A stretch of 64,000 nt of DNA, taken from NCBI GenBank assembly GCA_029008095.1, contig JAQXJB010000029.1, forward strand, positions 34,255-98,254. The letters are read 5' to 3'. How positions within the stretch are numbered: position 1 is the first letter of the stretch; the number at the start of each line of letters is the position of its first letter. Made by a program: the position numbers and the translations under genes. Of the stretch, positions 1 through 64,000 are shown one piece after another. Source of the DNA: Clostridiales bacterium (GTDB lineage Bacteria; Bacillota; Clostridia; Oscillospirales; Oscillospiraceae). The notes below the pieces were generated by a model. That model worked only from the letters and a program-made list of their open reading frames with translations, ran no database searches and was not told the origin of the DNA.

Positions 1-51
1 GGTTTTATAGAGTAAAATAGCTTCAACGATACTCAGAACGGAGGAGCAGAA

Positions 52-339
52 ATGGACGAGAACTTTGAAGCAACTTATATAACCATCACAGACGAAGAAG
101 GAAACGACCATGAGGTCGAGTTCATATCCCGTATTACCGTAGGCGAGCATGACTATGCCGCTTTCTTCCCGGCAGACGTGGACGAGGACAGCGAGGAGGC
201 AAATGAAATCATCATGTTCCGCATCGTGGAGGAAGACGGAGAGGAACTGCTGGAGACTATAGACGATGAGGAAGAGGCCGAGCTGGTTTACGAGAAATTT
301 ACCGAGTCCCTTTTCGATGACGAGGACGACGAAGAATAA
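52..339 (+). CDS. DUF1292 family acidic protein (YrzB-like)
   Basis: 95-aa ORF with RBS ggaggagcag; ITDEEGNDHEVEFI...EEDGEELLETIDDEEEAELVYEKFTE typical of DUF1292. Confidence 0.85.
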   Translation: MDENFEATYITITDEEGNDHEVEFISRITVGEHDYAAFFPADVDEDSEEANEIIMFRIVEEDGEELLETIDDEEEAELVYEKFTESLFDDEDDEE

Positions 340-495
340 GGCGCGGGAGTAGAACCCGTACCGCATCCGGCAGCCCTGTTCGGTGCTTTTTGCCTTGTTG
401 TTCTTGCCTTGCTGACGTATTTTCAAGACTGTTGACGCAGCATGGGCGGAAATCCGCCCGAAAAAACCGGCACGGGTTCGACTCCCGCTGCCTTA
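337..495 (+). ncRNA. candidate structured RNA with long closing helix, unidentified
   Basis: 337-349 TAAGGCGCGGGAG pairs with 482-495 CTCCCGC(T)GCCTTA; 352-359 GAACCCGT pairs with 472-479 ACGGGTTC; internal GGGCGG-AAAT-CCGCCC hairpin; T-arm-like GGGTTCGACTCCC at 3' end. Confidence 0.45.
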
Positions 496-518
496 AACAT
501 ATTTAACAAAAAACACTA

Positions 519-547
519 TTGAAAAAGCGTTTGGTGTGTGTTATTAT
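519..547 (+). promoter_or_regulatory. sigma-A type promoter for 6S RNA
   Basis: TTGAAA (519-524) - 17 bp - TATTAT (542-547), ~8 nt before predicted RNA start. Confidence 0.6.
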
Positions 548-554
548 GTGAGCA

Positions 555-800
555 GAAAGATAGCAAAGCTACCCTGCCGTGTTCGTGATAGGTCTTTTTA
601 AACCCACATTTATAAAATGGGATGCCGGACTCTTGCTGTGAATTGCAGGCCTCCCCGATTTATCGGGACGTTGGAAGCAGCGAAGCCGCAAGGAGGCGAC
701 CCACCTGCCGAGTCGTGCAGGTTATAAATGGGCTTACACGGCATACGCGGGGAAGCTTAAAATTTCGAAGGACATCTGCCGGATGCCCTTCTTTTTTGTT
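555..800 (+). ncRNA. ssrS: 6S RNA
   Basis: Closing stem CCCTGCCGTGTTCG... / ...ACACGGCATACGCGGGG typical of 6S RNA; long interrupted rod; followed by terminator hairpin AAGGACATC-tgcc-GGATGCCCTT and T-run. Confidence 0.8.
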
Positions 801-989
801 CATACGATGATTTACCATATAATAACACAAATAAATATAATATTTAAAAAATAATGAAGAAACGAATGAAATACTTGAAAGATTTTAGTTTATAGTATAT
901 AATACCAAAGATTGATTGGTTTAGGCCATATCAAGGGGCGGTCGGCTGGCCGGTCGTCCTCAGTGAGACGAAAGGAATGGTCATTAAAA

Positions 990-2525
990 ATGAGCGCTTC
1001 ACAGGAAAAGAAAAGACGCAGAGAAGAACGCGCCGAGGGCGTAGAAACTAAACAGACCAAGCGCGTGGATCTTGCGAAAAGAAAGAAGAGAAACAGCATT
1101 ATCAAGTCTGTGGTGGCAGCCGTTGTTGTTGTCGTCATTATCGTGGCGATCATCTTCAATTCCACCCTTTTCACCGCTAATATGACTGCTCTCGCCATTG
1201 GCGACCACGATTACACAGCGGTAGAGTTCAATTACTACTATCAGACAGCATACATCACCGCTTATAATAACCTATATTCTCAGTACGGTGAGTATGCCAG
1301 CTATATTCTCAATCCTTCAACGCCCTTGAAGGATCAGAAATATTCTGAGACCCAGACCTGGGATGATTATTTCAGGGAGAACGCTCTCGAGAGCATGCAG
1401 CAGAGCGCTATGCTCTATGATGCTGCCGAGTCTGAGGGCTATACCCTTACGGACGAGGAGAAGGCTTCTGTAGACGCAGTTATCTCCAGTGCAAAGGCCG
1501 CAGCATCAGAGATGGGATTCTCCACCTTCAAGCAGTACCTCACCGCTTACTATGGCAAGGGCTTTACTGAGGAGACCTACAAGAAAATCGTGACCGTGCA
1601 GACTACTGCTGCCAGCTACTCCAATGCTCTTATCGAGCGTTTTGCTTCCGAATATACCGAGGAGCAGCTTCTGGCAAAGTATGATACTGTGCGCGATGAT
1701 TACGACCTTATCAGCTATTGCTATTATTTCGTCAACGGCACTGCTGACGAGGCTAACGGCATCGATGCCGATACTGCAATGAATAAGGCCTATTCCATCG
1801 CCAAGGAGATCGCCGCTGCCAGAACCGAGGAAGTATTTGCCGAGCTGGTAGAGCAGTACTGCAGCGAGGATGAGAAGGCCACATTCGCAGATCACACTGC
1901 CGTTCAGAGAAATAACGTTGCTCCTTCCGCTATCTCCACCTCTTATGCTGATTGGCTTACCGATCCCGCCCGTGCTTACGGCGACACCACATACGGCGAG
2001 AGCAGCAACGGCTACTATGTAGTGCTCTTTACCGGCAGAAATGACAACAGCTTCAATGTTCAGAACTTCCGCCACATCCTTATAGAGACCCAGACTGACG
2101 AGAACGGTGAAATCACCGGCGAAGCCGTTCTTGCTGCTCAGAAAGAGGCTAATGCTCTTCTGGATGAGTGGAAAGAGGATCCCACTGAGGAGAACTTCGC
2201 TAATCTGGCCAATGAGAATAGTGCTGACAGCGGCTCCAATACAGTGGGCGGCCTCTATGAGAATGTTATTTACGGCAGGATGGTTCCTGAGATCGAAGCA
2301 TGGCTCTTTGACAGCGCCAGAAAGCCCGGTGATACCGAAGTTGTTTATGTAAGCAGCACCAACTACAGCGGCGCCCATGTTCTCTACTATGTAGGCGAGG
2401 GCGAGCAGTACAATATCACCATCGCGGAGAATCTCCAGAAGCAGGAGGATTACAACGCATGGATAGATAGCAGAAAAGCAAATTACGATATCGACACTAA
2501 GTTTGCTTTCCGCTTTGCAAAGTAA
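990..2525 (+). CDS. membrane-anchored peptidylprolyl isomerase (PpiC/PrsA-like foldase)
   Basis: N-terminal basic region + TM; PpiC region FRHILIETQTDENG...FANLANENSADSGSNTVGGLYENVIYGRMVPEIEAWLFDSARKPGDTEVV; start chosen at MSASQEKK. Confidence 0.85.
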   Translation: MSASQEKKRRREERAEGVETKQTKRVDLAKRKKRNSIIKSVVAAVVVVVIIVAIIFNSTLFTANMTALAIGDHDYTAVEFNYYYQTAYITAYNNLYSQYGEYASYILNPSTPLKDQKYSETQTWDDYFRENALESMQQSAMLYDAAESEGYTLTDEEKASVDAVISSAKAAASEMGFSTFKQYLTAYYGKGFTEETYKKIVTVQTTAASYSNALIERFASEYTEEQLLAKYDTVRDDYDLISYCYYFVNGTADEANGIDADTAMNKAYSIAKEIAAARTEEVFAELVEQYCSEDEKATFADHTAVQRNNVAPSAISTSYADWLTDPARAYGDTTYGESSNGYYVVLFTGRNDNSFNVQNFRHILIETQTDENGEITGEAVLAAQKEANALLDEWKEDPTEENFANLANENSADSGSNTVGGLYENVIYGRMVPEIEAWLFDSARKPGDTEVVYVSSTNYSGAHVLYYVGEGEQYNITIAENLQKQEDYNAWIDSRKANYDIDTKFAFRFAK

Positions 2526-2538
2526 GAAAAATATGATA

Positions 2539-2573
2539 AAATGCGGCGTACAGGATTTGTGCGCCGCATTTTT
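2539..2573 (+). terminator. intrinsic terminator
   Basis: aaatgcggcg...cgccgcattttt hairpin with T-run. Confidence 0.75.
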
Positions 2574-2637
2574 GCGTATTAATTTTACCTTGAGGACAAA
2601 TCACACATTCTGAAAGACGTGGTAGACGAGGTACTTT

Positions 2638-3345
2638 ATGGAACGATTTATTCGAGAAGAAATGCTCCTTGGCCCGGAAGCTATGGCAAAGCTGGCCGGA
2701 GCTCATGTGGCGGTGTTCGGCATCGGCGGCGTAGGCAGCCACTCTGCCGAAGCGCTGGTGCGTGGCGGGGTGGGTAAGCTTACCTTCATTGATAACGATA
2801 CCGTTGGCAAGAGCAACATAAACCGGCAGCTCATAGCGCTGACTTCAACCCTCGGCAGACCCAAGGCGGAGGTAATGGCTGAGCGCGCCCGGGACATAAA
2901 TCCGTATGCCGAGGTTCGGGCCATCTGCGGCCTATACAGCGCCGAGACCAGGGAGGAATTCTTTGCCGAGCGTTATGACTATATCATCGACGCCATTGAC
3001 CTGGTATCCTGCAAGCTGGACCTTATAGAAACGGCAATGGCTCGCGGTATCCCTATCATATCCTCCCTTGGTACGGGCAATAAGCTTGATCCCAGCCTTT
3101 TTGAAATAACGGATATATCCAAAACGAAAAACTGCCCACTGGCTCGAGTCATGCGCAAGGAACTGCGCGCTCGAGGTATAGAGCATCATAAGGTGCTTTA
3201 CAGCCCGGAAGAACCACTGAAGCCCATAGAAATGGAGACTCCGCCTCCCGGACGCCGCAGCATACCCGGCAGTGTCTCATGGGTGCCCTCCTGCGCCGGA
3301 CTGATGCTGGCAGGGGAAGTGATATTGGGCCTTGCAAAGAACTGA
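2638..3345 (+). CDS. tcdA: tRNA threonylcarbamoyladenosine dehydratase
   Basis: ThiF/E1-like GIGGVGSHSAEALVRGGVGKLTFIDNDTVGKSNINRQ; C-term ...RRSIPGSVSWVPSCAGLMLAGEV typical of TcdA. Confidence 0.9.
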   Translation: MERFIREEMLLGPEAMAKLAGAHVAVFGIGGVGSHSAEALVRGGVGKLTFIDNDTVGKSNINRQLIALTSTLGRPKAEVMAERARDINPYAEVRAICGLYSAETREEFFAERYDYIIDAIDLVSCKLDLIETAMARGIPIISSLGTGNKLDPSLFEITDISKTKNCPLARVMRKELRARGIEHHKVLYSPEEPLKPIEMETPPPGRRSIPGSVSWVPSCAGLMLAGEVILGLAKN

Positions 3346-3380
3346 ACATCAGTATACAGTAATGAAAACTTGCATTAAAA

Positions 3381-3414
3381 TATCCGGTATCTGCCATTGA
3401 GACAGATACCGGAT
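3381..3414. terminator. bidirectional terminator between convergent genes
   Basis: TATCCGGTATCTG / CAGATACCGGATA inverted repeat. Confidence 0.65.
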
Positions 3415-3433
3415 AAATAATTTATTTATAAGA

Positions 3434-4174
3434 CTATTTTTTTAAAAGCGCTTCCACCTGAGCCAGGTCCTCTTTGGTATTCACCCCAAGCAGTTCGTCA
3501 CCAAGCTCGCGGCGGCAGAGACTTACCTTGCCTCCTTTTTCAAGGATAAGGGCCGGTACATCGGTGAGGTAATATTCGTTCTGGGCATTATTGCTCTTAA
3601 GCTTGCCGAGGCATTCCAACAGGGTAGGGCAGGAAAACACGAAAACACCGCTGTTGTATTCCCTGATAGCGTCCTCGTCGGGAGAACAATCCTTCTGCTC
3701 AACTATCCGGAGAAAGCTGCCGTCTACGTCACGGACAATGCGGCCGTATGGCTTCTTGTCCTCGTATACTCCGGTGAGAATGGTGCAGTCCGCCCCGCTG
3801 GCGAAATACTCGTCCCTCAAGGCCTTATAGGTGTCCTCGGTGATAAGAGGCATATCACCGCAGCACACAAGTACAGCGCCGTCAAAGCCCTCAAGCTGCT
3901 CTTTTGCCATAGCCACGGCGTGGCCGGTGCCAAGCTGCTGGGCCTGCTCGGCAAATGCGTAGCCCGGGAAGGCGTTGATCACCTGTTCCTTCATATATCC
4001 GACAACGATTATTGTATCCTCGGGCGGGATGAAGGAAAGCTTGTCAAGAACGTGGCCCAGCAGGGGCTTGTCCGCCGCCAGCCGCATTACCTTGGGGATG
4101 CCTGCCTCACCTGAGCCCAAACGCTTGCCCTGTCCGGCGGCGAGGATAACTGCCTTTATTTTCTGCTCTGTCAT
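3434..4174 (-). CDS. NTP transferase, GlmU N-terminal-like (no LbH acetyltransferase domain)
   Basis: VILAAGQGKRLGSG...PKVM; GTGHAVAMAKE; CGDMPLITEDT; NSGVFVF; ORF ends after the uridylyltransferase domain. Confidence 0.85.
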   Translation of the reverse strand: MTEQKIKAVILAAGQGKRLGSGEAGIPKVMRLAADKPLLGHVLDKLSFIPPEDTIIVVGYMKEQVINAFPGYAFAEQAQQLGTGHAVAMAKEQLEGFDGAVLVCCGDMPLITEDTYKALRDEYFASGADCTILTGVYEDKKPYGRIVRDVDGSFLRIVEQKDCSPDEDAIREYNSGVFVFSCPTLLECLGKLKSNNAQNEYYLTDVPALILEKGGKVSLCRRELGDELLGVNTKEDLAQVEALLKK

Positions 4175-4179
4175 AAGGT

Positions 4180-5331
4180 TCAGCCTCCAATATATTCTGC
4201 GGCGCGCAGTTCGGTGAGCCGCGAAATGTTGTAATTTTCGGTTCTCATCGTTCGCAGCAGCGATGGGAGATTGTCCGCTGTCTGCTCATCTGTGATGAAT
4301 AGCAGGTCAATGCGCTTATCTGCTTTCTCAAGCCTTGTAAGGCAGGAGGATAGGGTCAGCGGTTGAGCTTCGGAAACTCTGCAGTAATGTATCAGACCGG
4401 AATCGTCCTCATCGGCTGTAAATACAGAGGGACGCGCCGTGATAAACGACGAGGTGTGCGCCGCGTCAAAAAGCAGGGAGGAGGCCGCCTCATAATCCGC
4501 GGCGAAGTCCTCTCCGCATATGATGCCTATCATGTGTCCAGAGCCGTTTATGCGGCGGACGAGGTCGGGGTAGGTGGAAATGTCCTCTGCGCTCATGAAA
4601 AATGCGGCTGGGGCAGAGCGGAACTGCAGCGCGGTGAGTATGCGCGGAGTCTGCTCCGGGTCGAGACCGAAAAAGCTTAGATATACCTTCACACCGGAAC
4701 GGTCCGGAGTGGGTGAGGTGTCCACACTCGGTATACGGCTGGGCGTAGGCGTGGGTGTGGGAGTAGGTGTGGGAGTGGGTGTAGTGGTGGGAGTAGACGT
4801 TGCTTTTGTCTTGTTATAATCATCCAGCCGGCTCTTCATAAGTGCGGAGGCCGCCTCTGAGAATGTTTCGTTACTCAGAACATCGCCAACGGTCATTCGC
4901 ACGATGGTGCCGTACTTGTTGTTGTAGATGGTGGAGTAATTTATTCCGAAGAACTCGCAGGTGAAGGCCACAGGGATGTATATACGTCCGTTGGAGGATA
5001 TGGCGCGGTGGCGGTATTGGGTGCCGTAGGTGTCATAGGTAGAGCCATCCTGAAGGTTATAGTAGAGCTGCACGCCGTCACCGAATACGGTCACTATCTG
5101 TGCCGACTGAGAATATACGGCGAAGGTACCTAGTTCATTGGAGTTGAAAACAGAGTAGGGGACATACATATATCCGTTGTAGCTTATAGGCATGGTATCG
5201 TCGCTCAGGGGCATGAGGATATTGTTCACCGAGGTGAAATAAATGGTGCCTGCCGCGAAAGAGGGGAGGGCTATGCCGATGGCTATCGCAGCGATGAGTA
5301 TGATCGCAATAATAGTCTTTTTCATCGGCAT
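4180..5331 (-). CDS. secreted stalk-domain protein with TP-repeat linker and degenerate NodB-like polysaccharide deacetylase domain
   Basis: Signal peptide; copper-amine-oxidase-N/stalk region; TPTPTPTPTP linker; C-term VYLSFFGLDPEQTPRILTAL resembling NodB TFDDGP motif but lacking catalytic residues. Confidence 0.65.
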   Translation of the reverse strand: MPMKKTIIAIILIAAIAIGIALPSFAAGTIYFTSVNNILMPLSDDTMPISYNGYMYVPYSVFNSNELGTFAVYSQSAQIVTVFGDGVQLYYNLQDGSTYDTYGTQYRHRAISSNGRIYIPVAFTCEFFGINYSTIYNNKYGTIVRMTVGDVLSNETFSEAASALMKSRLDDYNKTKATSTPTTTPTPTPTPTPTPTPSRIPSVDTSPTPDRSGVKVYLSFFGLDPEQTPRILTALQFRSAPAAFFMSAEDISTYPDLVRRINGSGHMIGIICGEDFAADYEAASSLLFDAAHTSSFITARPSVFTADEDDSGLIHYCRVSEAQPLTLSSCLTRLEKADKRIDLLFITDEQTADNLPSLLRTMRTENYNISRLTELRAAEYIGG

Positions 5332-5372
5332 AGCCCTCCCTTTACATTAGTGTTTTGGTTGGGACTATTTTA

Positions 5373-7310
5373 TCACTCAATGGCGGAACTTGCAAGAGCT
5401 TCAAGGTCTATTCCCAATTCTTTCAGAGCAGCGACGGTGTACTTCGCATCCTCGGTGATGTCATCAAAATAGATATACTCATAGTAGTAATCATCATCAT
5501 AATCGTATTCGGGGATACGGGCACTAAACTCGATATTTACACTTATTTTGTTTTTGTATCCGTTATTATGGATGAGGATGCGGGCGGCGTCTCCGTTCCT
5601 TGCGTCCTTCATAATCGCGTTTTCAAAGAGAGCGCGTGCCTGACGGGCGGTGAGCTGCAGATCTCCATAGATATAAGTATAATCGTCATATTCGCTAATG
5701 TTGATATTGACTCCGTTGGGCAATGTGAGGTCGTGCTCAGAGACATTAACAGCATAAGTGGCGTTCTCATCGACGTTCTCGACTTTACCCTGCTCTTTTG
5801 GAACATTATAGTGGAAATATATATACGCGTTCTCAATGTACTCTGGGGTGATGGTGCTGTTTATGCGGGACAGGATCGCGTCGGGCTGGTTCAGCATATT
5901 CAGCAGGTCGGCGCAGAATTTGTCTGATTCGTTATACAGAAGCGTATAGCGCCGGTCAAGTGTTCTGCCGTTGTCCAGTTGATAAGAAATATAGAGAGTG
6001 TAGGGGGAACTGCTATCATAAGCGCGGTAACGGGAGTCGGAGTAATAGCAGTAAATGCTCTTTTCTGTCTGAGCCTTGTTATTGATGATGCGTTCATGAA
6101 GCAGCATTACATCGGCTATATCTCCTACATCGGTAAAGCTCGTAGGCTCGCCCCAAAGCTCGACCTGAGCAGACCGAACATTCTCGATAGCGGGTATGCG
6201 GCGCTCATAGCCAAAGACGTCGGTTTCCATCACTGTGATAAAAAGAATAATAACAGCGCCTGATATGAGATACCCCTTCCATGACTTTCGGAAAACCTTG
6301 AAGGATTTTTTCATCAGCATTTCTGCCGCGAAGTAGCCAATAAAGCCGCCGATCAGCATGCAAAGGCAGATGACTACACTGGCTATCGGATTGCCGGTAG
6401 TGAAAAATGCGTTAAATATCAGCTCGAACAGACCTATACCGATAACCAGCGAGCAGCCGAAGCAGAAACAGTATTTGAAAACGGGCTTAAGCAGCTTTAC
6501 CGCCACAACATCGGAGGCGCTTTCCATCTTTCTCCTGCGGAAAATAAGCAGACCGATGAAAGCAAGCACAATGCCGATTAGGGCGTAGATTATAAAGGGT
6601 GCCCAGCTATCGAAGTGGGCTGTTCCGTTGGGTACGGGGCTGGAATTCACATTTACATGCTCTATAAGATAGACAACGGGCGAAAACTCGTCAAGCTGTA
6701 TTCCGCCAACAATAGCGCCAAAGGTAAATTCTGACATAAGATACTTGACCAGCCATTCTACAACCACAACGACGAAATTTAAAATGGTATAAACTACGGG
6801 AAGCACGAAAACATGACCGGTAAGGGTGGCGCAGAATGTGGCAAGGCCAAAGAAGAATATACATTCCAGGCTTACAACAAGGAAGCACTGAAGAACGGTG
6901 AGGAAAATATTGAAGCCGTTGAAGAGGCCCACCAGCCATGCGGCTATGGCGGCGATGAGGTTGCAGGCTATCATGGGTACGATTCCTGCCAATGTTATGG
7001 AGCAGAACATGCTCGCCCGGCTCACAGGCAGGGCGGAGTAGGCGCTTGCGCTGCGGGCGTTATACATCCAGGAGTGTACCAGCATAGCGGAGAGGCAGCT
7101 TGCGGCCAGGCTGGCAAAGAGACCAAACATCCATGTGAATTCCAGTATATCGTCAGACCAAAACTCGTTGCTGAATAAGCGAATGCTGCTTTTGGCACAT
7201 ACGCAAAGGGCCAGCGTCCAGACCAGCAGGTACATTGCCCACATGGGCCAATAGCGGCGTACCGTCTTTCTGAAAATAGCGCCGTTAAAGAATGATCTCG
7301 TTGACTGCAT
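5373..7310 (-). CDS. ABC-2 type transporter permease
   Basis: Multiple TM segments, overlaps downstream end of an ABC ATPase and GntR regulator gene (ytr-like operon). Confidence 0.8.
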   Translation of the reverse strand: MQSTRSFFNGAIFRKTVRRYWPMWAMYLLVWTLALCVCAKSSIRLFSNEFWSDDILEFTWMFGLFASLAASCLSAMLVHSWMYNARSASAYSALPVSRASMFCSITLAGIVPMIACNLIAAIAAWLVGLFNGFNIFLTVLQCFLVVSLECIFFFGLATFCATLTGHVFVLPVVYTILNFVVVVVEWLVKYLMSEFTFGAIVGGIQLDEFSPVVYLIEHVNVNSSPVPNGTAHFDSWAPFIIYALIGIVLAFIGLLIFRRRKMESASDVVAVKLLKPVFKYCFCFGCSLVIGIGLFELIFNAFFTTGNPIASVVICLCMLIGGFIGYFAAEMLMKKSFKVFRKSWKGYLISGAVIILFITVMETDVFGYERRIPAIENVRSAQVELWGEPTSFTDVGDIADVMLLHERIINNKAQTEKSIYCYYSDSRYRAYDSSSPYTLYISYQLDNGRTLDRRYTLLYNESDKFCADLLNMLNQPDAILSRINSTITPEYIENAYIYFHYNVPKEQGKVENVDENATYAVNVSEHDLTLPNGVNINISEYDDYTYIYGDLQLTARQARALFENAIMKDARNGDAARILIHNNGYKNKISVNIEFSARIPEYDYDDDYYYEYIYFDDITEDAKYTVAALKELGIDLEALASSAIE

Positions 7311-8178
7311 AGTCTACACCTCCCAATTCATATATAAATATCTCTTCCAGAGTCAGGGGGAGAAGCTCGTAATAAACCGGTGCGGATGCATGGGCTCTGG
7401 CGCTTATCTCGCTGGGAGTTCCGCGCACGATGAGAGTTTTCATGCGTCCGGTGCTGGATTCATGGAGAATATCAAGACCCTCGGGAAGCGCGGCGCCCTC
7501 CTTTGGCACTATCTGAAGCTTCACGGTGTTGCCCTGTATTTCCGAGAGGGAGCGTTCAAGCAGCATCTTGCCCTGGTGGACTATGCCCACATTGTCGCAT
7601 ACGTCCTCAAGTTCACGCAGATTGTGGGAGGAAACAAGGACAGTGGTGCCGCGTTCAGCTACGTCGGAGAGGATGAGACTCCAAATCTGGCGGCGCATTA
7701 CCGGGTCGAGGCCGTCGACGGGCTCGTCAAGCAGAAGAATATCTGGCATCATGCACATGCTCAGCCAGAAGGCGGACTGCTTCTGCATACCCTTGGAAAA
7801 CTTGCGGATGGGGGTCTTTTCGTCAAGCTTGAAAACCTCCTTCAGCTTCTCGTAGCGTTCAGTGCTGAACTGAGGGTAGATGCCCTTATAAAACTTCATC
7901 ATGTCCCGCTGAGAGGCCTGAAGAAAAAAGAAAAGGTCATCGGGAATGTAGGATATGCGTGCCTTGACGGCGGTGTTTTCAAAGACTGGCTGGCCGTCTA
8001 TGGTCAGGCTGCCGCTGTCCTGAGCATATACGCCTGCCGCGTGGCGCAGAAAGGTGGATTTGCCCGCTCCGTTTGGGCCGACAAGGCCGTATACGCTGCC
8101 TCTTGGTACGTTTATGGAAAAACCGTCAAGGGCGCGGCGGCCATCAAAGCTCTTGACAAGTTCTGTCGCGTGTATCAT
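7285..8178 (-). CDS. ABC transporter ATP-binding protein
   Basis: GPNGAGKSTFLRH Walker A; FSKGMQKQ signature; DILLLDEPVDGLD Walker B. Confidence 0.95.
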   Translation of the reverse strand: MIHATELVKSFDGRRALDGFSINVPRGSVYGLVGPNGAGKSTFLRHAAGVYAQDSGSLTIDGQPVFENTAVKARISYIPDDLFFFLQASQRDMMKFYKGIYPQFSTERYEKLKEVFKLDEKTPIRKFSKGMQKQSAFWLSMCMMPDILLLDEPVDGLDPVMRRQIWSLILSDVAERGTTVLVSSHNLRELEDVCDNVGIVHQGKMLLERSLSEIQGNTVKLQIVPKEGAALPEGLDILHESSTGRMKTLIVRGTPSEISARAHASAPVYYELLPLTLEEIFIYELGGVDYAVNEIIL

Positions 8179-8543
8179 TTGCTTGCCTCCTTTATGTGGT
8201 TGATGATCTCATCCTGGGAGATGCCGAAATCATAAAGCTCTGCGAGAGTTTTATCCAGAGCTGCCAGCAGCTCATTTCTTTTCACGCTTGTGGTTTCTTC
8301 GAGGGGAGCGGCGAATGAGCCTTTTCCGGCGGCGGAGTAGATGTAGCCCTCGGCCTCCAGCTCCTTATATGCTCGCTGGATGGTGTTGGGATTTATGGCG
8401 AGCGAGCTTGCCAACTCACGCACTGAGGGCAGTTTTTCATTTTCCTTTATCGCGCCGCTGGTTATAAGACGGCAGATGCCCTCCTTGACCTGCTCATATA
8501 TGGGTCGTCCGTCGCGATAGTTGATGTTGATCAAAAACTTCAC
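8175..8543 (-). CDS. GntR family transcriptional regulator (YtrA-type)
   Basis: GRPIYEQVKEGICRLITSGAIKENEKLPSVRELASSLAINPNTIQRAYKELEAEGYIYS wHTH; short YtrA-like size. Confidence 0.92.
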   Translation of the reverse strand: MKFLININYRDGRPIYEQVKEGICRLITSGAIKENEKLPSVRELASSLAINPNTIQRAYKELEAEGYIYSAAGKGSFAAPLEETTSVKRNELLAALDKTLAELYDFGISQDEIINHIKEASK

Positions 8544-8669
8544 CTCCTATTGGATTTTGGTTCTGAATAAAGTCAAATGCCGCGAAAGATATTGGTTTTG
8601 CGTAACGTATCCTTCGCGGCATTCCCTCCACTTGGTAAGCAGCATTCACTGATAGAGAAACTGTGATAG

Positions 8670-8708
8670 CTGTATTAATACAGTAGCACGAAATTGCGGC
8701 CTTGTCAA
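8670..8708 (-). promoter_or_regulatory. promoter of GntR-ABC operon with overlapping palindromic operator
   Basis: Minus strand TTGACA (8703-8708) -17 bp- TACTGT (8680-8685) overlapping perfect palindrome CTGTATTAATACAG (8670-8683). Confidence 0.55.
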
Positions 8709-8867
8709 TAGCGCGTTGGGAAATTCTGCAGCACTCGCCGAGAAGATGGAATTTTAAAATGTACTGCCATAAAACTTTTTGTCCAATACATGCAAAAGTG
8801 TTTTGCATTTACGGCAGAGCTGTGGTACAATCATTTATTATTATATAGTTATACGAGGTTGAAACTG

Positions 8868-9464
8868 ATGTTTTTCAAAGGAAAGGACGGGGGAGCGCCG
8901 CGCTGGATAGTGGCATTCCTCGGCAACCCTGAAAGCAAGTATGAGAGAACACGGCATAACGCGGGCTTTATGGCCGCCGCCGCTCTGGAGCAAAAGCACG
9001 GTATAAAGACCAATAAGCTCAAGTTCCACGCCTTTACCGGCGTTGGAGAGCTTGGCGGCGAGCGAGTGCTCTTCATGCGTCCCCAGACATATATGAATCT
9101 CAGCGGCGACGCGGTGGCTCCCGCGGCTGCCTTTTATAAAATACCTGCCGAGCGGGTCATAGTGGTCTTTGACGATATGGCCTTGCCGCCCGGAAAGCTC
9201 AGGGTCAGGCGCAGCGGCAGCGCCGGGGGGCATAACGGCATAAAGAGCATCATCTCCAAACTGGGAACCGACCAATTTCCCCGGGTGAAGATAGGTATCG
9301 GAGCACCTCCGAATCCGGACTATGACGTTATAAGCTGGGTAATCGGCAAGCTCAACGATTCTGACTATAAAACCATAAGCGAGGCGGCGGGAGTCGCCAT
9401 AGACGCTGTGGAGGAAATGATAAGGAACGGCGTAAATTCCGCGATGAATAAATATAACGGCTAA
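8868..9464 (+). CDS. pth: peptidyl-tRNA hydrolase
   Basis: FLGNPESKYERTRHNAGFMA; KPQTYMNLSG-like FMRPQTYMNLSGDAV; DDMALPPGKLRVRRSGSAGGHNGIKSI. Confidence 0.95.
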   Translation: MFFKGKDGGAPRWIVAFLGNPESKYERTRHNAGFMAAAALEQKHGIKTNKLKFHAFTGVGELGGERVLFMRPQTYMNLSGDAVAPAAAFYKIPAERVIVVFDDMALPPGKLRVRRSGSAGGHNGIKSIISKLGTDQFPRVKIGIGAPPNPDYDVISWVIGKLNDSDYKTISEAAGVAIDAVEEMIRNGVNSAMNKYNG

Positions 9465-9550
9465 TACGGAAAACCGGGCGGGAGCGGCCCTGTATCATAA
9501 ATCCTGTGTCCGCTTATACTCGGTGTTTAGCGTGAAAGGAAAATAGAGAA

Positions 9551-11812
9551 ATGGTAAAATATTACGACAAGGGAGTATACCTCCTTAACGGCGAGACCAT
9601 TGTGGATGCGGCAGAAGCAAAGGGCCTTGCCGCCCCGGACGAGGCAAGAGAGGGCACGATCGCCTATTCCATCATGCGTGCTCACGATAAGTCTGCAGAT
9701 CCACGGAAAATGCGCATCAAATTCGATGCGCTCATGTCCCATGACATAACCTTCGTTGGTATCATCCAGACTGCCCGCGCCAGCGGCATGAAGCGTTTTC
9801 CCATACCCTATGTCCTCACCAATTGCCACAACAGCCTCTGCGCTGTCGGAGGCACGATAAACGAGGATGACCACGGCTTTGGCCTTTCGGCCGCGAAAAA
9901 GTACGGCGGTATCTACGTTCCGGCCAATCAGGCCGTCTGCCATCAGTTCATGCGCGAGATGCTGGCCTCCTGCGGCTCTATGATCCTCGGCTCTGATAGC
10001 CACACCCGCTACGGCTGCTACGGTACTATGGGTATCGGCGAGGGCGGCGGCGAGCTTGCCAAGCAGCTTCTGGAGAATACATACGATGTGGACGCGCCCC
10101 AGGTGGTTCTTGTCTGGCTGGAGGGTACTCCCCGCAAGGGTGTAGGACCTCACGATGTTGCCATCTCTCTCTGCAAAGAGGTTTTTGGCGGCGGTCTTGT
10201 GAAGAACAAGATTCTTGAGTTCGCAGGCCCCGGCGTTGCGGGTCTTTCTATGGACTACCGCATCGGTATTGACGTTATGACCACCGAGACCTCCTGCCTG
10301 TCATCTGTATGGGTCACAGATGAGAAGGTAAGGGAATATTATGAGACCGTGGGACGCCCCGAAGCATATAAGGAGCTTAAACCGGCTGACTGTGCCTATT
10401 ATGACGCAATTGTCAAGGTAGACCTTTCTCAGCAGGAGTGCATGGTGGCGCTGCCATTCCATCCCTCCAACGCCGTAACTATCAAAGAGCTGCAGACTGA
10501 CCCGGTGGGGATCCTCACCCGCGTGCAGGAGGATTGCAACAAGCAGCTTGGCGGTCAGGTGGAGCTGAAGCTCACCGATAAGATAGTGGACGGTAAGGTA
10601 GTTGCCGACCAGGGCGTTATCGTTGGCTGTTCCGGCGGTATGTATGATAACCTCACCGAAGCAGCTGCCATTCTTGATGGCAAGAGCGTTGGTGACGGAT
10701 ATTTCAACCTTTCCGTTTATCCCTCCTCCATGCCGATTGGCATGGCCATTACCCGTGACGGTACGGCGGAGACACTCATGTCCGCGGGCGCTGTCATAAA
10801 GCCCGCCTTCTGCGGCCCCTGCTTCGGCGCGGGCGATACTCCCGGCCATAATGCGCTGAGCATCCGCCATGCCACCAGAAATTTCCCCAACCGCGAGGGC
10901 TCCAAGCCCGGCGAGGGACAGATTTCCGCCGTGGCGCTCATGGATGCCCGCAGTATTGCCGCCACCGCGGCAAATGGCGGCGTTATCACCGCCGCCACGG
11001 ATATTGAGTACGATATCCCTGAGAAAAAATATGTTTTCGACCCTTCCGCATATAATAAGCGTATCTATTTCGGTTTCGGTAAGGCAGACCCTGATGTGGA
11101 ACTGAAGTTCGGTCCCAATATCACTGATTGGCCACGCTTCAACTCTCTGGGTGATAATCTGCTGTGCAAGCTCGCGGCGGTCATCTTCGATGAGGTTACA
11201 ACGACCGATGAGCTCATTCCATCCGGCGAGACCTCCTCTTACCGCTCCAATCCCATCCGCCTTGCCGATTTCGCCCTTTCCCGCCGTGTGCCTGAGTATG
11301 TTCCCGCATCCAAGGTCATCCGCGATATGGATCAGGCCAGAAGGGCCGGGGAGAAGCCCCAGGAGGCTCTGGAGGTTCTCGGCAAGGTCAGCGACAACGC
11401 CGATCAGCTTTTGGAGAGCACGGATATCGTTTCCTGCGTCTTTGCCAAGAAGCCCGGCGACGGCAGCGCCCGCGAGCAGGCGGCGTCGTGCCAGAAGGTG
11501 CTGGGCGGCGGAGCAAATATCTGCTATGAGTATGCTACCAAGCGTTACCGCAGCAACTGCATAAATTGGGGTCTCATACCCTTTACCATAGATAGGGATG
11601 TCGACTTCGACTATGCTCCCGGCGATTACGTTTTCGTTCCCGCCATCCGCGAGGCCATTATAAATAAGCTGGAGCGCATTCCGGCTAAGGTCATAAGCGG
11701 CGACAGGGTGGATGACATTACCCTGAATCTCACGGGACTCACAGATAATGAGCGCACCATCCTGCTGGACGGCTGCCTGATGAACTATTACGCCGCCGGT
11801 CACGCGGAATAA
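9551..11812 (+). CDS. aconitate hydratase family protein
   Basis: GSDSHTRYGCYGTMGIGEGGGELAKQL; CGPCFGAGDTPGHNALSIRHATRNFPNREGSKPGEGQ. Confidence 0.9.
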   Translation: MVKYYDKGVYLLNGETIVDAAEAKGLAAPDEAREGTIAYSIMRAHDKSADPRKMRIKFDALMSHDITFVGIIQTARASGMKRFPIPYVLTNCHNSLCAVGGTINEDDHGFGLSAAKKYGGIYVPANQAVCHQFMREMLASCGSMILGSDSHTRYGCYGTMGIGEGGGELAKQLLENTYDVDAPQVVLVWLEGTPRKGVGPHDVAISLCKEVFGGGLVKNKILEFAGPGVAGLSMDYRIGIDVMTTETSCLSSVWVTDEKVREYYETVGRPEAYKELKPADCAYYDAIVKVDLSQQECMVALPFHPSNAVTIKELQTDPVGILTRVQEDCNKQLGGQVELKLTDKIVDGKVVADQGVIVGCSGGMYDNLTEAAAILDGKSVGDGYFNLSVYPSSMPIGMAITRDGTAETLMSAGAVIKPAFCGPCFGAGDTPGHNALSIRHATRNFPNREGSKPGEGQISAVALMDARSIAATAANGGVITAATDIEYDIPEKKYVFDPSAYNKRIYFGFGKADPDVELKFGPNITDWPRFNSLGDNLLCKLAAVIFDEVTTTDELIPSGETSSYRSNPIRLADFALSRRVPEYVPASKVIRDMDQARRAGEKPQEALEVLGKVSDNADQLLESTDIVSCVFAKKPGDGSAREQAASCQKVLGGGANICYEYATKRYRSNCINWGLIPFTIDRDVDFDYAPGDYVFVPAIREAIINKLERIPAKVISGDRVDDITLNLTGLTDNERTILLDGCLMNYYAAGHAE

Positions 11813-11822
11813 TGGAGGAAAT

Positions 11823-13037
11823 ATGGAAAAAATCAAAATGAACGTCCCTGTCGTTGAAATGGACGGAGATGAAATGACCCGCATCCTGTGGCGGATGATT
11901 AAGGACGAACTGATACTGCCCTTTGTGGAGCTCAAGACAGAGTATTATGACCTTGGCCTTATGGAGCGCGACCGTACCAATGATGAGGTCACCCACGAGG
12001 CCGCTGAGGCCGCCAAGAGGCTTGGCGTGGCTGTAAAGTGCGCTACTATCACACCCAACGTGCAGCGTATGAGCGAGTATAAGCTCAAGGAAATGTGGAA
12101 GAGCCCAAACGGTACTATCCGCAGCGTTCTGGACGGAACCGTTTTCAGAACGCCCATCGTCATCGACTGTGTAAAGCCGGTGGTGAAAAATTGGCAGAAG
12201 CCCATCACCATTGCCCGCCACGCCTACGGTGATGTTTACAAGGCTGTGGAGCTGCGTACAGACGAGCCCGGCACCGCTGAGCTGGTGTTCACCGGCGCGA
12301 GCGGCAAGGTCTCCCGGCAGACCATCCAGAAGATGTTTGGAGCGGGCGTTATCCAGGGTATGCATAATAACGAGAAATCCATTGAGAGCTTTGCGCGGGC
12401 ATGCTTTAACTACGCCATCGAAATGAAGCAGGATCTCTGGTTCTCCACAAAGGACACTATTTCAAAGGTCTATGACGGCGCTTTTAAGGAAATATTTGAA
12501 CGCATCTACGAGAATGAGTACAAGGAGCGCTTCGAGGCTCTGGGAATCAAGTATTTCTATACTCTGATCGACGATGCTGTTGCCCGTGTCATCCGCTCTG
12601 AGGGCGGTTTCATATGGGCCTGTAAAAACTATGACGGCGACGTTATGAGCGACATGGTATCCACTGCCTTCGGCAGCCTTGCCATGATGACCTCAGTACT
12701 GGTTTCGCCCGATGGTAAGTTTGAATACGAGGCGGCTCACGGCACCGTCACCCGTCATTATTACCGCCACCTTAACGGTGAGGAAACATCCACCAATCCG
12801 ATGGCGACTATCTTCGCCTGGAGCGGAGCTCTCCGCAAGCGCGGCGAAATGGACGGTCTTGCAGACCTTTGCAGTTACGCCGATAAGCTGGAGCAGGCCT
12901 GCTTTGATACCCTCAACAGCGGCGTGATGACCAAGGATCTCGCCGGTCTTGCCGAGGGCATCGAGCCTAAGGTCGTAAATACCGGGGAGTTCATCGGGGC
13001 AATTGCCACGAGACTTACCGAGCTGCTGGGCGCATAA
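11823..13037 (+). CDS. icd: NADP-dependent isocitrate dehydrogenase
   Basis: VVEMDGDEMTRILW; KCATITPN; NGTIRSVLDGTVFR; YEAAHGTVTRHY; follows aconitase. Confidence 0.93.
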   Translation: MEKIKMNVPVVEMDGDEMTRILWRMIKDELILPFVELKTEYYDLGLMERDRTNDEVTHEAAEAAKRLGVAVKCATITPNVQRMSEYKLKEMWKSPNGTIRSVLDGTVFRTPIVIDCVKPVVKNWQKPITIARHAYGDVYKAVELRTDEPGTAELVFTGASGKVSRQTIQKMFGAGVIQGMHNNEKSIESFARACFNYAIEMKQDLWFSTKDTISKVYDGAFKEIFERIYENEYKERFEALGIKYFYTLIDDAVARVIRSEGGFIWACKNYDGDVMSDMVSTAFGSLAMMTSVLVSPDGKFEYEAAHGTVTRHYYRHLNGEETSTNPMATIFAWSGALRKRGEMDGLADLCSYADKLEQACFDTLNSGVMTKDLAGLAEGIEPKVVNTGEFIGAIATRLTELLGA

Positions 13038-13050
13038 GGATAATTACAAT

Positions 13051-13086
13051 GATCCCTCTGATGAGCATGAGCACATCAGAGGGATC
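13051..13086. terminator. bidirectional terminator between convergent icd and folD
   Basis: GATCCCTCTGATG...CATCAGAGGGATC followed by T-run. Confidence 0.75.
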
Positions 13087-13095
13087 GTTTTCATA

Positions 13096-13947
13096 TCAGA
13101 TTGTTTTTGCCGCTGCATCGACAACGTGGCTTACAAGCACGGCTGTGGTAACAGAGCCAACGCCGCCGGGGACGGGAGTGATGGCGGAAACTATGGGCTC
13201 AGCTTCCTCAAAGCATACATCGCCGCATAGCTTTCCCTTTTCCTCGCTCCAATTTATGCCCACGTCTATCACTGCCTGACCGGGGCGAAAATATTCTCCG
13301 TCAATGGTCTCGGCGTGGCCGGCGGCAACGATTACGATGTCCGCTTCCCGGGTAATGCTGGGTATATCCGCTGTGCGGGTATGGCAGATGGTGACGGTGG
13401 AATTCCTGGCCATGAGCATCATGGCCACGGGTCTGCCAACCACAAGACTGCGGCCGATAACGGCGGCTCGCTTGCCGCTGCACTCGATGCCGTAGTGCTC
13501 AAGTATTTCCATGCAGGCTTCGGCAGTACAGGGGGGATAACCCTCTCCGCTGCCGGTAAATACTCCGGCCAGAGAACCGGAGGTGATGCCGTCCACATCC
13601 TTTGAGGGAGCAAGGGCGCGGCAGACGGCTTTCTCGTCGAGCTGAGAGGGGAGAGGGCGGAGGATAAGAACGCCGTGAACGCTTTCGTCCTTGTTGAGCC
13701 CGTCCAACACGGCCATAAGCTCGGCCTGTCCCACATCGGCGGGGAATGTGACGTTTTTCACCTCAACGCCAGCCGCGGCGCAGCGCTTCATAGCGCCTTT
13801 TTCATATGAAATATCGTCCGCACGCTCGCCTACGCGCAGAATTGCCAGCGTGGGCGAAACGCCTTCCCGCTTCAATTCCTCTACTTTGGCCGTTGACCTT
13901 GCATTCAGGGCTGCTGCTACGGCAGAACCTTTTAGAATCTCCGCCAT
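13096..13947 (-). CDS. folD: bifunctional methylenetetrahydrofolate dehydrogenase/cyclohydrolase
   Basis: PTLAILRVGERADDISYEKGAMKRC; HGVLILRPLPSQLDEKAV; KDVDGIT; VIGRSLVVGRPVAMMLMARNSTVTICHTRT. Confidence 0.93.
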   Translation of the reverse strand: MAEILKGSAVAAALNARSTAKVEELKREGVSPTLAILRVGERADDISYEKGAMKRCAAAGVEVKNVTFPADVGQAELMAVLDGLNKDESVHGVLILRPLPSQLDEKAVCRALAPSKDVDGITSGSLAGVFTGSGEGYPPCTAEACMEILEHYGIECSGKRAAVIGRSLVVGRPVAMMLMARNSTVTICHTRTADIPSITREADIVIVAAGHAETIDGEYFRPGQAVIDVGINWSEEKGKLCGDVCFEEAEPIVSAITPVPGGVGSVTTAVLVSHVVDAAAKTI

Positions 13948-13948
13948 T

Positions 13949-14566
13949 TCAGCAAAACCTCCCATATACGCTCTCATAGACAGAATCAGCTATTTTCCAA
14001 TATTTGTCCATCAGGGCATCCACACGGGCGTTCAGCTCTTCTGCGTACGCTCTGTCGGTCATGAGCTTCGTATTTACCTTCACGTTCAGGGCGGATCCGT
14101 AAAGAGCGGCCCAACAGAATACAACGCCGCTTCCTACATCTGATACGATAGAGCCGCTGACTTTTTCCGCAAGCTCGCTGTGAAGTTCAATGGCTCGGCA
14201 AGCGAGCCCAAGTATCTTCATGGGGACTGAAGCAGCTTCCCGGAAACATTTTTCAAGTATCTCAGCGCGTCCCGGGTCATCCTTTGGGATGCCATATGCG
14301 TTGGAAAGCGGCTCAAAAGCGGTGACGTCCTCGTCAACGCAGCTAAGGAGAGAAAGACGAATGTTATCGGCTTCCTCAAGAATACGGAGTATATCCGGCT
14401 CAACGTCAGCGTGCTGCTCTTTGCCGAGAGTAAAATTTCCGACCATTGAGCCAAGGGCGATGCCCAGCGCGCCGACCAGCGCGGCGACACTGCCGCCGCC
14501 GGGAACGGGGCTTTTTGCGGACAAAGCCTCGGCGAAGGTACGGATGCTCATATCGTTCATAGACAT
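13949..14566 (-). CDS. cyclodeaminase/cyclohydrolase family protein
   Basis: SVPGGGSVAALVGALGIALGSMVGNFTLGK motif of formimino-THF cyclodeaminase (FchA) family; between folD and metF. Confidence 0.88.
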   Translation of the reverse strand: MSMNDMSIRTFAEALSAKSPVPGGGSVAALVGALGIALGSMVGNFTLGKEQHADVEPDILRILEEADNIRLSLLSCVDEDVTAFEPLSNAYGIPKDDPGRAEILEKCFREAASVPMKILGLACRAIELHSELAEKVSGSIVSDVGSGVVFCWAALYGSALNVKVNTKLMTDRAYAEELNARVDALMDKYWKIADSVYESVYGRFC

Positions 14567-14588
14567 AAAGATGCCTCCTTCGTCTGCT

Positions 14589-15512
14589 TTACATATCCTT
14601 TATGCCGGACATTTCCACCAGCTTAGCCACGTCCTCATATTTGTTCAGTGCGTAAAGGTGGATGCCGTTGATGCCGCAGACGCGGTATTCGTCAATCAGA
14701 CGCACAGTATACTCCAGGCCGGCCTCCTTAAAGGCGGCTTTCTTTCCTGCAACATCGGCGTCGTATGGGTCGCTTACAAAGGGATTGGGGAATATCCAGT
14801 ATTTAGATATTATTTCGCAAAGTTCTCTGGGCATAACGCAGCCGTTACGGCTGAGAGCCATGTTGATAGTGGCGGCAGCGTCCAGAACGGGCATGATGCC
14901 CACATCGACGGGCATGGTGACGCCTGCTTTACGTATGGCGTCCAGCCAGCGGAGGAACTGGTCCATATCCCAACAGAGCTGGGTCATGATGTAATCCGCC
15001 CCTTCATCCTGCTTTTGCTTAAGAAAGGAGATGTCGGCCTCAAGACTGCGGCAGGCGATGTGTCCCTCGGGAGAACCGGCCACGGCTATGGTGAATTTAT
15101 CGCCGAATTCGTCGCGAACAAACTTGACCAGCTCGGTGGCGTAGCACAGATCGCCGCCGGTTCCTGTCCAGCCGAAGGGGAGGTCGCCTCGCAGGGCGAG
15201 GATGTGGTCGATGCCTCGGTCAAGATAATTCTGCAGCTGCTCCCGGATGCTCTCACGAGTGTTGCCGATGCAGGTGAAGTGAGCCACAGGGGTGGAGTTG
15301 TGGGCCTTTATTGCCTCCAAAACGGGGAGCTGCTTGCCTACGTTGGTGCCGCCTGCTCCGTAGGTGCAGGAAATATAATCGGGCTTCATTGTGGAAAGCT
15401 TATCCAGTACGCCGCCTTCACCCAACAGCTTCTTTTCGCCGGCTTCGGTTTTCGGAGGGAAAAGCTCGAATGAGAATGCCATGCGCTGCTTCATAAGTTC
15501 GCTCATCTTCAT
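14589..15512 (-). CDS. metF: methylenetetrahydrofolate reductase
   Basis: FSFELFPPKTEAGE; VAHFTCIGNTRESI; LALRGDLPFG; GADYIMTQLCWD. Confidence 0.92.
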   Translation of the reverse strand: MKMSELMKQRMAFSFELFPPKTEAGEKKLLGEGGVLDKLSTMKPDYISCTYGAGGTNVGKQLPVLEAIKAHNSTPVAHFTCIGNTRESIREQLQNYLDRGIDHILALRGDLPFGWTGTGGDLCYATELVKFVRDEFGDKFTIAVAGSPEGHIACRSLEADISFLKQKQDEGADYIMTQLCWDMDQFLRWLDAIRKAGVTMPVDVGIMPVLDAAATINMALSRNGCVMPRELCEIISKYWIFPNPFVSDPYDADVAGKKAAFKEAGLEYTVRLIDEYRVCGINGIHLYALNKYEDVAKLVEMSGIKDM

Positions 15513-15567
15513 AGTGTTTGTGCTCCTTCCTAAAAGCTGTATATCCGAGTATTAATTATGTTCTGTT

Positions 15568-16848
15568 TCACAATGTTACAAGGCCTGCGTCCAGCATTTT
15601 CTGCAGACTCATGAGTATGCCGGTCTTTGCGTGAAACCAGGTGAGACCGCCCTGAAAGTACACAGCATAAGGCGGACGAATTGGCCCGTCGGCGCTCAGC
15701 TCTATGGAAGAGCCTTGTACGAACGCGCCCGCCGCCATAATTACCTCGGAGTCGTAGCCGGGCATTGCCCAGGGAACGGGCGTGACATAGCTGTCCACGG
15801 GCGCCGCGGCCTGTATGCCCTGGCAGAAAGCGATAACGCCCTCAGGGCTGCCCAGCTCAACGGCCTGGATTATGTCATATCGGGGCTCCGTAGAGTTGGG
15901 AACCACCTTAAAGCCGAGGCTTTCATAAACATTTGCGGCAAAAACGGAGCCCTTCAGTGCGCCGGCAGTGACGGTGGGGGCAAGGAAAAAGCCCTGGAAG
16001 AAGGAGGGAAGCAGACCTAAATTAGCGCCTACCTCCTGACCGAGGCCAGGTGCGGAAAGGCGGTAGGCGCACTGCTCCACGCATTTGGCCGTGCCGCAGA
16101 TGTAGCCTCCGATGGGGGCAAGACCGCCGCCGGGATTCTTAATAAGAGAGCCGACTATCATATCAGCACCCAGATCCGAGGGCTCAATAGTCTGCACGAA
16201 TTCCCCGTAGCAGTTATCCACCATGCAGATAATGTCCGGATTTATGGACTTTATAAAGGTGATAAGTTCACCTATCATCTCCGAGGAGAAAGTCAGGCGG
16301 GTTTGGTAGCCCTTGGAACGTTGGATGGTTACCAGCTTGGTGCGCTCGTTTATGGCGGCGCGAATTCCGTCATAGTCAAAGCTGCTGTCAGGCAGAAGAT
16401 CCACCTGACGGTAGCTTACGCCGTATTCCTTAAGGGAGCCTATGGAATCCCGGATGCCAATGACTTCCTCAAGGGTATCATAGGGACGGCCAACAGGAGA
16501 GAGGAGCTCATCACCGGGGCGGAGATTTGCGGAAAGAGCCACGGCCAGGGCATGGGTACCGCAGGTTATCTGTGGGCGCACAAGGGCTGCCTCGGTGTGG
16601 AAGGTGTCAGCGTAGACCTTTTCAAGAGTCTCGCGTCCTCCGTCGTTGTAGCCATAGCCAGTGGTGGCGGCGAAGTGGGCGGCGTTGACCCGGTTCTTCT
16701 GCATGGCGGAAAGCACCTTGGCCTGATTGAACTCAGCCACCCGGTCTATCTCATCGAAGCGGGGGAGGAGCTTCTCTATGATCTTCTCGCCGTATTCATA
16801 GACCTCGGGGGAAATGCCCATGCGGGCGTATATTTCTTTAGTATCCAT
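15568..16848 (-). CDS. methionine gamma-lyase family protein (YnbB/'aluminum resistance' type PLP enzyme)
   Basis: GYGYNDGGRETLEKVYADTFHTEAALVRPQITCGTHALAVALSANLRPGDELLSPVGRPYDTLEEVIG; GSLIKNPGGGLAPIGGYICG. Confidence 0.88.
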   Translation of the reverse strand: MDTKEIYARMGISPEVYEYGEKIIEKLLPRFDEIDRVAEFNQAKVLSAMQKNRVNAAHFAATTGYGYNDGGRETLEKVYADTFHTEAALVRPQITCGTHALAVALSANLRPGDELLSPVGRPYDTLEEVIGIRDSIGSLKEYGVSYRQVDLLPDSSFDYDGIRAAINERTKLVTIQRSKGYQTRLTFSSEMIGELITFIKSINPDIICMVDNCYGEFVQTIEPSDLGADMIVGSLIKNPGGGLAPIGGYICGTAKCVEQCAYRLSAPGLGQEVGANLGLLPSFFQGFFLAPTVTAGALKGSVFAANVYESLGFKVVPNSTEPRYDIIQAVELGSPEGVIAFCQGIQAAAPVDSYVTPVPWAMPGYDSEVIMAAGAFVQGSSIELSADGPIRPPYAVYFQGGLTWFHAKTGILMSLQKMLDAGLVTL

Positions 16849-18154
16849 TTTCTACCTCTTCTGTTTCACCGGATATGATTTCAGTCTCCGGCAGATTTTC
16901 CGATGTGTCATTCTCCGGCTGTCTTTCCACTTCGTACTCTGTGGCGTAGTTTGACTCGTCTGAAGCCTGGGGACGGGCCGGGACACTATTCAGGGTGAGG
17001 ATGATGCGGTCGTATTCCTCGCTGCCCGGGACTGCCGCTGTGGGCGGTGCGTCATAAGTACCGGTAAGGATGGGGATGCAGGCGGTCTCAGAGATGTATA
17101 GACCTCTGTCACCCTGGCACAGTGTGAGCTGAAGTACGGCGGCACAGCCGCCCTGATTGAAACTGCCGGCATATTTGCCGAGACTGTAGATGATGATTGC
17201 ATCGTTATATTGCTCAAAATAATGTAGATTCTGACCGTTCTGACCGAAAACTATGTCTGCACCGCAGTCAACGGCATATCGCGCGGAATGGTATTCGTTG
17301 CTCAGATATATTTCCTCGGTGCCGGCGTTCCAACTGAAACAGACGATTATCAGGTCAGCTCCCGCATTCTTCAGAGAAGCGATGCTTTTTTTCATATTGC
17401 TGCCTGCGCCGCCGTTTGAGGAATAGAAACCAATGAGAAGGTCATCCTTGCTGATAAGCAGGGATATTGATTTGTCCTCCACGTAAGGAAGTCCAGCGCC
17501 GCTGAGTGCGGTCACAGTGTCCTCGTAGCCCTCCTGACCGAAGTCGTAAGCGTGAGCGCTTGCTGTGTTAACAATGTCTATGCCTGCCTCGCGGAATGCT
17601 GCCGCCCAGGCGGTGGATGCTGTGAGAGACTCTGATTCAGGCGATACGTGAGAGTCTGTAAGCACACCCTCAAGATTCATTATGCTCACATCATCGCTGC
17701 TTATAAGTTCGGCTATGGGGGAGAACATGGCGTAGTCCGCCGGATCGCCTATGGGGGAAACGCCGCCAATGAAGCTTATTTTATATTCTACCAGCTTGGA
17801 AGGCGGTTCAGGGGTTGGTTCAGGGGTGGGGTCCGGGTCTTGACCGGCATCATGAGTGGGTTCGGGAGTAGGCTCTGGAGTTGGTTCCGGAGTGGGCTCA
17901 GCGCTCGCCTCCGGCGTAGGTTCAACATCGGGAGTAGAGGTAGGCGCAGGTGTGGCTGTTGCGTCGGGAGAGGGGAATGCATCCGGAGTGGGAGTGGGCG
18001 TTGCCGGGGGCAGGGTGGGTATCGCTGTTGCCGGCGGCGAAGTGGGTACGGAGTCGGGATCGTCCAACCGTGTAAGGGCAAAAATGGCAATAGCGGCGAT
18101 GATGACCGCCGCTGCCGTGCATATTATAGCTATAAGGATCCGTTGTTTTTTCAA
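16838..18154 (-). CDS. CapA family protein with TP/PEPT-repeat linker
   Basis: TM anchor then PTPEPTPEPT linker; YKISFIGGVSPIGD...ISSDDVSIMNLEGVLT; DIVNTASAHAYDFGQEGYEDTV; TTG start with GAGGT RBS just downstream of nrdG terminator. Confidence 0.8.
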   Translation of the reverse strand: MKKQRILIAIICTAAAVIIAAIAIFALTRLDDPDSVPTSPPATAIPTLPPATPTPTPDAFPSPDATATPAPTSTPDVEPTPEASAEPTPEPTPEPTPEPTHDAGQDPDPTPEPTPEPPSKLVEYKISFIGGVSPIGDPADYAMFSPIAELISSDDVSIMNLEGVLTDSHVSPESESLTASTAWAAAFREAGIDIVNTASAHAYDFGQEGYEDTVTALSGAGLPYVEDKSISLLISKDDLLIGFYSSNGGAGSNMKKSIASLKNAGADLIIVCFSWNAGTEEIYLSNEYHSARYAVDCGADIVFGQNGQNLHYFEQYNDAIIIYSLGKYAGSFNQGGCAAVLQLTLCQGDRGLYISETACIPILTGTYDAPPTAAVPGSEEYDRIILTLNSVPARPQASDESNYATEYEVERQPENDTSENLPETEIISGETEEVENGY

Positions 18155-18182
18155 TATATGTACCTCATGGAAAAAGCACATA

Positions 18183-18211
18183 CAGCGGGGCGAAATATCA
18201 TCGCCCCGCTG
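18183..18211 (-). terminator. terminator hairpin after nrdG
   Basis: CAGCGGGGCGA...TCGCCCCGCTG inverted repeat. Confidence 0.55.
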
Positions 18212-18218
18212 GCTGTAA

Positions 18219-18734
18219 TTATCTGTTTTCGTGCAAAATGACCTCACCGCAGTCGAGACTCTTCTGAACGTCTATTACGCGCTGATTGCGGCTTCCGCGC
18301 CACTTAAGGGTCAGGCTCTTTTCGGCAATAAGGAACATGCCGTCAATGAGCACATCGGTGGCGGAAATGAGAGCCTTGAAGCCTGGGTCGGTTTTGGAAA
18401 TATCAAGTATTTCCTCAAAGGTGTAGCCGGAATAACACCATACGTTGAAGCCCGCAGCCTTCGCCCGCTGAGCAAGCTCAGCGCAGGCAGCCGCCTGCAG
18501 ATAAGGCTCGCCGCCGGAGAGCGTGAGACCATCGGTGAGCGGATTGGATGAGAGGGTCTTGAAAAGGCTGTCAACGGTGACCTCTCTGCCGCCTGCCGGA
18601 TCCCAGGTGTGAGGATTGTGGCACTCAGGACAGTGGCGTTCGCACCCTTGGGTAAATACCACGAAACGGAAACCAGGGCCGTCAACTATGGAGTCCTGTA
18701 TGGTGTCCGCTATCCGAAGAACGGTATCACTCAT
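18219..18734 (-). CDS. nrdG: anaerobic ribonucleoside-triphosphate reductase activating protein
   Basis: Radical SAM CERHCPECHNPHTWD; SGGEPYLQA; overlaps end of nrdD. Confidence 0.92.
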   Translation of the reverse strand: MSDTVLRIADTIQDSIVDGPGFRFVVFTQGCERHCPECHNPHTWDPAGGREVTVDSLFKTLSSNPLTDGLTLSGGEPYLQAAACAELAQRAKAAGFNVWCYSGYTFEEILDISKTDPGFKALISATDVLIDGMFLIAEKSLTLKWRGSRNQRVIDVQKSLDCGEVILHENR

Positions 18735-21078
18735 CGCAGACACCGCAGCAGGAACCAATGCTGTGCTTTACGCGGTCATGCTCCTCAGCACGCTTGGCAT
18801 TATTGAAGCGGTCAAGAGTGCCCACAAGGTAGCCGGTGATGCGGCGGATGCGTTCAAACGGACCTTCGTCCTCGGTACGTCCGCAGCCGGGACACTGATC
18901 CTTGATGATGCCGGAGAAGCCGCAGACGGGGTCACGGTCTACCGGATGGTTTACAGAGCCGTAGCCAATGCCGCACTTCTGCATGTAGCGCACTACCTTC
19001 TCAAAGGCATCAAGATTGTCCAGAGGGTCTCCGTCCATCTCAATATAGGTGATGTGTCCTGCATTGGTAAGAGCATGGTAGGGAGCCTCTATCTGTATTT
19101 TCTCAAAGGCGGCGATGGGGTAATAAACGGGCACGTGGAAGCTGTTAGTGTAGTATTCACGGTCGGTAACCCCGGGAATAGAGCCGTAGATCTCGCGATC
19201 CATTCTTACAAAACGGCCGGAAAGACCTTCAGCGGGGGTTGCAAGGAGAGAGAAATTCAGACCGTACTTTTGGCAGGCCTCGTCCATCTTTGCACGCATG
19301 TGGGAAACTATCTCAAGACCCAGGTTGCGGCTGGTTTCGCTCTCGCCGTGGTGCTTGCCGACCAGAGCCACGAGGGTCTCGGCCAAGCCAATGAAGCCCA
19401 TAGAGAGCGTGCCGTGCTTGAGAATTTCGCCTATCTCATCGTTCCAATCAAGCTTCTCGCTGTCTATCCAGACGCCCTCGCCCATGAGGAAGGGGAAGTT
19501 GCGAACCTTCTTCTTTCTCTGAAGCTCAAAACGTTCAAGAAGCTGACCAATGATGAGCTCTATCTTGCTGTCCAGCATCTCAAAGAATACGTCGATGTCA
19601 CCCTTAGCCTTAATGGCAAGGCGGGGAAGGTTGACGGTGGTGAAAGAAAGGTTGCCGCGGCCGGGAGCGATCTCGCGGCTGGGGTCATAGACATTGCCCA
19701 TAACGCGGGTGCGGCATCCCATGTAGCCTATCTCGGTTTCGGGATGACCGGGCTTATAATACTGAAGGTTGAAGGGCGCGTCAATGAAGGAGAAATTGGG
19801 GAACAGACGCTTGGCGCTGCAGCGGCATGCCAGCTTGAAAAGATCGTAGTTGGGTTCTCCCTCGTTGAGGTTGACGCCGTCCTTGACTCTGAATATCTGA
19901 ATGGGGAAGATGGGAGTTTCGCCGTTGCCCAGACCCTGTTCGGTGCTGAGAAGCAGGTTGCGCATGACCATACGACCCTCGGGAGAGGTGTCCATACCGT
20001 AGTTGATAGAGGAGAAGGGAGTCTGGGCACCCGCACGGGAATTCATGGTATTGAGATTGTGGATAAGTGCCTCCATCGCCTGGAAGGTGGCGCGGTCGGT
20101 TTCCTTGGTGGCACGGTAGTGGGCAAAGGTCTGAGCCTTTCTGCATACACCCTCATCGCAGCCTGTGAGATCCTGCAGCCTGGGAAGCTCGGCTTCAAAG
20201 TAAGCATCGCAGTCCTCAAGCTTGGGATAAAGGCCGGTCTCGGCTTCAATCGCCTTACGGTTTTCCTTGAGAGTATCCTCCAGATCCTCGCAGTCAGCCA
20301 GAAGCATGAAGGCACGAGCCAGATTCTGAATATAGATGCGTCTGAAGGTCTTGCTTACGCCTTCGGCCATGCTGTAATCAAAGTTGACGATACTCTGTCC
20401 GCCGTGCTGATCGTTCTGATTGGACTGGATGGCGATGCAGGCCAGAGCGGCATAGGAAGCGATGTCCTGAGGCTCACGGAGAATACCATGGCCGGTGGAG
20501 AAGCCGTTTTTAAAGAGAGAAAGGAGGTCAATCTGGGTGCAGGTAGTGGTGCCGGTGGAGGCGAAGTCCATGTCATGGATGTGGATGTCGCCCTCACGGT
20601 GAGCCTTTGCGTATTCGGGCTTGAGCACGTACATCTCGAAGAACTGCTTCGCTCCCTCGGAACCGTACTTGAGCATGGCACCCATAGCGGTGTCTCCGTT
20701 GATATTGGCGTTCTCACGCTTGATATCGGAATCCTTGGCGTCGGCAAAGGTTATCTCCTCATACTTCTGCATAAGGCGAGTGTTCATCTCGCGGACGCGG
20801 CTGCGCTCGGCGCGGTAAAGTATATATGCCTTGGCGGTCTGGACATAGCCGTTGTCCATAAGAACTCGCTCTACTATATCTTGTATATGCTCAACGTCGG
20901 GAGAGTTGTTGCCCTCAACCTCAAGAATGGACAAAACCTCAGCGGCGAGGGTCTTGGCTGTATCCTCACTGCCCAGCTTGTATGTTGCGGCGAAAGCCTT
21001 GGTAATAGCGGACTCTATCTTTTCCAGTTCGAAGGGGACTATGCGGCCGTCTCTTTTTCTGATGCCATCTATGGTCAT
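18727..21078 (-). CDS. nrdD: anaerobic ribonucleoside-triphosphate reductase
   Basis: ATP-cone N-term; C-term CPGCGRTEDEG...RRITGYLVGTLDRFNNAKRAEEHDRVKHS glycyl radical region. Confidence 0.96.
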   Translation of the reverse strand: MTIDGIRKRDGRIVPFELEKIESAITKAFAATYKLGSEDTAKTLAAEVLSILEVEGNNSPDVEHIQDIVERVLMDNGYVQTAKAYILYRAERSRVREMNTRLMQKYEEITFADAKDSDIKRENANINGDTAMGAMLKYGSEGAKQFFEMYVLKPEYAKAHREGDIHIHDMDFASTGTTTCTQIDLLSLFKNGFSTGHGILREPQDIASYAALACIAIQSNQNDQHGGQSIVNFDYSMAEGVSKTFRRIYIQNLARAFMLLADCEDLEDTLKENRKAIEAETGLYPKLEDCDAYFEAELPRLQDLTGCDEGVCRKAQTFAHYRATKETDRATFQAMEALIHNLNTMNSRAGAQTPFSSINYGMDTSPEGRMVMRNLLLSTEQGLGNGETPIFPIQIFRVKDGVNLNEGEPNYDLFKLACRCSAKRLFPNFSFIDAPFNLQYYKPGHPETEIGYMGCRTRVMGNVYDPSREIAPGRGNLSFTTVNLPRLAIKAKGDIDVFFEMLDSKIELIIGQLLERFELQRKKKVRNFPFLMGEGVWIDSEKLDWNDEIGEILKHGTLSMGFIGLAETLVALVGKHHGESETSRNLGLEIVSHMRAKMDEACQKYGLNFSLLATPAEGLSGRFVRMDREIYGSIPGVTDREYYTNSFHVPVYYPIAAFEKIQIEAPYHALTNAGHITYIEMDGDPLDNLDAFEKVVRYMQKCGIGYGSVNHPVDRDPVCGFSGIIKDQCPGCGRTEDEGPFERIRRITGYLVGTLDRFNNAKRAEEHDRVKHSIGSCCGVCDE

Positions 21079-21093
21079 ATTGACTCTATCCTT

Positions 21094-21142
21094 TCACAAT
21101 ATCTGGTATAGCCGACAAAACTGTGCAGCATAGATATAGTAC
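21094..21142 (-). promoter_or_regulatory. possible tandem NrdR boxes upstream of nrdD
   Basis: TCACAATATCTGGTAT (~12/16 to ACACWATATATWGTGT) and a weaker second site around 21127-21142, about 33 bp (three turns) apart. Confidence 0.35.
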
Positions 21143-21380
21143 AACGCCTTTTCGCTTATGTCAATATCTCAACGAAAAATAATTGCAGGATTTTTGATTT
21201 CTATAAATGGACAAAAGTTGTATACATTTGGCTCATCCGGTGATATAATAAAATCAAATAAAAAAACAATGCGGAATGCGGAGAATAGCTCTTTATAGAA
21301 AAATTTTTAAGCAGCAAAAAATTTCAGCCACCAAATATTGGGGTGGGGAAGAAACGGAGAAGGAGAAAAGGAGGACGGCT

Positions 21381-22100
21381 ATGAACAGAACTCAACTCAA
21401 GCGTAGGGCGCGTCACGCATATATGGATACGCCCCGTCTCTATATGACCACGTTTATCTACCTTGTTATTCTGCTGCTGCTCACCATTGTAAGCAGCAAG
21501 ATAGACGCCATAATCGTTGCCTGGACAAATAATGCGCTTCGCTATATGGAAGCGGGGAACGTTATCCCGGTTTATTCAAAGCGGGAATGGGCCGCCACGC
21601 TCTTTGTATTTGTCATTCAGATTATGATACAGATACTTACCGTGGGCTATATGTCCTTCGCTCTTAATATCAGCCGACACCGCCCCACCGGCATGGCGGA
21701 CCTGGCTGACGGTTTCAGTATTACCTTTAAGGTATTTGCGGTCTATTTCCTTCAGGGGTTGTTCATAACGCTTTGGTCCATGCTCTTTGTCGTACCCGGC
21801 ATCATCGCCGCTTACCGCTATCGCCAGGCTTATTATATCCTGCTTGACGATCCTTCCAAGGGGCCTCTGCAATGCATCCGCGAGAGCAAGAAAATCATGC
21901 GTGGCCATAAGGCTGAGCTCTTCGTCCTTGATTTGAGCTTTATCGGCTGGTATATTCTCATTCTTCTCAGCGCAGGAATTCTCGCCATATGGATTCTGCC
22001 ATATACGGAGACCACATACGCCATTTATTATAATATGCTTCTTTATCCGGATGGTATTTTTCCGGCACCTCCGCTGTACGAGGAATCAAACAACGAATGA
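21381..22100 (+). CDS. DUF975 family membrane protein
   Basis: MNRTQLKRRARHA..., multiple TMs, LWSMLFVVPGIIAAYRYRQAYYILLDDPSKGPLQCIRESKKIMRGHK typical of DUF975. Confidence 0.88.
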   Translation: MNRTQLKRRARHAYMDTPRLYMTTFIYLVILLLLTIVSSKIDAIIVAWTNNALRYMEAGNVIPVYSKREWAATLFVFVIQIMIQILTVGYMSFALNISRHRPTGMADLADGFSITFKVFAVYFLQGLFITLWSMLFVVPGIIAAYRYRQAYYILLDDPSKGPLQCIRESKKIMRGHKAELFVLDLSFIGWYILILLSAGILAIWILPYTETTYAIYYNMLLYPDGIFPAPPLYEESNNE

Positions 22101-22105
22101 TAGCG

Positions 22106-22135
22106 GCGTCCCCTGCATTTTGATGCGGGGGACGC
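22106..22135 (+). terminator. intrinsic terminator hairpin
   Basis: GCGTCCCCTGCA...TGCGGGGGACGC. Confidence 0.65.
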
Positions 22136-22231
22136 TTTGTGTTTGACATTGCCGAATGCATTACGCTCTCTGGCGGCTGAATAGATAGGAGTATAAACCC
22201 GCCGATACTGGGCAAAATGCTTTAAGGTGAT

Positions 22232-22378
22232 AGTGTGAAAAAATCACATTATATTATTAAAAGCCCATCTGCTCGCCGCTTCGCTGCAGCCGTAGATGAC
22301 GGCTATAATCCCCATTTCGCCGGGGGAGCATTTCGTTTCTGATTTGTGCCGTTCATAGCGGCGGAATGGGGGATTAAT
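22232..22378 (+). repeat. interspersed structured leader repeat, copy A (upstream of ClpP-like gene)
   Basis: AGTGTGA...TCACATT palindrome; CATCTGC/GTAGATG hairpin; AATCCCC-ATTTCGCCG / CGGCGG-AATGGGGGATT long-range stem ending at ATG 22379. Confidence 0.85.
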
Positions 22379-23080
22379 ATGAAAAACGAAGAACTCACAA
22401 ATGAGGAATTTTCCGGGGACGAGCTGCTGCAAAGCGATATAATCCGCCTTGGTTCAGCCACTGCCCGCTCCTCTAAAGGCTGCATCCACTGTCTTACCAT
22501 CATCGGGCAGATAGAGGGACATATTCTGCTGCCGCCCAATAATAAGACCACCAAGTATGAGCATGTAATGCCTATGCTGGCTGCCATCGAGGAAAGCGAT
22601 GATATCGATGCGCTGATGATACTGCTCAACACTGTAGGCGGAGATATCGAGGCTGGGCTGGGGATAGCGGAGCTTATTTCGGGAATGAAGAAGCCTACGG
22701 CGTCTCTGGTGCTGGGCGGAGGGCATTCTATCGGCGTACCGCTGGCTGTCTCGGCGAAAAAATCTTTCATCGCGCCCTCGGCGGCTATGACCATACATCC
22801 CGTGCGGCTCAACGGGGTAGTGATAGGCGTGCCGCAGACCTTCACCTATTTCGAGAAGATCCAGGAGCGCATTGTAGCCTTCGTGACGGAAAATTCCTCC
22901 GTGGACAGGGATACCTTCGTGCGCATGATGCTTAAAACGGGAGAGCTGACTACCGATGTAGGCAGCGTTATATATGGTGAGGAAGCGGTGAACTGCGGCC
23001 TTATCGACGCCCTTGGCGGCCTTTCCGACGCGCTGGATTATCTGCACGGCGAAATAGAGAAGAGGCGGGAGAAAAAGTGA
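22379..23080 (+). CDS. ClpP-like serine protease (TepA/YmfB-type translocation-enhancing protein)
   Basis: GGDIEAGLGIAELI; VLGGGHSIGVPLAVSAKKSFIAPSAAMTIHPVR; adjacent to ftsK/spoIIIE as in tepA-spoIIIE neighbourhoods. Confidence 0.85.
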   Translation: MKNEELTNEEFSGDELLQSDIIRLGSATARSSKGCIHCLTIIGQIEGHILLPPNNKTTKYEHVMPMLAAIEESDDIDALMILLNTVGGDIEAGLGIAELISGMKKPTASLVLGGGHSIGVPLAVSAKKSFIAPSAAMTIHPVRLNGVVIGVPQTFTYFEKIQERIVAFVTENSSVDRDTFVRMMLKTGELTTDVGSVIYGEEAVNCGLIDALGGLSDALDYLHGEIEKRREKK

Positions 23081-23157
23081 TTGCGAATATTTGTACGCTG
23101 TGATATACTGCTAAAATATAGACGTATAATTACTTTCCCGAACAGAGGTGCATATAA

Positions 23158-25821
23158 ATGCCTGCAAAAAAGGGCACAACAAAAAATACAAGCAGCAGGA
23201 AAACAGGAAAAAAGCCTGCCAAGTCCTCGGCGTCCGGCTCTTCCGCCAAGACTGCTGCACAGCAGCCGCACCGGCGCGAGATAGGCGCGGTGGTCTGTCT
23301 CTTACTTGCCATTTTCTCTTTCATTGGATATTTCAGCTCGGACGGCTGGTTCATAGACTTTTTCCGTTCTTTCCTCTCGGGGCTTGTGGGCAGAGGCTTT
23401 TATCTCTTTCCGCCAGCACTGCTGCTGGGCGCGTACATATTGTTCTTCCACAGGGGACGCCCTGTGAGGCTGCGCCTTGCCTGCGCTCTGCTCATCCCCC
23501 TCATGCTTGGAGCGGTACTCCATCTTTTTGGCTGCAAAACCGAATATGAATGGTCATGGAATGTCATTTCCACTCTTTACAGAGACGGCTCCGCCGCAGG
23601 CGTTTCCTGCTGCGGTGGAGTGTTTGGCGGTCTTTTGGCAATGGGCTTTGGCGCTATGTTCGGCAAGGTGGGCGCGGGCATTGTCTTCGTGATAGCCCTG
23701 CTCTTCCTGCTGCTCATGGCATTCAACGCCACAATCAGCGGAATCGTTGATTGGTACCGCTCCAGAGAAAAGGTGGAGTATGAATACATACCCAAACCGG
23801 AGAAAACCAAAAAGGAGAAGCCGGAGGTTGCGGAGGAAGCAACGCCCGAACCCGGTCACACCACTGAAATAGCGGGTAAGACCCGCCACACAAGTCGGGT
23901 GATCGATTTCCCGGTGGATGATCCCATCAATCCGCCAAAAGAAGATAAGGACTCCTTCTTCGACAGTAATCCTGCCGTACCAACCCCTGATAAGGTGCTG
24001 AGCGGCGAGGCAGAGCCCGTACCTGAGAAAAAACAACCTGTAAATCCTGAGCCTTTACACCGTGAGGAAGAAGCACAAAAGGCGGCGAATGCGGCTGTAC
24101 CGGAGGTCTCTGAGCACGTTCCCGCTCAGTCTGTAAACGAGATAATGAAGCCGCTTGAGGAAGAACTGGCTGCCAGCAAGAAGATGGAGAAGCTTCGCAA
24201 CGAGGCAGAGAAGCGTGCGGCTTCAATAGAGGTGGCTGAAGCCATAGAGGAGAGTCTTGGCAATTCTGAGCCTGCCGCGTATGTGTATCCGCCCACATCA
24301 CTGCTGGCTCAGGCCAGCGCGGGCAGCAGTGCCGACGGAAAGACCGAGGTGGAAATGAATGCCCGCCGGCTGGAAACTACTATCCAGAGCTTCGGCATAA
24401 ACGCCCGCCTTGTGGATTATACTCGCGGCCCCTCCGTTACCAGATATGAGGTGGAGCTTGAGCAGGGTGTAAAGCTATCCCGCCTTACCAATCTGGCGGA
24501 CGACCTAGCCCTCGCACTTGGCGCTACGGGCGTAAGAGTGGCTCCGATCCCAGATAAAATATCCATAGTTGGCATTGAGGTGCCGAACAAGATAGTCAAC
24601 GTTGTCGCTCTGCGCGAACTTATCGAATCCAAGGAATTCACAGGCAAGAGCTCCAAGCTCTCCTTTGCCGTGGGCAAGGATATAGCGGGCAACCCCGTAG
24701 TTGGCGATATTTCCAAGCTGCCCCATCTGCTCATAGCGGGTACCACCGGCTCCGGTAAATCCGTCTGCATGAACTCTCTTATACTCAGCCTGCTCTTCAA
24801 GTCCTCGCCGGACGAGGTGCGCCTTATAATGATAGACCCCAAGATGATAGAGCTTGGCGTTTATAACGAGATACCTCATCTGCTGATTCCCGTGGTTACC
24901 GACCCGAAGAAGGCGGCAGGCGCTCTGCAGTGGGCCGTAGTTGAAATGATGAAGCGCTATAAGCTGTTTTCTGAGGTTGGCGCAAGAGACCTTGCCACTT
25001 ATAACACTGCCATCGTTAAGAAGGAGGGCGGCCAGACCCTGCCCCAGATAGTGGTGCTCATAGACGAGCTGGCCGACCTGATGCTGGTGGCCGCCAAGGA
25101 TGTTGAAGAATCCATTTGCCGCGTGGCTCAGATGGGCCGCGCTTCCGGAATACACCTTGTCATCGCCACCCAGCGTCCCTCCGCCGATGTTATAACCGGC
25201 CTTATGAAGGGCAATATACCGTCCAGAATAGCTTTTGCCGTTGACTCGGCTTTGAACTCCCGTATTATCCTCGATACGACCGGCGCTGAAAAGCTCATCG
25301 GTAAGGGCGACATGCTCTATTCTCCCATCGGTGCGGGCAAGCCTCTTCGTGTTCAGGGCGCGTTCGTCACCGACGAGGAGCGTGAGGCCGTTGTAAACTT
25401 CGTCAAGGAACGCAGCACCGCTCAGTATTCCGAGAACATCCTTGAGGAGATCGAGCGCAACGCTGAGAAGGATTCCAGGAAAGATAAGGACGAACCCGCG
25501 GAGATAAGCGAGGGTGACGGCGAGGTGGATGAACTGTTCAATTCCGCCGTTGAGGTCATCCTTGAGGTCAAGCAGGCTTCCGTATCCATGCTCCAGCGTA
25601 AGCTGAAGCTGGGCTATTCCCGAGCTGCCCGTCTTGTAGACCAGATGGAAGAACGCGGTATAGTCGGCCCCTTCGAAGGCTCCAAGCCCCGCCAGCTCCT
25701 CATCACCCGGGAACAGTGGCTGGCGATGCAGGGCATTGAAACGCAGGAAACCCTGCCAATGCCTGAGGATAATTACGTTCCCGAGCCTGAAGAAGACATA
25801 TCTGATGAACCAACAGAATAA
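23158..25821 (+). CDS. DNA translocase FtsK/SpoIIIE
   Basis: 4-TM N-terminus; HLLIAGTTGSGKSVCMNSLI; VVLIDELADLM; gamma winged helix domain at C-term. Confidence 0.95.
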   Translation: MPAKKGTTKNTSSRKTGKKPAKSSASGSSAKTAAQQPHRREIGAVVCLLLAIFSFIGYFSSDGWFIDFFRSFLSGLVGRGFYLFPPALLLGAYILFFHRGRPVRLRLACALLIPLMLGAVLHLFGCKTEYEWSWNVISTLYRDGSAAGVSCCGGVFGGLLAMGFGAMFGKVGAGIVFVIALLFLLLMAFNATISGIVDWYRSREKVEYEYIPKPEKTKKEKPEVAEEATPEPGHTTEIAGKTRHTSRVIDFPVDDPINPPKEDKDSFFDSNPAVPTPDKVLSGEAEPVPEKKQPVNPEPLHREEEAQKAANAAVPEVSEHVPAQSVNEIMKPLEEELAASKKMEKLRNEAEKRAASIEVAEAIEESLGNSEPAAYVYPPTSLLAQASAGSSADGKTEVEMNARRLETTIQSFGINARLVDYTRGPSVTRYEVELEQGVKLSRLTNLADDLALALGATGVRVAPIPDKISIVGIEVPNKIVNVVALRELIESKEFTGKSSKLSFAVGKDIAGNPVVGDISKLPHLLIAGTTGSGKSVCMNSLILSLLFKSSPDEVRLIMIDPKMIELGVYNEIPHLLIPVVTDPKKAAGALQWAVVEMMKRYKLFSEVGARDLATYNTAIVKKEGGQTLPQIVVLIDELADLMLVAAKDVEESICRVAQMGRASGIHLVIATQRPSADVITGLMKGNIPSRIAFAVDSALNSRIILDTTGAEKLIGKGDMLYSPIGAGKPLRVQGAFVTDEEREAVVNFVKERSTAQYSENILEEIERNAEKDSRKDKDEPAEISEGDGEVDELFNSAVEVILEVKQASVSMLQRKLKLGYSRAARLVDQMEERGIVGPFEGSKPRQLLITREQWLAMQGIETQETLPMPEDNYVPEPEEDISDEPTE

Positions 25822-25851
25822 TGCTAAGTACCAAGCAGTCAACGAAAAAAA

Positions 25852-25879
25852 TCGCCGCGCATCATTTGATGTGCGGCGA
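25852..25879. terminator. terminator between ftsK and spoVAE (convergent)
   Basis: TCGCCGCGCATCA / TGATGTGCGGCGA hairpin preceded by A-run. Confidence 0.7.
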
Positions 25880-25943
25880 ATTGGATTTCATGGGGACAAT
25901 GCTGCAAATATTTCACATCTGTGCCGCATGGTGCATCAGACGA

Positions 25944-26306
25944 TCACTTCTTCTCCTTGGGCTTGCATATCAGCGCCACGAAATAGCCGAAGAAGACGGC
26001 GGCGCAGATACCCGCGGCGGCAGCGGTAAAGCCGCCGGTGAAAATGCCCAGTAAGCCCTTTTCAGCAACAGCCTTTTTTACGCCCTGAGCCAGCGTGTTT
26101 CCGAAGCCTGTGAGGGGAACGGTGGCTCCCGCTCCCGCCCAATCGGCAAAGGGCTGGTAAAGTCCCACCGCGCCCAGCAAAACGCCAGCTACAACGTAGG
26201 AAACGAGAATTTTAGCAGGAGTCAGACTTGTCTTGTCAATGAGTATTTGGCCTATGGCACAGAGCAGACCACCAATAAGAAAGGCTTTTACATATTCCCA
26301 GATCAT
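25944..26306 (-). CDS. spoVAE: stage V sporulation protein AE (SpoVAE/AEb)
   Basis: GGLLCAIGQILIDKTSLTPAKILVSYVVAGVLLGAVGLYQPFADWAGAGATVPLTGFG. Confidence 0.92.
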   Translation of the reverse strand: MIWEYVKAFLIGGLLCAIGQILIDKTSLTPAKILVSYVVAGVLLGAVGLYQPFADWAGAGATVPLTGFGNTLAQGVKKAVAEKGLLGIFTGGFTAAAAGICAAVFFGYFVALICKPKEKK

Positions 26307-27325
26307 CCCTGCACCTCCTTGGATATAGCCACGGCGTGGCAGATACCGGGGATACTCTCACCCTGTCCCGAGGAGGTGGATGACATCAGCGCTCCTGTTG
26401 CGGCAAAGAGCACATTTTTATAGAGTCCTTCCTTTATGCCGTTGAGTATATGCCCGCACAGCACACCGGCGCTGCATCCACAGCCGGAGCCGCCGGCGTG
26501 AACGTCCTGCTCCTCACGGGAGAACATCATCAGTCCGCAGTCATCATAATTGGCGCTGATGTCCAGACCATCGTCACGGAAAAAGTCCAGCACTATGGAG
26601 CGACCCACGTCACCAAGGTCGCCGGTGACGATAAGGTCGTAAAAATCCGGGTTTCTGCCGGTGTCGGTAAAATGGCAGCTAAGTGTATCGTAGGCTGCGG
26701 GAGCCATAGCAGCGCCCATGTTGTTCGCGTCGGTTATGCCCGCGTCAACTATCTTTCCCGTGGTAACATGGGTGACATACGGCCCACTTCCGATGGAGCC
26801 GAGAATAATGCTGCCGGCTGCGGTTGCCGTCCATTGAGCCGTGGGTGTGCGCTGTCCGCCGTATTCAAGAGGAAAGCGGAACTGCCGTTCGGCGGAACAG
26901 AAATGGGAGGAGGTCACCGCCGCGCTGATATCGGCGAAGCCTCCGTCTATAGAAAGAGCGGCAAGGGAAAGACTTTCAGCCATTGTGGAGCACGCGCCGT
27001 AAAGGCCGAAGAAGGGAACTCCCGCATCACGCATGGAAAAGGCTGAGGCTATACACTGATTCAGAAGGTCGCCCGCGAAGAGATATCCTATTGCCGAGGG
27101 GGACACGGAAGCCTTGTCGCAGGCCATTGAAAAGGCCATTTTCTGCATGGCGGATTCGGCCTTCTCCCAGCTTTTTTCGCCGAAATAGGAGTCCTCACCA
27201 ATATAGTCAAAGCTGTCCTTCAATGGGCCTTCTCCCTCTTTTTTGCCTACCACACAGGCGTGTCCGATTATGGATGGGGGAGTCTGAAGAGCCACGGTTT
27301 GGGCTCCGATACGCTTGGTACTCAA
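26303..27325 (-). CDS. spoVAD: stage V sporulation protein AD
   Basis: QTVALQTPPSIIGHACVVGKKEGEGPL...FFGLYGACSTMAESL...HFCSAERQFRFPLEYGGQRTPTAQWTATAAGS; TTG start. Confidence 0.95.
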   Translation of the reverse strand: MSTKRIGAQTVALQTPPSIIGHACVVGKKEGEGPLKDSFDYIGEDSYFGEKSWEKAESAMQKMAFSMACDKASVSPSAIGYLFAGDLLNQCIASAFSMRDAGVPFFGLYGACSTMAESLSLAALSIDGGFADISAAVTSSHFCSAERQFRFPLEYGGQRTPTAQWTATAAGSIILGSIGSGPYVTHVTTGKIVDAGITDANNMGAAMAPAAYDTLSCHFTDTGRNPDFYDLIVTGDLGDVGRSIVLDFFRDDGLDISANYDDCGLMMFSREEQDVHAGGSGCGCSAGVLCGHILNGIKEGLYKNVLFAATGALMSSTSSGQGESIPGICHAVAISKEVQG

Positions 27326-27391
27326 AAAAACACCTCATTTGCCTGTACTAATCAAGAATTAGTATTATATTTAGCAAATGAGGTGTTTTTT
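27325..27391 (-). promoter_or_regulatory. perfect 18-bp inverted repeat whose distal arm contains the spoVAD SD
   Basis: AAAAAACACCTCATTTGC (27325-27342) / GCAAATGAGGTGTTTTTT (27374-27391); minus strand GAGGTG precedes TTG start at 27325. Confidence 0.75.
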
Positions 27392-27401
27392 ATATATCCA
27401 A

Positions 27402-28109
27402 TTAATTCAAAAATTCCAGCGCCTTTTCGATGGAATTACGGGCTTCGTCTGATAGAGGAGTGCCTGCGTTGCGATGGTCGAAGCTGACGGTGAATTCCGT
27501 TACGCTTGCCCGAAGCTTGTCCAGATATGCCCTGTTCAGAGCGGTGATATCCTCATAAAGGCTCTGATACTTCTCCGCCTTCAACTCACGCCGCCCGGCT
27601 TCAAGGATGCCTGCCGTATGGGTGACGCATATGTAGGGCTGGCTTCTGAACTTCTCATGAAACTTTTCGTCACTGTCCCAAAGGTAGGCTATGTTGGAAT
27701 AATATCTCAGCTCAGTGGAGCGGATACGCTTGCAGGCAAAGCAGGAGCCGGAAAGCGCGCTGAGCTTATCGCCGGCGTCGGCGTCGGGCTCTTTCTTTTT
27801 GAAAAATCCTTTCCTGCCGCTGACCTCAGTCTCCAGCAGGCTGTTCACGTCCGCCAGATGACTCTCAAGGATAAGGGCCAGTGCCAACTTGTTTTTTATG
27901 CCGCGCAGCTTGGCAAAATGCTCATGGCAGAAGCCTGCTTCGTTCATCTTTATTCTCACGTCGGGCTCCATCATTGCCGCACCGAGAACGTAGGTAAGGC
28001 TCGTTTCCTCAAGCGCCCGGTGCAGGCGGCACATGGGGCAGCCGTCGTGTTCGTCAAAGGCTTCGTTTATTGGTATAGTAAATATTTTTTCTGACAAAAT
28101 CAGCACCAT
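27402..28109 (-). CDS. DUF6062-like protein
   Basis: DEHDGCPMCRLHRALEETSLTYVLGAAMMEPDVRIKMNEAGFCHEHF conserved Cys/His architecture. Confidence 0.7.
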   Translation of the reverse strand: MVLILSEKIFTIPINEAFDEHDGCPMCRLHRALEETSLTYVLGAAMMEPDVRIKMNEAGFCHEHFAKLRGIKNKLALALILESHLADVNSLLETEVSGRKGFFKKKEPDADAGDKLSALSGSCFACKRIRSTELRYYSNIAYLWDSDEKFHEKFRSQPYICVTHTAGILEAGRRELKAEKYQSLYEDITALNRAYLDKLRASVTEFTVSFDHRNAGTPLSDEARNSIEKALEFLN

Positions 28110-28183
28110 CCCTGTTCTAAACCATGATTTTGTGGTACAATAATATTTATAATATATATTATTATAAACGGAAGCGTGCTTTT

Positions 28184-29017
28184 ATGCAATACATAGAACA
28201 TGATGGATTTGTGGAGATAAGCTCGCCGGAGGATTTCGACCCGGTTAAAATTTTTGAGTGCGGCCAGTGCTTTCGCTGGAACGCGGATGAGAACGGCGTA
28301 TATCGGGGCGTAGCCCACGGATGCGCCGCCAGGGTCTGGACGGAGAACGGCAGCGTTTTCATCAGCGGAACGATGGAGGATTTCCAAAGTATCTGGTACG
28401 ATTACTTTGACCTCGGCCGCGATTACGCCTCGGCGCGGGCAGCGCTTTCCATAGATGAATATACCCGCTCTGCCGCGGAGTACGGCGCGGGCATACGCAT
28501 ATTGCGCCAGGATAAGTGGGAGGCGCTGTGCTCATTCATTATATCCCAGTGCAACAATATTCCGCGCATAAAGAAGATAGTGGAGACGCTTTGTTCCTGC
28601 TTTGGTGAGCCGGTTGAGCTGGAGGGAAAGACACTTTATGCCTTCCCCAATGCGGAAAAGGTGGCGGCGCTCAGCGAAGCCGACCTCGCGCCACTGCACT
28701 GCGGTTACCGCGCACCGTATATCCTCGGAGCGGCCAAGGCTGTTGCGGACGGTTCTCTTGATTTGGACGCGCTGGCCCAAAGTGATTTCAATACCGCGCT
28801 CAAGGCGCTCAAGACTATGAACGGCATCGGCGACAAGGTGGCCAACTGCGTAATCCTTTTCGGACTCTGCATCCCGGACGCCTTTCCGATAGATGTCTGG
28901 ATGAAAAAGGCGCTGGCGGCTCATTATCCAAAAGATTTCGACCCGAAGGTGTTCGGTAAAAACGCCGGGCTCGCCCAGCAGTACATATTTTATTATGCCC
29001 GCTCGGGCAACGTATGA
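28184..29017 (+). CDS. 8-oxoguanine DNA glycosylase (OGG-type, HhH-GPD)
   Basis: FECGQCFRWN; RILRQDKWEALCSFIISQCNNIPRIKKIVETLC; LKTMNGIGDKVANCVILFGLCIPDAFPIDVWMKKAL. Confidence 0.92.
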   Translation: MQYIEHDGFVEISSPEDFDPVKIFECGQCFRWNADENGVYRGVAHGCAARVWTENGSVFISGTMEDFQSIWYDYFDLGRDYASARAALSIDEYTRSAAEYGAGIRILRQDKWEALCSFIISQCNNIPRIKKIVETLCSCFGEPVELEGKTLYAFPNAEKVAALSEADLAPLHCGYRAPYILGAAKAVADGSLDLDALAQSDFNTALKALKTMNGIGDKVANCVILFGLCIPDAFPIDVWMKKALAAHYPKDFDPKVFGKNAGLAQQYIFYYARSGNV

Positions 29018-29062
29018 AAAATAACGGAATAATTAATAAATAAAGGAGTATAGAGTACAAAT

Positions 29063-30262
29063 ATGAAATACGATTTTACCACTATTATGGATCGCCGCGG
29101 CAAGGATTCTGTTGCGGTCGACGTTATCCCGATGGAGGGTGTGGAGGTCAAAGAGGGCTTCAGCAAAATACCAATGTGGGTGGCCGATATGAACTTCGCC
29201 ACTGTTCCAACCATCGTTGACGCTATTATTGAGCGCGCCAAGCATCCCGCATACGGATATTTCCGCACTCCCAAGGAGTATTATGACTCCATCATACGCT
29301 GGCAGAAGGTGCGCAACGGTGTGGAGGGTCTTGAAGCGGAGCACATCGGCTATGAAAATGGTGTGCTCGGCGGCGTTATTTCAGCCATTCAGGCCTTTAC
29401 CGCGCCCGGCGAGGCTGTGCTGCTCCATTCTCCCACCTATGTAGGTTTCACCGGCTGCATAGAGAACAATGGCCGGAAGATCATCCATTCCGACCTTGTG
29501 CAGGATGAAAACGGCGTTTGGCGCATGAATTTTGAGGACATGGATGCCAAAATAAAGAAGCATAAGATACATACCGTTGTGTTCTGCTCTCCCCACAATC
29601 CCTGCGGACGTGTTTGGGAACGTTGGGAGCTGGAGAAGGCAATGGAGGTCTACGCCGCCAACGATTGCATCGTCATATCAGACGAGATCTGGTCGGATAT
29701 CATCATCGGCGAGAAGAAGCATATCCCTACTCAGTCTGTCTCTGAGGATGCCAGGAACCGTACCATAGCCATGTACGCTCCCTCAAAGACCTTCAATCTG
29801 GCCGGTCTTGTAGGCTCCTACCATATAATATATAATAAATACCTCCGTGACCGCGTAATGAAGCAGGGAAGCCTTGCTCATTATAACGACGCGAATGTTC
29901 TATCCGTCCATGCCCTTATCGGCGCGTATAAGCCCGAGGGCGAGGAGTGGGTAGACGAGCTGTGTCAGGTGCTGGGCGGCAACGTGGACTACGCATACGA
30001 CTATATCAAGGAACACTTTGCGGGCGTGGAGCTCTTTAAGCCCGAGGGCACCTATATGCTCTATCTGGACTGCGAAAAGTGGTGCAAGGCTCACGGAAAA
30101 ACCATGGACGAGCTGATCCGCGCCGGTATGGAGGTCGGCGTTATCTGGCAGGACGGCAGACCCTTCCACCGGGAGTACGCAATCCGTATGAACCTCGCCG
30201 TACCCCATTCTCTCGTAGTCGAGGCTATGAACAGATTGGATCAGTACGTTTTCAACGCTTGA
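29063..30262 (+). CDS. MalY/PatB family PLP-dependent C-S lyase / aminotransferase
   Basis: PMWVADMNFATVPTI; YGYFRTPKEYYDSI; FCSPHNPCGRVW; SDEIWSDII; APSKTFNLAGL. Confidence 0.9.
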   Translation: MKYDFTTIMDRRGKDSVAVDVIPMEGVEVKEGFSKIPMWVADMNFATVPTIVDAIIERAKHPAYGYFRTPKEYYDSIIRWQKVRNGVEGLEAEHIGYENGVLGGVISAIQAFTAPGEAVLLHSPTYVGFTGCIENNGRKIIHSDLVQDENGVWRMNFEDMDAKIKKHKIHTVVFCSPHNPCGRVWERWELEKAMEVYAANDCIVISDEIWSDIIIGEKKHIPTQSVSEDARNRTIAMYAPSKTFNLAGLVGSYHIIYNKYLRDRVMKQGSLAHYNDANVLSVHALIGAYKPEGEEWVDELCQVLGGNVDYAYDYIKEHFAGVELFKPEGTYMLYLDCEKWCKAHGKTMDELIRAGMEVGVIWQDGRPFHREYAIRMNLAVPHSLVVEAMNRLDQYVFNA

Positions 30263-30275
30263 TGATATATTAAAT

Positions 30276-30301
30276 CCCGCCGCAGTAAAAACTGCGGCGG
30301 G
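30276..30301. terminator. bidirectional terminator
   Basis: CCCGCCGCAGT-aaaa-ACTGCGGCGGG. Confidence 0.75.
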
Positions 30302-30306
30302 GTGGT

Positions 30307-30861
30307 TTATGCGAACAATTTTGCGAAATCCTCGGGTTCTGGGACTTCAAGGGGATTTTCACAGTAGTGAGCGACTGAGACGTTCAGCTCACTGTCAACA
30401 ATGAAGTAAGCGGGGAGCTGCTCCTCAATGCCCTCGTTGGGGCCATGCTGCAGTCCCATGTCCTCGATGGCCTTGAATACCTGCAGCATCTCGGGAGTGG
30501 GAGCGGGCATTTCGCCGCCTTCGGCTGGAGGAGCCATTACGCCGATCTCCAGCTTCTGATAAAGAAGCATATCGGGGTCGCAGATGATATCAAAGGGGAA
30601 ATCAATATCCGTCTGGGAGGCGATGCTTTCCGGGGTGGACTGAAGGGCGACCACGAGGCCGTTGCCTCCGGCGGTTATCTGCTCATAGCTGTCACGGTAT
30701 TTTATCATATCGTACTGGCAGAGAGGGCAGCCGTAATAGCGGAGGAAAACTATGGCGGTCTTGCCGCTTTTCCTTACAAGCTCCGAGATGCTTGTCCTGC
30801 CTTTTTTCAGGCTGGTAACGCTGAAATCCTCAAACTTTGTTCCGGCTTCAACTTTAGACAT
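30307..30861 (-). CDS. peroxiredoxin-like/AhpC-TSA family protein
   Basis: GKTAIVFLRYYGCPLCQYDMIKYRDSYEQI, thioredoxin-fold CxxC. Confidence 0.75.
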   Translation of the reverse strand: MSKVEAGTKFEDFSVTSLKKGRTSISELVRKSGKTAIVFLRYYGCPLCQYDMIKYRDSYEQITAGGNGLVVALQSTPESIASQTDIDFPFDIICDPDMLLYQKLEIGVMAPPAEGGEMPAPTPEMLQVFKAIEDMGLQHGPNEGIEEQLPAYFIVDSELNVSVAHYCENPLEVPEPEDFAKLFA

Positions 30862-30966
30862 GGTGAATCACTCCTGTATGTAATATAGTTGATACTTTAA
30901 ATATTATAACGAGGAAAAGCATATGTCAAATAGTAAAAAAACGTCGATTTTACCTCACGGGCGAGG

Positions 30967-32503
<1,537 letters not shown>

Positions 32504-32518
32504 TTTCGGAAGTGTTTT

Positions 32519-32655
32519 AGTGTGAAAAATCACACTATATTATAAAAAGCCCATCGCCCCGCCCTGCGGGCAACCGGCGATGATGGCAAAAAATCCTCCA
32601 TGTGGGAGAGATTTTTAATGACTATTTGTGCGGTGCTGACGCATGGAGGATTTAT
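32519..32655 (+). repeat. interspersed structured leader repeat, copy B (tandem, not followed by a CDS)
   Basis: AGTGTGAAAAATCACACT; CATCGCC/GGCGATG; AATCCTCCATG/CATGGAGGATT; runs directly into copy C. Confidence 0.85.
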
Positions 32656-32793
32656 AGTGTGAAAAATCACACTATATTATGAAAAAGCCCATCGCCTCGC
32701 CCTACGTGCAACCGGCGATGATGGCAAAAAATCCTCCATGCCGGGGGATTTTTTGCAGACTATATGTGCGGTGTTGCCGCATGGGGGATTTAT
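32656..32793 (+). repeat. interspersed structured leader repeat, copy C (ends at sirtuin start codon)
   Basis: AGTGTGAAAAATCACACT; CATCGCC/GGCGATG; AATCCTCCATGC/GCATGGGGGATT; ATG at 32794. Confidence 0.85.
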
Positions 32794-33510
32794 ATGACTG
32801 ATAGCGTAAAAACGCTGAAGCAGTGGATAGAAAACTCGGATAACATCGTGTTCTTCGGGGGCGCCGGGGTCAGCACCGAGTCCGGCATCCCTGATTTCCG
32901 AAGCGTGGACGGTCTTTATAACCAGAAGTATGAGTTCTCACCGGAGACCATCATCAGCCACAGCTTTTTTATGCGGTATCCCGAGGAATTCTATCGCTTC
33001 TATAAGGATAAAATGATATATACCGAAGCCCAGCCCAATGCCTGCCACCTGAAGCTGGCGGAGCTTGAAGCCAAGGGGAAGCTAAAGGCCGTCATTACCC
33101 AGAATATAGACGGTCTCCATCAGCTTGCCGGAAGCAAAGAGGTCATGGAGCTTCACGGTACCATCCATAAAAACAGATGTATGCGCTGCGGCAGAAAATA
33201 TGACCTTGACTTCATTGTAAAGTCCGAGGGCGTGCCCAAGTGTGACTGCGGCGGAATAGTAAAGCCCGAGGTAGTCCTTTATGAGGAGGGACTTGACGAT
33301 GATACCGTGCGCAAGTCTGTGGAGTATATCAGAAACGCGGATGTGCTCATAATCGGCGGAACATCTCTCTCGGTATATCCCGCTGCGGGTCTGCTGCAGT
33401 ATTATCGTGGCGATAAGCTTGTCCTCATCAATAAATCGCCAACTCCCTATGACGGTGATGCTAACCTGTTGATCGCCGAAAAGATAGGCGAAGTATTCTC
33501 TCAGCTCTGA
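32794..33510 (+). CDS. sirtuin (NAD-dependent protein deacylase)
   Basis: FFGGAGVSTESGIPDFRS; TQNIDGLHQLAGSKEVMELHGT; CxxC zinc site; VKPEVVLYEE; GGTSLSVYPAAGL. Confidence 0.95.
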   Translation: MTDSVKTLKQWIENSDNIVFFGGAGVSTESGIPDFRSVDGLYNQKYEFSPETIISHSFFMRYPEEFYRFYKDKMIYTEAQPNACHLKLAELEAKGKLKAVITQNIDGLHQLAGSKEVMELHGTIHKNRCMRCGRKYDLDFIVKSEGVPKCDCGGIVKPEVVLYEEGLDDDTVRKSVEYIRNADVLIIGGTSLSVYPAAGLLQYYRGDKLVLINKSPTPYDGDANLLIAEKIGEVFSQL

Positions 33511-33553
33511 GGCAATGCTGTTCATATCGGCGTTGCCGGAAAAGGGTGATACA

Positions 33554-34282
33554 TTGCGCACTGAAATATTAGGCGTAGAATTTGACAATTTTAATATGGA
33601 AGAGGCTGCTTCTAAAGCGCTTGAGCTTATGAAGCAGCGGAGCGGTGCATATGTAGTCACGCCAAATCCGGAAATAGTCTGGATGTGCCGTGACAATGCT
33701 GCGTTAAAGGAGGCTGTCGCGGAAGCTGACCTTGTTGTTGCCGACGGTATCGGCGTCATTTACGGCGCGAGGATATTGGGCACGCCGCTTAAGGAACGTG
33801 TCCCCGGCATTGACCTTGGCACTGAGCTTTTCAAAGCCTTGTCCGAAAAGGGTGGGAAGCTTTATCTGCTGGGAGCAAAGCCCGGTATCGCGGAGAAAGC
33901 AGCGGAAACAATATCAGGGCGCTTTCCCGGAATAAAAATCTGCGGTACGGCTGACGGATATTTCAAGGACGATGAACCCATCATCGAGAAGATAAACGCC
34001 GCCGCTCCCGACCTGCTGCTGGTCTGTCTCGGAGCGCCCAAGCAAGAGATATGGATGCATAAAAACGCGCCCAGGCTCAACGTTGGCCTTATGATGGGGC
34101 TCGGCGGTGTGCTGGACGTATTTGCCGGCACGGTGCAGCGTGCCCCGGAGAGCTGGCAGAAGCTTGGTCTTGAGTGGCTTTACCGCCTTATCAGGCAGCC
34201 ATCGAGAATAAAAAGAATGATAAAGCTGCCGGTGTTTCTTTTAGCGGCTATCGGGCAGCGTATAAGAGGTAAGAAAAAATGA
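33554..34282 (+). CDS. WecG/TagA/CpsF family glycosyltransferase
   Basis: VTPNPEIVWMCRDN; ADLVVADGIGVIYGARILG; GAPKQEIWMHKNAPRL; GLGGVLDVFAGTVQRAPESWQKLGLEWLYRLIRQPSRIKR; TTG start proposed. Confidence 0.9.
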   Translation: MRTEILGVEFDNFNMEEAASKALELMKQRSGAYVVTPNPEIVWMCRDNAALKEAVAEADLVVADGIGVIYGARILGTPLKERVPGIDLGTELFKALSEKGGKLYLLGAKPGIAEKAAETISGRFPGIKICGTADGYFKDDEPIIEKINAAAPDLLLVCLGAPKQEIWMHKNAPRLNVGLMMGLGGVLDVFAGTVQRAPESWQKLGLEWLYRLIRQPSRIKRMIKLPVFLLAAIGQRIRGKKK

Positions 34283-34950
34283 GCAGGGGCAAGCTGATCG
34301 TATTCGAGGGCATAGACGGTTCGGGAAAATCAACGCAGTATAAGCTGCTGTGCGAGAAGCTCAGAGCTGAAGGCGTTGAACTGAGAAGCCTCGTGTTCCC
34401 TCAGTATTCCGAGCCTTCCTCGGCTCTTATAAGAATGTATCTCGGCGGGGAATTCGGCTCTAAGCCCGGGGATGTGAACGCCTACGCGGCCTCAGCCTTC
34501 TTTGCAGTTGATAGATTTGCCTCGTATAAAAAATCATGGGGCGAGTATTATGAAAGCGGAGGGCTTATAATAACCGATAGATACGCCACTTCAAACGCTG
34601 TCCATCAGGCGTCTAAGCTTACAAGGGAAGCCCGCCGCGCTTTCTTTGACTGGCTATATGATTTTGAATACACGAAAATGGGCCTGCCTGCCCCGGATAT
34701 GGTCATTTTCATGGATATAAGCGCCGAGGCAGCTTCGGCGCAGATGCGCAGCCGGGAAGAAGCTACAGGTACGGCAGCGGATATACATGAGCAGGATATG
34801 GAGTATCTCAACAATTGCTGCGAAGCTGCTCGTGATGCTGCAGAGTTTTACTCCTGGCAGAGGGTGAACTGCCTTACCGGCGGCAAAATGCGCACCGTTG
34901 GAGACATACACTCCGAGGTTATGGAGCTGGTGCTGCCATATATCAAATAA
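34279..34950 (+). CDS. tmk: thymidylate kinase
   Basis: VFEGIDGSGKSTQYKLLCEKL; DRYATSNAVHQ; overlaps previous gene by 4 nt. Confidence 0.9.
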   Translation: MSRGKLIVFEGIDGSGKSTQYKLLCEKLRAEGVELRSLVFPQYSEPSSALIRMYLGGEFGSKPGDVNAYAASAFFAVDRFASYKKSWGEYYESGGLIITDRYATSNAVHQASKLTREARRAFFDWLYDFEYTKMGLPAPDMVIFMDISAEAASAQMRSREEATGTAADIHEQDMEYLNNCCEAARDAAEFYSWQRVNCLTGGKMRTVGDIHSEVMELVLPYIK

Positions 34951-34982
34951 GGGCAAACATATCATATAAAGGAAGTGAGCAT

Positions 34983-35522
34983 ATGGTATATATTCTGCTT
35001 GGCAAGGGCTTTGAAGAGATAGAGGCGGTAGCGCCGCTGGATATACTCAGAAGAGGCGGCGTTGAAGCGGCCTTCGCCGGAATAGGCGGCATGAGCGTAG
35101 AGGGCGCGCACGGCATAGTGATGAATTGCGACTTGAACGCAGATGATATCGACCTGGATAAGACCGATATGCTCGTTATTCCAGGAGGACTTGGCGGTGT
35201 GGAGAGTATTTCCGGCTGCGAAGAGGTCATGACGAAGATAAAGAATGCCGGTGAGAAGGGGATAGCCCTTGCTGCCATTTGCGCAGGTCCCACGGTGCTC
35301 CATAGGCTTGGCCTCCTCAAGGGCGTGAAGGCAGTGTGCTATCCAGGCATGGAGGAAGAAATGCCTGGCACTATTTTCGGCAAGGCTCCCGCCTGTGTGG
35401 ACGGTAAAATCATTACAGGCCGCGGACCCGGCGCCGCATTGGAGTTTGGTTTTGAGCTGCTGCGATTCTTCAAAGGCGACGAAGCGGTGAGAGCTATGGG
35501 AAACTCTATGGTTTGCGGGTAA
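34983..35522 (+). CDS. DJ-1/PfpI family protein
   Basis: GFEEIEAVAPLDILRRGGVEA; LVIPGGLGG; AAICAGPTVLHRLGLLKG. Confidence 0.92.
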   Translation: MVYILLGKGFEEIEAVAPLDILRRGGVEAAFAGIGGMSVEGAHGIVMNCDLNADDIDLDKTDMLVIPGGLGGVESISGCEEVMTKIKNAGEKGIALAAICAGPTVLHRLGLLKGVKAVCYPGMEEEMPGTIFGKAPACVDGKIITGRGPGAALEFGFELLRFFKGDEAVRAMGNSMVCG

Positions 35523-35586
35523 TGTTCATCGTTGATGACCCCGGGGCCTTCGGATGAAAGCCCCGGGGATGGAGATTTACGGCATA

Positions 35587-35733
35587 TTAGCAGCCGCAGT
35601 TGTTGTTATTGTTGCCAAAGCCACAGCCGCAGCCACAGCCGTTATTGCCCCAAGTGCCGCAGCCACCGCAGGCGAAGATGATGATTATGAGGATGATCCA
35701 GATCCAGCAGCTACCAGTATTTCCACAGAACAT
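35587..35733 (-). CDS. 48-aa Cys/Gly/Asn-rich small protein with hydrophobic segment (YjcZ-like sporulation type?)
   Basis: ATG with GAAAGGA RBS; MFCGNTGSCWIWIILIIIIFACGGCGTWGNNGCGCGCGFGNNNNNCGC*; below the ORF-track length cutoff. Confidence 0.7.
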   Translation of the reverse strand: MFCGNTGSCWIWIILIIIIFACGGCGTWGNNGCGCGCGFGNNNNNCGC

Positions 35734-35889
35734 AGTAAATTTCCTTTCTCCGCGCTTCAAGATTCAGCTCCCGCTGCGCGGTAGAATCATCGGGAGCCGT
35801 TGATCAGTTAAGCTCCTTGCGCTTTACCTTTCGGCTTATACTATGCCGGTACAGCAAAAGGTGTTACAGCCATCTGAGAGAAGAGGTGT

Positions 35890-37389
35890 GTGATGGCGGA
35901 AAACAAAAACAATAAAAAAGGCAGCGCTATTTTTGAACGCTTTCTGAGCATGATTGATAATGTTCAGGAAGATAACTATGAAAACAACGTTACATCTGAA
36001 GCAGGAAGCGAGGACACACCGCTGTCTGAGGACGTGAAGGAATTTTTTGGCAGCGAAGTGTCCGAAGAACCGGAAGTCACGGAAGAAACGCGAAAAATAA
36101 GCAGCGAAGAATTATCAAGTCTGCTGGACATATGCGGGCTGGATATCCAGCCTGACGAGAGCGAGAACACAATGGTGTTCAAAACCTCTGACGAAGAGTC
36201 TGACGGCGGGAACGATGAACATAACGATGAAGTGGAAGAAACCCATGTTTTCACCAAGCTCGGCAATGAGGCTGAAGAGAATTCCGATGCGGAAGACGAC
36301 GAGGAAGAGTATGAGGCCAGGGATTTCCGACCCATTCGGAGAAGCAGACGTTATCGCACGGGCTGTATGGGCGGAATCCTTTATTTCCTCATGGTTGTTT
36401 GCATAAGCGCCGCTTTGGCAGCCTTCGGCTGGCTGGCCGCCAACGATGTTCTATCACTGAATAAGGAACTGGTGACCGCAGAGATAACCGTCAAGGAAGG
36501 ATTTACAATTGAAGAGGTGGCCCATGACCTTAAAGAAGCGGGTATAATCGAATATCCCTTCCTTTTTAAGATGTTTTCAAAGTTGTCGACTGCCGAAGAG
36601 AAGATCACTCCCGGCACTTATACTCTCAGCTCCAATCTGGACTATAGAGCCATTGTAACCAATCTTCGGGAGACCTCCGGCCCGCTTAAGACTGTCACGG
36701 TTACCATCCCGGAAGGCAAGACCATGATGCAGACCTTTGAAATACTCGAGGAAAACGGAGTATGCAAAGTGGATGAGCTTCTGGAATGCTCCATGAATTA
36801 TGAGTTTGATTATGATTTCCTCAACCCGGACAAACTGGGTACGGAAAAGCGTTTGGAGGGCTTCTTGTTCCCGGATACCTATGAGTTCTATGTGAACTCC
36901 GACCCGGAGGACGCCATCGAGAAGTTTCTGGATAACTTTAAGTATCGCGTCAAGGATCATATGTACCTCAAGGCTGAAGAAATGGGATATACCTTCGACG
37001 AGATCATGACCATTGCATCCATGATAGAAATGGAGGCAGCCTCCGACAGTGAGCGCACGACCATTGCCTCCGTTATCTATAACCGGCTCAAGAGCTCCGA
37101 TTTCCGATGTCTGCAGATAGACGCCACCGTTCAGTACGCCCTCGGTGAGCATAAGGAATCGCTTAGCTATGATGATCTTCAGGTGGACAGCCCCTATAAC
37201 ACTTATATATATGAAGGCCTGCCTCCCGGACCGATAGCAAATCCCGGCATCACATCTATCGGCGCTGCGCTTAATCCCGAAAACACCAATTATTATTACT
37301 ACGCGCTCAGTACCGATGGAACGCATAAATTCTTCACATACTATTCGTCCTTCCAGGAGTTTGTAAACAGTTCCAATTACGGAGGATAA
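35890..37389 (+). CDS. mltG: endolytic transglycosylase MltG (YceG-like) with acidic cytoplasmic extension
   Basis: TM then TVTIPEGKTMMQTFEILEENGV; LEGFLFPDTYEF; IASMIEMEAASDSERTTIASVIYNRL; QIDATVQYALG; GLPPGPIANPGITSI. Confidence 0.93.
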   Translation: MMAENKNNKKGSAIFERFLSMIDNVQEDNYENNVTSEAGSEDTPLSEDVKEFFGSEVSEEPEVTEETRKISSEELSSLLDICGLDIQPDESENTMVFKTSDEESDGGNDEHNDEVEETHVFTKLGNEAEENSDAEDDEEEYEARDFRPIRRSRRYRTGCMGGILYFLMVVCISAALAAFGWLAANDVLSLNKELVTAEITVKEGFTIEEVAHDLKEAGIIEYPFLFKMFSKLSTAEEKITPGTYTLSSNLDYRAIVTNLRETSGPLKTVTVTIPEGKTMMQTFEILEENGVCKVDELLECSMNYEFDYDFLNPDKLGTEKRLEGFLFPDTYEFYVNSDPEDAIEKFLDNFKYRVKDHMYLKAEEMGYTFDEIMTIASMIEMEAASDSERTTIASVIYNRLKSSDFRCLQIDATVQYALGEHKESLSYDDLQVDSPYNTYIYEGLPPGPIANPGITSIGAALNPENTNYYYYALSTDGTHKFFTYYSSFQEFVNSSNYGG

Positions 37390-37424
37390 AAGAAAATTAA
37401 TGTTTATTGGAGGAAAACCCGGCA

Positions 37425-40073
37425 ATGGAAAAGCTTGGACTTAACGAAATTAGAGAAAAATTTCTTTCATTTTTTGAGAGCAAGGGCCATCTGCGTCTGC
37501 CCAGCTTCTCTCTCATTCCTCAAAATGACGCATCTCTGCTCCTCATCAACTCCGGTATGGCGCCTATGAAGCCCTACTTCACCGGCGAGGTGGAGCCCCC
37601 GAGGCGCAGAGTCTGCACCTGCCAGAAGTGCATCCGTACCGGCGACATCGAGAACATCGGTAAAACTGCACGTCACGGCACTTATTTCGAGATGCTCGGC
37701 AACTTTTCTTTCGGTGACTACTTTAAGCATGAGTCTCTTGCCTGGAGCTGGGAATTCCTCACCTCTCCCGAGTGGATGGGTCTTGACCCAACCCGTCTTT
37801 ATCCCTCCGTATATGTTGATGACGACGAGGCATATGATATCTGGGTAAAGGAAATCGGAGTGCCCGAGGATCATATGGTTCGATTCGGCAAAGAGGATAA
37901 CTTCTGGGAGCACGGCACCGGTCCCTGCGGTCCCTGCTCCGAGATCTACTATGACCGCGGCGAGAAGTATGGCTGCGGTAAGCCCGACTGCAAGGTCGGC
38001 TGCGACTGTGACCGCTATATGGAGGTATGGAACAACGTTTTCTCTCAGTTCAATAATGACGGAGAAGGCAACTACACAGAACTCGTTCAGAAGAACATAG
38101 ACACTGGTATGGGTCTGGAGCGTCTGGCTGTTGTTATGCAGGATGTCAACTCCCTTTTCGATGTTGACACCGTTATGAACATCACCAACAAGGTATCTGA
38201 GATAACCGGCGCAAAGTATGGCCAGAGCCATAAGAACGATGTTTCTCTCCGTGTTATCACTGACCATATCCGCTCCGCAACCTTTATGATATCTGACGGT
38301 GTTCTGCCTTCCAACGAGGGTCGCGGCTATGTCCTGAGAAGACTTCTGCGCCGCGCTGCGCGTCACGGCAAGCTCCTTGGCGTGAATGAACCCTTCCTCT
38401 ATAAGGTCTGCGACACCGTTATCCACGAGAATGAGGGAGCTTATCCTGACCTCAGCGAGAAGCGGGATTACATTACCCGCGTTATTCGCGTAGAGGAAGA
38501 GAATTTCAGCAAGACGATCGATGCCGGTATGCGCATCTATAACGAGATACTTGAAGAGCACAAGGCCAAGGGCGAGAAGGTGTTTTCCGGCGCTGACGCC
38601 TTTAAGCTCTATGATACTTACGGATTCCCCATCGACCTGACTATTGAGATGGTGGAGGAAGAGGGCATGGCCGTAGACCAGGAAGCTTTCAATGAGCTTA
38701 TGCAGGAGCAGCGCCAGCGTGCCCGCAAGGCTCGCGAGGCTCTTGGTGACCTTGGCTGGGCAGGCATTGAGTTCGGCAAGGATATGCCCGAGACAGAGTT
38801 CGTTGGCTATACCAGCACCCGCATTGATGACGCAAAGGTGCTGGCAATCGTTGCGGAGGGTGAACTGCGCGACAGTATCGTTTCCGGCGTTGAAGCCATA
38901 CTTGTCCTGGACAAGACCCCCTTCTATGCTGAGATGGGCGGACAGGTCGCTGACCACGGCGTGATTGGCGGCGGCATCAGGTTCGAGGTCAATGACGTCC
39001 AGAAGAACAAAGGCGGCAAGTATATGCACTACGGCAAGCTCCTTGAGGGCGAGGTCAATGTAGGCGATACCGTTTCCTGCGCCATCGACATGGAGCGCCG
39101 CAAGGCCATCATGCGTGCCCACTCCGCCACCCATCTGCTGGATAAGGTACTGCGCACCGTTCTTGGCGACCATGTCCATCAGGCCGGCTCGCTCGTCGAG
39201 CCCGATCGCCTGCGCTTCGATTTCACTCACTTTGCCGCAATGACTGCCGAAGAGCTGGCAAAGGTAAACGCTATGGTCAATGAGGCCGTCCTTGAGGGCT
39301 ATGATATCGTTACTGATGAGATGCCCATTGAGCAGGCTAAGAAGAGGGGAGCCATTGCCCTCTTCGGCGAGAAGTACGGAGATGTTGTCCGCGTGGTCGA
39401 TATGGGCAGCGGATATTCCGTCGAGTTCTGCGGCGGTACGCATCTTGACAACACTGCCAAGGTAGGCGTGTTCCATATCAGCAGTGAGTTCTCCGTTGCC
39501 TCCGGCGTCCGCCGTATCGAGGCCACCACCGGCAAGGTATCTCTGGATATTATGAACCGCAATCAGGAGATGCTCTTCGAGGCCGCTGCCGCTCTGAAGG
39601 CCAAGCCCGGCGAGCTGCGTGAGAAGGCCGAGGCTACTGTGAACGAGGTGAAGAAACTTCATCAGGCAATAGAAAAGTACAAAGCGCGCGAGGCCGCCGG
39701 CGAGACCGAGCGTATGCTCTTCAGCACCCATGATGTTGGCGGGCTGAAGGTGCTCACCACCACAGTTGCGCCCGGAACAGATGCTAACCGTCTGCGCCAG
39801 ATGGGTGACATACTCCGTGATAAGGCGGCAAACATCGTGGCAGTTATCGCGACGGTGAATGACAATAAGATAAACTTCCTCGCTGTCTGCGGCAAGGAAG
39901 CCATCAAGAAGGGCATAAAGGCCGGCGATATCATAAAGGGTATTGTTCCCATCTGCGGCGGTAAGGGCGGCGGAAAGCCCGACAGCGCTATGGGCGGCGG
40001 CAGCGACATTATTAAGCTTGACGATGCTTTGGCAGCAGTTGACAACTTGGTCGCAGAAAAGCTGGGTCTTTGA
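37425..40073 (+). CDS. alaS: alanyl-tRNA synthetase
   Basis: FLSFFESKGHLRLPSFSLIPQNDASLLLINSGMAPMKPYFTG; AHSATHLLDKVL; CGGTHLDNTAKVG; DHHA1 C-term. Confidence 0.98.
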   Translation: MEKLGLNEIREKFLSFFESKGHLRLPSFSLIPQNDASLLLINSGMAPMKPYFTGEVEPPRRRVCTCQKCIRTGDIENIGKTARHGTYFEMLGNFSFGDYFKHESLAWSWEFLTSPEWMGLDPTRLYPSVYVDDDEAYDIWVKEIGVPEDHMVRFGKEDNFWEHGTGPCGPCSEIYYDRGEKYGCGKPDCKVGCDCDRYMEVWNNVFSQFNNDGEGNYTELVQKNIDTGMGLERLAVVMQDVNSLFDVDTVMNITNKVSEITGAKYGQSHKNDVSLRVITDHIRSATFMISDGVLPSNEGRGYVLRRLLRRAARHGKLLGVNEPFLYKVCDTVIHENEGAYPDLSEKRDYITRVIRVEEENFSKTIDAGMRIYNEILEEHKAKGEKVFSGADAFKLYDTYGFPIDLTIEMVEEEGMAVDQEAFNELMQEQRQRARKAREALGDLGWAGIEFGKDMPETEFVGYTSTRIDDAKVLAIVAEGELRDSIVSGVEAILVLDKTPFYAEMGGQVADHGVIGGGIRFEVNDVQKNKGGKYMHYGKLLEGEVNVGDTVSCAIDMERRKAIMRAHSATHLLDKVLRTVLGDHVHQAGSLVEPDRLRFDFTHFAAMTAEELAKVNAMVNEAVLEGYDIVTDEMPIEQAKKRGAIALFGEKYGDVVRVVDMGSGYSVEFCGGTHLDNTAKVGVFHISSEFSVASGVRRIEATTGKVSLDIMNRNQEMLFEAAAALKAKPGELREKAEATVNEVKKLHQAIEKYKAREAAGETERMLFSTHDVGGLKVLTTTVAPGTDANRLRQMGDILRDKAANIVAVIATVNDNKINFLAVCGKEAIKKGIKAGDIIKGIVPICGGKGGGKPDSAMGGGSDIIKLDDALAAVDNLVAEKLGL

Positions 40074-40085
40074 TAAGAAGATAAT

Positions 40086-40227
40086 AGTGTGGAAAATCAC
40101 ACTATATAAAAGCCCATCTGCTCGCCTTTTTGCGGCAACAGCAGATGATGGCAATAATCCCCCATTTTGCCGGGGGAGGATTTCATTTCTATTTGTGCCG
40201 CTCATAGCGGCGGAATGGGGGATTCAT
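40086..40227 (+). repeat. interspersed structured leader repeat, copy D (ends at HIT gene start codon)
   Basis: AGTGTGGAAAATCACACT; CATCTGC/GCAGATG; 17-bp stem 40156-40172/40208-40224 burying SD GGGGGA; ATG at 40228. Confidence 0.88.
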
Positions 40228-40587
40228 ATGTCCGATGTTCTTAAATATGATCCAAACTGTTTGTTTTGCAAGATAATCAAGGGCGATATACCTTCAAATA
40301 AAATATTTGAGGATAATCTGTGCTATGCCTTTTATGACATAGACCCGCAGGCGCCTACTCATTTTCTTGTGATTCCCAAGGTGCACATCGCCTCCGCGGC
40401 TGAGGTGACCAAGGGAAACAGTGCCATTGTAGGCCATATTTTTGAGGTTATCTCCAAGCTGACTAAGGAGCTGGGGATCGAAAGCTTCCGCGTTGTTTCC
40501 AACTGCGGCGAGCAGGCCGGCCAGACCGTGTTCCATCTGCATTTCCACGTCCTCGCGGGGCGTGACATGACTTGGCCTCCCGGCTGA
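40228..40587 (+). CDS. HIT family (HinT-like) protein
   Basis: CLFCKIIKGDIPSNKIFEDNLCYAFYDIDPQAPTHFLVIPKVHI; QTVFHLHFHVLAGRDM. Confidence 0.96.
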   Translation: MSDVLKYDPNCLFCKIIKGDIPSNKIFEDNLCYAFYDIDPQAPTHFLVIPKVHIASAAEVTKGNSAIVGHIFEVISKLTKELGIESFRVVSNCGEQAGQTVFHLHFHVLAGRDMTWPPG

Positions 40588-40616
40588 TATAATGATTAAT
40601 TAGGAGGATTGCCGCC

Positions 40617-42905
40617 ATGAGAAAGCTTGCATTATTCGTGCTTGGCTTTTCGGCGGCAATCTTCTTATCTCAGTATTTTCTGGGCAGGACCGCCGGTTTG
40701 GTACTCGCCGGAGCGGCGGCTCTTGTTGCGCTGGCGCTGCTTATTGTAAAGAAAAAGCCCGCCGCTATGCTTCGTATTGCGGCCTTCGGCCTTGCAGTGG
40801 GCGCTCTTTGGAACTTCGCTTATCATCTTCTGTTTTTCGACCACGCCGTGGCTCTAAATGGATATAAGGGCGGCGTGACCGCCGTTGTAGCGGACTATCC
40901 GCAGAAAACGGACTACGGTGTAAAGACGGAGATAAAAATACAATTTAAAACCAGACCCTGGGTCAACGCAACGCTATATCTATTCGGCAGCAGCCCGGAG
41001 CTTTCACCGGGGAATATCATCCACTTTGAGGGTGAACTGGTGCTGGCCTCGGAAAAAGTGAAAAACGACTATTTTGCCTCCAGGGGTGTTCCGCTCTTTG
41101 CTTATGCGGACTCTGAGATAGAGCTTGGCGGGGAAGCGGAGCACAGCGGTCTGCGCTTCTTTCATAAGCGCGCTGCTAAGGCGGTAAAGGACAAGATAGC
41201 CGAGATATTCCCGGATTTTTCCAGACCCTTTATGACGGCCATACTTACAGGAGACAGGGCTCTTTTGAATAGGGAAACTTACCTTTTTTCCGTGCTTGCC
41301 ACGACCGGCGCAGCCCATGTGGTAGCCGTTTCAGGTATGCATGTGGCCTTTCTCGTGAACCTGCTCAGAATGCTTTTCGGCAAAAACAGGGCTGCAAATT
41401 TGCTGTGTATACCCGTTATTCTTTTGTTCATGGCAATGACTGGCTTTGCCGCTTCGGTGGTCAGAGCAGGTATCATGCAGATAACAATGCTGCTTGGTGC
41501 GGTGCTGCGGCGGGACTACGACGATATCACGTCCCTCTCTCTTGCACTTCTCATCCTTCTGATGCTGAACCCGGTTTCCATAAAGAACGGCGGCCTTCAG
41601 CTTTCCTTTGCCGCCACTCTGGGTATAATACTCTTCGGAAATAAAATATACAGCCGAGTGAGCGCGCCTTTTGAAAAGGGCAGACGCCTGCACAGGCTGT
41701 ATCGAAACCCGATAAGCAGAAAAGCGGTAAGCTTTGTATGCGCCGTCATAGCGTCATCATTCGGAGCGCTGGCGCTCACCATACCGTTTTCAGCCGTCAT
41801 GTTCGGGTATGTATCCGTGGTTGCCCCAATAGTAAATATCCTGATTTTATGGGCGGTCACGCTGGCCTTTTCCGTGGGGCTTATCTGCGTGCTTGTGGGA
41901 TTTATCTTCGCTCCGGCCGGGGCGATTCTGGCATGGGTGCCATCCGCGCTCACTCTCTATATCAGCGGCGTAACAACCCTGATAGCGAAGCTTCCCTTCG
42001 CCTCCGTTTATACGGACAGCATTTATATCCGGGCATGGCTGGTATTCATGTATGCGGAGCTCGCCTTTCTAAGCGCAGTCAAGGTGCGGGGAAAATTCAC
42101 GGCCTTTCTTGTCTCGAACCTCGCGGTTCTGGCCTGCAGCATATGCTTTGCCTATGTCGAGGCGGGCAGCGGCAGCCTTACAGCCTCTGTGCTGGATGTG
42201 GGGCAGGGGCAGAGCGTGGTTCTCTCATCGGAGGGGAAAACAGCAATAGTGGATTGCGGCGGAAGTCTGAACGCAAACGCGGGGGATATCGCGGCGGAAC
42301 AGCTTGCCTCGATGGGTGAAACGCAGCTCGACGCACTGATACTTACGCATTTTCACTCGGACCACGCAAACGGAGCGTTGGAGCTGATGCGCCGCGTAAA
42401 GATCGACAAGCTGATAGTTCCTCAGCCTGAGGGGGACGATGAATACGGACAATATGTGCTGGAATACGCGGCCTCTAAGGGGACGGAGATAATCACGGTT
42501 ACATATACGGACTATATAATGGATTTGGGACTCGCGGAGCTTACCGTGATCCCTCCGCTGGGCGCGGCAAATGACAACGAAAGGGGCCTTTCCGTGATTT
42601 GTACCTCTGGCCGCTTCGATATTCTGATTACCGGAGATATGAGCAGCGACACAGAGTACAGGTTCATTGAATATGCGGATATCCCTAAAATCGAGCTTCT
42701 CGTTGCCGGGCATCATGGTTCCAGATACTCTACCTCCGAGGCGCTGCTGGAGATAGCGGAGCCAGATATTGTTGCGATATCCGTGGGCACAAACCCCTAT
42801 GGACACCCCGCGGATGAACTACTGAGTCGTGTCCAGGAGAGCGGCGCGGAGGTATACAGAACAGACAAAAACGGCATGATCACCGTAAAGCTTGGAAAGC
42901 AGTAA
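40617..42905 (+). CDS. comEC: ComEC/Rec2 family DNA internalisation protein
   Basis: AHVVAVSGMHVAF; competence TM domain; C-term metallo-beta-lactamase LDVGQGQSVVL...LILTHFHSDHANG. Confidence 0.93.
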   Translation: MRKLALFVLGFSAAIFLSQYFLGRTAGLVLAGAAALVALALLIVKKKPAAMLRIAAFGLAVGALWNFAYHLLFFDHAVALNGYKGGVTAVVADYPQKTDYGVKTEIKIQFKTRPWVNATLYLFGSSPELSPGNIIHFEGELVLASEKVKNDYFASRGVPLFAYADSEIELGGEAEHSGLRFFHKRAAKAVKDKIAEIFPDFSRPFMTAILTGDRALLNRETYLFSVLATTGAAHVVAVSGMHVAFLVNLLRMLFGKNRAANLLCIPVILLFMAMTGFAASVVRAGIMQITMLLGAVLRRDYDDITSLSLALLILLMLNPVSIKNGGLQLSFAATLGIILFGNKIYSRVSAPFEKGRRLHRLYRNPISRKAVSFVCAVIASSFGALALTIPFSAVMFGYVSVVAPIVNILILWAVTLAFSVGLICVLVGFIFAPAGAILAWVPSALTLYISGVTTLIAKLPFASVYTDSIYIRAWLVFMYAELAFLSAVKVRGKFTAFLVSNLAVLACSICFAYVEAGSGSLTASVLDVGQGQSVVLSSEGKTAIVDCGGSLNANAGDIAAEQLASMGETQLDALILTHFHSDHANGALELMRRVKIDKLIVPQPEGDDEYGQYVLEYAASKGTEIITVTYTDYIMDLGLAELTVIPPLGAANDNERGLSVICTSGRFDILITGDMSSDTEYRFIEYADIPKIELLVAGHHGSRYSTSEALLEIAEPDIVAISVGTNPYGHPADELLSRVQESGAEVYRTDKNGMITVKLGKQ

Positions 42906-42923
42906 AAAATAAAGGAGTTACAG

Positions 42924-43973
42924 ATGGCTGATTACAGAAAAAAAACTTCGGCATATTTGGATTATTCCGATTTCAGAAAAATAAAAACGCCGGAGGAGGC
43001 GAGCGGCTGCTTCATTCTCTTCGGCGATGAGAATTATATAAAGGAGAGCTGTCTTTCTCAGCTTAAGAACCTTGCGCTTAACGGCGGTGACGAGACCTTT
43101 AATTACCGCCGTCTTAACGGCCCCAATATAGACCTGGATGAACTGCTGGAGGCCGTGGAGGCCTTCCCGTCCTTTGCAGAGCGCACATTTGTGGAGGTGC
43201 GGGATTTCGATATATATAAGTGCAAGGAGGAAGCAGCGGAGAAGCTGATGGCTATTCTGACCGATGTGCCGGAGTATTGCTGCTTGGTGTTCATATACGC
43301 CACGATCCCATTTTCCGAGGATAAGCGCAGAAAAAAGCTTCACGAGGCCGTAAAAAAGTCCGCGAAGCTCTTCGAGATAAATATGCAGGAGCAGAATATG
43401 CTCATCAAGTGGATACAGCGCCGCTTTGCCGCCGCTAACCAGACCATAAGCACCGATAACTGCGAGTATCTCATTCTGCTCTGCGGCGGCCTGATGACAG
43501 GGCTTATCTCCGAGATTGAGAAGATATCCGCCTACGCCAAACAGAAGGAGATATCCAGAAGTGATATCGACGCGGTAGCCGTGCCAGTGGCGGAGGCGCA
43601 GGTTTTTAAGCTGTCGAACGCCATCGCTGAGAATAATTTCGATGAAGCCGCCCGGCTTATGGGAACGCTCCTTCAGATGAACGAGCATCCGGTAATGATA
43701 CTCGGCCTTATCGGCAGTCAGTGCCGTAAGCTTTATATTGCCCGTCTCATGCGGGATAAGGGCGGCAGTGTAACCCAGCTTATGAAAACTCTGGACTTCC
43801 GCAGCGAGTACCCGGCAAAGCTGCTAATGAATAACGCCTCAAAGTTTTCTCTTAGCTGGTGTGAGAAAGCTGTGCTTGCCTGCGCGGAGACTGATTATCA
43901 GATGAAAAATTCGCCCATAGACGAGGAAGAACTGCTGAGATCGCTCTTCCTGCGCCTTGCCGGAGAACGCTGA
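42924..43973 (+). CDS. holA: DNA polymerase III subunit delta
   Basis: LFGDENYIKESCLSQLKNLAL; LLQMNEHPVMILGLIGSQCRKLYIARL. Confidence 0.88.
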   Translation: MADYRKKTSAYLDYSDFRKIKTPEEASGCFILFGDENYIKESCLSQLKNLALNGGDETFNYRRLNGPNIDLDELLEAVEAFPSFAERTFVEVRDFDIYKCKEEAAEKLMAILTDVPEYCCLVFIYATIPFSEDKRRKKLHEAVKKSAKLFEINMQEQNMLIKWIQRRFAAANQTISTDNCEYLILLCGGLMTGLISEIEKISAYAKQKEISRSDIDAVAVPVAEAQVFKLSNAIAENNFDEAARLMGTLLQMNEHPVMILGLIGSQCRKLYIARLMRDKGGSVTQLMKTLDFRSEYPAKLLMNNASKFSLSWCEKAVLACAETDYQMKNSPIDEEELLRSLFLRLAGER

Positions 43974-43974
43974 T

Positions 43975-44601
43975 ATGGAAAAACTCAAAATCAGGGAAGC
44001 TATCGTTGTGGAAGGACGCTATGATAAAAATACCATCTCTCAGGTGGTGGACGCGCTCATTATCGAAACCTCCGGATTCGGCATATTTTCCGATAAGAAA
44101 AAGCTGAAGCTGCTCAAGGATATTGCCCATAAGCGCGGTATCATCATACTTACCGACAGCGATTCGGCGGGCTTCATGATACGCGGCCATATAAAGGGCG
44201 CTATCGATAACAGCAAGATAAAGCAGGCGTACATCCCGGATATCCTGGGAAAGGAGAAACGCAAACGCAGTGCCTCCCGGGAAGGTAAGATTGGCGTGGA
44301 GGGTATGCGTCCTGATGTTATTCGCGAGGCACTTATCCGCGCGGGAGCCACTATAGAAAACGCGGAGACTGAGCGGACGCAGGCCAGCGAGCCCATCACA
44401 AAAAACGATTTCTTCTGCTGGGGACTCAGCGGGGGAGCGGGCAGCGCTCAGAAGCGGACACAGCTTATCAAGAGCCTTGGTCTGCCCGAGCGCCTCTCGG
44501 CGGATGCTTTGATTGATATCCTGAATGCTCTTTATACAAAAGAGAAATTTGAAGAGTATTTATACACTCAGGTCTTCCACGATGGCGGAAGCAATAATTG
44601 A
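43975..44601 (+). CDS. rnmV: ribonuclease M5 (toprim, DUF4093)
   Basis: KIREAIVVEGRYDKNTISQVVDALIIETSGFGIFSDKKKL; GIIILTDSDSAGFMIRGHI; HAYIPD-like QAYIPDILGKEKRK. Confidence 0.9.
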   Translation: MEKLKIREAIVVEGRYDKNTISQVVDALIIETSGFGIFSDKKKLKLLKDIAHKRGIIILTDSDSAGFMIRGHIKGAIDNSKIKQAYIPDILGKEKRKRSASREGKIGVEGMRPDVIREALIRAGATIENAETERTQASEPITKNDFFCWGLSGGAGSAQKRTQLIKSLGLPERLSADALIDILNALYTKEKFEEYLYTQVFHDGGSNN

Positions 44602-44811
44602 AACGAGCAGTATCGCAGCGGGAATCTCTATTAAGTCTGCCGCGAGATTTTTGGCGTACAGCCATCCTTCCGCATTGAAGATGACCAGGCATATCAGTGC
44701 CGCGCAGGCCATGACGCAGGAGAGTATAAGCGCACCACGAAAGATTATGTACGCCATGTCACACATACCCATCGCCCGAGCGTATATCCTTTTCAAAGAA
44801 GAAAACATCAT
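44560..44811 (-). CDS. small membrane protein, unknown
   Basis: 83 aa, two hydrophobic segments; GAGGTGAT RBS before ATG; C-term overlaps the end of rnmV antisense. Confidence 0.5.
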   Translation of the reverse strand: MMFSSLKRIYARAMGMCDMAYIIFRGALILSCVMACAALICLVIFNAEGWLYAKNLAADLIEIPAAILLVSIIASAIVEDLSV

Positions 44812-44830
44812 ATCACCTCGGTGATATGAT
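44807..44830. promoter_or_regulatory. 24-nt palindrome covering SD and start of the small membrane ORF
   Basis: ATCATATCACC-TC-GGTGATATGAT. Confidence 0.6.
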
Positions 44831-45058
44831 AGCGGTAGCTTACAGTAAACTCAAGGCACAGATTATGGCAGGATCATATCTTGGGCAGTTTCCTGATAAT
44901 ATTCTGTGAAAACCGCATCATGCGGCAGAAAAATTATGTTTTACTATTTATTTTCGTAAATCGTAATGCTATAATATTGCATCAGAAAGAAAAGATATTT
45001 GCAAAACACAATATTCAGCCAGTCTGCATAAACTGCTTTATCAAGGAGGTTAGTCCTA

Positions 45059-45517
45059 ATGAAGTGTCCGTTCTGCAATTACAGTGAGAGCAAAGTTATA
45101 GATTCCAGACCAGCCGAGGAGGGTGCCACAATACGCCGCCGCCGCGAGTGCCTGGCATGTCAGAAAAGATTTACCACCTATGAGATAGTGGAGCGTTTGC
45201 CTTTGCTCGTTATCAAAAAGGACGGCAGCCGCCAGAGCTTCGATAAGATCAAACTCCTCAATGGTATGGTTCGCGCCTGCGAAAAGCGACCTGTGCATAT
45301 AGATGACATCGAAAAAATTGCCGATGACATCGAGCATGAGCTGCAGAGTTCTCTTGAGCGCGAGGTATCCAGCGATAAGATAGGAATCATGGTAATGGAC
45401 CGCCTGAAAAATCTTGATGAGGTATCATATGTCCGCTTTGCCTCTGTCTACCGCCAATTCAAGGATATCAATACCTTTCTCGAGGAGCTTAATAAGCTGC
45501 TGAAAGAGAAAATTTAA
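45059..45517 (+). CDS. nrdR: transcriptional repressor NrdR
   Basis: [42 protein letters not shown] zinc ribbon + ATP cone. Confidence 0.97.
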
Positions 45518-45939
45518 AATACGCTTTTTAACGTGATGCGTTCCATTTCATAGATATTTTCCAGATGACCCAGGAGCTTTTTCAGTGCGCCCTTAGCGCC
45601 GCCGATGTCGGATTTGTATATTTCCGAAAAATAGTCGCCGAAGGCGTCGGTGGTCAAGTCGATCTCGGAATGGCGTATAAAAATCTGTGTGTAGCCGCCT
45701 GAATCGCTCCATTTCTGCTCCGCGCTATTGGCCAGCTCTGCCGCGCCTTCCCAATCGTCGGCTTCTGCCATTGCGTAGGAGAGCTTAAGCGTCTCCGATA
45801 TTTCGCCGGTGAGGGATTTGACATGGTTGAGGTTCCATGCCGAGAGTCCTGACAACAATATGAGTATAGTCACGGCAAACAGTTCTTTTTTCACCTCATC
45901 GCTCCTTTTCCGCGAAGTAAATATTGCCGGCGTCATCAA
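45514..45939 (-). CDS. DUF4363 family protein
   Basis: Single TM, downstream of DUF421 gene as commonly paired; [34 protein letters not shown]. Confidence 0.75.
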
Positions 45940-46570
45940 TACTCAGAAAATAGACGTCCTTGCTGCTTGAGATATTTCGCTTTTTCAGCTCGGTGTCCAG
46001 CCAGCGCAGGTCACGGCCTATGAGTGCAAGATTGTTGTCCAGCACACGTCCGTCGTTGATGATTATGTGCGGCATTCCGCAGTCAGGCCCGGAGCTTTCC
46101 AGACTTTCGGGAGTAAGAGGCTGTGCTTCGGAATTGAGTATTATGTTCATGTCGCCGTCAGTTTCCAAAATGGCGTATCGAACCTTGTTTATGTCTGTTA
46201 CATTGTTTGAACGCAGGGATTCTGACAGCTCATCAAGTGAGAAACGGTTTTTTCGCATGGCCTGCTGGTCTATTTTTCCATCCTTTATCAGCACGCTTGG
46301 CCGTCCGAATATGAGTCCTCGCAGCTTTACGTTTTTCAGCGTAATGCCTGAAATGAGCAGCTCGCAGCCAAGCAGCGCCAAGATAGGTACAATGGCATTC
46401 AGCAGCGGTATTCCAACGTCCTGCAGAGGAAGAGATGCTACGTCGGAGATGAGCACAGCAATTATAAGCTCTGATATTTCCAGTTCACTTAGCTGGCGTT
46501 TACCGGAAAGCCGCATTGAAAATACCAGACATATAAAAACTATTATCGTTCTCAGAAGGATGATCGCCAA
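45896..46570 (-). CDS. DUF421 (YetF-type) membrane protein
   Basis: MRLSGKRQLSELEISELIIAVLISDVASLPLQD...GRPSVLIKDGKIDQQAMRKNRFSLDELSESLRSNNVTDINKVRYAILETDGDMN. Confidence 0.92.
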   Translation of the reverse strand: MAIILLRTIIVFICLVFSMRLSGKRQLSELEISELIIAVLISDVASLPLQDVGIPLLNAIVPILALLGCELLISGITLKNVKLRGLIFGRPSVLIKDGKIDQQAMRKNRFSLDELSESLRSNNVTDINKVRYAILETDGDMNIILNSEAQPLTPESLESSGPDCGMPHIIINDGRVLDNNLALIGRDLRWLDTELKKRNISSSKDVYFLSIDDAGNIYFAEKER

Positions 46571-46590
46571 AATATCCGCCTCCGGTGGAA

Positions 46591-46704
46591 TAATATCCGT
46601 GATACGGATATTATGTTCGATTTAAGCCGCTTTGCTCGTCCTTGCGGAACAACCGCAAAGCATGGCACATTATACCATAACGGCTTTGCCGACATGGTAT
46701 AATG
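46591..46704 (+). repeat. divergent relative of the leader repeat / structured leader upstream of glmS
   Basis: TAATATCCGT-GAT-ACGGATATTA; AAGCC-GCTTTGC-TCGTCCTTGCGGAACAACC-GCAAAGC-ATGGCA; CATTATACCAT...ATGGTATAATG. Confidence 0.5.
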
Positions 46705-46800
46705 TCCTGATATATTTTCTCCGGAAAGCGGTGCATGATAAATACCAATTTTTTCAATTATTTTTATTCTGCCCAATGGGGCAGAAGGGAGGTACATCAA

Positions 46801-48630
46801 ATGTGTGGAATAGTGGGATATATAGGACGGGAAGAGGCAGCGCCTATACTCCTTTATGGTCTCAGCCGTCTTGAATACCGCGGATATGACTCCGCGGGAA
46901 TCTCTGTTTATAATAACGGATGCCTCAACACAGTGAAAGCTGTGGGAAAGCTTCAGAATCTCATTGATCTTACTGACTCGGGTAAAAATGTTCCCGGCTG
47001 TGTAGGTATCGGTCATACCCGTTGGGCAACTCACGGACAGCCCTCTGATATTAATTCGCACCCCCATGTCAGCGCTTCGGGCAAAATATCCGTTGTGCAT
47101 AACGGTATAATCGAAAATTATCTGGAGCTTAAGGAAATGCTCATATCTGAGGGCGTACAATTTAAGTCTGAGACGGATACCGAAGTAGTCTCTCAGCTTA
47201 TCGATTATTACTATAATGGAGATCTGATGGACGCGGTATCCAGAGCGCTGGCAAAGCTTGAGGGCTCATACGCTCTGGTCATAATCTCCTCTGAGCAGCC
47301 GGATGTTATCATAGCGGCGCGGAAGGACGCTCCGCTTATAGTTGCGTATGGTGATGGCTGCAATTACATAGCTTCGGATGTTGCCGCGGTGCTGAAGTAT
47401 ACCCGCCAGGTAAGCTATCTCGAGGATGACGAGATAGCTGTTGTTAAGGCCGACAGCGTTACTGTATACAATGAGTATGGCAAACCGATAGATAAAGCGG
47501 TCACTACTGTTGAATGGGATATAGAGGATGCTCAGAAAGGCGGATACCCTCATTTCATGATAAAGGAGATCCACGAGCAGCCCAAGGTGATAAGAAATAC
47601 CATTTCTGCCCATATCAAGGACGGAAGGGTAGACCTGTCCGATACCATCCTCAGCGAGGAATTTTGCCGTGATATCCGGCGCATCTGCATTATCGGCTGC
47701 GGCTCAGCAAACCACGTTGGTGTTGTAGGCCGCTACCTTTTGGAAAAATATACACGCATACCCACCGAGGCTGTTCTTGCCTCAGAATTCAGGTATTCAG
47801 AGCCTATCGTTGATGAGCATTCTCTGATAATAGTTATCAGCCAGTCCGGCGAAACTGCCGACACCATCGCCGCAATGCGCGAGGCAAAACGCCTTGGAGC
47901 AAAAACTCTGGCAATCGTAAACGTAGTGGGCAGTACCATTGCAAAGGAGGCAGACTGTGTCCTGTATACACTGGCTGGGCCGGAGATAGCCGTTGCCACT
48001 ACCAAGGCTTACAGCGCGCAGCTTGCGGTAATGTATCTTGTTACTATTGCAATTGCAGATAAGCTCGGCAGGCTTGATGCGGCGGAGCATGATGAAATAG
48101 TCCGAGAGCTCTGTCTGCTGCCCGAGAAGGTGGAACACATCCTTGCGGACAAGGAGAAGCTCCAGCAGTATGCCTCTCAGTATTTCAATAACGAATCCAT
48201 ATTCTTCATTGGCAGAAATCTTGACTATGCTATCTCACTTGAAGGCTCTCTCAAGCTGAAGGAAATATCCTATATCCACTCTGAGGCCTATGCAGGCGGC
48301 GAACTCAAGCATGGCACCATCTCCCTCATAGAACCCAAAACGCTGGTGATTGCCGTCGCTACCTATGAAAAGCTTTTCGATAAGCTGATGAGCAACGTCA
48401 AGGAGGTAACCGCGAGAGGTGCAAACGTGCTGTGTGTGGCGCAGCAGCACAACAGCGGCAGCGCTACCGACGCGGTGAATAATGCCTTCTTTATTCCTGA
48501 TACGCATGAGATGCTTACTCCATCTCTGGCAGCCATACCGCTCCAGCTCTTTGCGTATTATGTGGCTCTTTCCCGCGGCTGCGATATCGATAAACCCAGA
48601 AATCTGGCCAAGTCTGTTACGGTTGAATAA
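46801..48630 (+). CDS. glmS: glutamine--fructose-6-phosphate aminotransferase (isomerizing)
   Basis: MCGIVGYIGREEAAPILLYGLSRLEYRGYDSAG; GHTRWATHG; two SIS domains; KPRNLAKSVTVE C-terminus. Confidence 0.98.
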   Translation: MCGIVGYIGREEAAPILLYGLSRLEYRGYDSAGISVYNNGCLNTVKAVGKLQNLIDLTDSGKNVPGCVGIGHTRWATHGQPSDINSHPHVSASGKISVVHNGIIENYLELKEMLISEGVQFKSETDTEVVSQLIDYYYNGDLMDAVSRALAKLEGSYALVIISSEQPDVIIAARKDAPLIVAYGDGCNYIASDVAAVLKYTRQVSYLEDDEIAVVKADSVTVYNEYGKPIDKAVTTVEWDIEDAQKGGYPHFMIKEIHEQPKVIRNTISAHIKDGRVDLSDTILSEEFCRDIRRICIIGCGSANHVGVVGRYLLEKYTRIPTEAVLASEFRYSEPIVDEHSLIIVISQSGETADTIAAMREAKRLGAKTLAIVNVVGSTIAKEADCVLYTLAGPEIAVATTKAYSAQLAVMYLVTIAIADKLGRLDAAEHDEIVRELCLLPEKVEHILADKEKLQQYASQYFNNESIFFIGRNLDYAISLEGSLKLKEISYIHSEAYAGGELKHGTISLIEPKTLVIAVATYEKLFDKLMSNVKEVTARGANVLCVAQQHNSGSATDAVNNAFFIPDTHEMLTPSLAAIPLQLFAYYVALSRGCDIDKPRNLAKSVTVE

Positions 48631-49628
48631 TGAAAAAGCTGCTTATCAACAAAAAAACAGCCGTCCTTGCGGCGGCTGTTTTTTTTCTCATTTCTTCCCT
48701 CGCGGGCTGCGCCCGGAACCGGACAATTTCCAAGACTGCCCTGAAGCTGGACACTGTTGTTACCATCACCATCTATGGCAGCAGCGATCCCGCTCCAATA
48801 GACAGCGCGTTTGATGAAATTGACCGCCTTGCGGCCCTGCTTGATGTAAACGATAAGGGGAGCGACCTTTACCGCCTTGCAGAAAACGCCGGCAAATGGG
48901 TGGAGGTAGCCGATGAAACGGCTGAGGTGCTCGCATTGGCGCAGCGGTATTATGAACTGTCCGGCGGGTACTTCGACATTACCGCGGCTCCGCTGGTGGA
49001 GCTTTGGAACGTGAATAACGGGGGATATTTCCCCACGGATGAGGAAATAAAAGCTGCGCTTGCTATTGTTGACGGAGCTGCCCTGTTGCTGGACGGTAAT
49101 ATGGCTTGCCTTGAAAGAGAAGGCATGAAGGCCGATCTTGGCGGCATAGCCAAGGGATATATAGCCGATAAGGTGAAGACTCATTTGATCTCACTGGGCA
49201 TTGACAGCGCCGTGATAGACCTTGGCGGCAACGTGCTGCTTATTGGCGGCAAACCCGATGGCAGCGCCTTCAATATAGGCATAAAAGACCCGCTGAGCGA
49301 AAGCGGGGAACTGCTTAAAACAGTGCGAAGCAGCGGTGAGAGCCTTGTGACCTCCGGCATATACGAGCGCTACTTCGAGCATGAGGGCAAGCGATACCAC
49401 CATATCCTCGACCCGTTTACAGGTGCACCTTCGGAAAGCGATGTTGCGGGTGTCACGATAATCAGCACAGATTCTGTCCACGGAGACGCGCTGTCCACAT
49501 CCTGTTTGCTCCTTGGGCGTGAGGCCGGAATGGAGCTTGTGGAAAGCATAGACGGAGCGGAAGCCCTTTTTGTAACCCGCGACGGCAATCTGTATATGAC
49601 ATCCGGTATGGCAGAGCGAATTAAATAG
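48630..49628 (+). CDS. apbE: FAD:protein FMN transferase
   Basis: Lipobox LAGC; LGGIAKGYIADKV; HHILDPFTGAPSESDVAGVTI. Confidence 0.93.
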   Translation: MKKLLINKKTAVLAAAVFFLISSLAGCARNRTISKTALKLDTVVTITIYGSSDPAPIDSAFDEIDRLAALLDVNDKGSDLYRLAENAGKWVEVADETAEVLALAQRYYELSGGYFDITAAPLVELWNVNNGGYFPTDEEIKAALAIVDGAALLLDGNMACLEREGMKADLGGIAKGYIADKVKTHLISLGIDSAVIDLGGNVLLIGGKPDGSAFNIGIKDPLSESGELLKTVRSSGESLVTSGIYERYFEHEGKRYHHILDPFTGAPSESDVAGVTIISTDSVHGDALSTSCLLLGREAGMELVESIDGAEALFVTRDGNLYMTSGMAERIK

Positions 49629-49669
49629 TACAAAACAAGGACATGAGAGAAAAGCTCATGTCCTTATTG

Positions 49670-50320
49670 TCATTCATAAATATCTTCGTCATCATCGGAA
49701 GCACCGATGCGTGCCAACTCCTCGTCTCTGTTCCAGAGAAAGCTGATGCGGACTTCCTCACCGGCTCTTATGCGTTTGAGATTTTCCACATGCTTGAACA
49801 CCATAGTAGCGGTCACCGGGATAAAAATGAAAATGGGCAGGAAGGTACCCAGCTTATAGGCGTGAATGATAGGAAAGAATATGGAGGCGCTGATGGGCAC
49901 ATAACAGAGATATTTTGTTATCGCCAGAAGTACGATCTCCGAGAGAAGAAGCATGATAAAAAGCTTCCAGTTAAGCGCCAATATCATGCCTCCAAGGCAA
50001 GCGAGACCTTTGCCGCCACGGAATTTCAAAGCTGCGGGGAATATATGCCCCAATATGACTGCCGCCCCGGCTAACTCGCCGGCGAAAAAGAACGACGGCG
50101 CTATCAGGCGTGCCAGAACAACGGTTATGTACGCCTTGAAAATATCGAAGAGGGCAACGAAAGCACCGAGCTTCTTGCCTTTGAGTATAATGACATTGGA
50201 TGCACCCGCGTTGCCAGAGCCGCGCCGGCGTATGTCAAAGCCACTGTACCGGCCGATGATATAGGCGGGATTTATGCCGCCGATTAAATAACCAAGCAGG
50301 AAACAAAAGAGGACACGCAT
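49670..50320 (-). CDS. plsY: glycerol-3-phosphate acyltransferase PlsY
   Basis: GYLIGGINPAYIIGRYSGFDIRRRGSGNAGASNVI; LGHIFPAALKFRGGKGLA. Confidence 0.93.
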   Translation of the reverse strand: MRVLFCFLLGYLIGGINPAYIIGRYSGFDIRRRGSGNAGASNVIILKGKKLGAFVALFDIFKAYITVVLARLIAPSFFFAGELAGAAVILGHIFPAALKFRGGKGLACLGGMILALNWKLFIMLLLSEIVLLAITKYLCYVPISASIFFPIIHAYKLGTFLPIFIFIPVTATMVFKHVENLKRIRAGEEVRISFLWNRDEELARIGASDDDEDIYE

Positions 50321-50341
50321 TTTTATCCCTCATTCCTCGAT

Positions 50342-50869
50342 TTATTGCTCATCAGTAAGCAGCATCGCTATCTGTGCGTAAAGCTCCTCCGCATTTTCGT
50401 GAAATTTCTTCGCCATAATGCGGGCCTGACGCTCGCTGCCGGTCAGAATATCCATAGACAGCAGACTCCCGGAGCCGTCGGCAAGGGAGAGATGGACCGT
50501 ATAGCCTCCGTTCGGAGCGGGCTTGCTCTCGGTTCTTATCATGTCATTACGGCGCAGTTTCTGAGCGATAGGGATGAGGCTGCGTTCGGCTCTTACGCGG
50601 ACAGAGTAGGGAATGCTGCTCTCTGTGGTAACGCCGTTTTCCCGTCCCTTATCCGTAACGGAATATTGCTCGTTTTGGCAGATAACATGGCCTGTGGTAA
50701 CAAGAACACCGAGCGCGTCGGAAAAATTGAAATAATTTATACCGCCGTCGCAGTCGATGGTCAGCTCAGAAAGCGTATCTTTGTCAACCGCACAGGGAAG
50801 GCGGTTGAGAATAAACAAAATAAGCAGCTCAATGTCAAGCCTTTCGTGGATGAAACCAAAACCGTCCAT
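50342..50869 (-). CDS. DUF4364 family protein
   Basis: DIELLILFILNRLPCAVDKDTLSELTI...FNFSDALGVLVTTGHV...YSVTDKGRE. Confidence 0.85.
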   Translation of the reverse strand: MDGFGFIHERLDIELLILFILNRLPCAVDKDTLSELTIDCDGGINYFNFSDALGVLVTTGHVICQNEQYSVTDKGRENGVTTESSIPYSVRVRAERSLIPIAQKLRRNDMIRTESKPAPNGGYTVHLSLADGSGSLLSMDILTGSERQARIMAKKFHENAEELYAQIAMLLTDEQ

Positions 50870-50984
50870 TTAAAACACCTCTTTTTTATTTTAGCATCTT
50901 TTTGCCCAAAGGACAATAATAACATGCGGGAAAAAGCAGCAGTTTTAGAAAGGGGCTTTGAGTGGGCACGTAGTTAAGCTCCGT

Positions 50985-51044
50985 ATCCTACATGAAAAAG
51001 AAATATCCTACATGAAAAAGAAATATCCTACATGAAAAAGAAAT
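50985..51044 (+). repeat. three perfect tandem copies of a 20-bp unit
   Basis: ATCCTACATGAAAAAGAAAT x3 (50985, 51005, 51025). Confidence 0.98.
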
Positions 51045-51049
51045 ATCAG

Positions 51050-51077
51050 TTGACTTTTTTACTTATTATGATAGAAT
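51050..51077 (+). promoter_or_regulatory. promoter for the cobalamin riboswitch transcript
   Basis: TTGACT (51050-51055) -16 bp- TAGAAT (51072-51077). Confidence 0.5.
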
Positions 51078-51184
51078 ATAAATCAGAAAAGGTTGCTGAG
51101 CGGCGGATATCAGCGACTTAAGGTATTCGCTGCACATTATGCCTAAGAATTTAATAATGATCCGGCTTTTGTGGCAAATGCGCG

Positions 51185-51445
51185 ACCTGGCTCGAGAAAC
51201 GGGCCGGACACGCATCCTTGTTCTTGCTGAACAAGGGAATCAGGTGAATATTCCTGGACATGTTTTGCTGACAGCACCAAAGCGAAAGTTGCGGCAGCGG
51301 GCAATTCAATAGCTGTGATTGTGAAGTGTATTCGTTTTCTGCGAAAGCAGGTCACTGGTGCCTGTAATGGGTTAGCTGGGAAGGCAATGGATACGCGAGG
51401 GCAGGTTGGCCTGCCGGGACACATCAGTCAGAAGACCTACTAAGA
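51185..51445 (+). promoter_or_regulatory. cobalamin (B12) riboswitch
   Basis: GGGAAT-CA-GGTGAATATTCC; AGCTGTGA; CACTGG...GGGAAGGC; AGTCAGAAGACCT, in canonical order of the AdoCbl riboswitch core. Confidence 0.82.
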
Positions 51446-51536
51446 GCTCACCCCCGTTTACGGGGCTGCTCTGATAAAAAACGCCAGATGAAAGGGATGC
51501 ACTTTATAAGTGTGCTCTTTCACCTCCCATTGCAGC

Positions 51537-51567
51537 AAAAGCGGACGTATATATTACGTCCGCTTTT
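51537..51567 (+). terminator. terminator T1
   Basis: AAAAGCGGACGTATATATTACGTCCGCTTTT. Confidence 0.8.
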
Positions 51568-51582
51568 ATGATTTTCGGGAGC

Positions 51583-51616
51583 AAAGACGGACGTATATCA
51601 GCGTCCGTCTTTTTTA
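51583..51616 (+). terminator. terminator T2
   Basis: AAAGACGGACGTATATCAGCGTCCGTCTTTTTT. Confidence 0.82.
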
Positions 51617-51659
51617 GAACCGGCGATATTCCAATTTTGATATAAGTGAGGCTTATGCA

Positions 51660-51818
51660 ATGGAAAATCTCAAAACAGATCCCTCGGTGATCAGCGATAA
51701 GGAGTGGCAGATCGTTCAGCTCATCCGCCAGCTTGACTATGGCGAACTGTTGATCGTTGTAAAGGACGGTAAACCATGCCGGGTGGAGGAGATACGAAAA
51801 AGCATCCAGATCAAATGA
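51660..51818 (+). CDS. DUF2292 (YezD-like) small protein, 52 aa
   Basis: MENLKTDPSVISDKEWQIVQLIRQLDYGELLIVVKDGKPCRVEEIRKSIQIK*; absent from ORF track due to length. Confidence 0.8.
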   Translation: MENLKTDPSVISDKEWQIVQLIRQLDYGELLIVVKDGKPCRVEEIRKSIQIK

Positions 51819-51870
51819 GCGGAGGTAAATAACTGAACAGGCTGTGAGGCCGGACCTACGGAAGAACCGA

Positions 51871-51920
51871 AGTCCAACAACGCGCGGCGAATATCGCCGT
51901 GGCGTTTGTTGGACTTTTTT
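51871..51920 (+). terminator. terminator T3
   Basis: GTCCAACAAcgcgcggcgaatatcgccgtggcgTTTGTTGGAC + TTTTTT. Confidence 0.8.
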
Positions 51921-52035
51921 GTTTTTTAGACCGTGATGGACGCCCAACAACTCGGCTGAGCCTGCCGCCGCGGCGATGTAGGTCATTCCCCCCTATTCAT
52001 TTGGTTTGAAATAATTTTTATAAAGGAGCATCATT

Positions 52036-55000
52036 ATGAAAAAACGATTGTTATCCCTGCTATTGGTCCTGGTTTTGCTTCTGGGACTGCTGCCATCAGC
52101 AGCTCTGGCGGCAGACAGTGCAACCGTGGACTTTACCGCCCAGGCGGCTGGAGCATTCCTCTGCGCCCCGCAGTTCAATGTCAAGGTCGACAGTGATCTG
52201 GCGGAGAGCTATGGTTATACCGATAAGGTTACCGACGGCGTCTCCGCACTGGATGTGCTGGTTAAGGCGCATGAGGTGATGTATGCCAATGCCTTTACCT
52301 CTGAGACAAAGGACAACTATTTGGTGGTGTCAAACGGCACTGTCAGCAAGCTCTTTACTACTGATACCTATGCCAATGGCTTCATCCTCAATGGCATGTA
52401 CCCACACGATGGAACGAATAGCCCTTACGGTGGTTATAATGGAACCACGGTTGATACTCAGACTGTGACAGACGGCGATCTTGTTGAGTTCTTCCTCTAT
52501 CAAGATAACAGCTATTACTCCGATGAAGTCGCTTGGTTCTGTCATAATGGAAACGCAATTAACAGCCTGACGGTTCGTCCCGGCGCAACGGTTTCCATGA
52601 CATTCAAGGGCACTATGTACATGGGCGGTTATCTATATCAAGATGTTGCTGCGATGCACGAGGCTGGTACACCCATTGAGGCAGCACAGCTTGCTTGGGT
52701 GGATATCAGCACCGGCACTGTCACGGATATCTCCGGTGCAGTCACATCCAATAGCGGGAACGTCTCTCTAACCATGCCGACAGAGGAAAAAACATATTAC
52801 TTGACCGCCTATATACCAGCGGATGAAATTGAAAACAACTACGCTTCGCCTCTTGTGATGTCCCTTTTGAAAGTCACGGTTGATGTGAACGCGCCGGAAC
52901 TGGATGAGCCCACCGGATCCTGCGACCTTACGGCACTGAGCGTGGGAGATTTGAATTCAAATCCGAATTCGCTGATTCTGAAGCCGGTGTTCAGCAGTGA
53001 TGTAACGGCATATTCTGTGGATACTGTGGCTTTCCAGCAATATGCGAAGATGGCCTATGTCAAAGCGACTGCTGCCAGTGGAACGGCAATTATTAAAGCG
53101 ACTCTCAACGGTACGGAGAAAACGGTTACTTCCGGGGACTCCTATTGGACAAGCTTCAACAACATGCTCCCAGGACAGGACAACATACTCACGGTTAAGG
53201 TGGCCGCTTCTGATGCTGAGGATGCCGAGACCAAGACCTATACCGTCATCATTCCTATGGCGCCGAACCCTAATGCACCCACTCTGAAAGGAGAGGCCTC
53301 CGGCGCCGCAAACATCCGGCTGGACGAGAGCTATGACCTTGACCTGAGCACCGTGTTCACCGACGCTGACAACGCAGAAGAGCTGACCTATAAGGTCAGC
53401 GTGAATGACGCGGAAGCGGTGAATGCGGAATCTGATTACAAATTCTATCCTGCGGCGGCCGGTATATACACGCTGGTGTTTGTTGCCAATGATGGCAAGG
53501 ACAACAGTCCAGCCTACACCGTGACTTTGACTGTTACTACGCCCGACACAAGCATAACAGTGCCTTCTGACGCAACGGTGTATGTTGGCAGAAAGGATTA
53601 TAAGGCTACTTATAATTATCAGCCATTTACGCAGGTGAATCCTGCATTTACCAAGGATAACGGAGATGGCACTACTACTTATTACTATGATATCGAAAGC
53701 AACAAATACTGCGTATATAGAATTGGCGGCACTGACTATGTAACCTTTGTGGGACAGTTCACCAAAAAGGCTGATGCACAGAACCTAACAGTGACCAAAG
53801 AACAACTGGAATGCGGCGGAAAGACTAAAACCACTGTTGATCACGATGTGAATTCACTGAGCGGAAGAAATGTGGCAGATGTCTATCTGAACATCAACCC
53901 TCAGAACTATCTGAAATTGAATGTGGGTGGCACTAAGCAGCTCATCCCTCTGCGTAATTGGCAGATCATTGAAAGCAGCAGCAATTCCTTCTTCGTGGAG
54001 CCGGACTACCACTACACTATACTAAATGAAGACCTGACAACTGCGGACACCAGTATAATCAGCATTGACGAAAATGGCCTTATAACCGCCAATGGAGCGG
54101 GTACTGTCATTGTTTTGGTGACCTATGATGCCATGTATAACAACTATAGTGGATGGTCAAATGGCTTCAACAGTGCCATTTGGCCGGAGAATACAGGCGT
54201 ATTTGTGGTATCTGTGGGGGCTGAGGACAGCGGCATAACCACCGGAATGACTATAAACGCAGGAAGGAACACCACCGGAAACAAGCTGTCCGGCGACGCC
54301 ATCGATGCCGAGCACGACGTGATCTATTTCACCGGAGAAACCGGCAGTTACACCTTTACCCCCGGCACTGATGGATGCACCGTAACCGTGGCCAATCCCA
54401 CCGTGGCTGATACCATGACGTTCTCAACCTTCACAGCCGCTTCTGTGAACAACGACGGAAGCGTAACCGTTCCTTTGACCGAGGGTAGAAACATTGTCAA
54501 GTTAGAAAAGGAAGGCAAGGCGGAGTATCAGGTTATCACGGCAAAAAAAATCAGCTATACCATCAATGACGGCCAGCCCATAACCGCAGGCAGTGAGATA
54601 TCCATTGTATTTGATAAGATATATCACCCGGCTAACAAACTGGCTGGTATATACAATTCAAATGCCGGTATTGCCTACACTACGCCGGATGGTAAGATGG
54701 CAGGCAGCATTTCAAATTCCGCATATGGTGTATACAACATTGCCTCTTTGAAAAGTGCACAGACAGTTGATTCGCTGCGAAGCCTTCAGACAACTGCTAC
54801 TTCATGGGGTACGAACACATCTTTTGTTGCGGGCGATAAACTGACTATACCGGAAAATTGGACAGAAAACACTTATTCCCTTACGGGTGGTACGCTCTCG
54901 CTCATTGGCTTTGGCGATCCATTTGGCAATCATCGTGCTGTTACCTATGAAAATGGTAAAGATGCGAATATGACCGCTAATCAGCATGTGGCATACCTTG

Positions 55001-57621
55001 GCCAGATGCCTGACATAGAGATACCGGTCACTACGCTCCAGAGTATCGCTGTTACTGTTCAGCCCACTAAGACAACCTATAACATCGGTACACAGTTTGA
55101 TCCTGCCGGAATGGAGATCACAGCAAATTATGCAAATGGCCAGAGCGTTGTTGTAAAAGATTATACGGTCGGAGAGGTGAGCTTTACCAAGGCAGGTGAG
55201 GCGCAGATACCCATTTCCTACACGGACGGCGGAAAAACCGTTAGTTGCACAACGGCTGTTACCGTTACCGATGTCACGCTCGAACGTATTGAAATCACCA
55301 CGCCGCCCAGCAAGACTGAATATCTTACACATAACAGCTTTGATCCGACCGGCATGGTGGTTACTGCGTACTATAGTGATGGCTCCAGCGATGAAGTGAC
55401 TGATTATACAGTTCCTTCTGAAAAGCTGAATACCGTGGGTGAGCAGGTGGAAGTGACTATCACATATGCTTCCAAGACCGCAACGCAGAAAGTCGCGGTA
55501 AGCGCAAATACATTGAGTTCGATATCCCTGCTGACCGGGCCTAACAAGACCAAATATATTGTAGGCGAATATTTTGATCCGTCAGGTACTTCTGTTACTG
55601 CAAAATATGCAGACGGTTCGACTGATATAATAACCGACGATCTAATCTTCAGAATGAACTTAAGTACCACCAGCACCGCCTATACGGCCCAAACACAGTG
55701 GACTTCTGGAGCAAAGACAAAAAATATCTTTGTTCATTATTCGGAAAACGGGGAGAACAAGCGTTCGGCAAAGTCGTTTGCAATCTCTATCCAAGACCTG
55801 ACAAATCTGGAGGTCACTAATGCTCCGACAAAAACTAATTATACTGTCGGTGATTACTTCGACCCAAGCGGTATTCAGGTGACGGCTACATTCACAGACG
55901 GTTCTACCGAAAATGTGACAAACAAGGTTGCTTACAGCGATAACTACTTTACCGAAGCCACAGACAGTCACGCTGTCACTGTGAGCTACAGCTTTGGAGC
56001 CGATCCTGAAATGCTTACCACAAAGACGGCCTTTGTTTCATGCACGGTTGCTGAAGCACCCCCAGTCGACCCCGACCAGCCCGAGATTAAGGACATTACG
56101 GTTTCCTTCACTTTGCTGGGCGACAGCAAGCACGGAGAGCCAACGGGTAAGGAAGATACCCACACCCTGAAGGCCAGCAATCTGGAGACATGGATTTCCA
56201 AAACCAGCATTACTGTGCCCGAGAACTCCAAGGTAATTGACGTGATGGTCAAGGCCCTGGGTCTTGCCGGCATCCCCTATGAGAATCCGACCGGCAACTA
56301 TGTGAGCAGCATTCGCGGCTTGTCGGAATTCGACAACGGCACAAACTCCGGATGGATGTATACTCTCAACGATATACACCCCACTCTGGGTGTGAATGAG
56401 CAGACAGTGAAGAACGGCGATGTTATCGTGTTCCACTATACGGATGACTACACGGTTGAGCAGGGCTCTGAGTATTGGGGAGGTTCTTCCTCCAACTCCG
56501 GCAGCAGTACCGCCAACACGAGCGGAGCGGTGATAAAGCCTGAAGCCACTGCCGACAAAAACGGCGAAGCCTCCGCTGAGGTCAGCTCCAAAGAGGTTTC
56601 CGCTGCTATGGAGCAGGCCAAAAAGGATAATGCGGATGCTATTGTAATTAAGCCTGACATCAAGGGCGACGCCTCTAAGGTAACCGTGGAGCTGTCCACA
56701 GCTTCCATAGACAGCATAGCCGCCAATAGCACACTGGGACTGACTGTCTCCACCCCCGTCGCCGATATGACCATATCCAACGTGGGACTTGCGGAGCTCG
56801 GAATGCAGAACGGCAGTACCGTATCCTTCTCGACGGAGAAGGTCAAGGTTGCCGGAAGCGACGCAGTCAGGGTGGAGATCACCGAGAACGGCAGGGCGAT
56901 GGAGAACGTGGCCGGAGGTGTCACCATCGGTATCACGGGCGATGGTAATGCAATGGTGCTGGTCAATGCCGACGGCACGGAAACCATTATCAAGAAGTCC
57001 GCTGTGGATAAGGATGGCGGTCATGTGGCCGTTTTGCCAGGCTCCGCTACTGTGAAGCTGATAGACAATACCAAGAGCTTCACTGACGTGACGGACGCTC
57101 ATTGGGCCAGCGATGCTATCGACTTTGTAACCGCCCGTGAGCTGTTTAATGGCACCGGCGACGAAATATTCTCTCCCGCCGAGGCTATGACACGCGGCAT
57201 GCTGGTAACCGTGCTCTATCGTATGGAGGATGCCGCGGTCGAGAGCGGCAATAGATTCCTCGATGTTACGGAGGGCAGTTGGTACGCTGACGCGGCTGCT
57301 TGGGCAAGCGCGAACGGTATAGTTGATGGCGTTGACGACAACAATTTCGCTCCCGAAAGAAATATCACAAGGGAGGAACTGGCAACTATGATGTACCGTT
57401 ATGCGGCCTTTGTAAAGATGGATACAGCCGCCTCCGGAAGCTTGAGCCGCTTCAGTGACGGCATCGAAGTTTCTGACTATGCTAAGGAGGCTATGGAGTG
57501 GGCTGTTGGAGTGGGTCTGCTCGATGGCAAAGAAAATGATGTCCTTGACCCCAAGGGCAGCGCTGCACGAGCCGAGGCTGCCGCTGTCATGCAGCGTATG
57601 ATCACTCTTATGGTGAAGTAA
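52036..57621 (+). CDS. 1861-aa S-layer-homology surface protein with DUF4430-like and bacterial Ig-like repeats; predicted corrinoid-related
   Basis: Signal peptide; N-term SALDVLVKAHEVMY..GGYNGTT; 4 Ig-like units (xPTKTxYxxGxYFDPSGxxVTAxYxDGS); DUF4430 VDVMVKALGLAGIPYENPTGNYVSSIRGLSEFDNGTNSGWMYTLNDIHPTLGVNEQTVKNGDVIVFHYTDDY; three C-terminal SLH repeats. Confidence 0.85.
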   Translation: MKKRLLSLLLVLVLLLGLLPSAALAADSATVDFTAQAAGAFLCAPQFNVKVDSDLAESYGYTDKVTDGVSALDVLVKAHEVMYANAFTSETKDNYLVVSNGTVSKLFTTDTYANGFILNGMYPHDGTNSPYGGYNGTTVDTQTVTDGDLVEFFLYQDNSYYSDEVAWFCHNGNAINSLTVRPGATVSMTFKGTMYMGGYLYQDVAAMHEAGTPIEAAQLAWVDISTGTVTDISGAVTSNSGNVSLTMPTEEKTYYLTAYIPADEIENNYASPLVMSLLKVTVDVNAPELDEPTGSCDLTALSVGDLNSNPNSLILKPVFSSDVTAYSVDTVAFQQYAKMAYVKATAASGTAIIKATLNGTEKTVTSGDSYWTSFNNMLPGQDNILTVKVAASDAEDAETKTYTVIIPMAPNPNAPTLKGEASGAANIRLDESYDLDLSTVFTDADNAEELTYKVSVNDAEAVNAESDYKFYPAAAGIYTLVFVANDGKDNSPAYTVTLTVTTPDTSITVPSDATVYVGRKDYKATYNYQPFTQVNPAFTKDNGDGTTTYYYDIESNKYCVYRIGGTDYVTFVGQFTKKADAQNLTVTKEQLECGGKTKTTVDHDVNSLSGRNVADVYLNINPQNYLKLNVGGTKQLIPLRNWQIIESSSNSFFVEPDYHYTILNEDLTTADTSIISIDENGLITANGAGTVIVLVTYDAMYNNYSGWSNGFNSAIWPENTGVFVVSVGAEDSGITTGMTINAGRNTTGNKLSGDAIDAEHDVIYFTGETGSYTFTPGTDGCTVTVANPTVADTMTFSTFTAASVNNDGSVTVPLTEGRNIVKLEKEGKAEYQVITAKKISYTINDGQPITAGSEISIVFDKIYHPANKLAGIYNSNAGIAYTTPDGKMAGSISNSAYGVYNIASLKSAQTVDSLRSLQTTATSWGTNTSFVAGDKLTIPENWTENTYSLTGGTLSLIGFGDPFGNHRAVTYENGKDANMTANQHVAYLGQMPDIEIPVTTLQSIAVTVQPTKTTYNIGTQFDPAGMEITANYANGQSVVVKDYTVGEVSFTKAGEAQIPISYTDGGKTVSCTTAVTVTDVTLERIEITTPPSKTEYLTHNSFDPTGMVVTAYYSDGSSDEVTDYTVPSEKLNTVGEQVEVTITYASKTATQKVAVSANTLSSISLLTGPNKTKYIVGEYFDPSGTSVTAKYADGSTDIITDDLIFRMNLSTTSTAYTAQTQWTSGAKTKNIFVHYSENGENKRSAKSFAISIQDLTNLEVTNAPTKTNYTVGDYFDPSGIQVTATFTDGSTENVTNKVAYSDNYFTEATDSHAVTVSYSFGADPEMLTTKTAFVSCTVAEAPPVDPDQPEIKDITVSFTLLGDSKHGEPTGKEDTHTLKASNLETWISKTSITVPENSKVIDVMVKALGLAGIPYENPTGNYVSSIRGLSEFDNGTNSGWMYTLNDIHPTLGVNEQTVKNGDVIVFHYTDDYTVEQGSEYWGGSSSNSGSSTANTSGAVIKPEATADKNGEASAEVSSKEVSAAMEQAKKDNADAIVIKPDIKGDASKVTVELSTASIDSIAANSTLGLTVSTPVADMTISNVGLAELGMQNGSTVSFSTEKVKVAGSDAVRVEITENGRAMENVAGGVTIGITGDGNAMVLVNADGTETIIKKSAVDKDGGHVAVLPGSATVKLIDNTKSFTDVTDAHWASDAIDFVTARELFNGTGDEIFSPAEAMTRGMLVTVLYRMEDAAVESGNRFLDVTEGSWYADAAAWASANGIVDGVDDNNFAPERNITREELATMMYRYAAFVKMDTAASGSLSRFSDGIEVSDYAKEAMEWAVGVGLLDGKENDVLDPKGSAARAEAAAVMQRMITLMVK

Positions 57622-57656
57622 TCCAGCCCTGCGTGGATTCTCTAAGATAAACTGAA

Positions 57657-57692
57657 CAAGCCCGTCAGATTTGAAAAAATCCGGCGGGCTTG
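57657..57692 (+). terminator. intrinsic terminator
   Basis: AAGCCCGTC...GGCGGGCTT hairpin after the SLH gene. Confidence 0.65.
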
Positions 57693-57811
57693 CTCTATGT
57701 ATGCGAATGGTTTTGCATGCGCAAAAGAGCCTTATATCACACATTGGCGGAATGCGGCATAGACTATAGTGAATTATTCATCAAGCGATGAACATATAAG
57801 GAGGTATACAA

Positions 57812-58642
57812 ATGGCTGAAAAAATAGTGCCGGGACCGGTAAACAGCTCTGCAGGCATTAGAGAAGCCGTCTGCATCCATACCCGCAAGATATATGATTC
57901 CTGCCGGGATAAGGACTGCATAGAGGATCTGCGCTTCTACCCGGACTGCGATTCCAGAGTTTACATAAATTCTGCGGTAGGCGTGCGGGCCAAGTCGGTT
58001 GAACTGCTGAACGTGAGGGTGAATGTAGAGCCGGTAGCATTCAACCGGGGGTATTATACCATTGACGTGCGGTATTTTTACCGTATCAAGGGTGAGGCGT
58101 ATACCCTGGGAAATAACTGCAATGAGATACGCGGTCTGGTGATCTTTGATAAGAGGGTGCTGCTCTTTGGCAGCGAAGGAAGCGCGAAAATATTCACCTC
58201 CCGTCCCGAAGATGCATGCTTGACGCTGTCCCAGCTTGAAAAGACGAATATGCCGGTTGCTGTTGTGGAAGCGGTAGATCCGATAGTCCTGGATTTCAAG
58301 CTGGTAGAAACCTGCGACTGCAATCCATGCGATTTTGACGCCGAGGAGCTGCCGTCCTTCGTCTGCGAGGCATTTCCGAGCTCGCTGGATACATCCAACG
58401 ATACCCGCAGGATTTATGTTACGCTGGGGCAGTTCAGTATAATCCGTCTGGAAAGAGACTCTCAGCTTCTCATCCCGGCATATGATTACTGCATGCCCGA
58501 AAAGGAATGCGTTGGCAGCGGAGATGATGACCCCTGCGATTTGTTCAGACGCATAAAATTCCCCGTGGACGAATTCTTCCCGCCAAACTCGGTAAGCTGC
58601 TACGAGGATCGCTGCGGCAATCCGATACAGGTAGAAAACTGA
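57812..58642 (+). CDS. conserved hypothetical Cys-containing protein (spore-coat-like?)
   Basis: 276 aa with AAGGAGG RBS; repeated acidic/Cys motifs DKDCIEDL, CDCNPCDFD, PEKECVGSGDDDPCDLF; family not securely recognised. Confidence 0.6.
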   Translation: MAEKIVPGPVNSSAGIREAVCIHTRKIYDSCRDKDCIEDLRFYPDCDSRVYINSAVGVRAKSVELLNVRVNVEPVAFNRGYYTIDVRYFYRIKGEAYTLGNNCNEIRGLVIFDKRVLLFGSEGSAKIFTSRPEDACLTLSQLEKTNMPVAVVEAVDPIVLDFKLVETCDCNPCDFDAEELPSFVCEAFPSSLDTSNDTRRIYVTLGQFSIIRLERDSQLLIPAYDYCMPEKECVGSGDDDPCDLFRRIKFPVDEFFPPNSVSCYEDRCGNPIQVEN

Positions 58643-58652
58643 GCGGTTAAAA

Positions 58653-58689
58653 ATCAACGGTGCCGCCCCGCAGGGGTGACACCGTTGAT
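58653..58689. terminator. bidirectional terminator
   Basis: ATCAACGGTG...CACCGTTGAT. Confidence 0.7.
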
Positions 58690-58698
58690 CATTATTGC

Positions 58699-60486
58699 TC
58701 AATATTTGCTGGGAAATTCCAATTCGTCAACGAAAATATCCTGGAACTTGGGATCGGCTGCCAATTCGAGATATTCCATCTTAACTGCCAGTCTGGCAGA
58801 ACGCTTGTACTCGTCAACGCTCAAAGCGCAGAGCTTCGCACCCTGACCTGCGGCGTTGCCAATAGCCACGACCTCGTCGCCAAGCTCGGGGGGAATGAGC
58901 GCGATGCCTGCCGCGCTCTTGGGGGACATATAGCTGCCGAAAGCACCGGCTATCATTATGTGAACGATGTCCTTGGTCGTGATGCCCAGCCGCTGGCACA
59001 TCATCTGAATGCCGGCCGCCATAGCGCCCTTGGCGAGCTGCACCTCGCGGACGTCCTTCTGGGTGAAAACTATGCGCTCACCGTTGCCGGACTCAGTCTC
59101 GTCCGCTATGACAAAACAGCGGAAGCCGTCCCGCATTTCGATGCGGTTGGCGTAGAGCTTGCCTTCCTCGTCCTTTATCTCGTCGCCCATCAGGAACTTG
59201 CCGCCGGATTCTACAAGACCAACGCGGACAAGCTCGGAGAGCAGGTCGATAAGACCGGAGCCGCATATACCGATGGGCTTGCCGTCGCCGATAACGCTGT
59301 AATCAAGCTTGCCGCCGGAGAGCTTGAAGTGGTCAATAGCGCCTGCCGCGCCGCGCATACCGTAGGTGATGAGAGCGCCCTCAAAGGCAGGACCTGCGGC
59401 GGTGGAGCAGGCTACAAGTCTGTTTTTGTTGCCCATTACCATCTCGCCGTTGGTGCCGATGTCAATAAGCAGAGTCATTTCCTCGGCCTCATCCATTGCG
59501 GCGGCCAGAGCCGCGCCGACGGTGTCAGCGCCAACAAATCCCGCTATGTTGGGCAGGAAGAAAAGCTTTGCACTGGGATTTATACGGAAACCGTAGTCCT
59601 TGGCGTTTTCAATGATAGGCTCGGCAATCGCCGCGGTATAGGGAGCATAGGCCAGGGAAGAAGGATTAATGCCCATGAAGAGGTGATGCATACAGGTGTT
59701 GCCCACGAGCGTCACAACATAAATGCTGTTCAACTCCTTGCCGGTCTCCTTGCAGCACTGTTCGGTGAGGTTCATCAGAGCCTCGCGTACGTCGCCGGTG
59801 GGACCCTCAAGACCGTTCTCAATAGAGTACTTCATGCGCATGATAACATCAGCGCCATACTTGGTCTGAGGATTGAGCACGCTGGCCTGAGCGAGCTGTT
59901 CGCCGCTGCGCAGGTCGATGAAATACGCGGCGATAGTGGTAGTACCGATATCGAACGCCATTGCCAGAACGTCAGAGCCAACGGGCACGACGTCCAGAAT
60001 GGTATTGTCATAAATGAGCGCATCGACCTCGAAGTTGTTGGCGGTGAGGGTATTGTACAGATGGGAAGCTGTATAAACGCTGGGACGTATACCCTCGGCT
60101 GGGATGCCGGCAGCCTCGGCCACAGTGTCCTTCAGACGCAGCCAGCAGGCTCGGAGATCCTCGGTGCTTGGTTCGGGTACCTTAACGGTGACGGCCTTAA
60201 CGGCAGGGTTTTCCACTATATCACGGCTGATGCCGCCCATGAGGATGCGGTGACCCTCGTCCTTGGCACCAAGCTCAACGGTGATGTCCTCGGTGACTTC
60301 GGTAGTGCAGGCGAGGACTACCTCGCTGCCCTTGGAATTGGTGACCTTTACCTTGCACTTTTTGCACTTGCCGTTGCCGCCGCAGGGGGCGTCTATCTTG
60401 AGACCAGCGTCAATGGCGGCCTGCATGATAGTAGTTCCGGTCTCGACCTCTCTGACGATATGGTCGGGTAGAAAAGTAACTTTCAT
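58699..60486 (-). CDS. ASKHA-domain / 2Fe-2S corrinoid activation protein (RACo-like, DUF4445)
   Basis: N-term CGGNGKCKKCKVKV...ACTTEV ferredoxin; FDIGTTTIAAYFIDL; LLIDIGTNGEMVMGNK; IAGAFGSYMSPKSA. Confidence 0.88.
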   Translation of the reverse strand: MKVTFLPDHIVREVETGTTIMQAAIDAGLKIDAPCGGNGKCKKCKVKVTNSKGSEVVLACTTEVTEDITVELGAKDEGHRILMGGISRDIVENPAVKAVTVKVPEPSTEDLRACWLRLKDTVAEAAGIPAEGIRPSVYTASHLYNTLTANNFEVDALIYDNTILDVVPVGSDVLAMAFDIGTTTIAAYFIDLRSGEQLAQASVLNPQTKYGADVIMRMKYSIENGLEGPTGDVREALMNLTEQCCKETGKELNSIYVVTLVGNTCMHHLFMGINPSSLAYAPYTAAIAEPIIENAKDYGFRINPSAKLFFLPNIAGFVGADTVGAALAAAMDEAEEMTLLIDIGTNGEMVMGNKNRLVACSTAAGPAFEGALITYGMRGAAGAIDHFKLSGGKLDYSVIGDGKPIGICGSGLIDLLSELVRVGLVESGGKFLMGDEIKDEEGKLYANRIEMRDGFRCFVIADETESGNGERIVFTQKDVREVQLAKGAMAAGIQMMCQRLGITTKDIVHIMIAGAFGSYMSPKSAAGIALIPPELGDEVVAIGNAAGQGAKLCALSVDEYKRSARLAVKMEYLELAADPKFQDIFVDELEFPSKY

Positions 60487-60498
60487 ATCAAAGACTCC

Positions 60499-61038
60499 TT
60501 ATTCAAAGAGATAGCAGCTTATATAAGTAAATGTGTCCTTGCCGTGGCTGGCGGGCACGTTGTTTTTGCGGCAGAGGTCGCTAACGAGAATGCCGTAGCC
60601 CTCAATTGGATGCATGCGTGTTTCCGGGTGGCGGCAGGGAGACGCAGGATAGGAACACTCTTCGCAGTGGTTGCAGACGTCGGAGGAGAGGGGCAGCATC
60701 CTGCAGCCATAAGTGTCGTTGAGCCGGCAGGTGAATTTTTTGAAATTCTCCCTGTGGCGCTGACCAAGCTCCATAATGGTCTCAAAGTCAAATTCGTCCT
60801 CCAGCTCGGCGGTGGACTGAACGATGATGCCGCGTGTATATTTCTTGAGCTTCTCACAGCATTCCTCAATGCTTCCACTGGCCGGGGGACATGACCAGCT
60901 CTTACCGAAAGAGCGGCATTTACCCGCCGCGCAGAGGTCGCGCACAGACTGCTGTGGGGAGAGGGTACTCACATCCAGAGGTGCTGCGAGAGTAAAGCCA
61001 TGCTCCAGTGCCTCGGCTATAACTTTTTCGATGTCCAT
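60499..61038 (-). CDS. DUF2284 putative metal-binding protein (paralog 1)
   Basis: VRDLCAAGKCRSFGKSWSCPPASG...CNHCEECSYPASPCRHPETRMHPIEGYGI. Confidence 0.88.
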   Translation of the reverse strand: MDIEKVIAEALEHGFTLAAPLDVSTLSPQQSVRDLCAAGKCRSFGKSWSCPPASGSIEECCEKLKKYTRGIIVQSTAELEDEFDFETIMELGQRHRENFKKFTCRLNDTYGCRMLPLSSDVCNHCEECSYPASPCRHPETRMHPIEGYGILVSDLCRKNNVPASHGKDTFTYISCYLFE

Positions 61039-61047
61039 TGCGGCTCC

Positions 61048-61596
61048 TTATGCGAAAAGGAATGCGCCAACATAGGTGAGGGTGCCTTTGCCGCGGTTGT
61101 AAGGGATATTGTTCTTGGTGCAAAGGTCGCTTACGAAAATGCCGTAGCCCTCGAGAGGGGACATCCGCATGTCGGGGAAGCGGCAGGGCGCGTCGGGATA
61201 TGTACATTCCTTGCAGAAGGTGCATCCTCCCGCGGTAAGTGGGAGTACCTTCATGTCGGGATAATTCTCGCGCAGAAACTTGGTGAACTTAACTGAGGTC
61301 TTGCCGTGCCTTTTACCAAGCTCCTGAATACCCTCGAAGTCAAATTCATCCTCGAGAGTGGTGCTGGACTGAACGATAATGCCGGTGGTATATTCCTTTA
61401 TCTCCGCGGCGCACTCATCAACAGTGCCGCAGGCGGGAGGACATGACCAGTTCTTGTTGTAAGCGTGGCACTTATCGGCGGCGCACATGTCGCGTACCTC
61501 GTTCATTGGGTGCATGGTGCTTATGTCCAGGGGGCCAACGAAGTCAAATCCGTTTTCCACGGCCTCTGCCAATATTTTTTCAAGATTTATGCTCAT
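61048..61596 (-). CDS. DUF2284 putative metal-binding protein (paralog 2)
   Basis: VRDMCAADKCHAYNKNWSCPPACG...CTFCKECTYPDAPCRFPDMRMSPLEGYGI. Confidence 0.88.
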   Translation of the reverse strand: MSINLEKILAEAVENGFDFVGPLDISTMHPMNEVRDMCAADKCHAYNKNWSCPPACGTVDECAAEIKEYTTGIIVQSSTTLEDEFDFEGIQELGKRHGKTSVKFTKFLRENYPDMKVLPLTAGGCTFCKECTYPDAPCRFPDMRMSPLEGYGIFVSDLCTKNNIPYNRGKGTLTYVGAFLFA

Positions 61597-61809
61597 AGTT
61601 TATCAGCTCCTGATCTTATACTTCGTATTTATTAGTATACTCCTTTTTGCACCGTTTGGCAATCGTTAAGAGCTGTATTTGTGCAGAACTTGTCAAAAGT
61701 AAGGGACTGCAATATACATAAATCAATATCAAAATATACAAGAAACATTGTGTATTTTGCCAGCATATGGTATTATGTTATTGTAATTAGGGAAAGGAGG
61801 AATGTATCC

Positions 61810-63597
61810 ATGGAGAAACGTATCACTACCTTAGCCGCGATAGTGCTCAGCGCAGTGCTTTTATGCTCCTGCGCACCTGCTGATTCAGTGCGGGAAGCCA
61901 CACTGCCATCTGAAGTTATGGCTGCCCCGACGATGTTGCCGAGCTCTCCCCCGAAAGCTGCTCAGGAAATAACCGATGGTATAAGCGGAATGGAAGCAAT
62001 GGAAAATATGCCGGCATATTTTGAGCTTTATAAATTGCTCAATCCCGGTTCGTATATAGGCGTATCAGGCTGGGGGCCTGATACTGCAGGCTATATTGAA
62101 GCACATGCATATGGACCTGACCTTCCGGCGTTTGAGGTGTCCGGAATTCTTCCGGACTGCGTTGTTATGGAGTATGGAGAACAGTTTGACCCAAGACCGA
62201 GCCACCCGATACTACGCGAGCCTGAGAGCGAGGTGAGCTTTGATGATGGCGTGACCCTACGCATGGAAAGAAGCGTTTACCCTGTTTTTCCGGAATACGT
62301 TCAATATACAATGGAAACCACTTCGACGTATATGTATGGTGGGATCGCATTTGTTTACAAATATGTTGGCGGGGAATGGCACTGTATTCCGGATAATTAC
62401 AGCTCTACGGCAATGGGAACTTATCTTCATGCCGGGGAGATTGAAACCTTTGATATATCTACTGCTCAGTGGCTGGGTGAGGGGCTGTACCGCATAGAGC
62501 GCGACGGCGATCACTATGTTGAATTCATCGTCTCAGCAGACGCAGAGCCTCTTGAGCCGCTTCCTGCGAAAACCCAGAGGAAGCGCAGCTATGCGGCAAA
62601 TTTTTTCTACCAGCTTGAACTTCCGGAAAACTGCGTAAATAAACTGATGGGCAGTGTAGATTGGTACATGGAAGCCGGCAGTTTTTCGACTGATTTTAAC
62701 CGTGAGGAAAGTGATGCGCAGATAGCAGCGCAGTTCCTTGGCAACGATTTTGCGTATAACGCCGATGATGGCACATATACATGCGGCGAACTCACACTAT
62801 GCCTGGACGACGGTATATCCCTGGTCAGCAGCAGCCCCGATGCCCGCGCTTTTCGTGAGGTATACCCATACTGCGCGACCGAGCTCATCCCCGCGTATTA
62901 TCAGGAGCTTGGTATCGGCAGAGGTAGTATGGATAACAACGGCGTAAAAGTAAAAAGTATGCTTCTGGACAGTAAGCAGATATTTTCCATAGACGGAGCC
63001 TTTGGGTTTTACGAGCAAACATACACACCGGGTTTCAGCGTTCTCAACTATGATTTAAAAAGAATTCTGGAGTATTACAGAACTACCTTATCGGAAGAAT
63101 ACTTTAACGAGAAATACGGCGGTATGGAGGAAGTGAGATTTAACGGGACTAAATACCATTACAAGCGGTATAGTGTTACCGCAGCGAGGGTGAAAATGTA
63201 CGATGAATACTTTGCGCCTGCTACGACATCACTTGAAAACAGCCTTATCTGCGGCCCTGAGATATATTATGCATGTATTGACGATGAGCTTGCAGCACTT
63301 GAAGCGCACCGTGTGCCGGCATGCATCACGCCCAATGACGATACCGCACCTGTGATAACTCCCTTCGAGGCCGCGGCGGTTGTGCTCCCGGAGCTTGGCA
63401 AAATTAATCGGGACATAAAGCTCGTTGCTGCTGAATTTTCCTATGCCTACCACAACAGCGACCTGAGCGTGCTGCGCCCTACATGGATTTTCACCGCCGC
63501 TTACGAGACAGCATCACTTTATGACGATAAAATCACTGTTGAGAATTATATACACTTTGCGGTGGATGCGCTCACCTGCGAACTGTTGGCGGATTGA
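61810..63597 (+). CDS. putative lipoprotein of unknown family
   Basis: AAAGGAGG RBS; MEKRITTLAAIVLSAVLLCSCAPADS lipobox; 595 aa after start correction. Confidence 0.65.
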   Translation: MEKRITTLAAIVLSAVLLCSCAPADSVREATLPSEVMAAPTMLPSSPPKAAQEITDGISGMEAMENMPAYFELYKLLNPGSYIGVSGWGPDTAGYIEAHAYGPDLPAFEVSGILPDCVVMEYGEQFDPRPSHPILREPESEVSFDDGVTLRMERSVYPVFPEYVQYTMETTSTYMYGGIAFVYKYVGGEWHCIPDNYSSTAMGTYLHAGEIETFDISTAQWLGEGLYRIERDGDHYVEFIVSADAEPLEPLPAKTQRKRSYAANFFYQLELPENCVNKLMGSVDWYMEAGSFSTDFNREESDAQIAAQFLGNDFAYNADDGTYTCGELTLCLDDGISLVSSSPDARAFREVYPYCATELIPAYYQELGIGRGSMDNNGVKVKSMLLDSKQIFSIDGAFGFYEQTYTPGFSVLNYDLKRILEYYRTTLSEEYFNEKYGGMEEVRFNGTKYHYKRYSVTAARVKMYDEYFAPATTSLENSLICGPEIYYACIDDELAALEAHRVPACITPNDDTAPVITPFEAAAVVLPELGKINRDIKLVAAEFSYAYHNSDLSVLRPTWIFTAAYETASLYDDKITVENYIHFAVDALTCELLAD

Positions 63598-63623
63598 TGT
63601 ATAATATAGAATACAAAAATGCA

Positions 63624-63659
63624 GCAAAACCGCCGTTTCGTTTGAAACGGCGGTTTTGC
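63624..63659. terminator. bidirectional terminator between lipoprotein gene and rnpB
   Basis: GCAAAACCGCCGTTTC-gttt-GAAACGGCGGTTTTGC. Confidence 0.8.
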
Positions 63660-63662
63660 TGT

Positions 63663-64000
63663 GAGAAGCCATGTAAGCCGGGTTCTGTGCAGACTTGAAC
63701 GGCCTGTAAATCCGTGTCTGCGGCAGTCATCTATCTAGGCGTACCGTTGCCGGCACGCTCAAGCCACCTCCCGGGGACGGCCGGGCAGGCCAATGTCCCC
63801 TCCGCGGTGTTGCTGCGGATAGAGTTTACAGCGCCGGACTGTTCCCAGCCGGCGGGTGAGCTCTTACCTCGCCTTTCCACCCTTGCCTGCCTGAGGCAGG
63901 CGGTATATCTCTGTTGCACTTTTCCTGAAGTCGCCTTCGGCGGGCGTTACCCGTTATCCTTGCCCTATGCAGCCCGGACTTTCCTCGTAAGCAGCCTTTC
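63663..64000 (-). ncRNA. rnpB: RNase P RNA, class A (5' end at or beyond window edge)
   Basis: Minus strand GAGGAAAGTCCGGGCTGCATAGGGCA...GGTAACGCCCG...GAGGTAAGAGCTCACC...CAGAACCCGGCTTACAT universal P RNA core. Confidence 0.95.

What the first reader, a model, noticed from the sequence alone, without database searches (positions are those of the whole stretch)
40156..40230. Riboswitch-like bistable expression platform: SD is sequestered, with a competing internal decoy
In copy D, 40156-40172 (AATCCCCCATTTTGCCG) pairs with 40208-40224 (CGGCGGAATGGGGGATT) over 17 continuous pairs, two of them U-G. This buries the SD GGGGGA 5 nt before ATG 40228. The same 5' arm can instead pair with an internal copy of the SD-like segment (GGG-A-GGATT, 40174-40182). 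Both options recur in the other copies: C AATCCTCC with internal GGGGGATT or terminal GGGGGATT; B with GGAG-A-GATT or GGAGGATT; A more weakly for the local hairpin. Mutually exclusive pairings that hide or free the SD are typical of translational riboswitches or thermosensors.
Basis: partly seen in the sequence, partly recalled or inferred. Interest (0 to 1): 0.88.

Follow-up and report, generated by a model that had tools for sequence, protein, structure and literature searches.

The report
Mobile element that replaces ribosome-binding sites
The "riboswitch" in front of this gene is one copy of a small jumping DNA element, about 140 bases long, that inserts exactly three bases before start codons all over this gut bacterium's genome, brings its own foldable ribosome-binding site, and has sister types that do the same to promoters and probably to transcription terminators.

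Summary
The pairing is real. 40156-40172 pairs with 40208-40224 over 17 continuous pairs (two G-U), and a local decoy competes for the same arm. But this is copy D of a dispersed mobile element, not a gene-specific riboswitch. The host genome (Oscillospiraceae-type) gives 83 covariance-model matches, about 70 of this kind. In 58 of 64 non-tandem copies a start codon lies exactly 3 nt after the element's terminal GGRGGATT. A native Shine-Dalgarno (SD) remnant often lies just left of the element. Fourteen orthologous start sites in a same-genus genome are empty; the best-aligned pairs show insertion without target duplication or loss. Downstream genes are unrelated and partly essential (gyrB, dxr, tpiA, coaD). 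Sister elements share the same strongly covarying hairpin (13 of 14 pairs change on both sides) but end in an extended -10 box, inserted just after native -10 boxes (one empty site), or in a T-run beside intrinsic terminators. Each carries a near-copy of the interrupted signal at its right end, paired to an internal guide-like arm. The SD decoy is conserved and predicted to offset SD occlusion. The enzyme is unknown: Y1 transposase, reverse transcriptase and IS110 recombinase are each missing from copy-rich genomes. Ligand or temperature sensing is unsupported.

The parts
40086..40224 (+). Copy D of the SD-class element (AGTGTG...GGATT)
   Evidence: CM R1 40084-40230, 135 bits; empty orthologous site in G003
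40075..40082 (+). AAGAAGAT: probable decayed remnant of the native SD of the HIT gene, left of the insertion
   Evidence: G003 empty site reads TAA TTGAGGAGGCATTTATATG; inference
40084..40105 (+). Hairpin H1 (ATAGTGTG/CACACTAT), spans the left junction
   Evidence: helix 1: 91.8% paired, 5 of 8 pairs with change on both sides
40109..40155 (+). Hairpin H2, conserved core (TCGCC...GGCAAC; 2-nt AT bulge)
   Evidence: CM R2, 57 bits; 13 of 14 pairs covary across classes
40156..40172 (+). Guide / anti-SD arm
   Evidence: 17 pairs with 40208-40224
40174..40182 (+). Internal decoy GGGAGGATT
   Evidence: local pairing conserved in SD classes
40197..40211 (+). Hairpin H4 (GCCGC/GCGGC), excluded by the long stem
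   Evidence: sequence
40208..40224 (+). Right arm with the element's own SD (GGGGGA 40217-40222)
40228..40587 (+). HIT-domain protein, start codon 3 nt after the element
   Evidence: PF01230
22232..22375 (+). Copy A, before a Clp-protease-like gene (ATG 22379)
   Evidence: CM R1 123.5 bits; PF00574
32519..32652 (+). Copy B, followed head-to-tail by copy C
   Evidence: CM R2 58.4 bits
32656..32790 (+). Copy C, before a Sir2-family gene (ATG 32794)
   Evidence: CM R1 144.3 bits; PF02146
46595..46703 (+). Promoter-class sister element: same H2 core (46623-46669), guide CATTATACCAT, right end ATGGTATAAT; upstream of a glmS-like gene
   Evidence: CM R2 55.9 bits

Best explanation
Copy D belongs to a family of small non-coding mobile elements (about 110-150 nt). 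They insert, without target duplication, directly into gene-expression signals and carry a replacement copy of that signal at their right end. The SD class inserts 3 nt upstream of a start codon, downstream of the native SD, on the sense strand; the element's terminal GGRGGATT then serves as the new SD. Shown: copy number, position rule, empty sites, shared head, right-end signal copies, covarying structure. Inferred: the arm complementary to the right end (AATCCYCC, or ATTATACCAT in the promoter class) is a guide for target and end recognition by an unidentified mobilising enzyme. Because that arm would lock the SD away in the mRNA, SD-class elements keep an internal decoy that competes for it. 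Translation of the host gene is therefore probably lowered or tuned rather than abolished. No ligand need be invoked.
For: Copies: 44 by blastn, 83 by CM. Start codon exactly +3 in 58 of 64 non-tandem copies, while native GGAGG-to-ATG spacing varies from 5 to 11. Junction base T in 83% against 21% at that native position. SD-like sequence in the 18 nt left of the element in 40 of 63 against 14 of 71 further upstream. Empty sites: 14 orthologous starts in G003, e.g. cgaggtgat[E]acaATG against cgaggtgatcacATG, and xseB 19 against 19 nt; HIT; reciprocal presence and absence in G002 and G003. Promoter class: TTGCCG-N17-TATAAT[E]caataaaaac against TTGCCG-N17-TATAATcgataaaaac. Left flank and right end agree copy by copy, permutation p about 0.0009, 15 hand-picked copies. 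Terminator class: hairpin plus T-run on the left in 8 of 10. Head H2 covaries, 98% of cells paired, score 0.756 against 0.174 shuffled. Found in 42 of 106 genera sampled. Decoy enriched in SD classes, median p 0.05, against 0.24 in the terminator class. SD opening cost.
Against: No mobilising enzyme was found: Y1 transposase is as common in genomes with the element (20 of 50) as without it (63 of 151) and absent from several copy-rich ones; RT and IS110 recombinase are missing from G000 itself. If an internal guide chose the SD, the distance SD-to-element should be fixed, yet it is the distance to ATG that is fixed; this is unexplained. All functional statements about translation are predictions. 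The promoter class has one clear empty site; the terminator class has none examined.
Confidence: 0.82

Rival explanations
1. A cis-regulatory RNA (translational riboswitch, protein-binding leader or thermosensor) controlling a large regulon, spread by duplication: H2 is the sensor domain, H3/H4 against the long stem is the expression platform.
For: Conserved bistable pairing; decoy kept in SD classes; H2 has sequence-conserved internal loop (TC/AACC) and bulge in covarying stems, as aptamers do.
Against: Unrelated downstream genes; absent from orthologues in the same genus; same H2 on elements at promoters and terminators; head-to-tail tandem copies.
Confidence: 0.08
2. An ordinary palindrome-associated (PATE) derivative of an IS200/IS605 element moved by a Y1 transposase, with unusually long guide pairing.
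For: Same logic: no inverted repeats, no duplication, insertion 3' of a target whose near-copy ends the element, hairpins at both ends, internal complementary guides (features as described in PMC7290912; compare).
Against: No correlation with PF01797 over 201 genomes, and none in copy-rich G033, G062, G083, G096, G184, G187, G110. The two Y1 genes of G000 have other ends.
Confidence: 0.15
3. A small RNA-guided element whose RNA is the guide of an unknown recombinase or nuclease (bridge-RNA-like or intron-like).
For: RNA-like covariation of the head; guide arm matches target and end; left-right agreement.
Against: IS110 (PF01548) absent from G000, G187, G110; RT (PF00078) absent from G000, G033, G062, G096, G110. 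The promoter-class target site lies upstream of the transcript, so RNA-level insertion alone cannot explain it.
Confidence: 0.12
4. The two pairings have no role in expression; both are by-products of keeping a guide and a target copy in one short element.
For: Promoter and terminator classes keep the guide/right-arm stem without any SD to regulate.
Against: The extra decoy is enriched in SD classes and its masking raises SD opening cost by about 2-3 kcal/mol.
Confidence: 0.3

Closest known systems
IS200/IS605 palindrome-associated transposable elements (PATE)
   Same: No inverted repeats, no target duplication, directional insertion 3' of a short target, hairpin ends, guide base-pairing (PMC7290912)
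   Different: Signal-length targets (SD/start, -10, T-run), right end restores the signal, shared H2 head, no matching Y1 gene
Bacterial MITEs and small repeats (Correia, BOX, RUP, SPRITE, REP; reviewed in PMC10969869)
   Same: Short, non-coding, multi-copy, intergenic, structured, sometimes carrying promoters or terminator-like folds
   Different: No terminal inverted repeat or duplication; placed to the base at start codons or -10 boxes, one orientation only; re-supplies the interrupted signal
TAACTGA repeats of marine Beggiatoaceae (PMC4679880)
   Same: Many copies, mostly forward-oriented within nucleotides of start codons of unrelated genes
   Different: 7-nt tandem repeats without SD or RNA fold; no shown insertion mechanism
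Translational riboswitches
   Same: Two exclusive pairings that hide or free the SD
   Different: No gene theme, mobile, head shared with non-translational classes, no ligand
IS110 bridge RNA (PMC11208160)
   Same: Structured RNA-like end with guide segments for target and donor
   Different: No IS110 gene in the host; guide is an end-complementary arm, not paired left/right guides in loops

Membership tests
Riboswitch | Aptamer that binds a ligand | not testable with these tools
   needs binding assay; no Rfam match
Riboswitch | Associated with functionally related genes | tested here: not met
   gyrB, dxr, tim, coaD, deoC, cysK, rapZ, xseB, clpB, HIT, Sir2 and others
Riboswitch | Conserved alternative structures controlling the SD | tested here: met
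   (structure only; control of translation is predicted, not measured)
RNA thermometer | SD melts in the physiological temperature range; heat-shock type genes | not tested
   gene set has no such theme; melting not measured
MITE | Terminal inverted repeats and target site duplication | tested here: not met
   filled against empty sites of equal length; ends AGTGTG / GGATT are not inverted repeats
IS200/IS605 PATE | Insertion 3' of a fixed target with target-like right end, no duplication | tested here: met
   clear for the -10 class; SD class fits less well
IS200/IS605 PATE | Y1 (HUH) transposase or elements with matching ends in the host | tested here: not met
IS110 / bridge RNA | IS110-family recombinase in the host | tested here: not met
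   none in G000, G187, G110
Group II intron or other retroelement | Reverse transcriptase in the host | tested here: not met
   none in G000, G033, G062, G096, G110
Any described Rfam RNA family | Score above gathering threshold | tested here: not met

The most novel reading that the evidence does not exclude
A new category of guide-programmed mobile element: one conserved hairpin head recognised by an unknown enzyme, plus an exchangeable guide/target-copy module, so that lineages retarget to SDs, -10 boxes, terminator T-runs and other sites while repairing the signal they interrupt. All three recognised sites are places where RNA polymerase opens or holds DNA (open complex, pausing near start codons, termination), so the element may enter the exposed non-template strand. 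The polymerase link is inference from general knowledge and untested.
Probability: 0.3. Interest if true: 0.95.

Novelty: new variant of a known kind. Interest (0 to 1): 0.82.

Why it matters
A selfish element that lands inside essential expression signals and re-supplies them explains how dozens of copies can sit before genes such as gyrB without killing the cell, and gives a natural library of about 70 near-identical SD switches in one genome. The exchangeable guide/target module suggests a mobilising system with changeable specificity that matches none of the three enzyme families tested. It also warns that riboswitch-like bistable leaders can arise from mobile DNA.

Tried and rejected
Rfam: nothing relevant. 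Y1 transposase as mobiliser: both host genes have other ends, and there is no correlation over 201 genomes. RT and IS110: missing in copy-rich genomes. Target site duplication: rejected by equal-length filled and empty sites; only the B/C tandem shows an extra TAT. Random insertion plus selection for a workable SD spacing: rejected because native spacing is broad while copies are fixed. Genome-wide DNA pattern scan for the stem: mostly chance palindromes in other phyla; true copies were L146 and L159. An autonomous copy carrying a gene between head and right end was not found, though this was not searched exhaustively. Literature searches found no description of such an element; absence from an open-access library is not proof of novelty.

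Full report
Observation. The leader folds far better than shuffles.

Surroundings. D lies between alaS and a HIT-domain gene. The same sequence recurs in the window at 22232-22375 (A), 32519-32652 (B) and 32656-32790 (C). The host genome has 44 blastn copies and 83 covariance-model matches. Extraction shows one orientation relative to the downstream gene. Of 64 non-tandem copies with a readable right end, 58 have a start codon exactly 3 nt after GGRGGATT. Native genes of a sister species space GGAGG and ATG anywhere from 5 to 11 nt, so the fixed register is not just what translation allows. To the left there is often a native-looking SD (40 of 63 against 14 of 71 in a control stretch), and the junction base is T in 83%.

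Mobility. A same-genus genome (G003) lacks the element at 14 orthologous starts in the part fetched. In the best-aligned pairs filled and empty sites have equal length once the element is taken out: cgaggtgat+aca against cgaggtgatcac; xseB 19 against 19; L027(-) 8 against 8. In one divergent intergenic region G002 carries the element on one side, G003 on the other, and G000 on both. Tandem copies mostly begin directly after GGRGGAT(T) of the first copy, as expected if an element enters the start region made by an earlier one.

Sister classes. The model also found about a dozen 110-120-nt elements, one in the window at 46595-46703. They share hairpin H2 but end in ATGGTATAAT. An empty site shows insertion immediately 3' of a native TATAAT with a -35-like TTGCCG 17 nt upstream. 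Across 201 genomes of the family, 50 genomes in 42 of 106 genera have matches. Further right-end types appear: T-run elements abutting terminator hairpins, other SD variants (GGGAGGTT, and AAAGGAATGGTCAT followed by ATG), and GAATTAAT in a genome with 87 matches to the H2 model. Over all classes H2 keeps 98% of pairs, with changes on both sides in 13 of 14. In promoter-class copies, left flank and right end agree copy by copy (p about 0.0009, hand-curated, copies partly related).

The bistable part. In SD-class elements the long stem covaries across genera; for example G002 has AAGCC with GGCTT where others have AATCC with GGATT. A local decoy for the same arm is enriched (44 of 89 with p<0.05; terminator class 1 of 9; promoter class has no room for it). 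Folding predicts the SD paired in 47 of 52 copies, with an opening cost of 7.1 kcal/mol against 3.9 for native SDs, and 9.7 when the decoy is masked. The economical reading is that the anti-SD arm belongs to the mobile element's end-and-target recognition, and the decoy limits the damage to translation. A regulatory role on top is possible but has no evidence.

Genes. NCBIfam and Pfam identify gyrB, dxr, triosephosphate isomerase, coaD, deoC, cysK, rapZ, xseB, clpB, TatD, HIT, Sir2, Clp protease, phosphofructokinase, NusB/RsmB-type and others. There is no theme. gyrB, dxr, tim and coaD are commonly essential (general knowledge).

Enzyme. Not found. Y1 transposase, reverse transcriptase and IS110 recombinase are each absent from several copy-rich genomes. 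The window's assembly is 96% complete, so a missing gene is possible there but unlikely in all.

Membership and novelty. The element is filed as a small non-autonomous mobile element of a new variant. It works like an IS200/IS605 PATE in its junction logic, but the enzyme test failed; it works like a translational switch in its fold, but the gene-theme test failed; MITE end features were tested and not met. Left open: why the SD class is measured from the start codon rather than from the SD, and whether the guide arm truly chooses the target.

Noticed in passing
L039 1-950 (G000 contig 10): A RAYT-type Y1 transposase gene sits among tandem copies of a different palindromic repeat (GGCGGAGGCGTGCCTCCGCC), a separate REP/RAYT system.
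   Followed up: partly
L305, L313, L321, L328 (genome G096): 87 matches to the H2 model in one genome; those read through end in GAATTAAT, with ATTAAT-like sequence on the left: a further target class whose natural target is not identified.
   Followed up: partly
L299, L307, L311, L319 (genomes G033, G187): Elements with the H2 head whose arms read ATATTACTTC... / ...GAAGTAATAT; target unclear.
   Followed up: no
L062 and L068 (genomes G076, G110): The element sits between pyrK-like and pyrD-like genes in two genera and appears to overlap the end of the upstream gene, supplying its last codons and stop.
   Followed up: no
window 50984-51047: Three exact 20-nt tandem repeats (TATCCTACATGAAAAAGAAA).
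   Followed up: no
L118 and L115: Two class-1 copies are followed by CGTATAAAGGAG and AATACAATACAAAGGAGG instead of a start codon, with a second SD downstream: possible insertions upstream of the SD or lost start codons.
   Followed up: no
window 568-757 and 63658-64000: 6S RNA and (minus strand, cut by the window end) RNase P RNA.
   Followed up: no
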